Source: Candidatus Thiodiazotropha sp. (ex Monitilora ramsayi)
GTDB lineage: Bacteria > Pseudomonadota > Gammaproteobacteria > Chromatiales > Chromatiaceae
DNA: 64,000 bases
Direction: 5' to 3'
Assembly: GCA_025655595.1 (NCBI GenBank)
Contig: JAHXIO010000011.1
Location: 310,001 to 374,000 of the forward strand
The notes beneath the pieces were generated by a model, which was given only the letters and a program-made list of their open reading frames with translations, did not search any database and was not told where the DNA came from. Both the position numbers and the translations under genes were made by a program. Positions 1 through 64,000 of the stretch are shown here, in pieces. Position 1 is the first letter of the stretch, and the number at the start of each line of letters is the position of its first letter.

Positions 1-527
1 GAATGAACTATCTCGGTATTCGCGGTTAGCTTGATGTAAAGCAATTCCTGGAAAATTCAGACATCTGTCAGTTTTGATTCACTGATCTCATCCGACTTTT
101 TGAGTCAGTCAATCTCAACGATTTCACCTACTGGCTTGAAAGCGACTCTGCGGGCCATTTTTATTCGACCATTATCTATTGCCGTCACTTTTTTCGGGAT
201 CACTGAGTATTAAACACCAATAGAGATGGTATTCCCGGAATCAATTGTCCATATTTCCTGCAGCAACACTTCTGATTTCTGTGTTTCGGTTCAGTATCCA
301 GGTCACGTCATCAGAGTAGTCTGAATAACCCAACCCATACATCTGTGTCATATTCAGATTGGTCCTACAATAGAAAACAATTACCTGAGGCCATTAGCCC
401 TAATCCCTTTTGCGATAACCAATACGCCGATATGTGAGGGGTGACTCAGCTGCCGATTGTCAAGATTTCGCGTTTTTCCTCCCTCTGCTACCATCGCCGA
501 CTGCTTTCAACCAGACCCGAGGATGAG
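1..527. other. Region upstream of tex, no gene recognised
   Basis: No convincing gene is seen before tex. On the minus strand around 111-205 a short open stretch ends at a stop near 111 (it includes the peptide VTAIDNGRIKMARRVAF), but it is interrupted upstream and I cannot assign it to a family. The rest is AT-richer and probably carries the tex promoter. Confidence 0.4.
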
Positions 528-2837
528 ATGTCCACTGCCCAGCGTATCGCCGATGAACTCCAGGTTAATGTCAGACAGGTAGAGTCCGCCATAGGACTCC
601 TCGATGAGGGTGCATCTGTACCCTTCATCGCCCGTTATCGCAAGGAGGCCACTGGCGGCCTCGATGATACCCAGCTGCGCCACCTCGATGAGCGACTGAT
701 CTATCTTCGTGAGCTGGAGGAGAGGCGCGAGACCGTGCTGAAATCGATCGAGGACCAGGGCAAACTGACGCCGGAGTTAAAGGGTGCCCTGCTGGCGGCG
801 GAGAACAAAACCCGCCTGGAGGACCTCTACCTCCCCTACAAGCCGAAAAGACGCACAAAAGCGCAGATCGCTCGTGAGGCCGGTCTGGAGCCCCTCGCAA
901 TCTCTTTACTGGAAAACCCAAACCTCACACCCAAGGACGAGGCCACGGGCTACATAGACGAAGACAAGGGTGTGACAGATGTAACAGCAGCTCTCGATGG
1001 TGCCAAACAGATCCTGATTGAGCATTTTGCCGAGGACGCAGAGCTGGTCGGAAACCTGCGTGAACACCTGTGGGAGAACGGCAACCTGGCTTCCAAAGTG
1101 ATCGACGGTAAAGAGCAGGAAGGATCCAAATTCAGTGACTACTTCGAATTTGCCGAGCGGCTGAACAAGATACCTTCTCATCGCGCCCTGGCCCTTTTTC
1201 GCGGGCGAAATGACGGTGTGCTGCAGCTGGATCTGGTCCTGCCAGAGGATGCGGATCTGGCCTACGGAGAAGCGGGTGTCGCTGAGCGTATGATCGCATC
1301 TCACCTGGGTATACGTGATGAAGGACGTCCCGGCGATGCCTGGCTCAAAGAAGTGGTTCGCTGGACCTGGCGCATCAAGGTCATGACCCATCTCGATACC
1401 AATTTGAAGTCACGCCTGCGGGAGGCGGCAGAGGATGAAGCGATACGGGTCTTTGCCCGTAATCTGCACGACCTGTTGTTGGCCGCACCAGCCGGTCCCC
1501 GCGCCACCCTTGGGCTCGACCCAGGACTTCGCACAGGTGTAAAGGTAGCGGTTGTGGACGCCACAGGTAAATTACTGGAGACAGCAACCATCTATCCCCA
1601 TGCACCCAAGCGTCACTGGGATCAATCGATCCATCAACTGGCCGATCTGGCCCGCAAGCATAACGTCGAGCTGATCAGCATCGGCAACGGCACCGCCTCC
1701 CGGGAGACCGACAAGCTGGCAGGTGAGCTGATCAGCCGCCACCCAGACCTTCGTCTCAGAAAAGTCATGGTCAGCGAGGCAGGAGCATCGGTCTACTCAG
1801 CCTCCGAGTTTGCCGCCAATGAGTTTCCCGATCTGGATGTCTCCCTGCGCGGCGCGGTATCCATCGCACGCCGGTTGCAAGACCCGCTGGCCGAACTTGT
1901 GAAGATCGAACCCAAGTCGATCGGCGTCGGGCAATATCAGCACGACGTCTCCCAGATCAGTCTTGCGCGCCAGCTCAACGCGGTGGTGGAGGACTGCGTC
2001 AACGCCGTCGGAGTCGATATCAACACTGCCTCTGCACCGCTTCTGAGCCGGGTCTCCGGTCTCTCTGAATCTCTGGCTACCAACGTGGTCAGTTACCGGG
2101 ACATCCACGGTGCCTTTACAGATCGCCGACAGATCCTCAAGGTCACTCGCCTGGGTAAGAAGGCCTTTGAGCAGTGCGCCGGTTTCCTGCGTATACGAAA
2201 TGGAGATAATCCGTTAGATGCTTCAGCCGTTCACCCGGAGGCCTATCCGGTGGTGGAGCGCATTCTATCCGCAACAGGAAAGGATATCGCTTCATTGATC
2301 GGTGATAGCAACTTTCTGAAAACGCTGGCCGCCAACGACTTCACCGACGATCGCTTCGGCGAACCCACAGTACGCGATATTATCCACGAACTGGACAAGC
2401 CCGGCCGGGATCCGCGCCCCGAATTCAAGACCGCCAGCTTCCAGGAGGGTGTCGAGGAGCTGAAAGATCTTAAGGTGAACATGATACTCGAAGGGGTCGT
2501 CACCAACGTCACCAACTTTGGCGCCTTCGTCGATATCGGTGTACACCAGGACGGCCTGATCCACATCTCCGCCCTATCAGATAAATTCGTCAAGGATCCG
2601 CACACCGTGGTAAAGGCGGGTGACGTGGTCAAAGTCAAAGTAATGTCGGTGGACATTCCACGCAAGCGTATTGGTCTATCTATGCGTCTGACCGACGACC
2701 CACGGGAGCACCCGGCCGACAGACGTCGTTCAGAAAAACCGTCGACACCGCATCAGACCAGGAGAAAACCTCGACAGGCAGAAAAGCCGTCCGGGGCGAT
2801 GGCACAGGCTTTTGCCAAATTAAGAAAACAGCAATAG
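528..2837 (+). CDS. tex: Tex family RNA-binding transcription accessory protein
   Basis: Tex is a cytoplasmic nucleic-acid-binding protein that influences transcription and is conserved across bacteria. From the start chosen here the protein is 769 residues, the usual Tex length. Seen in order are an N-terminal helical region, a YqgF/RNase H-like domain beginning near residue 326 ([17 protein letters not shown]), a helix-hairpin-helix region near residue 500 ([16 protein letters not shown]) and a C-terminal S1 RNA-binding domain near 645-720 ([20 protein letters not shown]), then a basic tail. The reading frame stays open further upstream to 441, but the Tex-like sequence begins at [11 protein letters not shown] (528), preceded by a GAGGATGAG purine stretch. 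It stands alone on the plus strand. Confidence 0.95.
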
Positions 2838-3048
2838 CGACTGCCAAACGGCAACATCTGATAGCATGCTAATAGATCAATCGTTCAACAAGTCCTTAAT
2901 ACAAGTCGTTTCGCCAAACAAACTGACCTAAGGCATCATTCCGCTGTATTATGAAACTATATTGATGAAAATAAACTGAGATATGACAAGCATCCCGCCT
3001 CGGATGCTCTCTGACAGCTGAGCATGGATATTCAGATATGATGCGGAC
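2838..3048. other. Intergenic region after tex
   Basis: No open frame with recognisable homology is seen between the tex stop and the decayed HDOD remnant. No strong intrinsic terminator is obvious. Confidence 0.4.
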
Positions 3049-3216
3049 TCACTGGTCAGTTATGCTGGTAAGCCCATTCCAGGCTTCAACACGGCTCAAC
3101 ACACCAACCTCATTGAGGTGATCGCGATCCAGTACACTCTCCAAGGAGATCTCCGTCTCATCAACGTGCACCAACGCATTGGCAACATGTAACACGTAAA
3201 GCGTACCGCGCACCCT
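3049..3216 (-). pseudogene. HDOD-like domain protein, C-terminal remnant
   Basis: A short minus-strand stretch without its own start encodes a 55-residue tail that includes LYVLHVANALVHVDETEIS and ESVLDRDHLNEVGVLSRVE and ends in a natural stop at 3049. The LHVANALVH pattern resembles the last helices of HDOD/HD-type signalling domains. It is cut off upstream by an in-frame stop at 3217-3219. Immediately behind it lies a histidine kinase remnant, so this is the decayed end of a former signalling locus. The family assignment is by eye and moderate. Confidence 0.5.
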
Positions 3217-3384
3217 TTACCATTTCAACGTGGTATTTCTATTTGTTTTGGAGACGGTAAAGGCACTCTTGATCATTTCATTAATGTTGATCAACTCCAT
3301 TGAATAACTGTCGTGACGTAAGAACGCCTTCAGTGTGTAAATGATTATCTTAACCCACTCAATACCCTCATCCAGGATATTCTA
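3217..3384 (-). pseudogene. Sensor histidine kinase remnant
   Basis: A stop-to-stop minus-strand stretch of about 55 codons without a start encodes DEGIEWVKIIIYTLKAFLRH and MELININEMIKSAFTVSKT. This matches the segment between the dimerisation helix and ATPase domain of PAS/HisKA kinases, where a 'slknfsrhd...vdineli' pattern is typical. The phosphoacceptor helix and the ATP-binding N, G1 and G2 boxes are absent. It abuts the HDOD remnant, suggesting deletion of an intervening segment. Confidence 0.5.
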
Positions 3385-3408
3385 CGACACAGATAAAAAG
3401 CAGTTATT

Positions 3409-4530
3409 CTATTTTCTGTAAGCCAAGGTTTCATTAATCAACTGTTGTAACCACTGCATATAGGGAGTACCCCCTGTTCCCCTTGGGTCGTCGGTTCTTT
3501 TATTGATATATTCTTCCGCCCAACCAAAATGCACCTTACGGAAAACAGCGATAGCTTCCAGCACTCTGTTAAATGCCTCCGGCGATGCCAGGGACCTGAA
3601 ATCCGGCAGGGATTCAACCCAATTTAAAAAGATGACATGTTTACGAGGCATATATTGCCACATATCTTTAAGGTGACGGGTCAACAGTGATTCTTCATGT
3701 GGAATTTTCATTAGCGCAACCAGCATGGGCATGATGCTGCTCTGTGCCCCGGTCTCTCCACGAAAATCGACTGTCTCCATCTTGACGCCTTCATAATGTA
3801 CATTCTCAAACAAGCGTATGTAGAGTCTGAAGGTCTTGTAGTAGAGCGCCGGGTCCATTTTTTCAGGTATCCTTTTGAGTATCTGAACCTGATGTTGAAT
3901 GGTATCTGCAATTCTGTTCAGGCTCTGATCAATGTCGTGGCGGCTTTCCCGTTTCAACCACTCGGGGAGCTGGATGATTTCCTTAATGATGTGTGAAGCT
4001 AGTGCTTCAATTTCCACATGCACCAGGATAAACCAGTGTTCATCATAGAGTCTGACAAAATTCTGGAAAGTATCCAGATTACCCAATGTAACCGGTCCAT
4101 TTGGATCAATACGATACCAATTAAACAGAGCATAACCATCGTAGCTCAGGATGGGTGGCCGCTGGAGTTGTCGACAAATTTCGCATAAGGGAACCGCGAT
4201 ATTACTGGGCAGAAGGGTCGCCCTCTCCTGTTTTATCTGATTAATATATCCAGACGCCAGAAAACCCATTCTCACATAATACAGATGCATGTACGGAATT
4301 GGGTCATCAGCAACACTTTCGATGACAGACCAATCCTTTGGACATGCCGGGATTTCATAATCTCTGGCTTTTGTCCTGAAGTCTGTTTCTTCAAGACGTC
4401 GCGGTAGTTCATTCCCTATTTCATCAAGTACGCACCATTCTGTATCTTTGGGAAAATGCGTTACTGGGTCTCTCTCAGGCAGGAATCCACGTTGAAATAT
4501 GGCAGTATTACTGAAAAGCTGCCCGATCAT
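3409..4530 (-). CDS. Indoleamine 2,3-dioxygenase-like heme protein
   Basis: A 373-residue protein with the layout of the indoleamine 2,3-dioxygenase (IDO) family, heme enzymes that open the indole ring of L-tryptophan to give N-formylkynurenine. Recognisable blocks are RGFLPERDP near the N terminus, a VPLCEICRQLQRPPILSYDG block followed by YALFNW, FRGETGAQSSIMP (corresponding to the SAGQSS region of animal IDO) and a C-terminal VFRKVHFGWAEEYI with RGTGGTPYMQWLQQL. His334 of VHFGW is the expected proximal heme ligand and the GTGGT loop is the mobile active-site loop. There is no signal peptide, so it is cytoplasmic. No kynurenine pathway genes are adjacent, so the true substrate is open. Its start at 4530 begins MIGQLFSN. 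Confidence 0.85.
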   Translation of the reverse strand: MIGQLFSNTAIFQRGFLPERDPVTHFPKDTEWCVLDEIGNELPRRLEETDFRTKARDYEIPACPKDWSVIESVADDPIPYMHLYYVRMGFLASGYINQIKQERATLLPSNIAVPLCEICRQLQRPPILSYDGYALFNWYRIDPNGPVTLGNLDTFQNFVRLYDEHWFILVHVEIEALASHIIKEIIQLPEWLKRESRHDIDQSLNRIADTIQHQVQILKRIPEKMDPALYYKTFRLYIRLFENVHYEGVKMETVDFRGETGAQSSIMPMLVALMKIPHEESLLTRHLKDMWQYMPRKHVIFLNWVESLPDFRSLASPEAFNRVLEAIAVFRKVHFGWAEEYINKRTDDPRGTGGTPYMQWLQQLINETLAYRK

Positions 4531-4691
4531 AATGCTCCACCATTTGATAACCTATATTTAATCAATATAGCCGACATTCTTACCCGTCAACGATTGGCAG
4601 ACTCTACACCACCCGGAATTCAGGTATGAGCGATTATTGGGGACATTTCATTGTCTCTGAACTAACTCTTGAAACCTGATGCCAAAATGAT

Positions 4692-5069
4692 ATGAAGACA
4701 ACAGTTGAAAACCGCAAATTCACCGTCTATTACGACGGCGCTTGTCCGGCATGTGTCAGAGATAGAAAGAATTATGAAAAGCTGGCGGGAAAAACTGCAG
4801 CTGATGTTCACTGGTTTGACATAACCGGTAAGGATGAGGAACTGCATGCACTGGGCATCGATCCGCATAAAGCCTTGACTGAGCTGCATGTTAGAGATGA
4901 TCGGAATCAGATCCACGTTGAGCTCGATGCCTACATCCTGCTAATGAATAAAGTACTTTATCTGAAGCCACTGGCATGGTTGATCTCTCAACCTGTTATT
5001 AGACCTATAATCAGTCACCTATATCATTGGAAGGTAAATCGCCGTTTGATAGAGGATGGACGAATATAA
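4692..5069 (+). CDS. DCC-family (DUF393) thiol-disulfide oxidoreductase-like protein
   Basis: A 125-residue cytoplasmic protein with the DCC-family signature FTVYYDGACPACVRDRKNYE near the N terminus, giving a CPAC redox-like pair preceded by the DG that defines the family. The middle shows the usual HWFDITGKDEEL and GIDPHKALTELHV elements, and the C terminus has the hydrophobic stretch LYLKPLAWLISQPVIRPII. The family has a thioredoxin-like fold and is assumed to act in thiol chemistry, but no substrate is established. It is a monocistronic plus-strand gene, divergent from the IDO-like gene (161 bp gap) and not obviously linked to its neighbours. Confidence 0.85.
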   Translation: MKTTVENRKFTVYYDGACPACVRDRKNYEKLAGKTAADVHWFDITGKDEELHALGIDPHKALTELHVRDDRNQIHVELDAYILLMNKVLYLKPLAWLISQPVIRPIISHLYHWKVNRRLIEDGRI

Positions 5070-5419
5070 GCTATCATCTTCAGCGGAGTCGACAATGTGG
5101 AAAATGATTAACTCTCTATCAATTAAGTTGGTAACCCCTTGAGGTAAAGGTCGCAGGAAATAAAGAGGCTGCCCGATAAATACGAAAAGCCTCAATTCTT
5201 CAATCACTTAGTAGCAACCTAATCAAATATTCGACCTTCGGGCTCATGAAAACCAGGAAGGATAAAATCGTATGGGCACGCGGGTACAGTATTTTCGATA
5301 ACTGCCACATCGATATAAACACATGCTGCACCCGAGATCATGAGACCTCGCATTAGTCCCGCGTCTCCCGGGTTTTTTATTCTACGGCCGTGAAGCTGCA
5401 AAATCCTGTTTCGAGCAGC
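5070..5419. other. Convergent intergenic region
   Basis: This 350-bp stretch lies between the DCC gene and the end of the OmpA-like gene. A 60-codon minus-strand frame (5219-5401) containing MRGLMISGAACVYIDVAVI is open but has no clear ribosome-binding site and no family I recognise; it may be a remnant or chance. Confidence 0.35.
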
Positions 5420-6001
5420 TCACGACAAGGGTCTGAACTGCACCCGCCGATTGACCGGATTGCGAGGATTAGCACGGTCGTATGGCTCACTCTCCCCCTT
5501 ACCAATTGTAACCAGGCGGCCGGGTTCGATGTTGAACCGGCTGGTGAGATAACGTTTGATCGCGCGTGCCCGCCGCTCCGAAAGGTATTGGTTATAGACT
5601 AACCTGCCGACGGTGTCGGCATGGCCCTCGATAACGATGCGTTTACCGGCTGAGCGATCCAGGCGCATCATTCGGCCGACGGCATCTAACATCGGCAGAG
5701 AATCCGGCAATATCTTGACCGAATCAAATTCAAAATTGATCATCATGCCGAACATGTTCTGTACCGGTTGCCGGTCAGGTTTATCGTTAAACACAATGCC
5801 ACGATAACGCGGCTGAAACAGGATATCGGCGATTTCTTCCGGTTGTGGTGCTTCATAGTAGATAATGTTAGGTGAATCTGCTTGTGCCGTACCGGTCATC
5901 ATCAGGACGTAAAGCAAACATTTTCTCATGAATAATCGCTGATATGAACGACTCAGATAGTGACAGAAAAAGTGTGCAGTTTGTGTGAAATACCGGTTCA
6001 T
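5420..6001 (-). CDS. OmpA-like C-terminal domain protein
   Basis: Last gene of a six-gene minus-strand operon, 14 bp after the CsgG-like lipoprotein gene. The C-terminal 110 residues form an OmpA/MotB-type peptidoglycan-binding domain: FEFDSVKILPDSLPMLD, then IVIEGHADTVGRLVYNQYLS, ERRARAIKRYL and a final NPVNRRVQF. An N-terminal signal-like segment, MRKCLLYVLMMTGTAQADS, begins at residue 25. The ATG at 6001 has a strong AGGAGG eight bases upstream, so it is kept, although translation from 5929 would give a more ordinary signal peptide. Likely role: anchoring the secretion or surface structure encoded by the operon to peptidoglycan. Confidence 0.85.
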   Translation of the reverse strand: MNRYFTQTAHFFCHYLSRSYQRLFMRKCLLYVLMMTGTAQADSPNIIYYEAPQPEEIADILFQPRYRGIVFNDKPDRQPVQNMFGMMINFEFDSVKILPDSLPMLDAVGRMMRLDRSAGKRIVIEGHADTVGRLVYNQYLSERRARAIKRYLTSRFNIEPGRLVTIGKGESEPYDRANPRNPVNRRVQFRPLS

Positions 6002-6015
6002 GACATTTTCCTCCT

Positions 6016-7677
6016 TTACTGTATTTCAAACTTTATCTGGCGTCTGAGCGGCACGATATCGGTCGACGATTTGTATATGTTGTACAGATCAACAAGCGAA
6101 TCAACTTTGCGTCGATAAATCTTCTCAAGCCGGGCCAAGGATAGCGGCTGTAGACTTTTCTCTTTCAATTCATGTGGCATGCGTTCCTCAATATCTTTAT
6201 AGGACGCCATGCACAGCACCTTCTCCGTCACCTGTCTCTGTTCCAGTCGAATGGTAAATGGATCGTTGCCTGGAATCCGTATCCTGCTCCCGGCGTCGAT
6301 TCGGCTGGAAGGCCGGTACCGGTTGGGAAAGATTTTTACGATTTCACCAGACCCTGGCTGATAGAAACAGTAGAGATGACCGTTAACGGATATCTCCGCC
6401 TGCAGCGTTACCGACTCACCCAGTCGATAGACTGGTCGTGTGCCATGTTCCGTATTCAGACTCAGCTCAAGTGGTGTTATCTGTCCGGCTTCAAGTCCGG
6501 TGTTCTGGTGTATAGTCTTGGTTTTGGGGCGGCCATCTTCATAGATGGCATAGATGTCATCGACCTGTACGGTTTTTGTCAGCAGGTTGCGGTGCCGGTT
6601 GTCGATGGGTGTCGGATCGGTGATCAGGCTGTAGTAGAGCATAAAATCAAGTCTGCTGTCGGCAATATGCCCTTGCTCTTTTTTGTAAAGAGCGATCGCC
6701 GTTCGCAACGGATTGCTGTTTTTAGCATCAACCGGACCTGCGTAGAGGCCCATGGCGTAGAGCTTGGCCTGAACAAATTTTGTCAGGCCCTCCCGGCTCA
6801 GGGACTTGTACCAGTCCTGGACCTGACTCTGCACCAGGGTACTGGTGGTTTCGATATCCAGACATTCCCAATAGGGCACCTGGGTCAGCCTGCCCATCAA
6901 TTCGATCGCGCCCAATTCGACCAGGGTACGCACGGCGTGGTGGAGGCCTTCGCTTTCTGTGAAATCGACCTGGAAGACGGCACCGAGCTTTTTTATCGTT
7001 CCGCTCAGATCCAACCCCTTGCCCTTGCGGGCGACGGCGATGGAATTGCTGGACGTGATGCCGGGCAATATCTGCAGGTTTGAGACCAGGCCCATATTCA
7101 TGTCCAGGGTAATGATCGAGGCGATATTGTCTTTGCTGGCGCTGAAGCTGAATGCCTCGGCGACCGCCAGCCCCCCGCTGACCTGTGTCTCTATCACGCC
7201 GCGGTCAACCTGCGTGATTCCACCGCGAATAAAAAAATCGGGTGAGGTAAAGTTTTTCAACCGGTGCAGGCTGTGGAAGCGTGTAATGTCTTCCAGGTCC
7301 TTTCCAAGCGCGACAAACTTTACCGCGCGGCTTTCAATGGACATCTGCGACAGCGCGCTGATCAGCATATCCTTGGTGCCGGCCAGTACCACTTCCGTAC
7401 GGTCCGGAATATCTTGCGTGCCGATCTTAAGATCGCTGATCCGGTAACGCAGGAAAAGCTTATCCATGCAACGCAATGATTCACTGAAGTTGGTGATGGC
7501 ACGTTGCGGTGCGGCATTCGGTGTCGCGACGATCCGGACCTCATTGGTTGCCTGTGTTTCCCGAATTTTCCGCTTCTCCTCCAGGTTGGCGCAGGACGAT
7601 AGCAGACCTGTTACGGTGATAAGCACAACGCAGGCGAGGCGCTTGACGGGGTTTTGCTTTTTGTCGTTATCAAACAT
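6016..7677 (-). CDS. CsgG/HfaB-like outer-membrane lipoprotein with DUF4384-type domain
   Basis: A 553-residue lipoprotein (signal VVLITVTGLLSSCANLEE, lipobox LSSC). Residues about 50-270 resemble the CsgG family: an F(F)IRGGITQVDRG strand like the 'DFILTGGI' of CsgG, an ITLDMNMGLVSNLQILPGI strand, then SNSIAVARKGKG and a helix with LVELGAIELMGRL. CsgG is the ring-shaped outer-membrane channel that exports curli subunits. A middle region (KLYAMGLYAGPVDAKNSNPL) looks like a peptidoglycan-binding-type helical repeat. The C-terminal part (LGESVTLQAEISVNGHLYCF, followed by a PSSRIDAGSRIRIPG strand pair) resembles DUF4384. It sits among repeat proteins and an OmpA-like protein, so I infer it is the export channel for them. 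CsgG homology is by pattern, and should be tested by profile search. Confidence 0.75.
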   Translation of the reverse strand: MFDNDKKQNPVKRLACVVLITVTGLLSSCANLEEKRKIRETQATNEVRIVATPNAAPQRAITNFSESLRCMDKLFLRYRISDLKIGTQDIPDRTEVVLAGTKDMLISALSQMSIESRAVKFVALGKDLEDITRFHSLHRLKNFTSPDFFIRGGITQVDRGVIETQVSGGLAVAEAFSFSASKDNIASIITLDMNMGLVSNLQILPGITSSNSIAVARKGKGLDLSGTIKKLGAVFQVDFTESEGLHHAVRTLVELGAIELMGRLTQVPYWECLDIETTSTLVQSQVQDWYKSLSREGLTKFVQAKLYAMGLYAGPVDAKNSNPLRTAIALYKKEQGHIADSRLDFMLYYSLITDPTPIDNRHRNLLTKTVQVDDIYAIYEDGRPKTKTIHQNTGLEAGQITPLELSLNTEHGTRPVYRLGESVTLQAEISVNGHLYCFYQPGSGEIVKIFPNRYRPSSRIDAGSRIRIPGNDPFTIRLEQRQVTEKVLCMASYKDIEERMPHELKEKSLQPLSLARLEKIYRRKVDSLVDLYNIYKSSTDIVPLRRQIKFEIQ

Positions 7678-7694
7678 ACTGGGAATTCCCTCAG

Positions 7695-8021
7695 CTACTG
7701 CTCGCAGTAATTGATGACATCGCCAGTGATAATGACATCCCGGTCTCCAGACAGGTTACCGCTGGATACAATCGTGTTGCCAAGATTCAGATTGCATCCC
7801 AACTGCTCGATGCGGCCAATACCGATGTTCTGGAATTCACGTGATACTGCATTCTCGTTCTCAATCCGGGCGGTCAATCCCTTGAGGCGTACCTGGTTGA
7901 TCTTATTCATCGCGTTGTTCGGCAAATGGGTCGGTTGGTTGATATCGCCGGCATACACTACCTGTAACGGACAAAGCAGGAGTAACAAGACCAAGGCTAA
8001 TATTTGTGGTGTGCGTTTCAT
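7695..8021 (-). CDS. Small secreted protein of the repeat-protein operon
   Basis: A 108-residue protein with a clear signal peptide (MKRTPQILALVLLLLLCPLQ, cleavage after VVYA). The mature part has NQVRLKGLTARIENENAVSR and ends GDRDVIITGDVINYCEQ; two cysteines are seen, one in QLGCNLN and one near the end, which could form a disulfide. The frame opens at 8030, but GAGAGG is directly abutted to that ATG, whereas the ATG at 8021 has it at nine bases, so 8021 is preferred. It lies between a 36-residue-repeat protein and the CsgG-like gene. No family recognised; it could be a minor subunit or an accessory like CsgE/CsgF or HfaA. Confidence 0.7.
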   Translation of the reverse strand: MKRTPQILALVLLLLLCPLQVVYAGDINQPTHLPNNAMNKINQVRLKGLTARIENENAVSREFQNIGIGRIEQLGCNLNLGNTIVSSGNLSGDRDVIITGDVINYCEQ

Positions 8022-8041
8022 GACTAACATCCTCTCGATAT

Positions 8042-8992
8042 TCAGTTGCCGACATTACCGATATTGACTTCATTGCGAACACTGAACGGACCTGCACCGA
8101 TGGCAAATGCAGCCAGATCGCCGGTACTGACATTGATGCGAGCGCTACCGCCGACCGAGGTATTGATCACATTACCCACGTGCAATTTTGAATACTGACC
8201 CACGCCGATTGCAGCGGATGCCAGGTTGCCCGTATTGACATTGATGCTGGCATCGCCACCGACACTGCTGTTCTTTATCGAACCTACGGCCACATCGGAA
8301 TAGACACCGGCACCTATAGCCGCGCTGATGACGTTTTCGGTGGCAACATTGATATCTGCGTTACCGCCGATACGGCTGTTCTTGACGGCTCCTATGTCGG
8401 TTTCACTCAGCGCTCCGGCACCGATTGCGGCACTGACCACATTACCGGTAGTCACGCGGATCTCGACATCACCGCCAACATCGGCATCACGCAACGCACC
8501 GATATTGATATCGCTGGCGGCACCCGCGCCGATCGCCGCACTGACGATATTCGCCGTGTTGACTTTGATATCCACATCGCCACCGACACCACTATCGACC
8601 ACCGAGCCAGCATTCACCCGACTGACGGTTCCAGCCCCGATCGCAGCACTGACAATATTGTCCGCCTGGATACTGATTTCCGTATCACCGCCGATATCAG
8701 CATCCTTCACTGCACCGACATTGATTTCGCTATTGGCCAATGAGCCGATCGCCGCACTGACCACGTTACGGGTACTCACATCGATCTGTACGCCACCTTC
8801 CACATCGCTGTCGATCACCGCGCCCAGTGCGACTTCACTACTGGTTCTGCTGCCGATTGCTGCGCTGATGACATTTTCGGTTTGTACGTTGATCTCGGCA
8901 TCCCCCTCTATCCGGCTGTCAGCGTGCAGGTTGAACGACGCCATAGCCCAGAGCAGACCGATTGAGGTCAGAAATCTGTCGCTAGCATTCAT
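8042..8992 (-). CDS. Secreted protein of eight 36-residue repeats
   Basis: After a signal peptide (SIGLLWAMASFNLHADS) the whole 316-residue protein is about eight tandem 36-residue units of consensus VGGDxxIxVxTxNVVSAAIG followed by AGAxSDxxIGAVKDAD. The alternation of hydrophobic and small polar residues, the invariant Gly-Gly and the AAIG core suggest a beta-solenoid or amyloid-like fold. The last repeat diverges (LAAFAIGAGPFSVRNEV), as expected for a cap. No cysteines are in the repeats. The stop codon of the GIN-like gene overlaps its start by four bases, so the two are translationally coupled. A paralogue with five repeats opens the operon. Function is inferred: a polymerising or surface-layer subunit. 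Confidence 0.85.
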   Translation of the reverse strand: MNASDRFLTSIGLLWAMASFNLHADSRIEGDAEINVQTENVISAAIGSRTSSEVALGAVIDSDVEGGVQIDVSTRNVVSAAIGSLANSEINVGAVKDADIGGDTEISIQADNIVSAAIGAGTVSRVNAGSVVDSGVGGDVDIKVNTANIVSAAIGAGAASDINIGALRDADVGGDVEIRVTTGNVVSAAIGAGALSETDIGAVKNSRIGGNADINVATENVISAAIGAGVYSDVAVGSIKNSSVGGDASINVNTGNLASAAIGVGQYSKLHVGNVINTSVGGSARINVSTGDLAAFAIGAGPFSVRNEVNIGNVGN

Positions 8993-9831
8993 GGTTGTCT
9001 CTCCTGTTGCCAGTCACCGATAGTCAGACGACCGTTTCGGTGTACGCGTGTAGATTCACGACGGTCTGCGGATGCCACGAACAGACGGGCATTGTCAGAA
9101 ACCGACAGATTCACATTGACAGCGTGGCCGCCAAACTTAACCTTGCTGTTGCCCGTGACATCAGCGCGCAAAGTCCGCACGTCGCCGGATTTAAGATCGA
9201 CTTTACTGTTGCCGGAAGCATTGATGTCGATGTCCCGGCTTACATGATCAATATTGATCCGTGCATTTTTGCCGACATCAAGACGGGCTGAAGAGATAGA
9301 GCCAGCCTCTATTCTTCCACCACCCTGCACATGCAATGAAGCCATGGTGTCTTCGATAATGGCCCTGCCACGGAAATCAATCAGTTCCACGGGCGTCCCA
9401 GTCGGTACGGTAATATTCAGGACCTGTGTCTGTTGTGGCTGGTTGTGCATCACCACCAGGCTGTTGCCGTCTATGACTGTGGTGCGACCGTTGATTGACA
9501 GGATGCTTCGGTTGTCACCTCCCCTGCCCGAGGTGATCACGGAGATATCGCCGTAGCCGGCTTGGGCCTTTTGTCGGATCAGCAGACTGTCTTCATGCTG
9601 TCTGATATCCAGCCTATCGGAAAGCGAACCGGTGCCGGTGTTGACAGAAATACCCGGCACGTCTGCAACAACGACATCCACCCGGGCCGAAAGATTTTCC
9701 AGCCGCAGCTTTTGCGCCTTGTATTGTTCACCGCCATAGGCCATCAACATGGTGGTCTCGAACAATCCAATAGATAACACGGCCAGGTAAAAGATCATGC
9801 CCTGTCTGGTAAGCGTGTAGACGTTAAACAT
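8989..9831 (-). CDS. GIN-like (DUF2807) adhesin-domain secreted protein
   Basis: A 280-residue protein with an N-terminal hydrophobic segment (MIFYLAVLSIGLFETTMLMAY) that could be a signal peptide or anchor. From about residue 120 it shows the right-handed beta-helix pattern of the head GIN/DUF2807 domain: SISSARLDVGKNARINIDHV, DIDINASGNSKVDLKSGD, DVTGNSKVKFGGHAVNVNLS, with the repeating 'asGnskvdl' strands. It ends in a polar strand, HRNGRLTIGDWQQERQP. GIN-domain proteins are usually exported and cell-surface-associated. It is the second gene of the operon, between the two 36-residue-repeat genes, with a four-base overlap to the downstream one. Confidence 0.75.
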   Translation of the reverse strand: MFNVYTLTRQGMIFYLAVLSIGLFETTMLMAYGGEQYKAQKLRLENLSARVDVVVADVPGISVNTGTGSLSDRLDIRQHEDSLLIRQKAQAGYGDISVITSGRGGDNRSILSINGRTTVIDGNSLVVMHNQPQQTQVLNITVPTGTPVELIDFRGRAIIEDTMASLHVQGGGRIEAGSISSARLDVGKNARINIDHVSRDIDINASGNSKVDLKSGDVRTLRADVTGNSKVKFGGHAVNVNLSVSDNARLFVASADRRESTRVHRNGRLTIGDWQQERQP

Positions 9832-9885
9832 GCGTGTATCCTCCTGAGATAGCGATTCCGCCCGCAGGGCGGAATCCTCACAGGT

Positions 9886-10500
9886 TCATTCAATACTGCC
9901 GATACTGACCTTGCTGGTGTTATCGCTGCCGATGGCGGCGCTGATGACATTGCCGGCCGTGACGTTGATATTGAGGTCCCCACCCACTTCGGAATCCTTC
10001 ACACTGCCGACCGATACTTCGCTGGTATTGCCATCGCCGATAGCGGCACTGATCACATTACCGGTATCCACGCTGATGCTTGCATCACCACCGAGTTCGC
10101 TGCCAACGATAGAACCGATATTGACTTCGCTGGTGTTATCGGAACCTATGGCGGCACTGATGACATTTTCCGTGTTGACGTCGATCTGTACGTCACCTTC
10201 AACCTCGCTATCCTTGACTGATCCGATGTTCACGGTGCTTTTGTTGTCTTCACCGATGGAAGCGCTGATCACGTTACCAGTGGTCACATCGATACTGACA
10301 TCACCGCCAATTTCACTTTCGGAAATCGAACCGATCGACACTTCACTGGTGTTGCCGTCACCAATGGATGCACTGATGACATTTTCGGTCTGCACGTTGA
10401 TATCCACGTCGCCGCCGACAGTGGAGTCGGCATGTCCGGTTCCGGCGCCCAGAATGAACAGCGAGAGCGCGGTGTAGATGGGGGTTAACTTCAGTTTCAT
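9886..10500 (-). CDS. Secreted protein of five 36-residue repeats
   Basis: First gene of the six-gene operon. After a signal peptide (MKLKLTPIYTALSLFILGAG, cleavage after GHA) it has five repeats of the same 36-residue type as the gene at 8042-8992, here more regular: VGGDVDINVQTENVISASIG then DGNTSEVSIGSISESE. Aspartates recur in the DGNTS/SDNTS turns, suggesting calcium-binding or solvent-exposed loops. The last unit stops short at KVSIGSIE. It has AGGAG seven bases before the ATG and a promoter-like element at 10559-10587. The regularity suggests it is the major repeat subunit and the eight-repeat paralogue the minor or nucleating one, by analogy with curli; this is inference. Confidence 0.85.
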   Translation of the reverse strand: MKLKLTPIYTALSLFILGAGTGHADSTVGGDVDINVQTENVISASIGDGNTSEVSIGSISESEIGGDVSIDVTTGNVISASIGEDNKSTVNIGSVKDSEVEGDVQIDVNTENVISAAIGSDNTSEVNIGSIVGSELGGDASISVDTGNVISAAIGDGNTSEVSVGSVKDSEVGGDLNINVTAGNVISAAIGSDNTSKVSIGSIE

Positions 10501-10883
10501 TCTTTATCTCCTGTTGCGAATTGACAAACTGACATGCAATAGCGATGTCTCGCTAAATGAGTGCCTTGCTTATCGAAAAAGGTTTAAAGAAAACGAAGAA
10601 AAAAATGTTTTTATATAATTCGTCTCTGATACGGAAAAAATGATGCAGGTGTTTAATGTCCGGTTTCTTTAATGCCTATTGCCATGACACTGACAACAAC
10701 GGATTGGTCTTGAATGGCACTTAGTTAAAGAGATTGGTTTCGCAATAGGAGGATACGTGTGGGTTGCAAATCTATATTGGTGGGGCGGAGCCCTGCCTCA
10801 CCATTGCGATGTAGGTATGAAGAGAAATTTCTCATATGACCCTACGATGTCTGCTTAAATCAGTACCACCATTCGGATCGGAT
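10501..10883. other. Intergenic region with the promoter of the repeat-protein operon
   Basis: The region between the repeat-protein operon and the caspase-like gene end is AT-rich. It holds the shared promoter-like element at 10559-10587 and, near 10780-10803, a hairpin GGTGGGGC-ggagccct-GCCTCACC that lacks a T-tract. No gene is seen. Confidence 0.5.
10559..10587 (-). promoter_or_regulatory. ECF-type promoter of the repeat-protein operon
   Basis: The minus strand reads TTAAACC, 16 bases, then GCACTC, the same 29-bp architecture as the two elements at 13015-13043 and 13077-13105. AACC followed by a T-run is shared by all three. The predicted start of transcription lies about 50 bases before the ATG at 10500. 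Confidence 0.6.
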
Positions 10884-12200
10884 CTATTTCATGGCATTCC
10901 CGTTTCGACGCAGGAAAACAAAATCACCACCCTCGTGACCGGCCTTGCGAATGTCCGCGTATTCAGGCGTTTGATCAGCGGTCAGAATAACTTTCCTGCG
11001 CAGTTCAGAAAACAGTTGTGCACCTTCGAGCACACCTGTGTTCTCCCTGAGTACTGTAAGAAAGGCATTGGCAAAAACGGAGTGCCCCCCGGAACCTGAG
11101 TCGAGTACAGGTTCGAGACCACCCGAAGTCAACGCAGTCCTGGAACGCTTGTGCGCAAGCCGCTTGAGTAACAGGGCCTGCTCCTGACCAAGAATAACGC
11201 CGCGGAAAGTCACCGATCTCGACAAGGTACCGGAGAAGCAAGAATCCGCAACCACAAGCACACGTGTGGCAGCCATACCGTTGAGCATGTCGGTAATATC
11301 GGCGGTTGAAAGCCAATTGGCGTAATTGTCTTTTTCGGCATCAACAGGCAGCCAGTATCCACGCTGTGTCGACTCATCCAGATAGCCATGCCCCGCGTAG
11401 TAGATCAATAGATTGTCTTCCCTTTTCAGTTTTTTTCGCAATTGGGACAAGGCCTGAAAGATTTTGTAACGGCTTGCATTGGTGAGTCGTGTCACCTGAA
11501 ATCCGTACTCGGACTCAAGCAGGTTTGATACCGCCTTCGCATCGCGCACGGCGCTCTTCAGTCTGTCGAAATCCTTGTATCGGTTGTTGCCGATCACCAG
11601 AGCATGAAAATCCCCCAGATCCAGTGAAGCAAGGGCCGGCTGTCGCGTCTCCTCCCAGTGCCCCGTGTCATAGCCGGACACCATGGCGGTCCGTTCGGAG
11701 GGCTGATGCCGGTTACTCAAAACCCGCCTGCAGGCTGAAAGGGCGTCATCTCCAGAAAGGGATGTACATTTAATGCGGTCAAGCTCATGCGTTACAGCAA
11801 TCCTGTGCTCTCTTTTCGGCGTCTGTCGACGTAAACCAAGGAATCGCTCCTCTTCCCAGTCGCTTTTGGCCATCAGCCTTGCGCGCACCAGCCGGGAATT
11901 ATCCTGATTGAAACGTAAACCGATATCGAACAGGATCATGGCCTGCTCATATCTGTGCTGCCGGATCAGCCGTTCGGATGCATCGAGCAGCATTTGCACC
12001 TGATGGCGATGGGTATACGCATACGCCTCGCAGGCCTGTCGTCCTGACTCTGTCGTTGAAGAGAGGCAGTCACGAAGCAGCTGCTGGTTTGCCGCGTAGG
12101 CGGTTGCCATGCAACAAAACCAAACCGCGAGGCAGAGCAGTGTTGCCACGCCTTTGGTTTCAATAGCCGTAACCATAGCCATCCCAGGGACGCGGCGCAT
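10884..12200 (-). CDS. Secreted caspase-fold (peptidase C14) protein
   Basis: A 438-residue protein with a signal peptide (LLCLAVWFCCMATAYAANQ). Residues 40-110 hold a helical region with a TPR-like flavour (HRYEQAMILFDIGLRFNQDN). From about residue 190 a complete caspase-like domain follows: FHALVIGNNRYKDFDRLKSA, NLLIYYAGHGYLDE with catalytic His271, and RVLVVADSCFSGTLSRSV with catalytic Cys321; the final block HSVFANAFLTVLRENTGV is the usual C14 strand-helix. It is therefore expected to be an active cysteine protease exported across the inner membrane. The gene overlaps the upstream lipoprotein gene end (12160), so they are one operon. The start is uncertain; 12176 or 12182 are alternatives. 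Target unknown; the repeat proteins or the anti-sigma factor are candidates by context only. Confidence 0.88.
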   Translation of the reverse strand: MRRVPGMAMVTAIETKGVATLLCLAVWFCCMATAYAANQQLLRDCLSSTTESGRQACEAYAYTHRHQVQMLLDASERLIRQHRYEQAMILFDIGLRFNQDNSRLVRARLMAKSDWEEERFLGLRRQTPKREHRIAVTHELDRIKCTSLSGDDALSACRRVLSNRHQPSERTAMVSGYDTGHWEETRQPALASLDLGDFHALVIGNNRYKDFDRLKSAVRDAKAVSNLLESEYGFQVTRLTNASRYKIFQALSQLRKKLKREDNLLIYYAGHGYLDESTQRGYWLPVDAEKDNYANWLSTADITDMLNGMAATRVLVVADSCFSGTLSRSVTFRGVILGQEQALLLKRLAHKRSRTALTSGGLEPVLDSGSGGHSVFANAFLTVLRENTGVLEGAQLFSELRRKVILTADQTPEYADIRKAGHEGGDFVFLRRNGNAMK

Positions 12201-12924
12201 TTTTATCTGTCAGATCAAAACGGTAGGCCCAGCTACCGCCGGGCAACCGTACCAGCCCCAGCAAGTACTTTTTACCCGCCGGCTGGTATGGAGGCTTTTC
12301 TTTATGCAGGCTGCGGGAGATATCGTTACGCAACTGAAGCAGGCCATACTCGTCAAACCGGTTGTCGACCCTGCCATCGTCATTGAGGTCCGCACCTTCA
12401 AGGGCGTGGTTGAGTACCTGTTCAAGTTGCTTCAACAACCGGCCCGATTCCTCATCTGTTGCGTTCTCGGCCAGCATTGCAATCTCGCCTGCCAGCCGCA
12501 GGCGATCCGAGACGCGGGACGCGCCTTCAGCGAAACGTGCCGACATACGAATCAGGTTATCGCTGGCATCTTCGGATTCCGCGGCGAACACCATATGATC
12601 GACCGAGCCATCGAGCGCCCGTATGGCGCCATAACCCAGTCCATCACCGCTTTCCCGATGGTCCGGATTCAATGCATGGACTACATTGGACAAATGACGC
12701 AAGCGACGCGGGGCATTCGCCTGGTTGTCGATTGCGGCTTTGGCGTTTTCCAGCGCAATACCGGTCTCCTTCTCGGCCACAACGAACAGGCCTTCCTGGC
12801 CGGGTGTATCCCGCCAGGCAGTCAATGAATGGCCGACGTGGGCGTGCGAAATCAGGGGCATCGCACGTGTACAACCCGTTACTGCAACAATGCATAAGAG
12901 GCAACAGATAGTTATTGATTTCAT
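12160..12924 (-). CDS. Lipoprotein of unknown function preceding the caspase-like gene
   Basis: A 254-residue lipoprotein, signal MKSITICCLLCIVAVTGCTR with lipobox VTGC. The ATG at 12924 is chosen over the longer open frame because AGGAGGAGTTT sits just before it and the signal peptide then begins cleanly. The mature part is mostly helical (LENAKAAIDNQANAPRRLRH, LLKQLEQVLNHALEGADLND) and contains an EF-hand-like loop, DLNDDGRVDNRFDEYG, that could bind calcium. The C terminus is glycine/tyrosine-rich (GYGYGY). No family recognised. It is the first gene of the lipoprotein-caspase operon controlled by the element at 13015-13043. Confidence 0.75.
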   Translation of the reverse strand: MKSITICCLLCIVAVTGCTRAMPLISHAHVGHSLTAWRDTPGQEGLFVVAEKETGIALENAKAAIDNQANAPRRLRHLSNVVHALNPDHRESGDGLGYGAIRALDGSVDHMVFAAESEDASDNLIRMSARFAEGASRVSDRLRLAGEIAMLAENATDEESGRLLKQLEQVLNHALEGADLNDDGRVDNRFDEYGLLQLRNDISRSLHKEKPPYQPAGKKYLLGLVRLPGGSWAYRFDLTDKNAPRPWDGYGYGY

Positions 12925-13014
12925 CGAGATAAACTCCTCCTTTAGATTCGCAACGCCGGACCATGTCAGGTATTTGCTCAAGACCTGCATAGCAACTTCA
13001 CTGGTTTCGGTCGT

Positions 13015-13043
13015 GAGTGCCCCGGTAATAAAAAAAGGTTCAA
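13015..13043 (-). promoter_or_regulatory. ECF-type promoter of the lipoprotein-caspase operon
   Basis: The minus strand reads TTGAACC, 16 bases, GCACTC. The AAAAGGTTCAAT arm at 13034-13045 is a perfect 12-base inverted copy of ATTGAACCTTTT at 13075-13086, which belongs to the divergent sigma-factor promoter. Confidence 0.65.
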
Positions 13044-13076
13044 TGGGGCGATAGCACCCGGCCTTTTGCACATTGA

Positions 13077-13105
13077 TTGAACCTTTTCACAGCTTCCGGG
13101 TACAC
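13077..13105 (+). promoter_or_regulatory. ECF-type promoter of the sigma/anti-sigma/subtilase operon
   Basis: The plus strand reads TTGAACC, 16 bases, GTACAC. It has the same 29-bp span as the elements before the two minus-strand operons, implying autoregulation by the ECF sigma factor encoded just downstream. Confidence 0.65.
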
Positions 13106-13185
13106 AGGGAGCAGGCATGGTGAGGAAATGAATCAAGGGTGTTATGTTAGCGACTCAGCAAATACTCTTTTCAGGAGGCGATTCG

Positions 13186-13773
13186 GTGGAGTCCCACATG
13201 GATCCTGACCTGACGTTGATCGAACGTGTGGCGCGGCAGGATAAAGCTGCTTTCAAAGTACTGTATAAAGCGTATTACCAACCGCTTTTCCATTTCCTGA
13301 TTCGCATGCTGAAACATCAGGATATCGTCGAGGAAGTTGTCGATGATGTCATGTTCACCGTATGGAAAAAGGCCGGCGACTTCCGCGGCAGGTCAAAAGT
13401 CTCCACCTGGATCATCGGTATCGCCTACCGCAAAGGACTGAAATCCTATAACCGAAAGCGAAGAGAGCCGGCAATGGATGATCTGGCGCAGCATACCGAG
13501 CGAATGCCGGGAGCGACGGATCAGATGCCAGACCACTTCCTGGAACAGCAGCAACTGACGGAGCAGGTGCAGAGCGGTCTGGATAGTTTGAGCGGCAACC
13601 ACCGATGCGTCATGGAACTCACCATGCTGGGCTACTCCTGTACCGAGATCGCCGATATCGTCGACTGCCCTGTCAATACGGTCAAGACACGTATGTTTCA
13701 CGCCCGTCGCCAGCTGAAGGACCATTTCGGACGATCGGAATCCTTTAACACACAGGCCAGAGGTGAAACGTGA
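13186..13773 (+). CDS. ECF-type RNA polymerase sigma factor
   Basis: A 195-residue sigma-70 family factor of the ECF type. Region 2 is AAFKVLYKAYYQPLFHFLIR followed by IVEEVVDDVMFTVWKKAGDF, and region 4 is GNHRCVMELTMLGYSCTEIA with the recognition helix in CPVNTVKTRMFHARRQL. There is no region 1 or 3. The frame is open from 13144, but a GTG at 13186 has a perfect AGGAGG seven bases upstream and is preferred. Its stop overlaps the start of the anti-sigma gene. I infer it drives the three operons that share the 29-bp element, including its own. Confidence 0.92.
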   Translation: MESHMDPDLTLIERVARQDKAAFKVLYKAYYQPLFHFLIRMLKHQDIVEEVVDDVMFTVWKKAGDFRGRSKVSTWIIGIAYRKGLKSYNRKRREPAMDDLAQHTERMPGATDQMPDHFLEQQQLTEQVQSGLDSLSGNHRCVMELTMLGYSCTEIADIVDCPVNTVKTRMFHARRQLKDHFGRSESFNTQARGET

Positions 13774-14441
13774 TGACAAGCCGAGAGTTGGATTCCTCAC
13801 ATCATGAGCAGTTTCTGAATCTGCCGTGGTACGTCAACGGTACCTTGTCGCCGGACCTCCGCGAACAGGTGCGTGCTCACATTGAAGCATGCCCTGTCTG
13901 TCAGAAGGAGGTCGAGACGTTAACGCGTATGCAAACAACCATGAATCGAAATCTGCACCCGGTCGATATCGATGAAGAGCGTCTGGAGCACCTGATGGCG
14001 CACATCGATCAAACCGGCAGGAAAACCGTCGGACCGGAAAGATCACATTTCTCCTTCAGTGCGTTGCAGTCGTTTTTCGCCGCCCTCTTTTCGCACAGAT
14101 TGGCCTGGGTTGCAGTCGCCCCGGTTGTGCTGGTGGCGCTGTTGCTGTTACGTTCGCCGATGCTGGAGCATGGGACGGTGCCGTATGAAACCCTCTCTTC
14201 CGGCGAACCGGTTGGCGAGCAGGCCATCAAGCTCGGTATTCGAGCCGATGAAGCATTGAACAGGGAGGAGATGTTACAGATTGTGACTGCCGATTTGCAG
14301 GGTATTACGCTGGCACCTGAAGCAAACGGGCACACAGTCTTGGTCTTGCCCGGCGATGTGTCACCGGAACAGGTAATCCGGGTCATGGATACACTGCGAC
14401 AACATCCCTCCATCCGTGACGTGGAGCGTGTCGTTGAGTGA
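13770..14441 (+). CDS. Anti-sigma factor with zinc-finger-like domain and I9-like tail
   Basis: A 223-residue single-pass membrane protein. The cytoplasmic N terminus has a ZAS-type anti-sigma domain, HEQFLNLPWYVNGTLSP with AHIEACPVCQKEVETL giving a H-x3-C-x2-C-like zinc site. A membrane helix follows (LAWVAVAPVVLVALLLL, near residue 115). The roughly 90-residue outer part ends HTVLVLPGDVSPEQVIRVMD, a strand-helix pattern much like inhibitor I9 (subtilisin propeptide) domains. The gene begins with GTG or ATG overlapping the sigma stop, so coupling is tight. The next gene is a subtilase, making a protease-anti-sigma relationship plausible. Confidence 0.85.
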   Translation: MMTSRELDSSHHEQFLNLPWYVNGTLSPDLREQVRAHIEACPVCQKEVETLTRMQTTMNRNLHPVDIDEERLEHLMAHIDQTGRKTVGPERSHFSFSALQSFFAALFSHRLAWVAVAPVVLVALLLLRSPMLEHGTVPYETLSSGEPVGEQAIKLGIRADEALNREEMLQIVTADLQGITLAPEANGHTVLVLPGDVSPEQVIRVMDTLRQHPSIRDVERVVE

Positions 14442-14513
14442 TCGACTGTGAAGAACCTAGAAAGCAGTTGATCTACATTTGTAGTGATCGGTATTTGAAT
14501 GGAGACGCCACGT

Positions 14514-15824
14514 ATGTCCAGTAAACTCGTCATGAAGACCCTGTGGCCAATGATTCTGTTTCTTGCAGGCTGCAGCATGACACCGGCCAGAATGCCAGCC
14601 GATCCCGCAATGATGGCAGACATGAGGAACCCGGCGGACAGTCGAATTTCCGAACAGAGCGGTGCGCGCATGTTTATCGCCACCATGACCGATGCCTCGC
14701 ACAGGGAACTGACTGGCGGCCGTCCCATCAATGCGATGAACATGCAGGGCTCGGTCGCTGCGCCTGCCGGCTATAGAAAATTTATCGACGAGATTCAGCA
14801 GCAATACGGCATCAGACAGGTCGCGGATTGGCCACTGACATCGATTGGAGTTCGCTGTCTGGTGTTCGAGGTCTCCGACACACAGGACAGGGAGAGTGTG
14901 ATCAGGGAGGTGGCGAAGCATGCACGTATCGAAACGGTCCAACCCATGCGGCACTTCGGGACACTGGGTAAAACCTACAACGATCCTTATTTTGAGCTGC
15001 AGCATAGTTACCAGAAAATGTCCGTTGCCTCCTCCCATCGTTGGGCCACGGGCAAGGGGGTCCAGGTCGCCATTATCGATACTGGCGTCGATGTGTCGCA
15101 TGAAGATCTCAAGGGGCAGTTCAGCGGCCATATGAACTTTGTCGATTCAAACGAGGAGGACTTTAGCCGGGATGTACATGGAACGGCAATCGCCGGGGTG
15201 ATTGCGGCGACTACCGGTAACGGCAAGGGCATGACCGGCATTGCACCCGACGCGCGCTTGTGGTCGATAAAGGCCTGCTGGTCAGCACGACCCGGAGATC
15301 TGTCCGCCCAATGCAGCACCTTCACACTGGCGAAAGCGATCAATTTCGCCGTTACCGGCGAGGTCGATATCATCAATCTGAGCCTGGCCGGCCCAGGGGA
15401 TGCCTTGCTGGAGCGTCTGCTGCAGCAGGCCATCAAACGCGATATTACAGTCGTCGCGGCCGTGGGGTCTGATCCCGGCCATAGCTTTCCCGCTTCGGTA
15501 AAAGGCGTGATTGCCGTCGATCAAAGCGAAAGCAAGAACAACGAAAAGGAGCATGTGCAAATCATGGGGAGTAATATTTTGAGCACACGTCCCGGCAATC
15601 AGTATGATTTTTTCTCGGGCAGTTCCTTTTCGACCGCTCAGGTGTCCGGTCTGGCTGCGTTGATCAGGGAACGCAAGCCGCATCTCTCCGCCGACACGAT
15701 GAAAGCGCTGCTTGCCCCAGACAGTACGCGTTACCGAGGAACTGTGACTGACAAGTCACAAAGCGTCAATGCCTGCCGCTTACTGGCCAGGCTGGCAGGA
15801 TCGCAGTGCGGGGATGGTGACTGA
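14514..15824 (+). CDS. Subtilisin-like serine protease lipoprotein (S8)
   Basis: A 436-residue lipoprotein (MKTLWPMILFLAGCSMTP, lipobox LAGC). A propeptide-like region follows, with RCLVFEVSDTQDRESVI, and then the S8 domain. The catalytic triad is visible: Asp189 in VAIIDTGVDVSHEDL, His222 in DVHGTAIAGVIA and Ser371 in GSSFSTAQVSGLAALI. The oxyanion-hole position, usually AAGN, reads VVAAVGSDPGHSFPAS, so the usual Asn is replaced. The ATG at 14514 is chosen because GGAG lies upstream. Third gene of the sigma/anti-sigma operon; likely anchored outside the inner membrane or at the outer membrane, possibly to process repeat proteins or the anti-sigma tail. Confidence 0.92.
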   Translation: MSSKLVMKTLWPMILFLAGCSMTPARMPADPAMMADMRNPADSRISEQSGARMFIATMTDASHRELTGGRPINAMNMQGSVAAPAGYRKFIDEIQQQYGIRQVADWPLTSIGVRCLVFEVSDTQDRESVIREVAKHARIETVQPMRHFGTLGKTYNDPYFELQHSYQKMSVASSHRWATGKGVQVAIIDTGVDVSHEDLKGQFSGHMNFVDSNEEDFSRDVHGTAIAGVIAATTGNGKGMTGIAPDARLWSIKACWSARPGDLSAQCSTFTLAKAINFAVTGEVDIINLSLAGPGDALLERLLQQAIKRDITVVAAVGSDPGHSFPASVKGVIAVDQSESKNNEKEHVQIMGSNILSTRPGNQYDFFSGSSFSTAQVSGLAALIRERKPHLSADTMKALLAPDSTRYRGTVTDKSQSVNACRLLARLAGSQCGDGD

Positions 15825-15889
15825 GTCAGTCAATGTCCCGGCATGCCTAGACCGGCCAGTTTCAATCATACGCCTTGACCTCTCTCAGC

Positions 15890-16540
15890 TCATTCCTGGT
15901 TCACGCGTAGTAGATACTCTTGTATACCGTTTCGCAGCAGCATCGAATGATCGATGTGTAAGCCATCCGCATGCTTTTCCAGGTCCCCGAAGCTGTAACG
16001 CGGCGTCTTACGCGCATCGGGATCGCGATCCAATCGCAGCACAAGACCATCCTCCTGCGGGGAATATCGCTGTGGATATTGCGGCATGGTGGCATATGCC
16101 GAATGAATGTAGGCATGCACCACGCCACCGGGGGCCATGATGGCAGCCAGACGCGAGGTGAAGGTCTTTATGAGTGGCAGACTAAAATAGTTGAGCAGGT
16201 CCCAGCACAGTACCGTGTCGACCTTCTCCGTACCGGCATCGAAAATCAGCGACGCCACCTCTTGCGAGAGGGATGCCGTATCCTGGGATTTTTCGCTGAG
16301 GGCACTCAACGCCAGGGTCGCGTTGGCCACCAGGAGACGACAACGTTTGCCCTGTAACAATGCCAAACTACCCGAGCTGGTGGAACCCGGCTCGAGGATC
16401 ACATGGCGCGTGGTGTCGTCAAACTGTGCAACCACCTCGCGAAACAATGGAGAAGAGAACGGTTCGTCGCAAGCGTGCGAAGTTGATTGCTTGAAAGAGG
16501 CCGATGAGACGAGTGTCATTACATTATTATCGGAATACAA
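15890..16540 (-). CDS. SAM-dependent methyltransferase-like protein
   Basis: A 216-residue cytoplasmic protein with a class I Rossmann-type layout: a degenerate motif I (VILEPGSTSSGSLALLQGK), a KVDTVLCWDLLNYFSLPLIK motif II region, a motif III-like MAPGGVVHAYIH and a C-terminal strand pair ending HSMLLRNGIQEYLLRVNQE. The motif I lacks the ordinary E/DxGxGxG spacing, so activity or cofactor binding is uncertain. It is convergent with the subtilase gene and 60 bp downstream of the bactofilin gene on the same strand, so it may be co-transcribed with it. Substrate not apparent. Confidence 0.65.
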   Translation of the reverse strand: MYSDNNVMTLVSSASFKQSTSHACDEPFSSPLFREVVAQFDDTTRHVILEPGSTSSGSLALLQGKRCRLLVANATLALSALSEKSQDTASLSQEVASLIFDAGTEKVDTVLCWDLLNYFSLPLIKTFTSRLAAIMAPGGVVHAYIHSAYATMPQYPQRYSPQEDGLVLRLDRDPDARKTPRYSFGDLEKHADGLHIDHSMLLRNGIQEYLLRVNQE

Positions 16541-16600
16541 CCGACACGAGCCTTATCCCAATGGCTCGCAGAAACCCTATCTCCACGCAATACTCTTCGT

Positions 16601-17179
16601 TCAACCCGTAGAGCCACTCTTGACCTCGTCATTGCCCGCCGCCAGTTTTTCAGACTTGGTCTGCTTACCGGTCTCTGCCGCCTTGGGTTTCGTGGACGCG
16701 TGCTCGGGATTGCTGGCTGAAGAAGATGCTCCCGATTTGCCGAATGCCTTGTTGATCACCTCTCGATCCATGTCGATGCTACCCTTGAAGCTGCAGCCCT
16801 CTTCAAGGCTCACTTTGGGAGAGACGATGTTGCCATGGACATTGCCTGTCTTGCGAATGGAGACGCGTTCCGAACCGTAGAGATCGCCGTTCACCTTACC
16901 CTCGACGATGACGCTATATGCGAGTACGTTCGCGTCCACCTGACCCTGAGCACCGACAGTCAGGCTCTTCTCGCTGAGCTGTATCGTGCCATTTACCTTA
17001 CCCTGGATGATCAGGTCTTCTTCCCCGCTCAGATCGCCGTTGATCTGGATGGATGGACCGATGACCGCCGCCTCTCGCGCTCGGGTTTGGGTTTTATGTT
17101 TTTCAATGGGTTCTCTCGCTTCGAAGGTGGGTGAAGCGCCGGTTTCGTCATTAGTGTCTCGTTTGTTTCGATCGAACAT
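16601..17179 (-). CDS. Bactofilin family cytoskeletal protein
   Basis: A 192-residue protein with the bactofilin core between about residues 42 and 130: IGPSIQINGDLSGEEDLIIQ, GKVNGTIQLSEKSLTVGAQG, VDANVLAYSVIVEGKVNGDL, then YGSERVSIRKTGNVHGNIVS. These short repeated beta turns form the known right-handed beta helix that polymerises without nucleotide. The N terminus is charged and disordered, as is the Ser/Lys-rich C-terminal tail (SGASSSASNPEHASTKPKAA). Bactofilins scaffold cell-wall or envelope machinery. GGAGGAG precedes the ATG. It is probably in one transcript with the methyltransferase-like gene. Confidence 0.9.
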   Translation of the reverse strand: MFDRNKRDTNDETGASPTFEAREPIEKHKTQTRAREAAVIGPSIQINGDLSGEEDLIIQGKVNGTIQLSEKSLTVGAQGQVDANVLAYSVIVEGKVNGDLYGSERVSIRKTGNVHGNIVSPKVSLEEGCSFKGSIDMDREVINKAFGKSGASSSASNPEHASTKPKAAETGKQTKSEKLAAGNDEVKSGSTG

Positions 17180-17716
17180 CGTTGATCTCCTCCTTGACCG
17201 TCAAGTCTGGGACTGTCGATAGTGTGCCCATGGGGGACACGGTGAACATTAAAGGCTACCGCAGAATGGGGATAGGAAAAGGGGAGTAGGTCTCATTGGA
17301 CAGGAGATTTTTCGGACTTTGATAGACGCCGGATGTCGGATGGTAGAGAGCAACGGCCCACCTTTGAGGGTTTGCACAACCGCGGTTCACCCCTGCCACC
17401 CACCAGCTTTTTGTAAATGAAACCACCTCCTGTCTGCTCCAATATCTCGCCAGGATCGCTGTCCTTTGACGCCCGATACCACTCGAGAATATCCCTCGAT
17501 TTTTTGTGCGTATTACACAGCGACACCACTTACACCATGCATTCCCTCCTCACGGTACTACACTCAACATCATGCCATGCAAACTGCTTGAAACACTTAC
17601 CGTGTTTAAGAACAAAGCCAAGGCCATTGCAGTACCCCTATAACATCTGTGGGAAAACCTGTATCAGCAGTTCGAGGATGCACCCTATGCAATACGTTTA
17701 GCGAAGGAGCAGAATC
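17180..17716. other. Intergenic region before the aldehyde oxidoreductase operon
   Basis: This 537-bp region contains an open minus-strand frame of 78 codons (17293-17529), with GEILEQTGGGFIYKKLVGG, that lacks a clear ribosome-binding site and any family I recognise. At 17587-17610 there is an inverted repeat, CTTGAAACAC-TTACC-GTGTTTAAG, that could be an operator of the downstream operon. Confidence 0.4.
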
Positions 17717-18196
17717 ATGCAACAAGCCTTACTTATCGATCCTGAAAAATGCACCGGATGCCTGCAGTGCGAGATGGCGTGCTCGTACGAAAATTATCAA
17801 GTCTTCAACATCGCAAAGTCACGCATCAAGGTTTTCAACTTCGAGGAGGCCGGGCGCAAGGTCCCATACACCTGTACCCAATGTGCTGAGGCTTGGTGTA
17901 TGCACGCCTGCCCCGTGGAAGCCATCGTGTTGGATGGCGCCACCGGAGCCAAGATTGTGCTCGACGACGTCTGCGTGGGATGTAAGGTCTGCACCATTGC
18001 CTGCCCCTTCGGTACGATCAATTATGTGCAGGATAGCGGCAAGGTACAGAAGTGCGATCTCTGTGGCGGCGACCCCGCCTGCGCAGCGGCATGTCCCACC
18101 GAAGCCATCACCTACGTGGATGCGAACTGGACCGGACTCGACAAGATGCGAGCCTGGGCCGGTCGAACCGACACCGCATCACAAGCCAACGCTTGA
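17717..18196 (+). CDS. aorA: Polyferredoxin subunit of a tungsten aldehyde oxidoreductase (AorA-like)
   Basis: A 159-residue iron-sulfur protein with four cysteine quartets, enough for four [4Fe-4S] clusters: CTGCLQCEMAC at the N terminus, YTCTQCAEAWCMHACP, CVGCKVCTIACP and CDLCGGDPACAAACP. No signal peptide is seen. It is the first gene of the cluster, 15 bp before the W-containing AOR. In the described AorABC complex of Aromatoleum aromaticum a protein of this type (AorA) carries electrons between the AorB active site and the FAD subunit; the same role is inferred here. The name is by gene order and domain content. Confidence 0.85.
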   Translation: MQQALLIDPEKCTGCLQCEMACSYENYQVFNIAKSRIKVFNFEEAGRKVPYTCTQCAEAWCMHACPVEAIVLDGATGAKIVLDDVCVGCKVCTIACPFGTINYVQDSGKVQKCDLCGGDPACAAACPTEAITYVDANWTGLDKMRAWAGRTDTASQANA

Positions 18197-18211
18197 GAGG
18201 AGGAATAGCAC

Positions 18212-20059
18212 ATGTCATGGGCAAAGAGAGTGCTGCGAGTCGATCTCAGCAGCGGTAGATGTAAAGAAGAACCCCTCAACATGGAGTGGGCCCAGGAGTA
18301 TCTCGGTCAGCGCGGCTTGGCCACAAAATACTTTGTGGAGGAGGTGGACCCCAAAGTGGATCCCCTCTCTCCAGACAATAAACTCATCTTCACCACCGGT
18401 CCCCTGACCGGCACCATGGCCTCCACCGGCGGCCGCTACTCGGTGGTCACCAAGGGGCCTCTCACAGGCGTTATTGCCTGTTCCAACTCGGGCGGCTATA
18501 TCGGCGCCGAGATCAAGATGGCCGGTTGGGACATGATCATTTGCGAAGGGCGCGCCGAGAAGCCGGTCTACCTATGGATCCAGGACGACAAAGCCGAACT
18601 ACGCGACGCCTCCCATCTCTGGGGCAAAACCACCTGGGATACCGAGGAAATCATCAAGAACTCTCACCAGGACCCACAAATCCGAGTCTCTTCCATCGGG
18701 CGCGCCGGTGAGAACGGGGTCCTCTATGCATGCGTTGTCAACGACCTGCACCGGGCCGCCGGACGCTCCGGCGTGGGTGCGGTGATGGGTTCCAAGAACC
18801 TCAAGGCACTGGCGGTGCGCGGCACTAAGGGTGTAGGCAACATCAAAGATTTCAAGACCTTCATGCAGGTTACCAAAGAGAAGAAGCAGATCTTGGCTGA
18901 CAACGCCGTGACCGGCCAGGGCCTGCCAACCTACGGCACCCAGGTACTGATGAATGTGATCAACGAGATCGGCGCCCTACCCACCCGCAACTCCCAGGAT
19001 GTGCAGTTCGAGGGGGCGGGCAAGATCTCCGGCGAGGCGATGCACGAGAAGCGTCCCACTGACGGCAAGGCCAACCTGGTCACCAACAATGCCTGCTTCG
19101 GCTGCACCATCGCCTGCGGGCGTATCTCCCAAGTCGACAAGAGCCACTGGAGCGTGGAGAACAGTCCCAAGTACTGGGGCGCCACCGGCGGACTGGAGTA
19201 TGAGAACGCCTGGTCCCTCGGTGCCGCCAACGGTGTGGATGATCTGGAGGCACTGACCGTCGCCAACATGATCTGCAACGAGGACGGCATGGACCCCATC
19301 TCCTTCGGGGCCACCATCGGTGCGGTCATGGAGCTCTACACCATGGGCGTGATCAGCAAGAAGCAGCTCGGTATGGACGCCCCCTTCGGCTCCGCCCAGG
19401 CGCTGGTGGATCTGGCACATATGACCGCCGAGGGACGCGGCTTCGGTCCCGAGATCGCTCAGGGCTCGGCCCGCCTGTGCGAAAAATATGGCCATCCCGA
19501 GCTCTCCATGACAGTGAAAAAGCAGGAGTTCCCGGCCTACGATCCCCGCGGCATCCAGGGCATGGGCCTGACTTATGCCACCTCCAACCGGGGCGCCTGT
19601 CACCTGCGCTCCTACACCGTGGCCTCCGAGGTACTAGGCATCCCGGTCAAGACCGACCCGCTTGAGACCGATGGCAAGGCGGAGCTGGTGAAGGCGTTCC
19701 AGGACGCCACCGCCGTTTTCGACTCCTCCGGACTCTGTCTTTTCACCTCATTCGCCTGGAGCGTGGAGGACGTCCAACCCCAGATAGATGCCGCCTGCGA
19801 GGGTGACTGGACCATGGACAAACTGATGACCGTCGGCGAGCGCATCTGGAATTTGGAGCGTCAGTTCAACCTGGCGGCCGGCATGACGGCTGCTGACGAC
19901 GACCTGCCCAAACGCCTGAAAACCGAGGCGGCCAAGAGTGGCCCCGCCAAGGGTCTGACCAGCGGCATCGACAAGATGAAGCCGGAGTACTATCAGATTC
20001 GCGGCTGGGATACGAATGGGGTACCCACAGCGGAGACCCTCTCCCGCCTGGGCCTCTGA
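18212..20059 (+). CDS. aorB: Tungsten-dependent aldehyde:acceptor oxidoreductase (AorB-like)
   Basis: A 615-residue protein of the aldehyde:ferredoxin oxidoreductase (AOR) family, which uses tungsten bis-pyranopterin and one [4Fe-4S] cluster to oxidise aldehydes to acids. Family blocks seen are LTGTMASTGGRYSVVTKGPL near the N terminus, NDLHRAAGRSGVGAVMGSKN, NNACFGCTIACGR supplying three cluster cysteines, with the fourth likely in SSGLCLFTSFAW, and WSVEDVQPQIDAACEGDWTM at the C terminus. The length is normal for the family. GAGAGGAGG precedes the ATG. The neighbouring polyferredoxin and FAD subunit place it in the AorABC type that can also reduce NAD+. Natural substrate is not determined. Confidence 0.93.
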   Translation: MSWAKRVLRVDLSSGRCKEEPLNMEWAQEYLGQRGLATKYFVEEVDPKVDPLSPDNKLIFTTGPLTGTMASTGGRYSVVTKGPLTGVIACSNSGGYIGAEIKMAGWDMIICEGRAEKPVYLWIQDDKAELRDASHLWGKTTWDTEEIIKNSHQDPQIRVSSIGRAGENGVLYACVVNDLHRAAGRSGVGAVMGSKNLKALAVRGTKGVGNIKDFKTFMQVTKEKKQILADNAVTGQGLPTYGTQVLMNVINEIGALPTRNSQDVQFEGAGKISGEAMHEKRPTDGKANLVTNNACFGCTIACGRISQVDKSHWSVENSPKYWGATGGLEYENAWSLGAANGVDDLEALTVANMICNEDGMDPISFGATIGAVMELYTMGVISKKQLGMDAPFGSAQALVDLAHMTAEGRGFGPEIAQGSARLCEKYGHPELSMTVKKQEFPAYDPRGIQGMGLTYATSNRGACHLRSYTVASEVLGIPVKTDPLETDGKAELVKAFQDATAVFDSSGLCLFTSFAWSVEDVQPQIDAACEGDWTMDKLMTVGERIWNLERQFNLAAGMTAADDDLPKRLKTEAAKSGPAKGLTSGIDKMKPEYYQIRGWDTNGVPTAETLSRLGL

Positions 20060-20067
20060 GCTATCGC

Positions 20068-20095
20068 TTTCACCCCCGTATCTGCGGGGGTGAAA
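20068..20095 (+). terminator. Strong hairpin between aorB- and aorC-like genes
   Basis: TTTCACCCCCG pairs with CGGGGGTGAAA around a six-base loop, an 11-bp stem right after the aorB stop. There is no T-tract, so it may be an attenuator or mRNA-stabilising hairpin that lowers downstream expression rather than a full terminator. Confidence 0.6.
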
Positions 20096-20152
20096 CTCCG
20101 AATTCACGCCGTATACTCAGTCATAGGGCGATATCATGTTGAGGATTCTCCC

Positions 20153-21412
20153 ATGAAACACCTGATTCTAGGCAATGGCCCGGCTGGCGTGGTCGCCGCA
20201 GAAACCCTGCGTCACAGCGACACCCAATGCGAGATCCTGATGGCCGGCAGCGAGGATGAGCCCCCCTACTCCCGCATGGCCATTCCCTATCTGCTGGAAG
20301 AGAATATCGACGAAAGCGGTACCTATCTGCGTAAATCTCCGGACCACTTCGACAGCCTGGGTATCAGCCAACTACGCGGCCGCGCCGTCTCACTCGATAT
20401 CAACGAACATCAAGTGCTGTTCCAGGACGGGCACAGTGAAACCTACGACCGACTCTTGATCGCCACCGGCTCCCACCCGGTGCGGCCTCCCATTCCCGGT
20501 ATCGATCTGCCCAACGTACACACCTGTTGGACGCTGGACGACGCCCGTGCCATCGCATCTCTGACAAAACCGGGCACCCGCGTACTGCAGCTGGGCGCCG
20601 GTTTCATCGGCTGTATCATCCTGGAAGCGTTGGCCAATCGAGGCGTCAAGCTGACCGTAGTGGAGATGGGTGACCGTATGGTGCCTCGCATGATGACCCC
20701 CAAGGCAGGCGGCATGATCAAGCGATGGGTGGAGAACAAGGGCATCCAGGTGCGGACATCAGCCGGGGTCGAGCGAATCGACGAGACGGAAAAGGGAGGA
20801 CCACTCCGCGTCTCTCTCAATACCGGCGAAACGCTGGAATGCGATGTCGTCATTGTCTCTGCGGGCGTGGTACCAAACATTGGCTTCCTGGAGGGTACTC
20901 CGCTGCATGTTGCAAAAGGCATACTGGTGAATGACGCCATGCAGACCTCAGTACCGGAAATATACGCCGCCGGTGATGTGGCCGAGGCCCCGGATCTTTT
21001 CACTGGCGCCCACCTGGTGTCAGCGATACAACCCAACGCCGCCGACCAGGCGCGGGTGGCAGCAATCAACATGGCCGGCGGTCAGACCCATCTGAAAGGA
21101 GTACTGGCTATCAACGTGCTCGATACCCTGGGCCTCATCTCCACCTCCTTCGGCCAATGGGAGGGCGTCAATGAGCGCGAGGGCGGCAGCGGAGCAGAAC
21201 TAATCGACGAAGAAGCCTTCCGCTATCTCTCCTTACAGTTCAAGGATGATGTCATGATCGGTGCTACATCCATCGGCTGGACGGAGCACGTGGGCGTGTT
21301 GCGCGGACTGATCCAGGGCCAAGTCCGGCTGGGTGAGCGAAAACAACAGCTGATGCACGATCCCACCCGCTTCATGGCCGCCTATCTGGGAGCAGCTCAG
21401 GCAATAGCATGA
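20153..21412 (+). CDS. aorC: FAD/NAD(P)-dependent oxidoreductase subunit (AorC-like)
   Basis: A 419-residue pyridine-nucleotide-disulfide oxidoreductase fold. The FAD Rossmann motif is MKHLILGNGPAGVVAAETL at the N terminus, the NAD(P)-binding Rossmann motif is RVLQLGAGFIGCIILEAL, and the FAD-binding GD motif is VPEIYAAGDVAEAPDLFTG. The redox CxxxxC of disulfide reductases is absent, as in NADH oxidase/NirB-like members. The frame is open from 20090, but MKHLILGNG at 20153 gives the exact FAD motif spacing. Its position after the AOR gene suggests it transfers electrons between the W-Fe-S subunits and NAD(P). Confidence 0.88.
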   Translation: MKHLILGNGPAGVVAAETLRHSDTQCEILMAGSEDEPPYSRMAIPYLLEENIDESGTYLRKSPDHFDSLGISQLRGRAVSLDINEHQVLFQDGHSETYDRLLIATGSHPVRPPIPGIDLPNVHTCWTLDDARAIASLTKPGTRVLQLGAGFIGCIILEALANRGVKLTVVEMGDRMVPRMMTPKAGGMIKRWVENKGIQVRTSAGVERIDETEKGGPLRVSLNTGETLECDVVIVSAGVVPNIGFLEGTPLHVAKGILVNDAMQTSVPEIYAAGDVAEAPDLFTGAHLVSAIQPNAADQARVAAINMAGGQTHLKGVLAINVLDTLGLISTSFGQWEGVNEREGGSGAELIDEEAFRYLSLQFKDDVMIGATSIGWTEHVGVLRGLIQGQVRLGERKQQLMHDPTRFMAAYLGAAQAIA

Positions 21413-21660
21413 AAATCATTTTTAAACTCTTCGCCAGTCTTTCGGATCTGCTACCGCCTGAGGCGCGCGGTAATGCACTCGAGCTGGAAATCACATCCCA
21501 AACCACAATCGGCGAAATCCTCGAGGCACAGCGGATACCCGAAGAGAGCGCCCATCTGGTGATGGTCAACGGCATCTTTGTCGCCCCCAGCGAGCGGGCC
21601 AGCAAGACCCTGCAGGAAGCAGATGAACTGGCAATCTGGCCTCCCGTCGCGGGGGGATGA
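21409..21660 (+). CDS. MoaD/ThiS-like sulfur carrier protein
   Basis: An 83-residue ubiquitin-fold protein starting MKIIFKLFASLSDLLPPEA and ending WPPVAGG, so the C-terminal di-glycine needed for adenylation and thiocarboxylation is present. MoaD-type proteins supply sulfur to the pterin dithiolene; a copy in a tungsten-enzyme operon may be dedicated to that cofactor. It overlaps the aorC-like stop by four bases (ATGA) and the next gene by four bases. Confidence 0.88.
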   Translation: MKIIFKLFASLSDLLPPEARGNALELEITSQTTIGEILEAQRIPEESAHLVMVNGIFVAPSERASKTLQEADELAIWPPVAGG

Positions 21661-21974
21661 TGTACGAATCCGGTCAGGAGGGAGAAGTTTTAGAACGTTT
21701 CGAACGTGAGCTGGGTGCCAACATCAGTGAGTTTGAACACGGCCTGAATCTGGGTGTCCCTGGCAAATGGGATTCACCTAGTGCCTGCCTTTACCGTATT
21801 CAATATGAAGGGGTGGAGCTCGAAATCGAGATCCTATCGCAGGGTGAACGATCTATCGCTTCCCTGACCCTCCCACTGCTTAAGGTGGCTTACACCTTCA
21901 GGTCCGGCTCGAAGGAGCAGCGCCTGGCACTACTCTCCCGTATGGATCTGGCCATGCAGCGGGGCGGCGGCTGA
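21657..21974 (+). CDS. Small protein of the aldehyde oxidoreductase operon
   Basis: A 105-residue protein, MMYESGQEGEVLERFERELG and ending RMDLAMQRGGG, overlapping the MoaD-like gene by four bases, so it is the last gene of the operon. It contains a predicted strand-rich middle (CLYRIQYEGVELEIEILSQG). No family recognised. Context suggests a cofactor-maturation or assembly role (the Aromatoleum aor cluster also has small downstream genes), but this is only inference. Confidence 0.65.
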   Translation: MMYESGQEGEVLERFERELGANISEFEHGLNLGVPGKWDSPSACLYRIQYEGVELEIEILSQGERSIASLTLPLLKVAYTFRSGSKEQRLALLSRMDLAMQRGGG

Positions 21975-22017
21975 TTACCCAACATCACATCCGCCATGGA
22001 GATTACTTTGGTGTAGA

Positions 22018-22296
22018 TCAGCAGACAGGCGCACCATAGGCGCGTGAGAAAGGTACGGGGCCCGAGAAGGCCAGGCGTTCACCCTCCTCGAGCGACTTAT
22101 GGTCATCCACCTCACCGCCGAAGCTGTCCATGATATTGCGACCATTACGCCAGGCCGCGAAGATCTCGTCCACCGGTATTGCCAACTGCTGAACGATATC
22201 GGCCGGCACGGTGCCTTCAGGGACTTCCAAGAGGAACCCCAGATTACCAGGACCATATTTAAGCAGGCTGTTGTAGAGCAGAATTTCTATTTTCAT
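22018..22296 (-). CDS. Second MoaD/ThiS-like ubiquitin-fold protein
   Basis: A 93-residue protein starting MKIEILLYNSLLKYGPGNLG, with EGTVPADIVQQLAIPVDEI and GEVDDHKSLEEGERLAFSGP, the usual beta-grasp order of MoaD-type proteins. It ends PFSRAYGAPVC, without a terminal Gly-Gly, so it cannot act as an ordinary sulfur carrier unless processed. The frame is open from 22326, but MKIEIL is the natural start. It is convergent with the aldehyde oxidoreductase operon. Confidence 0.7.
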   Translation of the reverse strand: MKIEILLYNSLLKYGPGNLGFLLEVPEGTVPADIVQQLAIPVDEIFAAWRNGRNIMDSFGGEVDDHKSLEEGERLAFSGPVPFSRAYGAPVC

Positions 22297-22326
22297 GGGG
22301 AATGCGTTCAATAGAAAGGTTGGCAT

Positions 22327-22630
22327 TCAGTATCCGTACCCAATCCGCACTGGGTTTGATGAAAATCAAGCACACCTAGAGACTGATAAATGGGATCAGC
22401 TCAACTGGATTTAGCTTCGTTCACTTACATCCAGCAAGAGGACAACGCAAAATACGATGTTAACAAACGAACAGATTGTAGCTCTCCTCCTAGTAGATAG
22501 GCCGAGAAATACTGATTTTTATAAGCGTAAAAAGACTGTTATATACAAAGAGCAATCAGTTTAGATTCTGTGCCAAGCAATCCGATGTAGATGATTCAGT
22601 CCGACATCCCACATGGGTCGATCAATTTGA
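22327..22630. other. Intergenic region
   Basis: AT-rich, between the second MoaD-like gene and the end of the propeller lipoprotein gene. No gene or clear signal seen. Confidence 0.4.
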
Positions 22631-24463
22631 TTAAGGGTATTCTGTACTGAGAATGACACCCCTATCCCCTACTACAACAATTCTTCCATCAAGATAGGCT
22701 ATATCATTGATATTTTCAGAGGTAGGAATCGAATAGAGGAACACGTCCCAGTTTTCACCGTCCTTACTGCTAAAAAAACCCTGCTGTCCAGCCGCGAATA
22801 ATTGATCATCTGCCAGGACAATAGAGGTGGGCGATGACACCGGGAGCGGAGGCCAGCTGTGTGTTTCCCACTGTATCCCGTCAGCGCTGGTGGCCAGAGT
22901 GCCTGACGAACCGACAAGCACAAACTGATCACCGGTCCAGACCAGCCCTTCGCAACCCCAGACCTGGGGTAGATTTTGCTGATGCTGCCAATTGATACCG
23001 TCTGTACTGGTAAAGACTACGCCAAAATGCCCAACTGCCACGAACTTATCACTTCCCCAAGCGACAGACTGCAGATCAGACGCTGGTGAAACGACCTGAC
23101 TTGACCATGAAACACCATCCGTGCTCGTTAGGATTCTCCCGCTATCTCCCACAGCGACTAGTTCACTGCCATTCCAGGCAATACTGTGTAGCCGGTAGAT
23201 CCCGGTACTCGGATCGTACCTAGACCATGTCCTTCCATCACCACTGGTGAAAACAAATCCAAAGAAATCAATCGCCACCCATTGGCTCCCGGTCCAAACC
23301 ATATCAACTACCGAGGCGCCAACATCAATGTAGAAAGCTTCCCAATCAGTGCCATTCATGCTGATGAAGGCTTTTTTGTTAAAACCCATCACCAACCAAT
23401 ATTGACCGTTATACTCAACCGCATTAAATGCTTCCAACGAGTATCTGTTTCCCGTGGAAACCCAGTTCCATATCCGGGCATCCTGACTGGTCAGGATCGC
23501 ACCCTGACTCCCGACCAGGACATACTGACTACCGTTCCAAGCAAGATCTGAGGGGGAGATTAACTCATCGGGTACGGATAGATTTGGAAGATAGAAGCTT
23601 GTCCACGAAGAGCCATCATCACTCAGATAGACATAGGAATGACCAGTACCTACAAATCTCGATCCATCCCAGGTTAGGGACGTCAGTCTTCCTAGTAGAG
23701 CGTCAGGTTGTTGTTGCCATCTAGCTCCATCGCTGCTAGTCAACACAGTTCCGTCTATACCGACTGTCACATAGTGTGACCCTGACCAAGCTATCACCGA
23801 AAGATCACTATTCGAATTGGAGGCTTCCTGCTTCCAAACACGTCCTTCGTTACTAGTGAGGATGGTACCACCCCCACCAACTGCAACCAATTGAGAGCCA
23901 TTCCAGGCCAGGTCAAACAACCATGTCATGACCGGTGCACTTCTCTGAGTCCAATTGACTCCATCGGGGCTTGTTATGATAGGAGTTTCGGGAAAACCCA
24001 CTCCAATAGCAACAAACTGTGATCCCGCCCACACCACGCTAGTTAGCGTGCAGTTGTTCTCCGTAAGTCCTGTCTGGGTCTGAGACCATATCTCAGCATC
24101 CTGGCTAATATAGGCAACACAACCCGCACCAACAGCCACATAAACACCATTGCCATTGGCTATTGAATTAAGGGCGTAAGGACTAGAGATTCCTGTCGAT
24201 TCCATACTCCAGGTGATTCCGTCAGCGCTACGCATCACAGTTGAATCGTAGCCCACAGCGACATATCTGGAACCATCCCAAAGGATTGAGCTCAATCCGT
24301 TACCTTGGGGCTTAGGGTTATTCCATTGCCAGGCGAAAGCAGTTGGTTGGGTGCTTGGTGGTCCCTCTGCTGTATTACCGCTACCACATGAAGTGAGAAA
24401 GAGAAAGATTAGGCCCAGCATAAAAAAACTGAGAAAACTCTGTATCCTACAAAACATAGACAA
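22631..24463 (-). CDS. Beta-propeller lipoprotein with BNR/Ycf48-like repeats
   Basis: A 610-residue lipoprotein (LGLIFLFLTSCGSGNTAEGP, lipobox LTSC). The rest is about a dozen imperfect 45-residue units of the pattern LxSVAWxGSxFVAVGxxG then xxxTSxDGxxWxxxxS, e.g. ICWDGSRYVAVGYDS-type blades. This is the sialidase/BNR or Ycf48-type propeller pattern, which usually carries protein-binding rather than catalytic function. It is exposed at the cell surface or periplasm. Alone on the minus strand, upstream promoter region near 24470-24700. Confidence 0.85.
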   Translation of the reverse strand: MSMFCRIQSFLSFFMLGLIFLFLTSCGSGNTAEGPPSTQPTAFAWQWNNPKPQGNGLSSILWDGSRYVAVGYDSTVMRSADGITWSMESTGISSPYALNSIANGNGVYVAVGAGCVAYISQDAEIWSQTQTGLTENNCTLTSVVWAGSQFVAIGVGFPETPIITSPDGVNWTQRSAPVMTWLFDLAWNGSQLVAVGGGGTILTSNEGRVWKQEASNSNSDLSVIAWSGSHYVTVGIDGTVLTSSDGARWQQQPDALLGRLTSLTWDGSRFVGTGHSYVYLSDDGSSWTSFYLPNLSVPDELISPSDLAWNGSQYVLVGSQGAILTSQDARIWNWVSTGNRYSLEAFNAVEYNGQYWLVMGFNKKAFISMNGTDWEAFYIDVGASVVDMVWTGSQWVAIDFFGFVFTSGDGRTWSRYDPSTGIYRLHSIAWNGSELVAVGDSGRILTSTDGVSWSSQVVSPASDLQSVAWGSDKFVAVGHFGVVFTSTDGINWQHQQNLPQVWGCEGLVWTGDQFVLVGSSGTLATSADGIQWETHSWPPLPVSSPTSIVLADDQLFAAGQQGFFSSKDGENWDVFLYSIPTSENINDIAYLDGRIVVVGDRGVILSTEYP

Positions 24464-25617
24464 CTTCCACTATTGCTAGATCGTTCACTCAGTACCGCAG
24501 TATAAACCCAAGCCACTTGATAAGTCGCCTAGGATGAGAATTAACTTCGTTTTTATAGCTTCAAATAACCCGATGCGATTCACAATCTCTACACTGTCGG
24601 ATAACCCTCAGTCCATACGAAATTGGACCACTGCCACGCAAAATCGAATTGAATATTTCGCATAGAAAGTCCAGCTTTAATGGCTGCAATTTTTATAGTG
24701 GTAAACAAAAAAGCCAACCACCGCTAAGTGACTGGCTTTTTTATTTTATGATTGGTAGCGGGGACGGGATGGTTATAAGTCAGAATATTTAGAAATGTAC
24801 AGTTTGTTTTAATGACATATGTTTTGGCTTTATTTATTTATATACAGCCAGTAATTAACTATCCCGAATCCTAAAGGAGCCCATCAGACAACACTTAACA
24901 CCAAATTCATGATCTCATGGTCCAAAATCAGCAGTATGGAGATATGACCTTAGAACTACCAGAGACCTGGAATGATGACCTCGCTCGGGCTCATAAGCAT
25001 GATACTGTCAACGAGCTGATCCTCATTATTGACACCTGTCACCTACTCGACCACGAAACCCCTGGCCTGTGCAGGATCCTGCAACACATCGTCTCAACTT
25101 GAGCCAGCAGGCAGCTGTCAGTATAGGCTGATTACCATCCATCTTGCGCTGGTCTCTTTCGCCTAGCCGAAACCTATAACGCAAGAGTGACTGGGCACCC
25201 GAAGAGACTACGACGGAATGGCTGAGACCAATGGCGGGCGCAAGATTCTGGTCTGGCCTGATACGGTTGCTCATGCTCACCCGGCTCCTGATGTGACCCA
25301 TTACACTTGTCACCGCCAACGAGTAAAGCAGCGAACCACCCTTCTCACAATGCTGACAGATGAACACAGAACCGTTAAATCCACATCCTCTCTAACGATA
25401 TACGGCATCAATGCTTGGATAGATTATATATCACTCCTTTTTTATATCGGTCGTTGTCTATGAGACTCCTCAATAACAGATAGCTCAAAAAAATAATATT
25501 TTTGGGAATATTTTCCCGATTTATCTGTTTATCAAATTGAGGAAGCCCAACTATGTCCGTGAACAGACCATCGGCCTTGGGCGTAATTCGATACTAATAC
25601 CACCTGGGAGCAACACT
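24464..25617. other. Long intergenic region with island-boundary repeat
   Basis: No convincing gene in about 1.15 kb. It holds the tRNA-fMet-end/terminator repeat at 24707-24769. Open frames at 24917-25102 (plus; NELILIIDTCHLLDHETPGL) and 25026-25367 (minus) have no recognisable family or ribosome-binding site and may be decayed genes. Confidence 0.5.
24707..24769 (-). repeat. Direct repeat of tRNA-fMet 3' end and terminator (copy A)
   Basis: This stretch matches 48249-48310 with only a few differences and in the same orientation. It includes the terminator hairpin AGCCAACCACCGC...TGACTGGCT and TGGTAGCGGGG, the complement of the last bases of tRNA-fMet with CCA. Similarity runs a few bases further into the acceptor/T-arm. 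It is likely an attachment-site copy. Confidence 0.75.
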
Positions 25618-27054
25618 ATGTTATCCATATACAAGCTGGGTTTTTTGCTCATCTCAATGGCCTTTATTTTAGCGTTATCCGCCTGCGGAGGCGGTGGCGG
25701 CGGGACTGCCGGTACAACGAGTACCAATATTACCGCCCGTGGCATCATCACCGGCTTCGGTAGTATCTATGTCAACGGTGTTCGCTATCACACGAACTCG
25801 AGCAACATCACCGTAGACGACAACCCTGGCGTGGAGAGCGATTTGCAATTGGGTATGGTCGTCACCGTATCCGGTACACGCAACGATGACAATACGGGCA
25901 ACGCCAGCAGTATTGTATTCGACAATGAGTTGCAGGGACCGGTGACCAATCTGGTTGCTGATCTGGATGGTGTCACAAAAACCTTCACTGTACTTGGTAT
26001 CAGCGTCGTGGTTGACAGAGTCAGCACCAGCTTCAACGACATTACCTTTGACACACTGGCAGAGGGTGATCTTGTCGAAGTGAGCGGTTTTTATGACGGC
26101 TCTCTGGTTCTCAATGCTACTTTCCTGGAGCGAAAAAGCACTTTTGTACCCAACGTCAGCGAAGTAGAGCTGAAAGGCACCGTTACCAACAGCGCAACAG
26201 GGACTTTCCAAATCAACGGTATCAGCGTGAACTACGATCCGAACGGCGTCTCCACCGATCTCAGCCGCGCCCCAGGAACAATTTCAGATGGGCAATTTCT
26301 TGAAGTTAAGGGTACCCTTGACAACGTTGGTGTAATCAATGCAACACGCATTGCTCTCGAGGACAACGGATTCGATGACAATATTGCTAAGGTCAGCGTG
26401 GAAGGAATCATTACCGACTATATCGACGACAGTGATTTTAAGGTCGCCGGCATTCCCGTGGATGCCTCTTCCGCCGTCCGTACGCCAGCCAGTCTGACAT
26501 TGGGCAACGGCATCAAAGTGGAAGCCGAGGGCCCGATGGTGAACGGTGTTCTGGAAGCCTTGAAAGTCGGAATCCGAGGCGGTGACGACGTTGTCATCGA
26601 TGCTCAGGTCACCAGTATTTCAACAGCGGACAACTCTGTGACTCTCGATCTGATCAATGGAAGCATCACTGTCTTTATCGATTCACGTACCAGAATGGAG
26701 GACAAGACCCAGAATATCAGCCCATTCTCACTCAGTGATCTGGGAACTGGAGACTTTCTGGAAGTCCGCGGTACAATCGATGGCAGCGACAGAGTCATCG
26801 CCTCTGAACTTCGCCGGGACGACCCCGATGACGTGATCCTTCAGGGTCAAGTGGAGAGTTTCGTTGCCAACAGCTCCATCACTATCCTTGGTATAACCTT
26901 CTTCACATCAGGTATAACCCAGTTCGAGGATGTCAACGACTCACCCATTACTGCGGGGACCTTTTATGGAAACGTAGCGGTTGGATCTCTGGTTAAGATA
27001 AAGGATGAACAGCCCGGAGATGGCACGGCCGACGAAGCCGAGTTCGAAGACTGA
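25618..27054 (+). CDS. DUF5666-type repeat lipoprotein
   Basis: A 478-residue lipoprotein, MLSIYKLGFLLISMAFILAL then SACGGGGGG, lipobox LSAC. The ATG at 25618 is chosen over an open frame from 25537 because the signal peptide starts there. The mature part has several repeated OB-like units: ITARGIITGFGSIYVNGVRY, a LQLGMVVTVSGTR turn and ELKGTVTNSATGTFQINGIS, followed by LEVRGTIDGSDRVIASELRR. This is the DUF5666 pattern, found in exported proteins of unknown role. A very strong terminator overlaps its stop. Confidence 0.85.
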   Translation: MLSIYKLGFLLISMAFILALSACGGGGGGTAGTTSTNITARGIITGFGSIYVNGVRYHTNSSNITVDDNPGVESDLQLGMVVTVSGTRNDDNTGNASSIVFDNELQGPVTNLVADLDGVTKTFTVLGISVVVDRVSTSFNDITFDTLAEGDLVEVSGFYDGSLVLNATFLERKSTFVPNVSEVELKGTVTNSATGTFQINGISVNYDPNGVSTDLSRAPGTISDGQFLEVKGTLDNVGVINATRIALEDNGFDDNIAKVSVEGIITDYIDDSDFKVAGIPVDASSAVRTPASLTLGNGIKVEAEGPMVNGVLEALKVGIRGGDDVVIDAQVTSISTADNSVTLDLINGSITVFIDSRTRMEDKTQNISPFSLSDLGTGDFLEVRGTIDGSDRVIASELRRDDPDDVILQGQVESFVANSSITILGITFFTSGITQFEDVNDSPITAGTFYGNVAVGSLVKIKDEQPGDGTADEAEFED

Positions 27055-27093
27055 GAGTAAAGGGGGCGTTAACAACGCCCCCTCTTTACTCAG
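27051..27093 (+). terminator. Terminator after the DUF5666-type gene
   Basis: CTGAGAGTAAAGGGGGCGTT-AAC-AACGCCCC continues to CTCTTTACTCAG, a long nearly perfect palindrome that includes the gene's stop codon. Confidence 0.75.
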
Positions 27094-27230
27094 GGAATAA
27101 AATAACATCACTGGGTGTTTGTATGGTTAAAGCTATAGGTAATCCTTTGACTGACAATCGGTTAAAGAGTTAGGAGAGGCTATGAGAATACTTGGCATAC
27201 AGTAATCGTCCCACCCTGGATACACTATAG

Positions 27231-27743
27231 ATGGCGAAGGCTTTTTCTGACTTATTGATCGAGAACATACCGCATCTGCGTCGCTACGCTCGATCACTGA
27301 CCCGGGATGTCCACCAGAGCGATGATCTTGTTCAGGACTGCCTGGATCGCGCGTGGAGCCGCATGTCACAGTGGCAAAGCGATAGCAATCTGCGTGCTTG
27401 GCTCTTCACCATTATGCACAACCTCTATGTCAACAACCTTCGTAGCCGATATCAGACCACGACAGTTGAGATGACAGATCATCACGAGACCGCAGATCAC
27501 CGACAACCGGGACAAGAGGGAATGCTGCAAATGCGTGACCTTGAACTTGCCTTGAGATGCCTTAACGACGAGCAACGTGAAGTGCTTATGCTTGTCTGTG
27601 TCGAAGGCATGCGTTACGAGGAGGTAGCGCAAGTGCTCTCTGTCCCCACAGGAACAGTGATGTCAAGACTGCACCGTGCTCGAGAGACACTGCGCAAGAC
27701 GTTGCGAGGTGAAGAGCCTCCAAAACTGAGGCGTGTCAAATGA
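27231..27743 (+). CDS. ECF-type RNA polymerase sigma factor
   Basis: A 170-residue sigma factor with region 2 (LLIENIPHLRRYARSLTRDV, DDLVQDCLDRAWSRMSQW, LRAWLFTIMHNLYVNNLRSR) and region 4 (LRCLNDEQREVLMLVCVEGM, YEEVAQVLSVPTGTVMSRLH). It is not a close paralogue of the sigma factor at 13186. It is followed by a four-base-overlapping anti-sigma gene, a typical autoregulated pair. Its targets are not apparent in the sequence. Confidence 0.93.
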   Translation: MAKAFSDLLIENIPHLRRYARSLTRDVHQSDDLVQDCLDRAWSRMSQWQSDSNLRAWLFTIMHNLYVNNLRSRYQTTTVEMTDHHETADHRQPGQEGMLQMRDLELALRCLNDEQREVLMLVCVEGMRYEEVAQVLSVPTGTVMSRLHRARETLRKTLRGEEPPKLRRVK

Positions 27744-28510
27744 ACAACTCCGCCACAACTGATCAAGCCCGACTGCACGCATACGTGGATGGCCAGCTGA
27801 GTGCCGATGCCAGGCGGGAGGTGGAAATCGAATTGGCCAACAATCCGGAAGGCCTGGAACAGGTCAGAGACTATCAGCAGATAAACGACCTGCTGAGGCA
27901 GTTTTATGATCCGATTCTGGAAGAGCCCGTTCCTTCAAACATGCTTGTCCCGAAGCGGATCAAAAATCTTCGCTGGCTTTATACACAGGTGGCCGCAGCG
28001 GTTCTACTGTTGTCTATCGGACTGTTCGGGGGATTTTATCTCGGATTAAACCAGGAGCTGATTTCAGTTCTGGCGGATGGCGAAAGTGACCATGTAGTGG
28101 CCGAAGCAGTCATGGCTTACACCGTCTACACACCAGAAGTTCGTCACCCGGTGGAAGTGTCCGGTGATCAGCGGGAATATCTGGTCGGATGGCTAAGCAA
28201 ACGGATGGGTAGAAAAATGATTGCTCCCCATCTTGAGCCTCTCAATATGCAGCTATTGGGTGGTCGCCTGATCTCATCTGAGGATGGACCGGGCGCGCTT
28301 CTGATGTACGAAGACCCCAATGGCCATCGGATTGTAATCTACGCCTGCTATTCCGATGAGAAAAGCAGTGCCTTCCACTATGCGGAACAACAGGGAGTTT
28401 CGGTTTTTTATTGGGTTGACAGCGATATCTCCTATGCAATTGCCGGCGAGATGGAGAGAGAAAAGCTCCAACCTTTGGCAGAATCAGTATATGACCAACT
28501 GATTTTGTAA
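27740..28510 (+). CDS. Anti-sigma factor, membrane-anchored
   Basis: A 256-residue protein. The N-terminal region, RLHAYVDGQLSADARREVEI with ELANNPEGLEQVRDYQQIND, is the helical anti-sigma domain pattern (RsiW-like), but the zinc-binding HxxxCxxC is missing. A membrane helix follows (YTQVAAAVLLLSIGLFGGFY), and the remaining 150 residues outside the membrane are folded (LEPLNMQLLGGRLISSEDGP, VSVFYWVDSDISYAIAGEME), resembling the extracytoplasmic domain seen in other anti-sigma regulators. The ATGA overlap couples it to the sigma gene. Confidence 0.88.
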   Translation: MNNSATTDQARLHAYVDGQLSADARREVEIELANNPEGLEQVRDYQQINDLLRQFYDPILEEPVPSNMLVPKRIKNLRWLYTQVAAAVLLLSIGLFGGFYLGLNQELISVLADGESDHVVAEAVMAYTVYTPEVRHPVEVSGDQREYLVGWLSKRMGRKMIAPHLEPLNMQLLGGRLISSEDGPGALLMYEDPNGHRIVIYACYSDEKSSAFHYAEQQGVSVFYWVDSDISYAIAGEMEREKLQPLAESVYDQLIL

Positions 28511-28554
28511 TTCACTAAACAATAACAAGCTGCCGATCTATTCAATGGAAGCAA

Positions 28555-28579
28555 GCTCCTCCAATATTTTGGGGGAGCC
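28555..28579. terminator. Bidirectional hairpin between convergent genes
   Basis: GCTCCTCCAA-tatt-TTGGGGGAGC lies between the anti-sigma (plus) and PEP-CTERM (minus) genes. A strong stem with a short A/T flank, suitable for both directions. Confidence 0.55.
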
Positions 28580-28593
28580 TTAAGCAGATAGTC

Positions 28594-29358
28594 TCAAGTA
28601 GAAACCAACTGTCTTACATTGCCTCTGCGCAAACCAAGAGCTACGAGACCCATCACCATAAGCGCGAGAGGAGCCGGCTCCGGGACAGATACCGGTACGG
28701 TTGAATCGGCGCTGCCACTGGCGATCAGATCCATGGAAAGCGTGCTGAATCCATAGGGATCGAGATCGAACGAGAACAGGTCGAGCCCTCCCCCAAAACC
28801 ACTGCCCACAGGTGCGGCAAAGGTCGAAACGTCTACCAGGGTGGTGAATAAACCGTCAACTTCGACTTCGAGAAAGAGGTCGAGACCCGCAAATTCAAAC
28901 ACCTCGGAGTCAACGCTGAGGCTCCAATCCCACAAGTAATCGACAAAGAAATCCACTGTAATCGCATCGAATCCCGAGTTGAAGAATTCCACATCCATGA
29001 AGGCAAAGGCCTCACCAAAAGATTCCACCACCGTAGTGTCGCCACCTGAGCCGCTGGGAACGGCGATACCGTCAGCATGGGCAAACGCTGAGAACCCATT
29101 GGGGTTGCTGAAAAAGTCCGCATCGCCAAAAGCATCGCTGCCTGGACTGGCCGGCGTTACATCCGAAAAGAAATCGGTGAAGCCAAACGCTGGTGTAATG
29201 ATGAGATCGGGGTCGATCGTCGTCACCACCAGATCCGCCTCGATGGTTGCATCATAGAGCGCAACGCTCTGCGCTGTAGATGAAAATAACAAGCCCGACG
29301 TGAGTGTAAGCATCATCATACCCGGGGCCAGGATTCGATTAATCAATGATCTGTTCAT
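28594..29358 (-). CDS. PEP-CTERM sorted secreted protein
   Basis: A 254-residue exported protein with an N-terminal signal (LAPGMMMLTLTSGLLFSSTA) and a C-terminal PEP-CTERM signal: SVPEPAPLALMVMGLVALGL followed by RRGN. Such tails are recognised by exosortase, which cleaves after the PEP motif and releases the protein to the surface or to exopolysaccharide-associated layers. The mature region is rich in Phe, Asp and Gly (FFSDVTPASPGSDAFGDADF) and low in cysteine. No exosortase gene is in the window. Confidence 0.88.
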   Translation of the reverse strand: MNRSLINRILAPGMMMLTLTSGLLFSSTAQSVALYDATIEADLVVTTIDPDLIITPAFGFTDFFSDVTPASPGSDAFGDADFFSNPNGFSAFAHADGIAVPSGSGGDTTVVESFGEAFAFMDVEFFNSGFDAITVDFFVDYLWDWSLSVDSEVFEFAGLDLFLEVEVDGLFTTLVDVSTFAAPVGSGFGGGLDLFSFDLDPYGFSTLSMDLIASGSADSTVPVSVPEPAPLALMVMGLVALGLRRGNVRQLVST

Positions 29359-29492
29359 TTTGCACTTCCTAATATTCGCTATAGTGTTTCGTCGGTTTTT
29401 TTATAACCAATCTGATACTGCCTGTCTTTTACTTTGCTGAGTTTCACCTTCCCCCCATTACTTGCACTGTGATCACGTCGACGGGAACTTTG

Positions 29493-31073
29493 TTACAGCT
29501 CCTGCCATTCTCGGATGCGATAAAAATTTCTGGATTCCGGATCTATGGCGACAATGGTTCCACCACGTAAACCGGTTCTGCGGTTTTCATTGAAAGTGAG
29601 AGGCGGCATCACACCGGTCTCAAACTTCCACAACCGATTAAGACCCGCCACCAATCCGTTACGGGTCGGTCTTCTTCCGAGTCCTTCGAGCCCCGCTTGC
29701 AAGAGACGGGCTGCCGAATAGGCGGATTGATGTATCCTCCAATGCCGACCAACCACTCCCGTCTGCTCCAAGAGATTGGAAAAGCGCGCCAAATTTCCAG
29801 AAACTGCATCAGGTAGTGAAAAAGGGGTCAGCATCGTCACACGTTTGGACTGCTCGGGAGATATGGTGGTTGACACAGCACCGCTGAGATCAGCCAGCCC
29901 AAAGACTTGAGGGAACCAGTCGATCTGATCGGTCCTATCAAGCAACTGCTGCAACTGGCTGCCGTTCCCCAGAAACAGGATATTGTCCGTGACCGCGTAC
30001 CGAAGCTTCCGCACCAGGTTTACTACATCAAAGTCATTGGCTTGGTAGGAGAATACCCCTGTCGGATCGATCCCTTGCTCAGTCATCCTTTTTTGTATGC
30101 CATGAACTCCCTGTCGGGAGTGATCATCGTCGACATAGACCAAAGCGACGCCCGGCACTTCATTCGCACTCACACTTAGCAGATGATCCACCAACATTAC
30201 CCCCTGATCAGGCAGGCTGGCATAGAGGTAAAAAATATGGCTGTCCCGATTCCGATCATCCTCCAGCGTCTGTCTCAAAGGGGCCAACTCCGGTACTCCC
30301 TGCACCATGAGACTCAGCACGGCCTCTCCTTTCGGACTCAATCCCAGATTGGCCAAGGTGCAAAACACACCCTGCCCACTCAGAAGCGCTTCTACCGCGC
30401 TAATCTGGCTAGTGTTCAGATCAGGATCAAATTCGCTCACGACCAGTTCAAGCCGTCTGCCGTAGATGCCACCCCGTGAATTGATCTGCTGCATGAATCC
30501 CTGCAATAACCGGCGCACATCCAGGCTGGCCTGCAGTAGAGGACCGGTGGATGGCTGCAGGGTGCCGATACGGATCAGTTCGTCACCGACTCCGGATGCT
30601 GTGAATGCATCCAGTCGTTTCAGATAATCGATCAGCGCCTGCATGTCCTGCTTTGAGAAACGATATCTCGGCATGGCCGCATGCAGCAGGTTTCCTGCCG
30701 GGTCTATCCCTTGTTGGATAGCGCGAGCCAGGCTATTTTCGTCATAAGCGGAATGGCGACGACCGGTGGCGCGAACGCCGGCATAGGGCTGAGCAAGATG
30801 CTGGAAACGTATGTCAGGTGCCGACACCCCGCCCTCACGATTACCGCTTCCATCTTCCCGATGGCACTGCACACAGGCAAAACGGGTCGATTTGACGTCA
30901 ATTCCAGGGCCGGACAGATAGGCGGTCGCTGCCTCCGTACCCTTGCCTAGGTGATAGATAGACTGACCGACCAGACCGGACTCGACTGCAGACACCGGCA
31001 GTCCCGTCAGAAAAGCCGTGCAACACAGAGCAGCAGTGATCAACTCATAGCGATGTAAAATATCAGCTCTCAT
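29493..31073 (-). CDS. Cytochrome c fused to periplasmic substrate-binding domain
   Basis: A 526-residue periplasmic protein (signal LCCTAFLTGLPVSAVESG). Residues about 60-150 are a c-type cytochrome: FACVQCHREDGSGNREG gives the CxxCH heme site, and MPRYRFSKQDMQALIDYLKR gives the axial Met and last helix. From about 165 it continues as a Leu/Ile/Val-type ABC substrate-binding fold (IRIGTLQPSTGPLLQASLDV, MQQINSRGGIYGRRLELVVS, GVALVYVDDDHSRQGVHGIQ). There are no ABC transporter genes nearby, so the binding domain is probably a sensor or redox-coupled module. The fusion is unusual. Confidence 0.85.
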   Translation of the reverse strand: MRADILHRYELITAALCCTAFLTGLPVSAVESGLVGQSIYHLGKGTEAATAYLSGPGIDVKSTRFACVQCHREDGSGNREGGVSAPDIRFQHLAQPYAGVRATGRRHSAYDENSLARAIQQGIDPAGNLLHAAMPRYRFSKQDMQALIDYLKRLDAFTASGVGDELIRIGTLQPSTGPLLQASLDVRRLLQGFMQQINSRGGIYGRRLELVVSEFDPDLNTSQISAVEALLSGQGVFCTLANLGLSPKGEAVLSLMVQGVPELAPLRQTLEDDRNRDSHIFYLYASLPDQGVMLVDHLLSVSANEVPGVALVYVDDDHSRQGVHGIQKRMTEQGIDPTGVFSYQANDFDVVNLVRKLRYAVTDNILFLGNGSQLQQLLDRTDQIDWFPQVFGLADLSGAVSTTISPEQSKRVTMLTPFSLPDAVSGNLARFSNLLEQTGVVGRHWRIHQSAYSAARLLQAGLEGLGRRPTRNGLVAGLNRLWKFETGVMPPLTFNENRRTGLRGGTIVAIDPESRNFYRIREWQEL

Positions 31074-31120
31074 GGTTGTCTCGTATCTACTTTCAGCCTC
31101 ATCTCACCGGGCCATAGCGT

Positions 31121-31160
31121 AAAAACTGGTGGCTACTGCCGGCCCGGACAGCAGCCACCA
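31121..31160 (-). terminator. Terminator after the cadherin-like gene
   Basis: On the minus strand GGTGGCTGCTG pairs with CAGTAGCCACC around a ten-base loop, followed by AGTTTTT. It lies just after the stop of the cadherin-like gene and before the cytochrome fusion gene. Confidence 0.65.
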
Positions 31161-31170
31161 AAAGTGGAGA

Positions 31171-33342
31171 TCAGTTTCTGATTTCCAGTGGTACAGCCAG
31201 TAAGACACCACCCAGGTTCGACTCGAAACTCAAGGTCGTCTCCGTACCGGGAGCGGTAGCGGAGTTACGCTCGATAAAGCGCCAGGTGGAGTCGATCTCA
31301 TTCACCGGAACCGTGGCCAACACTGCACCGCTGAGATCCGGGCCCAGATAAACAGTCACCATATTGCTGGGACCCGCCAGGGAGGTCAGGCCACGCACGA
31401 TCCATTGATCACGACTGGCACGGAATATGGCTCGTGTTACCGTCACCTCGTCAGCGGCACCATTCACGGTGACCGTCACATCTGTCGTGGCTTCGCCCAA
31501 ATTGCCGTCATTGACGGTATAGGTGAAGCTGTCCACGCCATCGAAACCGGCGTTCGGCGTATAGGTCAGTTGAGAACCGTTATTGGCGACCGATCCATTC
31601 GCACCTTGGGTAACGGCAATCACGGTCAATGGATCGCCATCGACATCACTATCGTTATCCAGCACAGGAATCACCACTGCCTGGTTGGCACTGGTAAACG
31701 CCGTATCGTTGGCAGCGACGGGCGCATCGTTGACGGCATTCACCGTGACGCCGACATTGGCCTGATTGGAAAAGGCACCGAGACTGTCACGCACGGTATA
31801 GGTAAAGCTGTCCACACCGCTGAAGTTGACAGGCGGTGTATAGGTCACCGTACCGTCCAGATGGTTCACCAGGTTGCCGGCGGGAGCCAGACCGATCTGC
31901 ACCGTACCGGGCACGATGACATTCGCCGGGTCATCCGGATCGAAATCCACGCCACTGCCGTTGTCCGCCAACAGGTCGATGGTGATCGATGTGTCCTCAT
32001 CGGTGGTAACGCTGTCATCCTGCGCCACCGGTTCCGTATTGCCGGGGATCGCGGCAGCGACCACCATAACCGGCTCGGTATCGGAACCGCCCGCACTTGA
32101 GGTCACGGTAACTTCTGGGGGAGGCACGGCGATCGAAACAGCCAGACCACCCGCCACCAGATCACCGAAACCGACGGCATTCAACACCGGGGGAGTGAAC
32201 TCATCACTCGAACCGGCCTCAATCACCAGCTCACCGCTGGTCGTGTCATACTCAGCCCGGGTGATGGTCACCTCATCCAACAGCACACTGCTGATCAAAC
32301 TGTCATCATTTCCCGGATTACTGGCGACCACGCTGACTGTAGCCGGCAAAACAGTGGCGTCCGCCAAAACAACATCTGCAAAAAAGGCCCCGTTACCGTC
32401 TGTAGTGAGGGGCAGGTCTGCGGGGGGAAGGTTTGCATCACCATGGAAAGAGAGTGTTGCACTGGATGCCGAGGTGGCAAAAACATCCACCTGGCCTTCG
32501 CCATCCGGGTTACGCGCATAAGTGGTGCGGCTGACGGCCAATGGCGTCTGCACAAGGCCGTCGAACAACTGCCCGGTGACGATAAACAGATCGTTCTCGA
32601 CAACATTGTCTCCTGCACCATCCAGATCGATGGGGGTCGTGCCGTCCAGCCCGACACCGGATACACGGAGGAAGTTGGTTTCGCAGGGACTGCCGGTAAC
32701 CGTATGCTCCGTCAAGCCATCGCCCAGATAACCTGGAGGTGGTGCGGGAGGTGTCGCATCCCACTGCAGCAGAGGTCCGACACGCCCCTGGTGGAGGGTG
32801 TCTGCCGCGAACTCGATGTCGAAACTCTCACGCACCTCATCGCCGGGGCCAACCACATCGACCACATAGTGCTCCTCACCATAGGGATGAGTCACCGTAT
32901 AGAGACCGGGTTCCGGCACATCGATTCGTATACGCAAGCGAGTAAATGGGAACTGTTCACCGTCGATCGGCACCTCTGCCACAAAGGCAGCCTCGACAGC
33001 TTGTACCAACAGTGCCGACATCCGAGGGGTATCGATGCTGGTCTCAGCCAACCACCAGAAAGCTTCGGCGCCGAATCCGATCTGAGCCGAGAAGCTGTTT
33101 GGATCGGGATCGGGAAGATCGAATAGACAGGAGACCGGCGTCCCGTCACCGGCGACCTCATCCAGGCAGATCTGTAGCGCTGTGCCTTCCGAATCGACTA
33201 CATACTCCGGAAACCCGCTAACCGGGTTGGTCGGCCCGATGTTGATGGGTGTTGCACCATCTTCAGGACAAGCAGCGTAGGCCCCATGGACAAAGCCTGC
33301 GAGTATGACCGCTAACAAGGTTCGTTTGGCATTCACTATCAT
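31171..33342 (-). CDS. Secreted protein with cadherin/Ig-like tandem domains
   Basis: A 723-residue exported protein (MIVNAKRTLLAVILAGFVHG, cleavage near AYA). AGGGG precedes the ATG at 33342. The N-terminal half has no family I recognise. The C-terminal half has two tandem bacterial cadherin/VCBS-like units: VTTDEDTSITIDLLADNGSG with SGVDSFTYTVRDSLGAFSNQ, and NQAVVIPVLDNDSDVDGDPL with DGVDSFTYTVNDGNLGEATT; the LDNDSDVDGD calcium-binding motifs are intact. The last 100 residues look like an Ig-like cap (RDQWIVRGLTSLAGPSNMVT). A sigma-54 promoter-like site (33414-33428) lies upstream, so it is part of the regulon with the multicopper oxidase. Confidence 0.85.
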   Translation of the reverse strand: MIVNAKRTLLAVILAGFVHGAYAACPEDGATPINIGPTNPVSGFPEYVVDSEGTALQICLDEVAGDGTPVSCLFDLPDPDPNSFSAQIGFGAEAFWWLAETSIDTPRMSALLVQAVEAAFVAEVPIDGEQFPFTRLRIRIDVPEPGLYTVTHPYGEEHYVVDVVGPGDEVRESFDIEFAADTLHQGRVGPLLQWDATPPAPPPGYLGDGLTEHTVTGSPCETNFLRVSGVGLDGTTPIDLDGAGDNVVENDLFIVTGQLFDGLVQTPLAVSRTTYARNPDGEGQVDVFATSASSATLSFHGDANLPPADLPLTTDGNGAFFADVVLADATVLPATVSVVASNPGNDDSLISSVLLDEVTITRAEYDTTSGELVIEAGSSDEFTPPVLNAVGFGDLVAGGLAVSIAVPPPEVTVTSSAGGSDTEPVMVVAAAIPGNTEPVAQDDSVTTDEDTSITIDLLADNGSGVDFDPDDPANVIVPGTVQIGLAPAGNLVNHLDGTVTYTPPVNFSGVDSFTYTVRDSLGAFSNQANVGVTVNAVNDAPVAANDTAFTSANQAVVIPVLDNDSDVDGDPLTVIAVTQGANGSVANNGSQLTYTPNAGFDGVDSFTYTVNDGNLGEATTDVTVTVNGAADEVTVTRAIFRASRDQWIVRGLTSLAGPSNMVTVYLGPDLSGAVLATVPVNEIDSTWRFIERNSATAPGTETTLSFESNLGGVLLAVPLEIRN

Positions 33343-33413
33343 CCCCTCAAGTTTTCTCGTTGTTATGCTGTTATCCGATGGATCACAATGACCCATGCAT
33401 ATCTTCACTTTGA

Positions 33414-33428
33414 GCAGCATCCATGCCA
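33414..33428 (-). promoter_or_regulatory. Sigma-54 promoter of the cadherin-like gene
   Basis: The minus strand reads TGGCATGGATGCTGC, matching the sigma-54 -24/-12 consensus TGGCACG-N4-TTGC with exact GG-N10-GC spacing. The start of transcription would lie about 60 bases before the ATG at 33342. Confidence 0.7.
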
Positions 33429-33798
33429 TTTCCATATCCCATTGTTTTTCAAAGATTATTATTGGATAAATCGTTTATTTCCGGCAGAAAACTCGCACAA
33501 GTGAAAGCTACTCAGATGTCATTCACGCATATTTGCGAAAGCTGAAGGGCCGCTTTGTGTGTGCTTTGCAGTAGCCAACGGAGGGCAAACACCCGATAGC
33601 TCGATTAATGACCAGTCTGGTTTCCTTGACTCACCTGGTCGATGCGGCTCGCGGAATCACGATCGATGGCTCGGGTATCGCGGGGGTGACATTCGAAATT
33701 GATTTGTCGGGGGAAGGGAGCTGTTCCTAGTGGCGTTTAGCTTCAGTAAAACGGCTCTCTTTGCTCTCGAAACAAGGCACCAGGGTCCGGCGCCTTCC

Positions 33799-33855
33799 GG
33801 TGCGGCAAGCCGCACCCTACGCCTCGATTCCCTATAGGGTGCGGCTTGCCGCACC
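33799..33855. repeat. Palindromic REP-like pair
   Basis: GGTGCGGCAAGCCGCACCCTA is followed 15 bases later by its inverted copy TAGGGTGCGGCTTGCCGCACC. Each unit is itself a palindrome (GGTGCGGC/GCCGCACC). This is the layout of bacterial REP/BIME elements. Confidence 0.7.
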
Positions 33856-33957
33856 GTATAACTTCAATTTATCAAGCGATACTAGGCAAAGATGCGCATA
33901 ACAAACTCGCTTCTAATAATTAAATATGTGCCATTCGGGTTTCTGCTTTCTACCGAG

Positions 33958-34533
33958 TCAACTTTCAGACACCAGCTCCTGCAACTGAGCGACGATCTGC
34001 TCTACAGGCGTAAATCCCAACATTTTGACCCAGCGGCCGGTCTTGAGATTGCCCAGCAGATAGAGGGTCTGATGGTCCTCCGGCTTGGGTGTCGACTGAC
34101 CCAGGCGCCCCAAGACAAAGTCCACATCCTGTTTCTCACCGGTGAGAAACAGCCAGTCAGGTCCTGCGCCGTAGCGCTCGGCAAACTCCTGCATGCGTTG
34201 CGGCGTATCCTGCTGGGGATCGACACTGATGGAGACCAATCTGACAGATTCCACGGATCGCTCCCGTAGCTGCTGCTGTACCTGCTGGAGCTTTTGGGTT
34301 GACAGGGGACAGGCGCCGTCACAGTGGGTGAACATGAAATTGATCAACACCACCTGATCTTTCAGGACATCCGAATAGAACGCCAGTGTCTCCCCATTCC
34401 GGGTCACCAGAGGGCGGTCACTGAACCAGTTCCTGGCGGCAGAAGTGGGATGCTCGTCCTCTGCCTGGGTAAGACTACTCATGAAAAGCAGCGTCAAAAG
34501 CACAATACCGGATAATAAAGAACGCAACGTCAT
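33958..34533 (-). CDS. SCO1/SenC/PrrC family copper protein
   Basis: A 191-residue thioredoxin-fold protein with signal SGIVLLTLLFMSSLTQAE. The copper-binding CxxxC is in INFMFTHCDGACPLSTQK, and the distal His is in KPEDHQTLYLL, so all three Cu ligands are present. SCO proteins deliver copper to cuproenzymes. It is the last gene of the multicopper oxidase operon, 17 bp after a second SCO gene. Confidence 0.92.
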   Translation of the reverse strand: MTLRSLLSGIVLLTLLFMSSLTQAEDEHPTSAARNWFSDRPLVTRNGETLAFYSDVLKDQVVLINFMFTHCDGACPLSTQKLQQVQQQLRERSVESVRLVSISVDPQQDTPQRMQEFAERYGAGPDWLFLTGEKQDVDFVLGRLGQSTPKPEDHQTLYLLGNLKTGRWVKMLGFTPVEQIVAQLQELVSES

Positions 34534-34550
34534 GATATTTCCTCTTTAAA

Positions 34551-35231
34551 TCAGCTCCGGCTTTCGGCCAGGGCGTGATGAATCTCTTCCGGCTTGGGAA
34601 AGCCGTTGAACCGGGTCCAGGTACCCTTTCCTGCATGACCAACCAGTACGCTGGGCGGGTGTTCCGTGAGTTCAAAGGCGTAGGTACCAAGAGCAGCGAG
34701 CAGCTGATCGATCTCCTGCCGCCCACCGGTCAGAAAGGTCCAACCGGGTCTGGCCGAATAGCTTTCCGCATAAGCCTTGAGACGAGCCGGCCTGTCGGTG
34801 CCGGGGTCGACACTGATGGAGACGAGAAACACCTCCTGCCCCAGGGCATCACCCAGGTCCTCCTGTAGCTGTTCGAACACCGAGGAGAGAATCGGACAGA
34901 CCGTGGTGCAACTGGTGTAGATAAAATCGATCACCACCAGGCGGTCCTGGATCACGTCACTGCGAAAGTTCACCTTGCGCCCATCCTGGTCGAGCAGCTC
35001 CAGGTCCGGCAGTTTGATCTGAGCGGCGCTGACCGAGACCGGACTCGGTTTCTGCAGCATCGCCTTATGCGCGGCATGGGGGTCTACCCCTTGCGACTGC
35101 ATGGCGTGATGATCATGCATCGAATGGTCATGATGCTGTTGGGACGCCGCACCTGCCAGACCGGCTCCAAGTGTCAATGCCAATGCCATCAACCCAGCGG
35201 CTCTTTTTCCATTGTCTTTCGTTAGTTTCAT
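34551..35231 (-). CDS. SCO1/SenC family copper protein with His-rich N terminus
   Basis: A 226-residue SCO-family protein. After the signal (LMALALTLGAGLAGAASQ) there is a His/Met-rich segment (HHDHSMHDHHAMQSQGVDPH), a likely extra metal-binding region. The CxxxC copper site is in VIDFIYTSCTTVCPILSS, and the downstream His is in FELTEHPPSVLVGHAG. It overlaps the propeller protein stop by four bases (ATGA), so it is translated with it. Two SCO proteins next to a multicopper oxidase point to its copper loading. Confidence 0.92.
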   Translation of the reverse strand: MKLTKDNGKRAAGLMALALTLGAGLAGAASQQHHDHSMHDHHAMQSQGVDPHAAHKAMLQKPSPVSVSAAQIKLPDLELLDQDGRKVNFRSDVIQDRLVVIDFIYTSCTTVCPILSSVFEQLQEDLGDALGQEVFLVSISVDPGTDRPARLKAYAESYSARPGWTFLTGGRQEIDQLLAALGTYAFELTEHPPSVLVGHAGKGTWTRFNGFPKPEEIHHALAESRS

Positions 35232-37150
35232 TGATGTTCAACCTTCTCAATAGTGACCGCTGAGAGATAAGCGCTGTCAGCCAGCCCAATTTGAACCTTG
35301 AGGTGCTCCACCTCACCAAACTCCACACCCAAAGAGGGTGACCTGAACAACAGGTAATATTCGCCGGCGGATGGATAGCGGATAACTGCCTGATAGACCC
35401 CCTCGCCCAGCGCCTCTACCCGGGTGCGCTGCTGCCAGTGGGATCTGCGTTTGAAGGTCATCAGCATGCCGTCGCCTATCCCTTCGATGGGTGATCCGCT
35501 TGCGCCGCTGGTGATTTTGAAGCGCAGTTCCACTGGTTCTCCCGCCTTGTATCCAAGGTCGTCAAAAAGGCTCTGCATGCGCGGCGACCGAACCTGGCTG
35601 AGTTGACCAGACGCACCATCAGCACCTCCCACCTCCACTTCGAAACAGAGGATCATCTGCGGCGAGGGTAGATAGAAGGGCACGTCGTAGACCCCCGGCT
35701 TTTCCAGATTCAGGGTCGTGGCATAGCTTCCCTGCTCGCTCTGCTCCTGCAGACTCCGGTCGTAGAGCCAGATCGACAGGGGTGGTGCCGTGTAGGTCTT
35801 CAGGGTGTTGCTGGGGGCGAGCATGCCCTCCATGTAGTAGTAGATAGTACGGTCCGCCGGGTTGGATATCATCGCCCCGCCGCCCTCCGGCAGGCTGGCC
35901 ACTGCACCCAGATCAGGGCCGGCCCTGTCGGCGCCCGGGCCTTCGCTGCCGATGGCGATCTGCACCACCGGCAGCGTGCCCTCATCCTCCAGCCCGGCCA
36001 ACTGCAATAGGGTGACATCGGAGCTGTCCCGATTGCGCACATACGCATAGGACTGGTTGAACGTGATCTGATCCGGGTGGTGTCCGGTGGGCAGGCGGCG
36101 GATGCGACGGTTGTTGGCGGTATCCACTACCGAGAGGCTGTTGCTTGTCGGGTGGAGCACCAGCAGATGACGGCCGTCCGGGGAGATACGGGCCAGGCTG
36201 ACCGTCTCACCCAGATCGATCTCGGCCGCTACCGTCAGGTTGCCCGGACGCACCACCAACAGCTTGCCTGCGTCTCTCTCCACCAGATAGACGGCATCTG
36301 CCAGGTTGGAGTAGTCGAGCAACCAGTCACCGTCACCGATCTTCAGCCGATCCAGTGCCTGTATGCGCTGGGCATCCACCCGCTGCAGCTGGCCGCCGGC
36401 CGCGACGAAGGCATAGCGGCTGCGTCCGTCGAAGGCCAGCGCAATTGGGCCCGGTCCTACGGTAAGTTCGGTCAACACCTCGTGTCTGACGCTATCGACC
36501 ACACTGAGGGTACCGCTTGCCTGGTTGCCGACCCACAAGTAACGTCCGTCCGGTTGTTGCGCCAGGGTATGGGGCTGGTCACCTACCGGGATACGGTTGG
36601 ACAGCTTCCGGGTCTCCAGGTCCACCACCGCCAGCTCGTCCCGCTCCGGCAAAGTCAGGAAGGCATTGCCTGACGCCTCGTCGATGTGCCACTGGGCCAC
36701 CGGGGAGTCCAGTGGGACGATCGCCATCAGGTTGGCGGAGTTGAGGTTCACCTGGGGATTGATGAAACCGATACTGTGATCCGCGTTCAGGGTGAGGATC
36801 TGAAAGCTGTTCAGATCCGCATCCACCGGTTGGCTCAGGCTACCCCTGGCCTGTTTTCTCACCAGCCTTTCGCAAGCCGCGGCATCCGGAGGCCCGGCCC
36901 CTTCGTCACGGCGAAGCATCCAGCCCGCCGGGTGTAGATCCGGGATCCCCTTGCCGCTACGCCGGTCCGAGATACGAAAGCCGGCGCTCAGCTCTACCCC
37001 GGACTGCAGTTCGATTCCCGAATCCAGGGGTTCGGCAAAAAACTCCACGTTGAAACCATGGTCGATGTCGACCCCCTCCTGCCCGCTAACCAGCAGCGGC
37101 AGTGCAGCGAGCCCCATCAAGATCGTTGTTGAGATTATTTTCAAGTGCAT
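35228..37150 (-). CDS. Secreted beta-propeller (YVTN-type) protein
   Basis: A 640-residue exported protein (MHLKIISTTILMGLAALPLL, cleavage after VSG). The middle has YVTN-type propeller repeats: VADTANNRRIRRLPTGHHPD-type and VDSVRHEVLTELTVGPGPIA-type blades with 'VGxxPxxLAxxPDGxYLWVxN'. The last third has Ig-like strands ending in HLKVQIGLADSAYLSA. Its gene lies between the multicopper oxidase and the SCO genes, so I infer it is an extracytoplasmic partner. No catalytic or heme residue is evident. Confidence 0.85.
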   Translation of the reverse strand: MHLKIISTTILMGLAALPLLVSGQEGVDIDHGFNVEFFAEPLDSGIELQSGVELSAGFRISDRRSGKGIPDLHPAGWMLRRDEGAGPPDAAACERLVRKQARGSLSQPVDADLNSFQILTLNADHSIGFINPQVNLNSANLMAIVPLDSPVAQWHIDEASGNAFLTLPERDELAVVDLETRKLSNRIPVGDQPHTLAQQPDGRYLWVGNQASGTLSVVDSVRHEVLTELTVGPGPIALAFDGRSRYAFVAAGGQLQRVDAQRIQALDRLKIGDGDWLLDYSNLADAVYLVERDAGKLLVVRPGNLTVAAEIDLGETVSLARISPDGRHLLVLHPTSNSLSVVDTANNRRIRRLPTGHHPDQITFNQSYAYVRNRDSSDVTLLQLAGLEDEGTLPVVQIAIGSEGPGADRAGPDLGAVASLPEGGGAMISNPADRTIYYYMEGMLAPSNTLKTYTAPPLSIWLYDRSLQEQSEQGSYATTLNLEKPGVYDVPFYLPSPQMILCFEVEVGGADGASGQLSQVRSPRMQSLFDDLGYKAGEPVELRFKITSGASGSPIEGIGDGMLMTFKRRSHWQQRTRVEALGEGVYQAVIRYPSAGEYYLLFRSPSLGVEFGEVEHLKVQIGLADSAYLSAVTIEKVEHQ

Positions 37151-37230
37151 GACCCTTCCCTAAAAGATGCCGAGAGCAAGTTGAATCTCCAGATAGCAAT
37201 ATGGGCCGGTCCCACGACCGGCCCTGGCGG

Positions 37231-40200
37231 TCAGAGTTCACTCTCCACCTTCAGACGACCCCATGCGCCACCACCAAAGTGGAAGGTTGGGCCGGGACGC
37301 ATCACCCAGGTCCCCTCCTGCGCACCGTCATAGGGCACCGCGGAGGTCGCCACGCCAGGAGCGATCAAGCTGACACCGCTGGCGAAGGCGTTGGGCTGTC
37401 CCTGATCCGGGTAGTCGTGGCCATAGACCGAGAAGGTGCTCTGGCGCGCCGGTCCCGATGGGAAGCCGACCCGGAAGCGTATCTCGTCACCCGGTTCCGC
37501 CCGGAACTCCGGTGTCTCTATGGCCGACATCAGGAAGTCGTTGGGATAGACATTGGCATTGGTATCGCAGTCTGCCGTCTGTCCGAGTCGAGCACAGAAG
37601 GGCTCGGTGCGATAATTAATGCCCCGCTCGCCCTCATCTTCCGGATCGTCGGCGATGAAGTTGTCAGGCATATCCGCACCGAATTCGAGCAGGTTCATGC
37701 CGCCCTGATAAAGCACGATGAACTCCTTGAACTCCGCCGGCAGGCCATCCTTCTGGTAGCGGATGGTGGCCGAGGTGCCGCTGTTGACCAGTGCGTCCGT
37801 CTCGGAATCGTGATAGGTCGCCCCTTCCGGTTCGATCACCAGCATACCCACCAGGCCCTGCACACCCTGTTTGATCACGTCGCCGAAGGGTGCCAGATTG
37901 ATGGCGCCGAACTCCTGGGGCGTGGCGATCTTGGTGCGCTTGTCGGCGCCCGGATAGGCGGGATCGGGTACCACCTCGATGGTGCCGGCGTACCAGGTAT
38001 AGGCCACGACACGGCCGGGGGCGGCGGTCTGCACCCTGCCGTTCAGGCCCACGTTGGCGCCGTCGCTGGTGCGGATGTCGTAGGAGACCAGCTGCGGATT
38101 GAGCCCGACACTATTGCCCGGCCGGAAGTCATCCGTCTGCATGGCCGTGATGGGCGGCACCCTGGCATCACCCAGATGATCGGGCACGGCCACTGGCAGG
38201 CGATTGCGTAGTACCACCCGGATGCAATCACCGGCATTGGCACGCAGCACCAAGGGCTCGGGCTGCTTGGTTCCCGCCATCAGTGCACTCCGGTCGGCGG
38301 TGTTGATCAACAGCAACCCGCTGGGATCGGCAATGCCTTCCCGGGCGTTGTAGACCAGTTCACCACCCGGCAGCAGGTCCTGGGCGGCCCAGGCCTCGAC
38401 GCTGAAGCTCTTGCGCGGGGCGCTGCTCGGACAGCCGTCGCTGCGGAATCCCATGGAGCGGGGTGAGCGCTGAATACGCCCCGGACTGCCGGGCAGTTCG
38501 GCCAGGCTGTCACCAACCGGCAGGCCGCTGGCGGGATCGATGGTCTCGCTGTCCTTGAAGGTGCGGATCAGCCCCCAGGTGCCGTTCCACAGATTGTCGG
38601 TGGCGGCAAAGCTGTAGAGATAGTCAGCAGTGGATGCGCCACGCCTGACCTCCGGCAGATCCGGCACATCGGCCTCGAAATGCTCCGAGATACCGATGGG
38701 TTGGGCATTCACAAAGGCTGATTCCGGGTTGTTCTGCTCCCGCTTCCAGCGCATGCCGTTGATACGGAACACATGTTGCTCCTCTTGCGCGCCCTGAATC
38801 AGGCGCACGGTGACATTGTCGCCCTCGTAGGCCTTGAACATCTCGGTAAAGGGGTCACCATGCACCGTCGAATCGAACACCCGGGCCATATCGCCTTCCA
38901 GTCCAGGTTTGAGCCCGAGGAAACTGCCGTCATTGTCGAACTGGCCGACTCGTAACGGGATCGGCTCATGCTTGTAGTTGACCAGGAAGGTGCCCGGATC
39001 CTCTGCGGAGATGGACTCAGGGGCCTCGGGGCCATTGACCGGACAGCCGCTACCGACCAGGGGACCGATGGCGTCCGGACAACGACTTTCAGGCAGTGTG
39101 GGATCATAGACCACCGCGAAGTCGGCCACCGCCAGCATGAACTCACGATGATCGGGATGGGTGTCGTCATCGTCGGCGCCAATGATCATCATGTTGGTAC
39201 CCACACCCCGAGCGGGATCGAGGGGTAGCGAGAGGTCGTCGCTGCCGTCCGCGGTCAACCACTCGGAGCCCGCCGGCTCGATCACCAGGGCGTTGTAGAA
39301 GCCATAGTGCTGAATGGTTGACGGGGCGAAGTGGTCATGGGTGAACACCGTACGAACGGTGCGGTCGTCCCCCTGCTTGTTGAGCAAGGGATCGGCCCAC
39401 CAGCGCTGGGTGGTGGTCTGGAAGCCGCCGACCTGGGGCAGCACGACCGGTTGACCGTCGATATCCACGGCGGAGCCACCCGGGGAATGCACCGCCTCCA
39501 GACGTTCATCGATTGCACCGCGTGCGAAGGTGCCGTCCTCGTAGTTCCAACCGTTACCGGAACCGTCCGAAGCCGTGACATCGAACTTCACCAGATGGAT
39601 ATGCTGACCGATGGTATCGGTCGGTGTCTGCACCTGAAAGTCGTCCACCTCCAACTCCTTCGGCGTGCGGTTGGTGTGGTTGAAGACGATGCACTCACCG
39701 GAGTTGGCGCGGAAGAAGAAAGGATCGGCGGTAGTGGTCTTGCCCTCGAAGCGCTCCACATCGGAATCGAGTACATTGATGCGCCCCTGGGGGTTGTGCC
39801 AACCGGCTGCATTCACCTCCAGATCCAGTTGAATAGCAGAGACGTGATAGGTGCGGGTACCGGTGATCTGATCCGGTGGGCAGGGATCGGCGTAGGGTGC
39901 ACCCGGGGCCGGCGGCAGGCCGTTGACCACGAAGCTGGCCGGTTCGCCGAGTTGATTGAGCGTCGGATAGCCGCTGAAACCATCACTGCCATGGAAGGCC
40001 ATGGCGGCCTTTTCCAACGGCGTACCGTCATGCGGCAGGATCTCCAGATCGAGGCTGTGCAGCTCAATAGAGAAATCACCAGTGGTGAGATCCTCATGGG
40101 TGGTGCGGGTACCGTCCAGCACCACATTGCGCGGCAGTCCTCCATCATTGGCCAGATCAAGCGGAGCCTGCGGGGGACGGTGACCTGCGCGACCGGGTAT

Positions 40201-41883
40201 ATAGAAGGGATAGCCCGGCATGGGCACCTCGCCGACATCGATGGTCTCATCCTGATTGCCCAGAGAGACCACGTAGGTCGGCAGAGGCGGCAGGGCTTCT
40301 CTCGGCAACGGCACAACCCCGGGAATCGGTGTGCCGCCGCTGGTCATACCGGTGACCGGGTCGGTGCCCGCCCCCTCTTCACCATCAGCCAGGCGTCGGC
40401 TGCCGTCCTCGAAGACATCGTGCACCCGCCATAGCTCCCACATGCCGGAAGCAAAGTGGGGATAGAGATGGCAATGAAAGATGGAGTCTCCAGCAGTCAT
40501 GTTGCGGTTACCACTGCCGCCGTACTGAATTTCGTAGTTGAAGGCCTGCATCGGCGCCAGGGTCTGAGAATCGAGATAGGTTGAATTGTCACTTTCCTGG
40601 TCACCCAACCATTGATGGGCGTGCAGATGAAAGATATGGGTCTCTTTCGGACCTGCATGCAGATTGCGAAACACCACCCGGTCGTTCAGGTAACTGTGAT
40701 GGACATTGCTGGGGTCATCCTCATATTGTGTCAACAGGGCTGGATCCCCATTGGCCCAGGAGGTCAGGAAAAACTCCTCATAGGCGCACTCAGGACAATC
40801 TTTCGCAGGCCCCTCGCCCAGGCGGTTGGCCACCAGCATCGCACCCAGACCCGCGGAGCCGTAGTTGATGCCGAAACCATCCCGTACCCCCTTCATCTGC
40901 TCGTTGTTCAGAAAGGGGTAGGCCTGGACCGTTTTCAACTCGTCGTGAAAGATGACGGTGAACTCACGAAAATCTCCCTCGGAGGTACTTTCCACCATGT
41001 CATCCTCATGCCATCCTGGAACCGGACCGGAAATTACCGCATTCAAATCACCGTAGATCAACTCATTGTCATCGGTGAGCATGTTCAGGATAGGCAAGCC
41101 ATCTGCGCCTACTGCGGCGTAGTTGATTTTCGGATGGCCGGTGGAGAGAAAGACAGGGTTGCCTTCCGAATCCCGCTCCTGGGCCGCGGCAAGTTGAGCC
41201 TGGGTCAGTTGACTGCGATACCAGACGGTCTCCGCCGGTTCCACGTTGATGGAACCGAACAGACCCAGCACCGTGCTGCCACCATCCCCTTCGCCACCGG
41301 CCGGGGCCGACAGGCTGGTAAAGAGATAGGCGCCCTCGCGCTGCAGGGTCCAGGAATAACTGGTTGAACTGCCGGGGGGTATGCCGCACTGGCCGTTATT
41401 AAGACAATTATGGTTATCGCCATTCGGGATCAGACCCGTTGCAGTGATGGAGGCCTCCCGGGTGTTCGGTGCATCACCCCCGGCAGCCGGTTCCTCACCC
41501 TCTTCACCCGCCTCGGGTTCCGGAGGACCGGACGGCGGATCGATGCTCAACAGATTGGTGAAATTGACCTGCAATGTGTCACCTACGTTGGCACGCAACA
41601 CCAAAGGACGCGGACGCCTCTCCTCCCGCAGCATCACATTGCCTGGCGTGAGACCGATACATTGCGGATCCGAATGGCCAGTGGTTTTATCCACCAGATC
41701 GCGGCATAGCGCATACATCATGCCAACCGGATTGAATGCGCCGAATCGATTATAGACATACTGTTGATCGATCGCAGCGACATGTGCGGTAACTGCCCTG
41801 GTTTCCGAGCCCCCTGCATAGAGTGAAGCACTCAACAGTGGCAACAGAAGCAGTGCCCCGGATTGTTTTAGTATTTTTGCCAT
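37231..41883 (-). CDS. Giant multicopper oxidase (MnxG/McoA-like)
   Basis: A 1550-residue exported multicopper oxidase. The ATG at 41883 follows GAGGGG and gives a clean signal peptide (ILKQSGALLLLPLLSASLYA). All four copper motifs are present. Numbered from a frame beginning at 41946 (subtract 21 for this start) they are: HIFHLHAHQW at His437/440/442/444, the type 1 site HCHLYPHFASGM at 491-502 (Cys492, His497, Met502), HIHLVKFD at 782/784 and FTHDHFAPS at 870/872. The type 1 motifs therefore precede the HxH pair, the reverse of ordinary laccases. Cupredoxin domains flank on both sides. Large size, internal motif placement and SCO neighbours resemble MnxG/McoA-type Mn(II) oxidases; the substrate is inferred. 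Confidence 0.9.
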   Translation of the reverse strand: MAKILKQSGALLLLPLLSASLYAGGSETRAVTAHVAAIDQQYVYNRFGAFNPVGMMYALCRDLVDKTTGHSDPQCIGLTPGNVMLREERRPRPLVLRANVGDTLQVNFTNLLSIDPPSGPPEPEAGEEGEEPAAGGDAPNTREASITATGLIPNGDNHNCLNNGQCGIPPGSSTSYSWTLQREGAYLFTSLSAPAGGEGDGGSTVLGLFGSINVEPAETVWYRSQLTQAQLAAAQERDSEGNPVFLSTGHPKINYAAVGADGLPILNMLTDDNELIYGDLNAVISGPVPGWHEDDMVESTSEGDFREFTVIFHDELKTVQAYPFLNNEQMKGVRDGFGINYGSAGLGAMLVANRLGEGPAKDCPECAYEEFFLTSWANGDPALLTQYEDDPSNVHHSYLNDRVVFRNLHAGPKETHIFHLHAHQWLGDQESDNSTYLDSQTLAPMQAFNYEIQYGGSGNRNMTAGDSIFHCHLYPHFASGMWELWRVHDVFEDGSRRLADGEEGAGTDPVTGMTSGGTPIPGVVPLPREALPPLPTYVVSLGNQDETIDVGEVPMPGYPFYIPGRAGHRPPQAPLDLANDGGLPRNVVLDGTRTTHEDLTTGDFSIELHSLDLEILPHDGTPLEKAAMAFHGSDGFSGYPTLNQLGEPASFVVNGLPPAPGAPYADPCPPDQITGTRTYHVSAIQLDLEVNAAGWHNPQGRINVLDSDVERFEGKTTTADPFFFRANSGECIVFNHTNRTPKELEVDDFQVQTPTDTIGQHIHLVKFDVTASDGSGNGWNYEDGTFARGAIDERLEAVHSPGGSAVDIDGQPVVLPQVGGFQTTTQRWWADPLLNKQGDDRTVRTVFTHDHFAPSTIQHYGFYNALVIEPAGSEWLTADGSDDLSLPLDPARGVGTNMMIIGADDDDTHPDHREFMLAVADFAVVYDPTLPESRCPDAIGPLVGSGCPVNGPEAPESISAEDPGTFLVNYKHEPIPLRVGQFDNDGSFLGLKPGLEGDMARVFDSTVHGDPFTEMFKAYEGDNVTVRLIQGAQEEQHVFRINGMRWKREQNNPESAFVNAQPIGISEHFEADVPDLPEVRRGASTADYLYSFAATDNLWNGTWGLIRTFKDSETIDPASGLPVGDSLAELPGSPGRIQRSPRSMGFRSDGCPSSAPRKSFSVEAWAAQDLLPGGELVYNAREGIADPSGLLLINTADRSALMAGTKQPEPLVLRANAGDCIRVVLRNRLPVAVPDHLGDARVPPITAMQTDDFRPGNSVGLNPQLVSYDIRTSDGANVGLNGRVQTAAPGRVVAYTWYAGTIEVVPDPAYPGADKRTKIATPQEFGAINLAPFGDVIKQGVQGLVGMLVIEPEGATYHDSETDALVNSGTSATIRYQKDGLPAEFKEFIVLYQGGMNLLEFGADMPDNFIADDPEDEGERGINYRTEPFCARLGQTADCDTNANVYPNDFLMSAIETPEFRAEPGDEIRFRVGFPSGPARQSTFSVYGHDYPDQGQPNAFASGVSLIAPGVATSAVPYDGAQEGTWVMRPGPTFHFGGGAWGRLKVESEL

Positions 41884-41956
41884 AACGGATATCCCCTCGG
41901 CAGTCTGAATGCGTGAGGCCTGCGACTGAATGACGCAAGCTTGCACCTTCGAACTA

Positions 41957-41971
41957 GCAGCGATCGTGCCG
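41957..41971 (-). promoter_or_regulatory. Sigma-54 promoter of the multicopper oxidase operon
   Basis: The minus strand reads CGGCACGATCGCTGC, with the GGCAC and TGC cores and exact GG-N10-GC spacing. The start of transcription would be near 41945, about 60 bases before the ATG. Confidence 0.75.
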
Positions 41972-42012
41972 ATCGACTTAACTTTTTGTTTATTGTGGTT
42001 TTTTGTGCTTTA

Positions 42013-42030
42013 TCCTGGATATAACCAGGA
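42013..42030. promoter_or_regulatory. Inverted repeat, candidate activator site
   Basis: TCCTGG-ATATAA-CCAGGA, a perfect six-base dyad with a six-base spacer, about 45 bases upstream of the -24 element, the usual place for an enhancer-binding-protein site. Confidence 0.4.
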
Positions 42031-42248
42031 CCCGGAGGTTGCACAACTAAGAGTATTGCGGGACTGATTTTGCAAAATTGATAGATAGGTTGTTACCCAG
42101 TATGCAGTTCCGGCGACTATCCCGGGCTCTTGATGGATTTATCGTTATTGGCTTTGTAGATTTTGCAGGGGGGAGGTAATCAGGGTTGAGTTACAGATGC
42201 CATTCAACCTGCGACTGTCATAATTGGCTGCATAAGAACAGATTTCTC

Positions 42249-43424
42249 TCAGTGAAGAAGAGACCCACCTGTCGCTACCAGTTGTGATTTCTGCAAATAG
42301 ACAGGAAGATCAAGCAAACCGATATGCTTCGTCTTGCACGACTTGACACCCTGCTCCAAAGCCAAACTCAGTTCTTCGATGTTTCCGGGCCATGAATGTG
42401 CCAGCAGACAGTGCATGGCATCCGTTTCCAGTCCCAGTACAGGTTTAAAGTAGGTATAGCGGGACTGTGCAAGCAGATAGTCCGCAATGGATGGCAAGTC
42501 CTCCATCCTTTCACGCAACGGTTTCAGGTGAATCATTGAGATTTTATTTGAGTTGTGAAATCGAGCTTCGCTCTGATCCATATATTTCCCGTGCTGCATC
42601 GTCGTAATGATGACCCTGGCCCAGCAACCGGGACGCTTGTCGCACCGGTTAGCATCTTCGTCTCGTGTGAGTTGACTGAGCAACCGCTCTAGTTCTTCAG
42701 GAAAAATCTGCAGGTTTTCCAACAGGAGGGTTGTCTGGTGCGACACTGGTAAGCATGTTCCATTTGCGTGATCAACAGCTAATTTCTCCAGATTAGTCTG
42801 TAACTGATCATAGGTGAGACCTGCGGCATTCAATCTAACCAATTTAGCGTGCGCGCTTTCATATGACATATGCAGAAAATGCGCAAGCATCCGCTTTCCA
42901 CTTCCCTCTTCCCCACAGATCAATACACACTTATTAGCCCTGTGTATCTCTTCGAGAGTAGGGAATGAATCAGTGAGATACTTTCTATTGATTAACAGGT
43001 CATATCCATCATGTTCTCGCTGATACTCCAACCTTTCCCCTATTTGACGAAACAACCTGTATCGTGAGTTGAGAGCATGGCGAATCCGATGCTCCAGGAC
43101 AGAGAATTGAAAAGGTTTTGCCAAATATCCACATACACCATTGCGTAATAATCCTAATATCTCAAGCAGTTCCACACTTTTCGAAATAGCCATAATCAAA
43201 GTTGTTGGTGCGATACAACGAATATGACTGGCCAGGACTGCGCCATCCATATCGGGCAAATGAAAATCTACGACAACCATATCGAATGGTTTTGCATCAA
43301 GAAGACGAACCGCCTTACCACCCTCAGATGCCGTTGAGACATCATAGCCGCGAGTCGATAGATAGCGGCATAGATGAGACCGCAATAGATGCTCATGCAC
43401 GACCACGAGTAACCGTTTTCGCAT
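42249..43424 (-). CDS. Degenerate NtrC-like response regulator without GAFTGA loop or HTH
   Basis: A 392-residue protein; the ATG at 43424 follows GGAGAG, better than 43442. Residues 1-120 form a receiver domain (MVVVDFHLPDMDG with the phosphoacceptor Asp, and YLAKPF), but the usual acidic pair of the N-terminal strand reads HEH. A sigma-54 activator AAA+ fold follows: Walker A is CGEEGSGKRML, and the R-finger region is HLKPLRERMEDLP. Walker B reads TTLLLENLQIF instead of GTLFLDEIG, and the GAFTGA sigma-54 loop is missing between LVRLNAAGL and Walker B. No C-terminal Fis-type helix-turn-helix is present. It probably cannot activate sigma-54 alone and may modulate the neighbouring activator. 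Confidence 0.85.
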   Translation of the reverse strand: MRKRLLVVVHEHLLRSHLCRYLSTRGYDVSTASEGGKAVRLLDAKPFDMVVVDFHLPDMDGAVLASHIRCIAPTTLIMAISKSVELLEILGLLRNGVCGYLAKPFQFSVLEHRIRHALNSRYRLFRQIGERLEYQREHDGYDLLINRKYLTDSFPTLEEIHRANKCVLICGEEGSGKRMLAHFLHMSYESAHAKLVRLNAAGLTYDQLQTNLEKLAVDHANGTCLPVSHQTTLLLENLQIFPEELERLLSQLTRDEDANRCDKRPGCWARVIITTMQHGKYMDQSEARFHNSNKISMIHLKPLRERMEDLPSIADYLLAQSRYTYFKPVLGLETDAMHCLLAHSWPGNIEELSLALEQGVKSCKTKHIGLLDLPVYLQKSQLVATGGSLLH

Positions 43425-44270
43425 CCGACTTTCTCTCCTCAATGTTGATACACTGCCATCAATAGGCAGAGATCATGCCATAGTGGAGAATGGTCGATGC
43501 GCTGAGAGTATCCAGTGTCAGTTACCGCTGCAAGACGGCTGAGACTGTCCACTTAAATAAACATAAAAATCACCTTATGAGCGCAATACGACATAACCAA
43601 ACACAAAGGAGCTTTAATTGATCAACTTGTTGTTTAGGTTGTTTTTTTAACGGCAAAGTATCTATAAATACTGCAATTCAGGGACATATGTTCAATCATC
43701 ATCCACTTTCATCCAGGAACTATTCAGACATCGATATCACTCGTTTTAAAAGCGGTTATCTGAAATCTTGCAACGCAATGGCTGATTTATAGCATTTCTA
43801 GAGATTGCGGCATTTCCTCTCTCACTTATGAGAGTTCCGTCATTCGCTACGCGCCAATGAGGGCAAAACAAAGACACAAAGGCCTGGGGAGAGTACAACT
43901 ACCATGGGGTACCGTTTGACCTTCTGCAGTTATCTCTATTTAGACGAAACTTGAAAAAGGCTTGGCGGGCGATACCGGGGCGTCGAAACCGTTAGGCCAA
44001 TAAAAATCTCTCGCGGGAGAAGTTTGCGTGCATACTGAACAGATACATAGGGACGCCTCACCTGACTCAACCCTGGACCGTCCAGCGATTTCACCGCCAC
44101 TACCTAATGCAGGAGCAGAGTGCGGTAACTCCACCTGTACGGATCTGCGCAGAAGGGTTCCTCGCGAGGGACATTCCTACCGCAGCTGGCATTGAAAATC
44201 GAGCGTGCTTTAAGGACTTGAATGTCCTAAAACGCACCAAAACACATAACGAAATTAAAGACCGGCCTGT
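43425..44270. other. Long intergenic region between two regulators
   Basis: About 845 bp. Contains the sigma-54 site at 43466-43480. A minus-strand open frame at 43940-44134 has no family or start signal. No riboswitch could be convincingly recognised. Confidence 0.45.
43466..43480 (-). promoter_or_regulatory. Sigma-54 promoter of the degenerate regulator gene
   Basis: The minus strand reads TGGCATGATCTCTGC, with exact GG-N10-GC spacing and 12 of 15 bases shared with the multicopper oxidase promoter. Its start of transcription would be about 30 bases before the ATG at 43424. Confidence 0.75.
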
Positions 44271-45626
44271 TTAATGCCTGCCATCAAATCCTTTCAGACC
44301 TAACTTGTCCATCTGCCGGTAAAGCGTAGCCGGAGACATACCCAACAACTTAGCCGCTTTATCACGTTTGTAATCAACTGTTTCCAATACCGAGATAATA
44401 TGCTGATACTTAAAACGCTCGACTGCAGTGGAGAGTATTTGTGCATCACTTTCTGGCGCAGCAGCGAATTCCTCGGAAAGATCCGAGATGTCAAGACTAT
44501 CCCCATCACAAAGCAGTATTGCCCGCTCTAATACATTGGCCAATTCACGTACGTTACCCTTCCATGGATAACCCATAAATGCTTGAATGACGGTTTGATC
44601 GACACACTCAACGACCTTTCCATGCTTACTACTGAATCGCAGAACCAAATGCTCAACCAATGCGGGGATGTCTTCAAAACGTTCACGCAGTGGGGGAATA
44701 TGGATTTCCAGCACATTCAGTCGATATAAGAGATCCTGACGGAATTTTCCCTCTTCCACCATTTTGGATAAATCCCGGTTCGTGGCCGCAAGCACTCGTA
44801 CGTCCGTCTTAATGGACTTATCGCTTCCTACGGGTTGTACCATCTGTTCTTCCAATACACGCAAGAGCTTTGCCTGGGTTTTCAAGGACAACTCCCCGAT
44901 TTCATCCAGAAACAGCGTGCCACCACTCGCAGTCCGAAATGCGCCTTCACGCGCCTGCTCTGCCCCGGTGAAAGCACCACGAACATGACCGAAGAGCTGA
45001 CTCTCCACCAATTCCTCCGGCAATGCCGCCATGTTAAGCGCAATGAAGGCCTGATCCTTTCTGTTCGAATGACTGTGTAACGACCTGGCGACCAAATCCT
45101 TTCCGGTACCACTTTCACCTGTAATGAGTACCGTGCTGGAGGCAGGCCCCAACTTGTAAACCATCGACATTACCTTTTGCAACGCCTGGCTGTTTCCAAC
45201 CAGTAAATTTTCCGTATCGAGGCAGCGTTGCACGGATTCCCTCAGAATACGGTTTTGCCGCTCCAAATTGCGATATTGCGAGATATTCTTCAACTTGAGA
45301 GACAAAGACTGAAACGAGAACGGTTTGATCAGGTAGTCGCATGCACCCGAGTGAAATGCATCGAGTGCCGAATCTATGCTCTCATTACCAGTCATCATGA
45401 TAAACACACTATCGGGTGACAGTTGGTTGCCTTCCGTGAGTAATTGACTGCCATCGCCATCGGGAAGACAACGGTCGGTCAACACAATATCAAACGAGTC
45501 TGACTTCAACCATTGCCGGGCCTGTACCAGACAATTCGCTGTTTCAGTCTGATAACCTTGATTCTCGAGAAAACGTTGTAAATTCTTTAACAACGTCTCC
45601 TCATCATCCACGATCAAAATTCTCAT
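44271..45626 (-). CDS. NtrC-family sigma-54-dependent response regulator
   Basis: A 451-residue activator. The ATG at 45626 begins MRILIVDDEETLL, the receiver start; the frame also has a Met two codons earlier. Receiver: phosphoacceptor Asp in DIVLTDRCLPDGDG and Lys in LIKPF. AAA+ domain: Walker A GESGTGKD, an intact GAFTGA loop (GHVRGAFTGAEQ) that contacts sigma-54, and Walker B GGTLFLDEIGEL. The C-terminal Fis-type helix-turn-helix is KRDKAAKLLGMSPATLYRQM. It is the probable activator of the four sigma-54 sites in the island, and the sensor kinase gene lies 160 bp upstream on the same strand. Confidence 0.95.
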   Translation of the reverse strand: MRILIVDDEETLLKNLQRFLENQGYQTETANCLVQARQWLKSDSFDIVLTDRCLPDGDGSQLLTEGNQLSPDSVFIMMTGNESIDSALDAFHSGACDYLIKPFSFQSLSLKLKNISQYRNLERQNRILRESVQRCLDTENLLVGNSQALQKVMSMVYKLGPASSTVLITGESGTGKDLVARSLHSHSNRKDQAFIALNMAALPEELVESQLFGHVRGAFTGAEQAREGAFRTASGGTLFLDEIGELSLKTQAKLLRVLEEQMVQPVGSDKSIKTDVRVLAATNRDLSKMVEEGKFRQDLLYRLNVLEIHIPPLRERFEDIPALVEHLVLRFSSKHGKVVECVDQTVIQAFMGYPWKGNVRELANVLERAILLCDGDSLDISDLSEEFAAAPESDAQILSTAVERFKYQHIISVLETVDYKRDKAAKLLGMSPATLYRQMDKLGLKGFDGRH

Positions 45627-45792
45627 ATCCATTTTTATCCACCAAGGTAAGTAAATGGAGCTTTTTTCATTGAAATAATCATTATGTGTAATTGATATAT
45701 ATAATTAGGCAAATGACTTCTTGTCTGCGTGGAAATGCAGGTTCCAGTAGCTTTTAAATCTCTCAACCAGGCAAGATTAGTTAAATGGCCTT

Positions 45793-47583
45793 TCACGCAA
45801 CACGAAACTCATCTTGGTCATCAAAACAAGCCACTCTATGATTTGGAAATATAATCTTTACTGTCGTACCTTTACCCAATTCACTCGTTAAGAGTAGTCG
45901 CCCTCCTACCGACCTGATCAATTCCTGACTGACTGTCAAGCCCAGGCCCAACCCATCAGGTTTTGTCGTATAAAGCGTCCCGAGAGACAGTTGGATATCT
46001 TCTGCTTTCATACCCAATCCATCGTCTCGGACAATTATCTGTAAATCACCTGAATCCAGCTCCTCAGCTCTCATAAAAATAACACCACCATTGGGCATAG
46101 CTTGGATGGCATTGGTTGCCAAATTGTATAACACCATGATGAGGTGATCATGAGCGATAGGTGCCGGTCTGAGGGATGATGGGAATTCCGTCTCGATGGT
46201 TACTCCGTTGATAGCTGCTTCATGTCTCACCCGATGGAGTGTCGCGTTTATTGCTTCGGGAATTGACGTTGAGGAGTTCTCCACTTGGGTTCTGCGAAAA
46301 GAATCTCTCATACCTGTCACTATACGGCTGATTCGCTGTAATAGATAACGCTGAGTATCGAGTGATTCTTCGATCTCCCGAGATGAAGCATTTGGATCCA
46401 TGAGTTCCAGCTCGCTGCTCAGCGAGGCGATTGGATTGACTAGATCATGGGCATAACCAGCGGCCAGCGCACCCAAACCAATAAGCTTATCCTCATGACA
46501 GGCACGAATTTGCCGGTTTCGCTCATCGGTGATATCACGCAGATAGAGAATTATCTGTTCCGTGCAGTCATCGGGACCCACAACAGGATAGGTATCGAGT
46601 GAAAGCGCCCTATTTTTATCCTGCCAGTCCATTGTCAAGACCCCACGTTGCGGAACCGATTCATTGAAGGTCTTCTTGATTGCCTGCAAGGCATTGCTTA
46701 GTTCCATGTCTGAGACCTCATCGTTGAACAGATCCACAACATTATTACCGGTAAGGTCCACAGAACTGGTTTGCCTTGCAAAACGGTTGACACGAAGGAT
46801 CTTTCCATCCTTTGAGGCAAGCAGAATCTTCTCCTGAATCGAGTCGAACAGAGAGCTGGCGAGCGATTCAGAATACTTGAGTGCACGACTCTTTTTGTCG
46901 ATCGATGCACTTTGGCGATTAATGATCCCTTGAGCCTTCTGAGATAACCAAAAATGGACGAGAAATAAAAAAAGGAGTGCTGCAAGAATAGCTACTATAA
47001 CCTGAAATCTGGTGGATTCGAGTTGTTTCACCAGTAGACTGACATCCGTGTACAACTCAAAAACACCCAAGTCTGCAGGATACCCGTTTGCCTGTGATAC
47101 AGGCGTATAAGTCTGTATCAGGTCTTTATCTTCGATTACCCCATCCATGCCATTGAAGGTATTCCGATACACGAGAGAACTTGTGATTGCACCCATCAAA
47201 GCACTTTGAAAACCGTGATTATTCTGTTGATCCTCACCAATCTGGCTATGTTCTGTAGAGTAGATCGTCAAACCTGATCGATTGTATATCTTTATTTTTG
47301 CCACCCCAGTCTTAGCCATCACTCGACGAACCTGCCTGTCAAGCTCAGTCCAACGGAATGAGTCCATTGAGTCATACTCATTGGCCCCAGCTTGCCTTAA
47401 GAAATTCAGAAGCTGAGTATCGAGAGAATTTAAAAAAGTATGAGTAATTGTGAGGCCTGCTCTTTCGCCTGAGGCCGTGATGATCGCCAGCGTATGTTGG
47501 TAGTAAAACAGACTTACTGTAAGCGCAGTGACGATGATAGTTGGTAAATAGATAAGGGCAGATCTATGCTTCATATTTCTCAC
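45793..47583 (-). CDS. Membrane sensor histidine kinase
   Basis: A 596-residue kinase. Two membrane helices (IYLPTIIVTALTVSLFYYQ and VIVAILAALLFLFLVHFWL) enclose a periplasmic sensory domain of about 170 residues, including TYTPVSQANGYPADLG. A PAS domain follows (ILLASKDGKILRVNRFARQT), then HisKA with the phosphoacceptor His in GALAAGYAHDLVNPIA and HATPase with N box NLATNAIQAMPNGG, RDDGLGMKAED and KPDGLGLGLTVSQE. It partners the NtrC-like regulator downstream. The start could also be the Met at 47574. A sigma-54-like site is found upstream. Confidence 0.95.
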   Translation of the reverse strand: MRNMKHRSALIYLPTIIVTALTVSLFYYQHTLAIITASGERAGLTITHTFLNSLDTQLLNFLRQAGANEYDSMDSFRWTELDRQVRRVMAKTGVAKIKIYNRSGLTIYSTEHSQIGEDQQNNHGFQSALMGAITSSLVYRNTFNGMDGVIEDKDLIQTYTPVSQANGYPADLGVFELYTDVSLLVKQLESTRFQVIVAILAALLFLFLVHFWLSQKAQGIINRQSASIDKKSRALKYSESLASSLFDSIQEKILLASKDGKILRVNRFARQTSSVDLTGNNVVDLFNDEVSDMELSNALQAIKKTFNESVPQRGVLTMDWQDKNRALSLDTYPVVGPDDCTEQIILYLRDITDERNRQIRACHEDKLIGLGALAAGYAHDLVNPIASLSSELELMDPNASSREIEESLDTQRYLLQRISRIVTGMRDSFRRTQVENSSTSIPEAINATLHRVRHEAAINGVTIETEFPSSLRPAPIAHDHLIMVLYNLATNAIQAMPNGGVIFMRAEELDSGDLQIIVRDDGLGMKAEDIQLSLGTLYTTKPDGLGLGLTVSQELIRSVGGRLLLTSELGKGTTVKIIFPNHRVACFDDQDEFRVA

Positions 47584-47635
47584 GTCATTATCGATATCGC
47601 TTTTTCAATGACAATTCTCAATAGTGACTGATTAA

Positions 47636-47650
47636 GCATTTTTTTTGCCA
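47636..47650 (-). promoter_or_regulatory. Sigma-54-like promoter of the sensor kinase gene
   Basis: The minus strand reads TGGCAAAAAAAATGC with the GG-N10-GC spacing; the A-rich spacer makes it weaker than the others. The start of transcription would lie about 40 bases before the ATG at 47583. Confidence 0.55.
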
Positions 47651-48248
47651 AAAATACTAACAACAGCATACAGCCATGCTAACCAATTGATTATTTTGAT
47701 CAAAAAAAACAAATTCAAAAGCAGTCTCTCAAATCAATTTGTAAACTATTCCGACACAATTTTTTCAGGTAAACATTTCTTAATGTCAGCTTAAGATCCT
47801 TTTTTACGATAAATTTCTATGTAACCGGCGATTCATTTGTCCAAATGATGTAATTCTTTACGCTGTAAAGAACTTTAATTCCTTATTTTCTGTAATTTAT
47901 TCCGACACACTTAGATCTCCAAATACGACCGAACGCCTACTACTCCATATAAATGAAATTCAGCCTGACATGAGTCAGCTCATCAATAAAAAACAATAAC
48001 TCCAGTGTTAAATTGAAAATTGCACTACTTGGTATTTGTAATCTGGAATATTTGAAATTGCTTAATGACACTCTGCCTTAAGGTCTGGGTAATAGCTGGC
48101 TATCAGGTCAAAGGCCCAAAGGTTTATTTAGGCACAGATACCGAAGGTCAAATCTGAATAAATTTCCGATCTCTGAGCCAATCGTGGACACAGGATGGAG
48201 ACAATTTGGGCACGGAATGGGCACAGAGGTTTTTTTGCTGGCGGCAAT

Positions 48249-48285
48249 AAAAAAGCCAACCACCGCTAAGTGATTGGCTTCTTTA
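48249..48285 (-). terminator. Intrinsic terminator of tRNA-fMet
   Basis: On the minus strand AAGCCAATCAC pairs with GTGGTTGGCTT, followed by TTTT, just after the CCA end of the tRNA. Confidence 0.75.
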
Positions 48286-48293
48286 TTTTTGAT

Positions 48294-48310
<17 letters not shown>
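48249..48310 (-). repeat. Direct repeat of tRNA-fMet 3' end and terminator (copy B)
   Basis: Near-identical to 24707-24769 in the same orientation. It covers the last bases of tRNA-fMet and the downstream terminator hairpin (AAGCCAATCAC/GTGGTTGGCTT followed by T-run on the minus strand). Confidence 0.75.
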
Positions 48311-48370
<60 letters not shown>

Positions 48371-48434
48371 TCAAGGAGGGGGCATACTACCCGTGTTACA
48401 GTCAGATGGCAACCCCGGATTAAAGTTCAGATTA

Positions 48435-49883
48435 TCAGGTTCCTATGGCACTGCTGCAGAGTGAAAGTAGACCCGCCGGGAAGAGGCCGAAAAACAGCAT
48501 CGCCAGGCCGTTCAGGGAGAGCGCTACCTGGGTGTCCACACCTATTGTCAACGGTGTTTCATCGCTGGGCTGATCGAAGTACATCAGCTTCACGATACGG
48601 ATATAGTAGAAGGCGCCAATGATCGAGAAGAAGACACCAACCAGTGCCAGCCAGGTGAGATCGACCGAAACCACCGCATCGAGCACGAACAGCTTGGCGA
48701 AAAAGCCCACCGTGGGTGGTACACCCGCCATGGAGAACATCAGCAACAGCATCATACCGGCGAACCAGGGATTGCGTTGGTTGAGGCCCTTGTAATCCTC
48801 CAGATTCTCAGCCTCAAATCCCTTGCGGCTCAATGCGATGACGATACCGAAGCCACCGGCAGACATCAGTGCATAGACCAGGGTATAAAACATGGCCGCC
48901 GTATAACCTTCCTGCGTGCCCGCCAGGATACCCAACAGAATAAAGCCGACATGGGAGATCGTGGAGTAGCCCAGCATACGTTTGATATTGGCTTGTGCGA
49001 TGGCAATCAGGTTACCGATACCCATCGAGAGCACCGCCAGAATAATCAGCATACCCTGCCAGCCTTCCCAGCCGCCGTGCAGTTCAGAGAGTCCATCCAC
49101 CAGAATCCGCATGGTGAGCGCAAAAGCCGCAATCTTCGGTGCACTACCGATGAGCAGCGTAACGGGAGTGGGTGCGCCATGGTAGATGTCGGGCACCCAC
49201 ATATGGAAGGGAACCGCACCCAACTTGAAAGCCAGGCCGATGACCAGGAAGACCACACCGAAAATCATCACCAGTTGGTTCAGATCGCCCTTTTTTACCA
49301 CCGCGGCTAATTCATCAAATTGAAGAGTACCGGCAGCACCGTAGATCATTGAGATACCGTAGAGCAGCATACCGGACGCCAGAGCGCCCAGCACAAAGTA
49401 CTTCATCGCCGCCTCCGCCCCCCTCGGCGACTCCCGGTCGAAGGCGACCAGTGCGTAGAGGCAGAGCGCCAAAAGTTCTAGCCCCAAATAGATGGTCAGA
49501 AAGCTGTTTGCGGAGGTCATCACCATCATGCCCAATACCGCGAACAACCCCAGCGTATAGAACTCCCCTTTGAACAGTCCCCGATCGCGCAGATAGTCTT
49601 TGGCATAGAGAAACGCCAAAAAGCTGATGACGAGAATCGCCATCTTGAGGAGGTCACTCATCGGATCACGGATGTAGGAACCGTCAAAGAGTATCTGCTC
49701 GGCAGGCATGGAGACTGCGATGGTCACACCCAGCGTGAGGATCAGCCCGATCTGGGTGATCGCGTAGGTCAGAATACGCTGTTCTTCGCGAATATAGAGG
49801 TCGACCACCAAAACCACACAGGCCAGGGTCAGGAGGGAGATTTCCGGCAGAACCGGTATCAGTTGTGTTGAATCGAATTGCAT
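48435..49883 (-). CDS. nuoN: NADH-quinone oxidoreductase subunit N
   Basis: Last gene of the nuo operon, 482 residues, an antiporter-like membrane subunit of complex I with about 14 helices. Family blocks: LLALCLYALVAFDRESPRGA, GSAPKIAAFALTMRIL and NIKRMLGYSTISHVGFILLG, the last carrying the conserved Lys of the proton channel helix. Length is normal. It starts 29 bp after nuoM and ends near the tRNA-fMet gene. Confidence 0.97.
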   Translation of the reverse strand: MQFDSTQLIPVLPEISLLTLACVVLVVDLYIREEQRILTYAITQIGLILTLGVTIAVSMPAEQILFDGSYIRDPMSDLLKMAILVISFLAFLYAKDYLRDRGLFKGEFYTLGLFAVLGMMVMTSANSFLTIYLGLELLALCLYALVAFDRESPRGAEAAMKYFVLGALASGMLLYGISMIYGAAGTLQFDELAAVVKKGDLNQLVMIFGVVFLVIGLAFKLGAVPFHMWVPDIYHGAPTPVTLLIGSAPKIAAFALTMRILVDGLSELHGGWEGWQGMLIILAVLSMGIGNLIAIAQANIKRMLGYSTISHVGFILLGILAGTQEGYTAAMFYTLVYALMSAGGFGIVIALSRKGFEAENLEDYKGLNQRNPWFAGMMLLLMFSMAGVPPTVGFFAKLFVLDAVVSVDLTWLALVGVFFSIIGAFYYIRIVKLMYFDQPSDETPLTIGVDTQVALSLNGLAMLFFGLFPAGLLSLCSSAIGT

Positions 49884-49912
49884 TTGAACGCTACCGAGTC
49901 GGACTCCGTCAG

Positions 49913-51430
49913 TTAAAGTTTCGATACTGCAATATGCTGCAGCAGGTTGTTGACGGAGGCATCCATTACCTCAACCAAGGGTGCAGGCCACAGGCCCAGC
50001 AGCAGCACCGCTGCCGCCAGGGTGCCCAGCACAATATATTCGCGATGGTTCATATCCTCTAATGCAGCCACGCCTTCATTGGTGACTTCGCCGAAGATGA
50101 CCCGCTTGACCATCCACAGGGTATAGGCAGCACCGATGATTAGCGTGGTAGCAGCGAGGAAGGCGTACCAGAAATCGGCCCGGAAACTGGCCAGTATCAC
50201 CATGAATTCGCCGACGAAACCTGAGGTGCCCGGCAAACCTGCATTGGCCATGGCGAAAAAGACCATAAAGGCGCCGAAGACCGGCATGGTGTTCACCACC
50301 CCGCCGTAGTCCTTGATCTCGCGGCTATGGAGCCGGTCATAGAGCACGCCGACACAGAGGAAGAGAGCCGCCGAGATGAAACCGTGGGAGACCATCTGCA
50401 CCATACCGCCCTGTACTCCGAGCGCAGCACCACTACCCGCATTGTTCTGGCTGATGATAAAGACGATGAAGAAGCCGAGGGTCACGAAACCCATGTGAGC
50501 GATCGAGGAGTAGGCGATCAACTTCTTCATATCCTGCTGAATCAGAGCGACAAAGCCGATGTAGACCACCGCAATCAGCGACATGCCGATGATCAGCCAA
50601 TCGAGGGTGTGGCTGGCGTCAGGCGTGATCGGCAGGCTGAAACGGAGGAAACCGTATCCACCGATCTTCAGCATGATCGCTGCCAGGATCACTGAACCAC
50701 CGGTGGGTGCTTCCACATGGGCATCGGGCAACCAGGTGTGGACCGGCCACATGGGCACCTTGACCGCAAAAGCCAGGAGAAATGCGATGAAAATCAGAAT
50801 CTGCTCGGTCAGGCCCAGCTTGAGGGTATGGAAACCGAGGATATCGAAGTTGCCCGACTGGAAGTACATGTAGATCAGCGCGACCAGCATGAATACAGAG
50901 CCGAGGAAGGTATAGAGGAAGAACTTGATCGTAGCGTAGACCCGGTTTGCACCGCCCCAGATACCGATGATCAGGAACATCGGAATCAGCATCGCCTCCC
51001 AATAGACATAGAAGAGCATGGCGTCCAGGGCCGAGAAGACACCCACCATCACACCTTCCATGATGAGAAAGGAGGCCATGTACTGTGAGGGACGATACTT
51101 GATCACCTCCCAACCAGCGATAACCACCAGCGGAGTGATGAATGTGGTGAGAATGATCAACGGCATGGAGATGCCGTCCACACCCATGTAGTACTCCACG
51201 TCGAAGGCCGGGACCCAAGGCACCCGCTCCACGAACTGCATCGCCGAGGTCGAACTGTCGAAGGCGAACCAGAGCGGCAGGCTGACGATGAAAGTCAGAA
51301 TGGAGATGATCAGAGCGGTCCACTTGGTGGCATTTGCTTCACGGTCGCCACTGGCGAGCACCATGAAGCCACCGATAATCGGAATCCAGACCGTAAGACT
51401 TAAGATGGGCCAATCGGCAATCATGCTCAA
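49913..51430 (-). CDS. nuoM: NADH-quinone oxidoreductase subunit M
   Basis: A 505-residue antiporter-like membrane subunit of complex I. Diagnostic motifs: YWEAMLIPMFLIIGIWGG, WPVHTWLPDAHVEAPTGGSV and QQDMKKLIAYSSIAHMGFVT, which hold the conserved Glu and Lys residues for proton translocation. It starts six bases after the nuoL stop, typical of the operon. Confidence 0.97.
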   Translation of the reverse strand: MSMIADWPILSLTVWIPIIGGFMVLASGDREANATKWTALIISILTFIVSLPLWFAFDSSTSAMQFVERVPWVPAFDVEYYMGVDGISMPLIILTTFITPLVVIAGWEVIKYRPSQYMASFLIMEGVMVGVFSALDAMLFYVYWEAMLIPMFLIIGIWGGANRVYATIKFFLYTFLGSVFMLVALIYMYFQSGNFDILGFHTLKLGLTEQILIFIAFLLAFAVKVPMWPVHTWLPDAHVEAPTGGSVILAAIMLKIGGYGFLRFSLPITPDASHTLDWLIIGMSLIAVVYIGFVALIQQDMKKLIAYSSIAHMGFVTLGFFIVFIISQNNAGSGAALGVQGGMVQMVSHGFISAALFLCVGVLYDRLHSREIKDYGGVVNTMPVFGAFMVFFAMANAGLPGTSGFVGEFMVILASFRADFWYAFLAATTLIIGAAYTLWMVKRVIFGEVTNEGVAALEDMNHREYIVLGTLAAAVLLLGLWPAPLVEVMDASVNNLLQHIAVSKL

Positions 51431-51436
51431 CGTCCT

Positions 51437-53425
51437 TTAAACAAATACAAACCAGGTCAGCAACAGCAACAGACCCAGAATCATGGCAATAGCGTAGTGG
51501 TAGAGGTAGCCGGTCTGCAGGTGGCGCACTATGGAAGCAAGCCAGCCTACCGAGTAGGCGGAACCGTTCACTGCCAGACCGTCGATCACACCGCGGTCAC
51601 CTACCAGCCAGAGAAACTTGCCGATACCACGGCTACCGGCGGCGAAAACAGCCTGGTAGGCCTCGTCGAACCAGTACTTCTTGTCCAGTAGGGTGTAGAC
51701 CGGTGACAGGGTCGACTTGACCTTGTCGGCGATGGCAGGGTTTTTCACATAGATGTACCAGGCCACGCCCAGGCCGGCCATGGCCAGATAGAACGCAGGA
51801 CTCGCATAAGTATGCGCCAGCATGCCATTGCCACTGTGAACCACTGCCTGTACGGCCGCCAGGGTATCGTGCTCAGGTAAGACATAGAGCACATCCTTGA
51901 ACCAGTCGCCGAAGAGCATCGGGCCGATGGTCAGGTAACCGATAATCACAGAGGGGATGGCCAACAGGATCAAGGGCACGGTCACTACCTTGGGTGATTC
52001 GTGCAGATGCTCCTTAGCGTGCTCATCCCGTGGTCCTTCACCGTGAAAGACCAGGAAGAACATGCGGAAACTGTAGAGCGCGGTGACGAAGACCCCGGCC
52101 AATACCAACACATAGGCGTAACCTGAACCGGCAATCGACGAGTGGTGCACTGCCTCGATGATGGCATCCTTGGAGAAGAAGCCGGAGAAGCCCGGAAAAC
52201 CGATCAGGGCCAATGAGCCGAGCAACGAGGTCCAGTAGGTGATCGGCATGTACTTGCGCACGCCACCCATGTTGCGGATGTCCTGATCGTGATGCATACC
52301 GATGATGACCGAACCTGCGGCGAGGAAGAGCAACGCCTTGAAGAAGGCGTGGGTCATCAGATGGAATATGCCGGCGGCATAGGCCGAGGCACCCAGAGCG
52401 ACCATCATGTACCCCAGCTGCGACAGGGTCGAGTAGGCAACCACCCTTTTGATGTCGTTCTGCACGATACCGATCAGGCCAGTGAAGAAAGCGGTGGTGG
52501 CACCAATTACCAGGACAAAGCTCAGCGCTGTCTCCGAAAACTCATAGAGAGGCGACATCCGAGCTACCATGAAGACACCGGCGGTGACCATGGTTGCCGC
52601 ATGGATCAAGGCGGAGATGGGTGTCGGGCCCTCCATGGAGTCGGGCAGCCAGACATGCAGCGGTACCTGCGCCGATTTACCCATGGCACCAATAAACAGC
52701 AGAATGCCGATCACCGACATCAGCGACCAGCTGCTGTCGCCCCAGATCTGAATCTGAGTGTCGGCCAGCCCCGGCGCCATGGAGAACACCTCGGCATAGT
52801 CGAGGCTGTTGGTGTACATCGCGATGGCGGCAATGCCGAGAATGAAGCCGAAATCGCCCACCCTGTTGACGATGAACGCCTTCAGATTGGCGAAGATCGC
52901 CGTTGGGCGCACTGACCAGAAACCGATCAGCAGATAGGAGACCAGACCCACCGCCTCCCAGCCGAAAAAGAGCTGGAGGAAATTGTTGGACATCACCAGC
53001 ATCAGCATGGAGAAGGTGAAAAGCGAGATATAGCTGAAAAAGCGCTGATAGCTATTGCGTCCCGCCAGACTGGTCTTGGGCCAGTTGTGCTCGTCGTCGG
53101 CCATATAGCCGATGGTGTAGATATGGATACAGAAGGAGACGAAGGTGACCACGCTGATCATCACCGCGGTCAGCTTGTCCACCAGGAAGCCAACCTCCAT
53201 ATGGATGCCGTCGCTCACCATCCACGTATAGACGGAGCCGTTAAAGGTTTCAGCCTTACCTAAGATAAAGTCACTCAGGACATAGAGTGAGAGCAGCGTC
53301 GAGATCCCCACCCCTGTGCTTGTCACCCAATGGGATCCCTTGCGGCCGATAGTGCCGCCGAAGAACCCGGCGATAATGGCCCCGATCAGCGGAGCCAATA
53401 CGATTGTCAGATAGATATTTTCCAT
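51437..53425 (-). CDS. nuoL: NADH-quinone oxidoreductase subunit L
   Basis: A 662-residue antiporter-like subunit of complex I, the largest, with the C-terminal lateral helix region. Motifs include NFLQLFFGWEAVGLVSYLLI, VPLHVWLPDSMEGPTPISAL and NDIKRVVAYSTLSQLGYMMV. The C terminus (YSVGWLASIVRHLQTGYLYH) is typical of NuoL. It is between nuoK and nuoM in the operon. Confidence 0.97.
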   Translation of the reverse strand: MENIYLTIVLAPLIGAIIAGFFGGTIGRKGSHWVTSTGVGISTLLSLYVLSDFILGKAETFNGSVYTWMVSDGIHMEVGFLVDKLTAVMISVVTFVSFCIHIYTIGYMADDEHNWPKTSLAGRNSYQRFFSYISLFTFSMLMLVMSNNFLQLFFGWEAVGLVSYLLIGFWSVRPTAIFANLKAFIVNRVGDFGFILGIAAIAMYTNSLDYAEVFSMAPGLADTQIQIWGDSSWSLMSVIGILLFIGAMGKSAQVPLHVWLPDSMEGPTPISALIHAATMVTAGVFMVARMSPLYEFSETALSFVLVIGATTAFFTGLIGIVQNDIKRVVAYSTLSQLGYMMVALGASAYAAGIFHLMTHAFFKALLFLAAGSVIIGMHHDQDIRNMGGVRKYMPITYWTSLLGSLALIGFPGFSGFFSKDAIIEAVHHSSIAGSGYAYVLVLAGVFVTALYSFRMFFLVFHGEGPRDEHAKEHLHESPKVVTVPLILLAIPSVIIGYLTIGPMLFGDWFKDVLYVLPEHDTLAAVQAVVHSGNGMLAHTYASPAFYLAMAGLGVAWYIYVKNPAIADKVKSTLSPVYTLLDKKYWFDEAYQAVFAAGSRGIGKFLWLVGDRGVIDGLAVNGSAYSVGWLASIVRHLQTGYLYHYAIAMILGLLLLLTWFVFV

Positions 53426-53499
53426 ATCTCTCGCTTCTTGATGATCTCAGTCCGCAACGGATCGCGGCACAACGACTGCTATCAGTCGGTTATAAAAAC

Positions 53500-53805
53500 C
53501 TAACCCTTCAGTACATCCATATCCTCGACATTGATGCTCCGTTTACTTCGGAACAACACCACCAGTATGGCCAAGCCAATGGCAGCCTCCGCGGCAGCGA
53601 CGGTGAGGATAAAGAAGACAAAAACCTGTCCCGCCGTATCTCCCAGAAAGTGGGAGAAGGCGATGAAATTCATATTGACCGCCAACAGCATCAACTCCAC
53701 GCACATGAGCAGGATGATGACGTTCTTCCTGTTGATGAAGATCCCCGCCACACTGATGGCGAAGAGGATGGCACCGAGGATAAGGTAATCGGATAGGGCA
53801 ATCAT
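53500..53805 (-). CDS. nuoK: NADH-quinone oxidoreductase subunit K
   Basis: A 101-residue subunit with three membrane helices. The ATG at 53805 begins [20 protein letters not shown], giving the usual NuoK length; an earlier in-frame Met at 53829 would overlap nuoJ. Motif [19 protein letters not shown] carries the conserved Glu residues of the quinone-coupled channel. Confidence 0.95.
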
Positions 53806-53812
53806 ATCGGCA

Positions 53813-54415
53813 TCAACCTCTCTCGGCATCCATGGAGACCATGCGCACCCGGTCCTTGCGTTTCACCACCACCTGGGTGGCAGGATCGAGATACTTGGTA
53901 TCCGACCGCTTGCGCATGGTCAGACCGATAGCGGCGATGATCGCCACCAGCAGGATCACGGCGGCGATCTCAAAGGGGTACATATAGACGGTATAGAGGA
54001 CGCTGCCGATCTCCTCCGTATTGCTGTAGTCGGCGGCGTGCCGGGCCGGTGCCGCATATTTATCGATGCCGAAGTTCTCAGGGCCGACCACCAGAATCAG
54101 TTCCGCGGCCATGGCAATGGCCATGATGATTCCCAGGGGGAGCAGTTTGATGAACCCGGCCCTGAGCACAGCTAGATCGATATCGAGCATCATCAACACG
54201 AACAGGAACAGCACCATGACGGCGCCCACGTAGACCAGCACCAGCACGATGGCGAGAAACTCCGCTTCGGCCAACAGCCAGATACCGCTGCTGGCAAAGA
54301 AAGCCAGGATCAGAAACAACGCGGAATGGACCGGATTGCGCCGGGTCACGACCATCGTCGCCGCCATTATCACCACAGCGGCCAACACGTAGAAGATCAA
54401 CTTTTCAAGTGTCAT
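53813..54415 (-). CDS. nuoJ: NADH-quinone oxidoreductase subunit J
   Basis: A 200-residue membrane subunit. Motifs: [20 protein letters not shown] and [20 protein letters not shown], with the conserved pi-bulge helix. The C terminus is a charged tail ([20 protein letters not shown]). It lies between nuoI and nuoK. Confidence 0.96.
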
Positions 54416-54447
54416 CAGTATTCCTGTTTCTCTCTATACTTGACGTT

Positions 54448-54936
54448 TCAACGGTATTTGGCCTGTGCCTCGATATCGGCGGCAATCTGCGCCTCGTGCT
54501 TCTCGCCAACCGCCAACAGGTCCTCTTTGGTCATCACACTATTACTCCGATTTTCGAAGTGATATTCATAGACCCGGGTTTCGACGATGGCATCCACCGG
54601 ACACGCCTCCTCGCAGTAGCCGCAGTAGATGCATTTGAACAGATCGATATCGTATCGGGTGGTACGGCGGGAACCGTCCTCCCTGGGCTCGGCCTCGATA
54701 GTGATGGCGAGCGCGGGGCAGGTCGCCTCACACAACTTACACGCGATACAGCGTTCCTCGCCGTTCGGATAGCGGCGGAGTGCATGCAGTCCCCGGAATC
54801 GCGGTGAGACCGGCGCCTTCTCCTCCGGATACATGACGGTGAACTTCCGCTTGAACAGATAGCGGCCGGTCAGGTTGAGGCCACGAAACAGTTCCAGCAG
54901 GAAAAGGCTCTTGAAATAGTTGGATAACGCTTTCAT
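54448..54936 (-). CDS. nuoI: NADH-quinone oxidoreductase subunit I
   Basis: A 162-residue subunit with two ferredoxin-type quartets for clusters N6a and N6b: [18 protein letters not shown] and [18 protein letters not shown]. The ATG at 54936 has an AGGAGG six bases upstream and avoids a long overlap with nuoH, so it is preferred over 54963. Confidence 0.97.
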
Positions 54937-54947
54937 CAGTGACCTCC

Positions 54948-56003
54948 TCAGTCGAACCACCAAGGCACTTGATAGACCACTGCAAGACCGACGACAGCAA
55001 TCCAGACGATCGTGATCGGTATGAAGACCTTCCAGCCCAGACGCATGATCTGGTCATAGCGGTAACGGGGGAAGGTGGCGCGCAGCCAGACGATCAGGAA
55101 CATGAAGAAACCAGTCTTGAGCACCAGCCAGAAGAAACCGGGCACCCAGTCGAACAGCGGTCCGAGCACCGGCCAACCCTGGAAGGGAGAGAGCCAGCCG
55201 CCCATGAACATCACTGCACAGAGAGCAGAGATCAAGATCATGTTGGCGTACTCAGCCAGGAAGAAGACGGCGAAGGTCATGCCGGAGTATTCCACATGAA
55301 AACCGGCCACGATCTCCGATTCACCCTCCGCTACGTCGAAGGGGGCGCGGTTGGTCTCAGCTACGCCAGAGATCACGTAGATCACGAACAGGGGCATCAA
55401 CGGCAGCCAGAACCAGGAGAAGAACCCGCCCTCCTGCGCCTTGATAATCTCACCCAGGTTGAGGCTGCCGGCAGCCACCAGCACACCCACCAGGGCAAAG
55501 CCCATGGCGATCTCATAGGCCACGATCTGCGCTGCGGATCGCATGGCGCCGAGAAAGGCATATTTGGAGTTGGAGGCCCAACCGGCGATGATCACACCGT
55601 AAACGCCCACTGAAGTCAGGGCCAGGATATAGAGCAGTCCGGCATTGATGTCTGCCAGCACCAGCTTTTCATCGAAGGGAAATACCGCCCAGGCCGCCAG
55701 CGCGGGACCCAGGGTGATGGCCGGTGCCATCAGAAACAGCAGTTTGTTGGCGTTGGTCGGGATGACGATCTCTTTGAACATCAACTTGAGCGCATCCGCA
55801 ATGGGCTGTAGCCAACCCTTGGGGCCAACCCGGTTGGGCCCGATGCGCACATGCATGTAGCCGATGATCTTGCGTTCGAAGTAGGTGTAGTAGGCCACCG
55901 CGATCATCATAGGCCCGACGATGACGATGATCTTGATCAGGGTCCAGATCAGGTATTGAAGTTCGGAAGGCAGGCTTCCCCAGAGGCTGTTGAATAGTTC
56001 CAT
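54948..56003 (-). CDS. nuoH: NADH-quinone oxidoreductase subunit H
   Basis: A 351-residue, eight-helix subunit of the quinone-binding region. Motifs: [20 protein letters not shown], and [20 protein letters not shown] with the conserved acidic residues, followed by [20 protein letters not shown]. It starts four bases before the nuoG stop region. Confidence 0.97.
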
Positions 56004-56006
56004 CGG

Positions 56007-58364
56007 TTATGCCTTCTCCACGGTGACTTCGCCAAAGGGCTGCCCCAGCGAAGCAGTCTCCGCCAGCCCGGTCGAGATCCAGGCACAGCCTTCGGGCAGG
56101 CTTTCATCGAGCTGCAGGGGGAGATTGGCCTGGTAGCCGTTCTGTTTCACCAGCGCCAAATCGCTTCCGTTCAGGCCCAGTTTCTCGGCCTCGGCTGGAT
56201 GCAGTCGAACTGCCGGATTGCCGGCATCGAGAGTCTGTTGCAGGGCTGCTGCCCGACGCACAAGTGGATCGATAGAATAGAGCGGTGTATCGCCTCCCCT
56301 CAGCAATCCCTCACCGATCAGCTGTCGGGCAGGTTTGCCTGAGAGATTACCCCCCTGGTTTGGTGGCAGGTCATCGTTACAGAGGGCTCGGAGTTCCTCT
56401 TTAACCTGGTCTGCATCGATATATTCGAACCCTTCCACATCAAGAAGATTGCCTAATACACGTAGAATCTTCCACCCCGGACGGGCTTGCCCCTGGGGCT
56501 TGACCACGCCACGACTGCTCTGCCAGCCCCCCTCCCCATTCACATAGGTGCCGGCGGTTTCGGCAAAAACACCCATTGGCAGCAGAATATCGGCGCAGGA
56601 TTCGAGTTGAGGACTGCGATAAGCGGTTAGCGCCACCACAGTATCGGCACTCTGCAGTGCATTGACGGAAAGCGCACCATCCCAGAAATCGAGACCGGGC
56701 TCAACGCCCATCAGAAGGTAACCTTTACGGGGCATCTTCAACAGCTTCATCATGTCCAAACCGCTGTTCGCCGCCGCTTTACCACCCGCTTCCAGGGTAG
56801 GTACGGCACCCGCCAACTGTGCGCCCACACTATTTGACGCGACAGGTACGATCGAAAGGATCGCGCCGGTGGCCTCTGCAGCGGCAGAAGCCAGTCCAAC
56901 CAGCAGTGCGTAATCAGGATGGGACTGAGCCATCGCGCCGAGTATCACTGCCGCCTTACCGCCCTTCTTCAATGCTTCAGCCACAGCCTTGGCATCGTCG
57001 TCGGCACTGGCTGATTGGATCAGTTCAGCCGTAGCACCCTCGCCTTTTGCACCACTTGCTTTAGCCACTGCCGCGAGAGCGTCCACTATCTCGGCGGGTC
57101 CGACCACCTTCTGCTTGGCGCTATAGTTAAGTTCGATACTGCAGGGATTGAGAAAATTGACCCCGGCCCCGGCCAGAGCCGCCTTACGTAAACGGTGGCC
57201 GAGAATCGGCTGCTCCTTGCGCAGGTTACCGCCCACCACCAACACGCTATTCAAAGTCTCGAGGTCGGCGACCTTCATGCCGAGCCAGCTGATCCCGGAT
57301 CCGGCATCGTCCTGGCGGAAATCACCCTGACGCAGGCGGCTGTCGATGTGGTTGCTGCCGAGCCCGCGCATCAGTTTCTGCGCTAAATAGAGCTCTTCCA
57401 GAGTCGACGAAGGAGAGACCAGGGCGCCTATCTGATCGGCCTCGATCTCCCGCAGACCTGCGGCGGCCATCTCCAGCGCCATCTCCCAACTGGTCTCCTG
57501 CCACTCGCCATCCTTCTTGATCATGGGCGCCGTCAGCCGGTCATCGGCATAGAGGCCCTCATAGCTGTAGCGGTCCCGGTCAGAGATCCAGCTCTCATTG
57601 AGTGACTCGTTGTCCCGGGGATGCACGCGCATCACTTTGTTACCGCGCAGATGCAGGTTGATGTTGGAACCGACGCTGTCGTGAGGCGCGATGCCCTCAA
57701 CCTGGGTCAGTTCCCATGCCCGAGCGCTGAAGCGGAAAGGCTTGGAGGTCAGGGCACCCACCGGGCAGAGGTCGATGATATTTCCCGAGAGTTCCGAATC
57801 GATACTCCTTTCGATATAGGTGCCGATGGTCATATGTTCACCGCGACCGGTGGCCCCCATCTCCCGAATGCCGGCAATCTCCTGACCAAACCGGACACAA
57901 CGGGTGCAGTGGATGCAACGGGTCATATCGGTGGCGATCAGCGGGCCGATATTCTTGTCGGCCACCACGCGCTTGCCTTCGGCGTAGCGGGAGACGTCGC
58001 TGCCGTAGCCCATGGCCACGTCCTGCAGTTCGCACTCACCGCCCTGATCGCAGATCGGGCAGTCCAATGGATGATTGATGAGCAGAAATTCCATGGTCCC
58101 CTTCTGCGCCGCCAGCGCACGCGGGGAGCGGGTAAAGACCTTCATGCCGTCAGTCACCGGCGTGGCGCAGGCCGGCAAGGGCTTGGGCACCTTCTCCACC
58201 TCCACCAGGCACATGCGGCAGTTGGCGGAAATGGAGAGCTTCTTGTGGTAGCAGAAACGGGGAACAGTGATTCCCGCTGCATCGGTAACCTCGATCAGCA
58301 TGGTACCGGGCTTCGCCTGCAGTTCGCGGCCGTCTACTTCAATGGTGACTGTGGAATCTGTCAT
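56007..58364 (-). CDS. nuoG: NADH-quinone oxidoreductase subunit G
   Basis: A 785-residue peripheral-arm subunit. The N terminus has the [2Fe-2S] region CRMCLVEVEKVPKPLPAC, the H-C3 [4Fe-4S] ligands HPLDCPICDQGGECEL and MTRCIHCTRCVRFGQEIA. The molybdopterin-like fold of the C-terminal half is present (LRGNKVMRVHPRDNESLNES) but without a metal-binding cofactor, as in other NuoG. Shorter than the E. coli protein (about 900), as in many other bacteria. Confidence 0.96.
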   Translation of the reverse strand: MTDSTVTIEVDGRELQAKPGTMLIEVTDAAGITVPRFCYHKKLSISANCRMCLVEVEKVPKPLPACATPVTDGMKVFTRSPRALAAQKGTMEFLLINHPLDCPICDQGGECELQDVAMGYGSDVSRYAEGKRVVADKNIGPLIATDMTRCIHCTRCVRFGQEIAGIREMGATGRGEHMTIGTYIERSIDSELSGNIIDLCPVGALTSKPFRFSARAWELTQVEGIAPHDSVGSNINLHLRGNKVMRVHPRDNESLNESWISDRDRYSYEGLYADDRLTAPMIKKDGEWQETSWEMALEMAAAGLREIEADQIGALVSPSSTLEELYLAQKLMRGLGSNHIDSRLRQGDFRQDDAGSGISWLGMKVADLETLNSVLVVGGNLRKEQPILGHRLRKAALAGAGVNFLNPCSIELNYSAKQKVVGPAEIVDALAAVAKASGAKGEGATAELIQSASADDDAKAVAEALKKGGKAAVILGAMAQSHPDYALLVGLASAAAEATGAILSIVPVASNSVGAQLAGAVPTLEAGGKAAANSGLDMMKLLKMPRKGYLLMGVEPGLDFWDGALSVNALQSADTVVALTAYRSPQLESCADILLPMGVFAETAGTYVNGEGGWQSSRGVVKPQGQARPGWKILRVLGNLLDVEGFEYIDADQVKEELRALCNDDLPPNQGGNLSGKPARQLIGEGLLRGGDTPLYSIDPLVRRAAALQQTLDAGNPAVRLHPAEAEKLGLNGSDLALVKQNGYQANLPLQLDESLPEGCAWISTGLAETASLGQPFGEVTVEKA

Positions 58365-58388
58365 CGTCGTCTTCTGTCTCTCCTAACC

Positions 58389-59663
58389 TCAGCCGGCCCC
58401 GACCATACAGCGCTTGTGGTCGATGTGATACTGAAATTCATCGCGGAAGTGGCGCAGCATGCCCTGGACCGGCATGGCGGCCGCATCACCCAGCGCACAG
58501 ATAGTCTTGCCGCTGATCTTGCCCGCAACATCATCCAGCAGGTCCAGGTCCTCCTGCCGGCCCTGCCCTGTCTCGATACGGTGCACTACCCGGTAGAGCC
58601 AGCCCGTACCTTCCCGACAGGGTGTACACTGGCCGCATGACTCCTCGTGGTAGAAGTAGGACATACGATCCAGGACCTTGACCATGCAGTTGGTATCGTC
58701 AAGCACCACTACCGCGCCTGATCCGAGCATGGAACCCGCTCCCGCGATGGCGTCATAGTCCATGGTCAGTTCCATCATCTGGTCACCCGGAATCACCGGG
58801 GCGGAAGAACCGCCGGGAATAACCGCTTTGATCTGACGCCCATCCTTCATACCACCGGCCATCTCCAACAACTGGGAGAAAGGGGTACCCATGGGAATCT
58901 CGAATACGCCTGGATTATTGATATTGCCGGAGATGGAGAAGAGCTTGGAGCCGCCGCTGTTCTTCACCCCGATATCGGAGAACCACTCGCCGCCCTTCTC
59001 CAATATCATGGGAATGGAGGCCAGGGATTCGGTATTGTTGATGATCGTCGGGCAGCCGTAGAGACCGAAGTGGGCGGGAAATGGTGGCTTATACCTTGGT
59101 TGTCCCTTTTTGCCCTCGATCGACTCCAGTAGCGCCGTCTCTTCACCGCAGATGTAAGCGCCTGCTCCCAAGTGAGCGTGTAGTTCGAAATCGAAACCTG
59201 AACCCAGCAGATTCTCACCCAGATAGCCTGCCTCTCGCGCCTCTTCCAGTGCCTGTTCGAATCGCTCGTAGGGTTCCCAGAACTCGCCACGGATATAGTT
59301 GTAACCCCGGGTGGCGCCGATGGCGTAACCCGCCAGTACCATCCCCTCGATCAGTTGGTGGGGGTTATAGCGTAGAATGTCCCTGTCCTTGAAGGTACCC
59401 GGCTCCCCTTCATCGGAGTTACAGACCACATACTTCTGTCCAGGTGCATTGCGGGTGATAAAACTCCACTTGAGACCGGTGGGAAATCCAGCCCCGCCTC
59501 GTCCGCGCAGGCCCGACTTCTTCACCTCTTCAATAATCTGATCCGGCGGCGTCTTCTCCGTCAGGACCTTCTTCAGCATCTCGTAACCGCCACGGCTCTG
59601 ATACTGCTCCAGCAGCCAGGGGCGCTCCAGATCGAGGGTTCGCAGACAGACTTCGTTAGCCAT
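58389..59663 (-). CDS. nuoF: NADH-quinone oxidoreductase subunit F
   Basis: A 424-residue NADH- and FMN-binding subunit. Motifs: [19 protein letters not shown] (NADH site), [20 protein letters not shown] (FMN region) and [19 protein letters not shown] for the N3 [4Fe-4S] cluster. It follows nuoE by five bases. Confidence 0.97.
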
Positions 59664-59668
59664 GGAAT

Positions 59669-60175
59669 CTACTCCAGCCCTTCGAGGATCGCATCAACGA
59701 TCTCGGGGGTCAGGTTTTCGTAATACTGTTGACCGATCTGCATCATCGGGGCACCGCCGCAGGCACCGAGACACTCCACCTCTTTGAGGGAGTAGCGCCC
59801 ATCTTCGGTGACTTCACCAAAAGAGATGCCTAGCCGCTTCTCGAGATGCTCGACGATATTATCGGCCTTGCTGATCATGCAGGAGACGTTGGTGCAGACA
59901 CAGATCTTGTGTTTGCCCACGGGCTTCAGCTCGTACATAGAGTAGAAGGTCGCCACTTCATAGACCGCGATCGCCGGCATATCAAGATAGGCCGCCACAT
60001 CATTCATCAACTCCGTGGTCAGCCAGCCACCGTTGTCATCCTGCACGATTCTCAACGCAGCCATCACGGCGGACTGTTTCCACTCCGGCGGATATTTGGC
60101 GATCCAGCGGTCGATCTCAGACCTGACTTCCGGGTTGAAGAGTTCGTTGACGTCTTTAGCTACTGTTGTACTCAT
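59669..60175 (-). CDS. nuoE: NADH-quinone oxidoreductase subunit E
   Basis: A 168-residue thioredoxin-like subunit with the N1a [2Fe-2S] ligands in [20 protein letters not shown] and [20 protein letters not shown]. Length is normal. It lies between nuoD and nuoF. Confidence 0.97.
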
Positions 60176-60187
60176 TCAATCACTGTC

Positions 60188-61441
60188 CTAACGGTCGATC
60201 TCGCCGAATACCACATCCATGGTGCCGATCACCGCCACCACGTCGGCCAGCATGTGACCTTTGACCATCTCGTCCATAGCGGCAAGGTGGGCAAATCCCG
60301 GCGCGCGGATCTTGAGCCGGTATGGCTTGTTGGCACCGTCGGAGATGATATAGCAGCCGAACTCCCCTTTCGGTGCCTCCACGGCAGCATAGGCTTCGCC
60401 CTTGGGTGGGCAATAACCTTCTGTAAAGAGTTTGAAGTGGTGGATCAGGCTCTCCATGTCGTCCTTCATATCGCCGCGGGAGGGCACGGCGACCTTGTAG
60501 TCGTCCAGTACCACGGGACCCGGATTATTACGCAACCAATCGATACACTGCTTGATAATCCGGTTTGACTGGCGAAACTCTTCGATGCGCACCAGATAAC
60601 GATCGTAACAGTCGCCGTTGACGCCTACCGGGATGTCGAACTCCACCTTGTCGTAAGCCGCATAGGATTGTTTCTTGCGCAGGTCCCACGCAATGCCAGA
60701 ACCCCGCAGCATGGGGCCGGTGAAGCCGAGTTGCATCGCCCTTTCCGGTGAAACTACGCCGATACCCACGGTCCGCTGTTTCCAGATGCGGTTGTCGGTG
60801 AGCAGCGTTTCGTACTCATCCACCAGGGTAGGAAATCGGTTGGTGAAATCCTCAATGAAATCGAGCAGGGAGCCTTGACGTGCCTCGTTGCGCACCTCCA
60901 CATCGCGGCCCGTGACCCACTGGCTGGCCTGATATTGTGGCATCTGCTCCGGCAGATCGCGATAGACACCGCCTGGCCGGTAGTAGGCCGCGTGCATGCG
61001 CGCACCCGAGACCGCTTCATAGCAGTCCAACAGATCCTCGCGCTCACGGAAAGCGTAGAGAAAGACTGCCATGGCGCCGATATCCAAGGCATGGGTACCG
61101 ATCCACATAAGATGGTTTAGGATGCGGGTAATCTCGTCGAACATGGTACGGATGTACTGGGCACGAATCGGCGCTTCGATCCCCAGCAGCTTTTCTATAG
61201 CCAGTACATAGCCATGTTCATTGCACATCATCGACACATAGTCGAGACGGTCCATATAGGGGATGCTTTGGTTATAGGGCTTGCTCTCGGCCAACTTCTC
61301 TGTGGCCCGGTGCAGCAGGCCGATATGAGGGTCGGCGCGTTCGATCACCTCGCCATCCATCTCCAGTACCAGGCGAAGCACGCCATGGGCGGCCGGGTGT
61401 TGCGGACCGAAGTTCATTGTGTAGTTACGGATTTCAGGCAT
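60188..61441 (-). CDS. nuoD: NADH-quinone oxidoreductase subunit D
   Basis: A 417-residue quinone-site subunit. The ATG at 61441 begins [20 protein letters not shown], the standard NuoD N terminus (HPAAHG holds the quinone-site His); the frame opens earlier at 61492 inside nuoC. It overlaps the nuoC stop by eight bases. The C terminus, [10 protein letters not shown], is the usual one. Confidence 0.97.
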
Positions 61442-62153
61442 CGCCGGCGTCCTGGGTTTCGCTATCTTCTCCCAGATAACGGTTGTCTTCACGGATCACC
61501 CGCGGCACCAGGGTGCGCGGATCGATACTTACCGGTTCGTAGACGACTCTGGCAAGCTGCGGATCGTATCGCATCTCCACTTGGCCTATCAGTGGAAAGT
61601 CCTTACGGAAGGGATGTCCGATAAAACCGTAGTCGGTCAGAATCCGGCGTAGATCCGGGTGTCCTCCGAACATGATTCCGTAGAGATCGAACGCCTCCCG
61701 CTCGAACCAGTTAGCACTTTCCCAAACGGGAACGACCGAGGCGACTATCGGGGCAGTCGTGTCAACGAACACCCGAAGGCGCAGACGGACGTTATGGCGA
61801 ATAGAGAGCAGGTGGTAGACCGCGGCAAAGCGGTTTTCTTCATCGGCCTCCATCGGAACCATTGACTCGACGCCCCTGCCAAAACCGGTATCGGGCGCCG
61901 TATCGGTCTGCCATTCGGAATTTCCATAGTCGGCATAGTCGACACCGCACACGTCTATCAGCTCTTCGAAGCTGAACTGCTCATCATCACGCAAGCGGAG
62001 TGCCACGGTCATGAGATGCTCCCGCGGCACCACAAGTGTGACTTCACCGCAAGTCTGCTCCAACGTACAGCCGCTTTCCGAAAAACTGGATGCCAGCGCT
62101 TCAGCCAGTTGCTCAAGCCTTGCCTGCATACCCTCATGCGAACCGTTGCTCAT
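61434..62153 (-). CDS. nuoC: NADH-quinone oxidoreductase subunit C
   Basis: A 239-residue 30-kDa subunit separate from nuoD, unlike the fused nuoCD of E. coli. Motif [20 protein letters not shown] and [20 protein letters not shown] are diagnostic. The N-terminal 60 residues are variable. Confidence 0.95.
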
Positions 62154-62165
62154 GAACTCTCCAAT

Positions 62166-62642
62166 CTAGCGAGCGATAGTACTGGTGCGGCGTATTTTGT
62201 CCTGCAGTTGCAGTACACCATAGAGAAGCGCCTCCGCTGTCGGCGGACAGCCAGGCACATAAATATCGACGGGAACGATTCTGTCGCACCCTCTGACCAC
62301 GGAATAGGAGTAGTGATAGTAACCACCGCCATTGGCACAGGAACCCATTGATATCACCCAACGAGGCTCCGCCATCTGGTCGTAAACTTTTCGTAGTGCA
62401 GGCGCCATCTTATTGACCAGGGTTCCGGCAACGATCATGACATCGGATTGCCTCGGGCTGGGACGGAAGATAATGCCGAAGCGATCCAGGTCGTAACGTG
62501 CTGCCGCTGCGTGCATCATCTCCACTGCACAGCAGGCGAGACCGAAGGACATCGGCCACATGGAGCCGGTACGCGCCCAGTTGATCAGCTTGTCGGCAGA
62601 GGTGGTGATAAAACCCTGCTCCATAATGCCTTCAATGCCCAC
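62166..62642 (-). CDS. nuoB: NADH-quinone oxidoreductase subunit B
   Basis: A 158-residue subunit with the N2 [4Fe-4S] cysteines: [18 protein letters not shown] (two adjacent Cys), [18 protein letters not shown] and [17 protein letters not shown]. Length is normal. It is separated from nuoA by 93 bp. Confidence 0.97.
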
Positions 62643-62735
62643 AGGCTACCTCCTCAGGCACTCTCATGCGGAATTGTTTTTGAGGCTGACGAATAACTGC
62701 CAGTAATACAGTGCCTACAGATGTCGCTCTCACGG

Positions 62736-63092
62736 TCACTCCCACTCCAATGCTCCCTTTTTCCACTCGTAGATAAAGCCGATGACCAGAATACCGAGAA
62801 ATACCATCATGGCGATAAAGCCCACCATGCCGATCTCGTCCAGGACGACGGCCCAGGGAAATAGAAAAGCGATTTCCAGATCAAAGATGATGAAGAGAAT
62901 GGCAACCAGATAGTAGCGGACATCGAACTTCATACGAGAATTTTCGAAGGCTTCGAAACCGCACTCATAGGGCGAGAGCTTTTCATCGTCAGGCTTGCGG
63001 GTACCGAGTAGAAAGCCGAGACCGATAACAACGCCTCCCAATACAAAGGCTACCGCCAGAAAGATCAGGATGGGCAAATAGTTTTCGAGCAT
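62736..63092 (-). CDS. nuoA: NADH-quinone oxidoreductase subunit A
   Basis: First gene of the operon, 118 residues, three membrane helices. Motifs: [20 protein letters not shown] and [20 protein letters not shown], the latter with the conserved acidic residues and the flexible loop preceding. The promoter presumably lies at 63093-63247, after the tRNA-Leu terminator. Confidence 0.97.
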
Positions 63093-63247
63093 CAGTGTGC
63101 TGCCCCCTTGCGTCGTCAGTCGTTATGTTTTTAAAGCGAATCTTCAGGGAAGGCACGCAGTCTATCCTTTGGCGACTGATTGTGTCAAGTAGGAGATAAA
63201 GTAATATCTATATAAAATTCAATCGGTTATATAACTTTTACGGACAT

Positions 63248-63287
63248 AAAAAAACGGCATCGCCTCAGAAGGAAGCGATACCGTTTC
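63248..63287 (-). terminator. Intrinsic terminator after tRNA-Leu
   Basis: On the minus strand CGAAACGGTATCGC pairs with GCGATGCCGTTTTTTT, closing the secG-tRNA-Leu transcript and separating it from the nuo operon. Confidence 0.75.
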
Positions 63288-63291
63288 GTGT

Positions 63292-63376
63292 TGGTGCCGA
63301 TGGCCGGATTTGAACCGGCACGGCTTACGCCACTACCCCCTCAAGATAGCGTGTCTACCAATTCCACCACATCGGC
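63292..63376 (-). tRNA. tRNA-Leu (anticodon GAG)
   Basis: An 85-nt tRNA with the long variable arm of leucine tRNAs, loop TTGAGGG giving anticodon GAG, D-arm TGGTGGAATTGGTAGACACG, T-arm CGGTTCAAATCCG and encoded CCA. It follows secG, as in many gammaproteobacteria. Confidence 0.96.
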
Positions 63377-63393
63377 AATTTATTCTGTTCGTG

Positions 63394-63852
63394 CTACTCC
63401 TTAGCTTCTGCCGGCGCAACGTCATCTGCCTGAGTAGCCTCCTGCGGTACAGCCGGCAGATCAGCAGGTGCGGCTGGTACCTCATTCACAGCCTCCTCGA
63501 CGACCGGCGGCATATCCGTCGTACCCGCCGTTGGTACCGGCGGAATGTCGCTTTGAGGCTGCGCTTCCACCTCGATCGCCGGTGGCTGCTGAAGTCCACC
63601 CAGCACATCGACACCATCATCCCGCTGTGAGGCAAAATAGGCCATCACCATACTCGTAATGAAGAAGAGCGTGGCCAGACCCGCAGTGAGACGGGTTAAG
63701 AATGAGGCGGAACCCTTGGCCCCGAAAACCGTACCGGAGGCACCGCTGCCAAAGGCGGCACCCATATCGGCACCCTTACCGTGCTGTATCAGAATCAAAC
63801 CTACCAGACCAACGGCCAGGAAGATGTGAAATACGATTAAAATAGTCTGCAT
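63394..63852 (-). CDS. secG: Protein-export membrane protein SecG
   Basis: A 152-residue subunit of the SecYEG translocon. Two helices (LIVFHIFLAVGLVGLILIQH and TAGLATLFFITSMVMAYF) flank the conserved cytoplasmic loop HGKGADMGAAFGSGASGTVF. The C terminus is an Ala/Pro-rich extension of about 75 residues (PPVPTAGTTDMPPVVEEAVN), common in this group. It lies between tpiA and tRNA-Leu. Confidence 0.95.
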   Translation of the reverse strand: MQTILIVFHIFLAVGLVGLILIQHGKGADMGAAFGSGASGTVFGAKGSASFLTRLTAGLATLFFITSMVMAYFASQRDDGVDVLGGLQQPPAIEVEAQPQSDIPPVPTAGTTDMPPVVEEAVNEVPAAPADLPAVPQEATQADDVAPAEAKE

Positions 63853-63872
63853 AAAGCGTTTGCCTGTCAGAT

Positions 63873-64000
<128 letters not shown>

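Follow-up and report, generated by a model that had tools for sequence, protein, structure and literature searches.

A gene block in Candidatus Thiodiazotropha predicted to encode a CsgG-like export system for 36-residue repeat proteins

Gene content and genomic sites of the block

The window (i.e., the whole stretch of 64,000 nucleotides from Candidatus Thiodiazotropha sp. (ex Monitilora ramsayi) that was analyzed) contains a block of eleven genes, eight on the minus strand and three on the plus strand. A sequence-only reading of this DNA had placed six ORFs between positions 10500 and 5420, and all six were found there, on the minus strand. The gene set is nevertheless larger than earlier claimed, since it also takes in genes for a caspase-like and a lipoprotein-like product as well as those for an ECF sigma factor, an anti-sigma factor and a subtilase. 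The following features can be differentiated:

5417..15830, no strand: whole block (blastn edges); common to two same-genus genomes, missing at the empty site of a third
5420..6001, minus strand: OmpA-domain protein, 193 aa; Pfam OmpA E 2.3e-17; predicted peptidoglycan anchor
6016..7677, minus strand: CsgG-like lipoprotein, 553 aa; lipobox LSSC (by eye), peptidoglycan-binding-like part and DUF4384; predicted outer-membrane export pore
7695..8030, minus strand: small secreted protein, 111 aa, or 108 aa from an ATG at 8021
8042..8992, minus strand: repeat protein 2, 316 aa; signal peptide (by eye) and eight 36-residue units, of which the eighth is degenerate
8989..9831, minus strand: GIN-domain (DUF2807) protein, 280 aa; Pfam E 1.4e-6
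9886..10500, minus strand: repeat protein 1, 204 aa; signal peptide (by eye) and five 36-residue units
10884..12200, minus strand: caspase-like (Peptidase_C14) protein; Pfam E 5.2e-24; signal-like N-terminus (by eye); His/Cys motifs YYAGHG and DSCFSG
12160..13071, minus strand: lipoprotein-like protein, no Pfam family; first gene of the leftward set
13144..13773, plus strand: ECF-type sigma factor; Pfam Sigma70_r2 6.8e-11, Sigma70_r4_2 1e-7; divergent from the operon
13770..14441, plus strand: anti-sigma-like protein; Pfam zf-HC2 (zinc finger) 1.4e-7; one hydrophobic stretch (by eye)
14499..15824, plus strand: subtilase (Peptidase_S8); Pfam 2.9e-34; lipobox (by eye)

From 10500 to 5420, the successive gaps between the six minus-strand ORFs measure 54, -4, 20, 17 and 14 nt and, in consequence, these six genes are likely one operon, as had been proposed. 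The caspase-like and lipoprotein-like genes, which overlap by 41 nt, lie upstream of this operon on the same strand (13071-10884), and the set formed by the ECF sigma, anti-sigma and subtilase genes is divergent (13144-15824). A promoter/terminator scan returned 3 promoter-like sites, against 7.5 expected.

In three genomes of the same genus, a single 10-11 kb block holds these genes, including those for the caspase-like protease, lipoprotein, ECF sigma, anti-sigma and subtilase; the last three travel with the block in all three genomes. The block is present in 3 of the 22 genomes of the genus that were searched, and comparison of its sites revealed an empty site in genome G005, an insertion in G018 and a different site in G019.

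The repeat proteins and their companions

Two proteins of the operon had been described as secreted and built only of 36-residue units. This description is borne out: self-comparison reaches its maximum at lag 36 (identity 62% and 52%), a score equalled by 0 of 300 shuffles in either protein, which rules out chance repeats; the units (5 and 8 copies of 36 residues) abut in register, with a spacing of 108 nt in the DNA; and signal peptides are recognizable by eye. The same self-comparison gave no 36-residue period for the GIN and OmpA proteins. Furthermore, a repeat profile built from 14 other loci, without window sequences, retrieved below E 1 only both window repeat proteins (2.8e-32 and 5e-10) among the 477 window ORFs. 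The repeat genes are under purifying selection (dN/dS 0.04-0.13). Assignment of the repeats to Pfam TetR_C_45 was rejected, as the match (25.0 bits, under the cut-off of 27) looks like a composition artefact; similar sub-threshold Pfam matches in relatives of the repeats look like artefacts of the same kind.

Regarding structure, a beta-solenoid had been expected, and the AlphaFold2 model of repeat protein 1 confidently predicts one, in which each 36-residue unit contributes three main strands, with a pLDDT of about 96-98 over the repeats (i.e., about 97; 89.9 overall). AlphaFold2 is sometimes overconfident on regular repeats. The repeats are predicted neither disordered nor non-secreted, which the sequence-only reading had named as the outcome contrary to its proposal. 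Comparison of the repeat model with PDB structures yielded no significant match (the best was FapC, E 0.024, probability 0.06), and a PDB sequence search with the repeats returned 0 matches.

The companions of the repeat proteins in the operon are also as previously described. The small secreted protein (ORF 7695..8030) was confirmed, its start being more likely at 8021; two cysteines flank a short C-terminal stretch, and its relatives adjoin the CsgG-like gene elsewhere. The GIN-like protein is the sole DUF2807 match in the whole genome (E up to 0.001). In the OmpA-domain protein, a signal-peptide-like stretch can be seen by eye after an internal start at 5929. In 42 loci with CsgG-like genes, counted with component models built from those same loci (hence, their E-values are not independent), the small protein is present in 24, the OmpA gene in 27 (chance expectation for OmpA within 6 kb, about 2.5%), and a GIN homologue, again close to the CsgG-like gene, in 10, three of them from the same genus.

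The CsgG-like lipoprotein and the distribution of its family

The lipoprotein encoded at 6016-7677 had been read as a CsgG/HfaB-like protein fused to a DUF4384-type domain. DUF4384 (PF14326) is clearly present (60.2 bits versus a gathering cut-off of 27, E 2.1e-16) and 17 of 22 family members match it at E up to 0.1; the peptidoglycan-binding part falls under the Pfam cut-off (E 0.046). As for the CsgG relation, the profile search gave a divided result. The Pfam CsgG model (PF03783) misses the window protein (own genome, E up to 0.001; hmmscan, E up to 10) and matches 9/22 family members at E up to 0.1 (best 0.0015). The NCBIfam HfaB model (NF037935) reaches the window protein at E 0.005 (16.1 bits, below the curated cut-off of 300 bits) and 17/22 family members at E up to 0.1 (best 1.6e-6). 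Due to this, the relation to CsgG rests on family and fold tests. A search with the family profile reaches CsgG proteins (best 8e-8) and HfaB proteins (2.6e-13 to 0.037 for 10/10 listed, 5 of them below 1e-10; here and in the tree, the HfaB proteins are checked ORFs). In profile-profile comparison, the family scores 90-95% against CsgG, versus 0.1-0.2% for reversed controls, and 0.6-1.7%, with no alignment, against weaker Pfam CsgG hits (2 of the 12 rows of that set are wrong-strand ORFs). A tree separates CsgG, HfaB and the window family into three groups (support 98/96 and 100/99, with long branches).

The predicted structure of the window protein, in turn, has the CsgG domain fold: CsgG and curli complexes that contain it take the first 19 places among the PDB matches in Foldseek (best E 2.7e-7, probability 1.00), though with modest TM-scores (0.41-0.53 by target, rmsd 8-14), and HpaA, FlgT and PelC structures rank below CsgG. 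The model itself is middling (pLDDT 70.6, pTM 0.49; below 50 in the first hairpin region) and, together with the modest TM-scores, it leaves the pore as a prediction. Both hairpin regions align with CsgG without any large deletion, and the signal of beta-alternation within them is weak, at mean z values of 0.9 and 1.1. A PDB sequence search with the family gave two chance-level matches only. Weak HfaB matches, the family profile and Foldseek thus support membership of the lipoprotein in the CsgG/HfaB superfamily; the outcome that the sequence-only reading had named as contrary to it, a lack of any CsgG-family match, did not arise, although the Pfam CsgG model taken by itself does not detect the window protein.

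Gene sets related to this one are found in further proteobacteria. Among 398 proteobacterial genomes, 10 are repeat-positive, and all 10 belong to the 19 genomes with a CsgG-like hit below 1e-50; when the three sampled genomes that supplied repeat units are excluded, the association is 7/7 (hypergeometric 4e-11, kinship ignored). The repeat profile detects no repeat in 9 of these 19 genomes. A period test of ORFs near the CsgG-like genes of the 42 loci found 77/1668 to be periodic, 66 of them at lag 35-39 (45 same-strand, 21 opposite-strand), versus 1/582 distant ORFs, at lag 47. These ORF counts overstate the number of independent genes, owing to Sel1-type ORFs and frame shadows, of which the following count by locus is independent: 22/42 loci have a periodic repeat gene on the same strand, L095 has one on the other strand and 19/42 have none. 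The period test is weak for the first repeat-like ORF of L037 (113/300 shuffles as high) and for L029a (1/300). The repeat-negative genomes and loci indicate that part of the family may work with different or undetected partners.

On the composition of the ORF set, Sel1-like repeats share the 36-residue period, and 3 of the 45 same-strand matches (two in L097, one in L098) look like Sel1-type ORFs by eye. Several other same-strand ORFs and most of the 21 opposite-strand ones merely mirror true repeat genes in another reading frame.

The same six-gene order was also searched for elsewhere, as had been suggested. The exact order occurs in two same-genus genomes only (L021 and L022); other loci differ in order or strand or lack components. 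All six components, in other order or strand, are found in five loci (L023, L096, L097, L098 and L100), and smaller subsets in others. In two Azospirillum plasmids, family members are annotated as DUF4384.

Proposed function and comparison with known systems

Taken together, the preferred reading, to which a probability of roughly two in three can be given, is that of a self-contained export and display system in which a peptidoglycan-tethered CsgG-type pore carries beta-solenoid repeat proteins to the cell surface. The repeat, GIN and small proteins would enter the periplasm by means of their signal peptides (recognized by eye). The CsgG-like lipoprotein would form an oligomeric outer-membrane ring, open as a pore and with transmembrane hairpins, as CsgG does, and the peptidoglycan-binding-like and DUF4384 parts of the lipoprotein, together with the OmpA protein, would tether this ring to the cell wall. 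The repeat proteins, as the presumed cargo, would cross the ring unfolded and, once outside, adopt beta-solenoid folds of three main strands per turn, which would stack onto each other's ends and so polymerize into a fibre or a surface layer; more speculatively, the two repeat proteins, the small protein and the GIN protein might be its major, minor, nucleating or capping parts. Judging from linkage, the ECF sigma/anti-sigma pair may turn the block on, and the caspase-like protease and the subtilase may process or police its parts.

The system is neither curli nor Hfa by the tests made, although it parallels both, as had been suggested. With curli (csg, type VIII secretion) it shares the CsgG fold, repeat proteins predicted as beta-solenoids and a tolerance of the repeats to great sequence change. 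But the unit has 36 residues (35-39 in relatives) versus 23 +/- 5 in curlin, according to PMC10192328; it is predicted to have three main strands, and the curlin core motif Q-x-G-x-x-N has a count of 0 in both window repeat proteins. Furthermore, Pfam curlin gives no match at E up to 10, and Pfam CsgE/CsgF finds nothing among the eight minus-strand and three plus-strand proteins of the block. Repeat length, motif and Pfam tests hence reject curli proper. With the Caulobacter holdfast anchor HfaABD, the block shares a CsgG-superfamily lipoprotein beside secreted surface proteins, HfaB being among its two nearest known families; it differs in that the window family is a separate group in the tree and adds the peptidoglycan-binding-like and DUF4384 parts and the OmpA partner. 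The Fap system (functional amyloid of Pseudomonas) resembles the block in its Greek-key/solenoid amyloid repeat, in the cysteine protease of its gene set and in FapC being the top, non-significant, fold match of the window repeat model. Nevertheless, PMC12822426 describes the FapF pore as a trimeric barrel and FapC as three imperfect repeats with flexible linkers between them, whereas the window pore candidate is CsgG-like and the units of the window repeat proteins abut. Finally, GIN-domain (DUF2807) surface proteins have their domain in common with one gene of the block, where it is tied to a CsgG-like gene; the single paper found for CsgG with the GIN domain or DUF2807, on DUF2807 in P. gingivalis (PMC10949514), does not mention CsgG. 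The literature covered by the search contained no published description of this gene system, nothing on CsgG with DUF4384 (the DUF4384 papers are off topic by title) and nothing on Thiodiazotropha with curli.

Open-ended regular solenoids, as known from curli, are prone to stacking, which argues for a fibre and against an otherwise similar export system whose repeat proteins would be short solenoid anchors at the pore mouth, holding exopolysaccharide as HfaA and HfaD do in the Caulobacter holdfast. HfaA and HfaD are surface-located and HfaB-dependent, as stated in PMC6707917; more relatives of the window protein match HfaB than CsgG at equal threshold (17/22 versus 9/22, with different libraries), and the motif T-x-[FY]-S-x-x-L-x-C is common to the window family and HfaB (by eye). 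But the small-protein family and the repeat units reach 0.1-0.3% in profile comparison with three HfaA-like proteins (picked by position and motif), and ten HfaB loci searched with the repeat profile gave no hit below E 0.2, although HfaD-like ORFs are visible by eye in several of nine inspected; kinship of the small protein and the repeats with HfaA and HfaD is hence rejected. Since no polysaccharide synthesis gene was recognized among the eleven genes of the block either, anchoring of this kind is considered unlikely.

Rather less probable still is that the CsgG-like protein is a pore-less envelope scaffold, comparable to the CsgG-fold proteins FlgT and PelC, with the repeat proteins being periplasmic or leaving by another route. 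The presence of FlgT, PelC and HpaA in the Foldseek list, the low confidence of the hairpin region, the weak alternation signal and the modest TM-scores would fit such a scaffold; these structures rank below CsgG, however, and the family aligns with CsgG across both hairpin regions but not with the weaker Pfam CsgG hits. Besides, the repeat genes track the CsgG-like gene over the phylum sample. A conflict or cell-death system built around the caspase-like protease, for which the repeat proteins would be substrates or sensors, appears very improbable: caspase-like genes do occur in 14/42 loci (up to about 9 kb from the CsgG-like gene) and the ECF sigma/anti-sigma/subtilase set travels with the block in the three same-genus genomes, but no caspase-like gene was seen in the locus stretch of the other 28/42, versus the 27/42 loci with an OmpA gene. 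Moreover, signal-peptide or lipobox-like stretches can be recognized by eye at the start of all eight minus-strand proteins, an indication of the envelope.

Under the preferred reading of a wall-tethered exporter of solenoid proteins, the family might, at about even odds, constitute a third CsgG-type branch of outer-membrane secretion in Alpha- and Gammaproteobacteria (beta groups included). Its cargo would be fibres built from a beta-solenoid repeat of 35-39 residues and three main strands, free to change in sequence but conserved in length and at the G, A-x-G and I-G positions; fused and partner domains would fasten its pore to the cell wall; and Thiodiazotropha would carry it as a movable, self-regulated block. 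To our knowledge, only two CsgG-type exporter lineages with known cargo are familiar, curli and Hfa. If true, a third lineage with another repeat length would point to the pore being a general exporter of unfolded solenoid proteins, and a new class of candidate functional amyloids would lie hidden under the DUF4384 label, with testable partners in cultivable species (Azospirillum, Thiocystis). For the symbionts of lucinid clams, the block would be a candidate surface structure.

Gene arrangement and the 36-residue repeats

The source genome totals 4.68 Mb, and its contig 3 carries the window; the closest named relative for the locus is a Candidatus Thiodiazotropha MAG, whose counterpart of the CsgG-like protein is 88% identical, and the host is a Thiodiazotropha-like clam symbiont. 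Six genes follow one another on the minus strand from 10500 to 5420, with intergenic gaps of 54, -4, 20, 17 and 14 nt, in that order. Two genes that overlap by 41 nt precede these on that strand, one for a lipoprotein and one for a caspase-like protein (the latter is 383 nt from the gene for repeat protein 1), and three further genes diverge from this pair. Signal peptides and lipoboxes were assigned by eye.

Genes of the block (5417-15830)
9886-10500, minus strand, repeat protein 1
8989-9831, minus strand, GIN protein
8042-8992, minus strand, repeat protein 2
7695-8030, minus strand, small secreted protein
6016-7677, minus strand, CsgG-like lipoprotein
5420-6001, minus strand, OmpA protein
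10884-12200, minus strand, caspase-like protein
12160-13071, minus strand, lipoprotein-like protein
13144-13773, plus strand, ECF sigma factor
13770-14441, plus strand, zf-HC2 anti-sigma-like protein
14499-15824, plus strand, subtilase

The GIN gene is the sole DUF2807 match in its genome, and ten OmpA genes exceed the cut-off there, giving a chance of about 2.5% of finding one within 6 kb.

The sequence-only reading, in which two of the proteins consist only of 36-residue units, was borne out: signal peptide aside, repeat protein 1 has five units and repeat protein 2 has eight. Self-comparison of both yields a sharp single period of 36 residues (identity at lag 36 of 62% and 52%, respectively), a score reached by 0 of 300 shuffles in each, together with faint signals at lags 18 and 54, with the GIN and OmpA proteins as negative controls. 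Synonymous divergence among the units of repeat protein 1 (pS 0.55-0.89) is larger than pN (0.22-0.31), and dN/dS between same-genus orthologues (0.04-0.07 for repeat protein 1; 0.10-0.13 for repeat protein 2) is near that of the CsgG-like gene (0.10-0.11); hence, the repeats are old and under selective maintenance. An AlphaFold2 model of repeat protein 1, with six sequences as input, predicts three main strands per unit (pLDDT about 96-98 across units). Foldseek found no significant match to this model in the PDB: FapC came top (E 0.024, probability 0.06), followed by beta-helices and two CsgA structures.

Family of the CsgG-like protein

The lipoprotein had been proposed to resemble CsgG (curli) and HfaB (Caulobacter holdfast). 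The Pfam CsgG model misses the window protein, and the HfaB model reaches it no better than E 0.005, but relatives give weak matches to both models and the predicted fold points to CsgG. In an aligned set of 22 family members (the window and 21 of the 22 loci from the search of relatives; E up to 0.1), matches were obtained to (i) HfaB in 17 (best 1.6e-6); (ii) Pfam CsgG in nine (best 0.0015); (iii) DUF4384 in 17; and (iv) PG_binding_1 in 12. Against 60 proteins, a family profile of the N-terminal domain gave E-values of 2.6e-13 to 0.037 for the ten HfaB proteins, with five below 1e-10, and of 8e-8 to 8.8 for the eight CsgG proteins. Comparing profile with profile yielded 90-95% for CsgG and 0.1-0.2% for the reversed control. 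The predicted structure (pLDDT 70.6, pTM 0.49) has as its top 19 PDB matches CsgG or CsgG-containing curli complexes, the membrane-bound form among them, with TM-scores by target of 0.41-0.53; HpaA ranks 20th. A tree of 56 domains separates 39 members of the CsgG-like family, ten HfaB and seven CsgG into three distinct groups (support 100/99, 98/96 and 100/99), with a warning from the tree program of long branches meeting. The window protein is thus a member of the CsgG superfamily, in a third group beside CsgG and HfaB.

Conservation of the module and of the block

Conservation was studied in 42 loci: the window, 21 of the 22 loci from the search of relatives, two Azospirillum plasmids and 18 of 33 places from a Pseudomonadota sample; three are same-genus orthologues. 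A period scan free of by-eye choice, covering both strands up to 6 kb from the CsgG-like gene, found 77 of 1668 ORFs significantly periodic (many are shadow frames and three look Sel1-like); 50 are same-strand ORFs, of which 45 have a lag of 35-39, versus one periodic ORF (lag 47) among 582 controls far from CsgG-like genes. Repeat ORFs thereby occur on the same strand in 22 loci and on the opposite strand in one further; the period test detects none in 19. With component models built from these same loci, 27 loci were found to have an OmpA-like gene near the CsgG-like gene, 24 the small protein (its model came from ten of them, and four matches have E above 1e-7), 14 a caspase-like gene, at distances of up to about 9 kb, and ten the GIN protein. 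All six components coincide in eight loci (the window, L021, L022, L023, L096, L097, L098 and L100); the six-gene order is kept in the three same-genus ones, window included, but differs in the other five.

Other small and repeat proteins were observed at these loci. Several (L043 10442-10798; L097 8476-8796; L099 4332-4643, reverse strand; L100 7798-8103; L101 8644-8982) have, next to the CsgG-like/OmpA pair, another small secreted protein whose common CWQ-x-G motif was recognised by eye; none was seen in the window block. In a Sneathiellales MAG, a 784-aa ORF of 20-residue repeats, perhaps another cargo type, lies near the CsgG-like gene in place of the 36-residue kind (L031 12485-14839), and repeat ORFs with periods of 49 (L110 1516-1884) and 47 residues (L111 11453-11812) are found near more distant CsgG-like genes.

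A repeat profile made of units from 14 loci, all other than the window, picked out only the two repeat proteins at E below 1 from 477 window ORFs (2.8e-32 and 5e-10). Ten HfaB loci and seven CsgG loci, the CsgG ones covered for about 1.5 kb on each side, gave no match below 0.2. A sample of 398 Pseudomonadota genomes contained 19 with a CsgG-like match at E below 1e-50, a cut-off set on the matches listed (27 at 1e-8, the extra ones being partial and several covering the DUF4384 part only). The repeat occurs in ten genomes, all within those 19; the profile finds none in the other nine. In nine of the ten, repeats and CsgG-like gene are within a few kb on one contig; in the tenth (G133), a fragmented assembly, they are on different contigs. 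Excluding three sampled genomes that gave profile units, seven of seven repeat-positive genomes are also CsgG-like-positive (hypergeometric 4e-11, kinship ignored). Genome G151 has a second site with the repeat (contig C47, 46655-47280), its CsgG-like gene being on contig C38.

Within the genus, the CsgG-like gene is present in three of 22 genomes searched. G005 has an empty insertion site (L143, about 6851-8800), with a single copy of a 202-bp sequence and no block; in G018, that site is occupied by a stretch of some 10.9 kb that holds all eleven genes and is flanked by a direct repeat of 202 bp (90.6% identity) from the end of the neighbouring gene (L144, about 5145-5346; L015, about 10212-10413), an insertion with duplication. 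The window shares one flank with this site, near which lies a gene that we take to resemble bactofilin (L143 5932-6510; L144 3995-4573), and G019 carries the same eleven genes at a different place. Judged by the empty site, the insertion and the other location, the genes behave as one unit, and in this genus that links the export genes with the subtilase, the caspase-like protease and the sigma/anti-sigma pair. No integrase is present among the eleven recognised genes.

A putative export module beside curli and Hfa

Gene order, repeats, superfamily relation, fold prediction, linkage, selection and block-wise presence are directly supported. The CsgG-like lipoprotein would be the pore and the repeat proteins its cargo; the latter might stack into fibres or a layer, with the system presumably tethered to the cell wall and subject to putative regulation and processing steps. 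Curli is a model for unfolded repeat-protein export and open-ended solenoid stacking (PMC10192328), and Hfa for a CsgG-like protein that two other proteins require for their location at the surface (PMC6707917).

Two surveys (PMC3521004, Dueholm et al.; PMC10192328, Sleutel et al.) looked for curli by means of curlin repeat models, with a minimal motif of 22 residues and a mean unit of 23 ± 5; such surveys would probably miss a 36-residue unit lacking the Q-x-G-x-x-N core. Two Thiotrichaceae repeat proteins (L035 1431-1721; L036 378-659) have this core twice each, in units of 39 and 35 residues, a possible bridge between curlin and 36-residue repeats and a hint of a relation between them. Among the matches listed (for two of the searches 10 of 76 and 8 of 11,596) in a literature collection without preprints and many subscription papers, no description of this module came up; as far as could be searched, it is undescribed. 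By the features tested, it stands outside both curli and Hfa. The module is real and conserved, a CsgG-superfamily module with its own repeat class that would serve export, and it may work like curli and Hfa.
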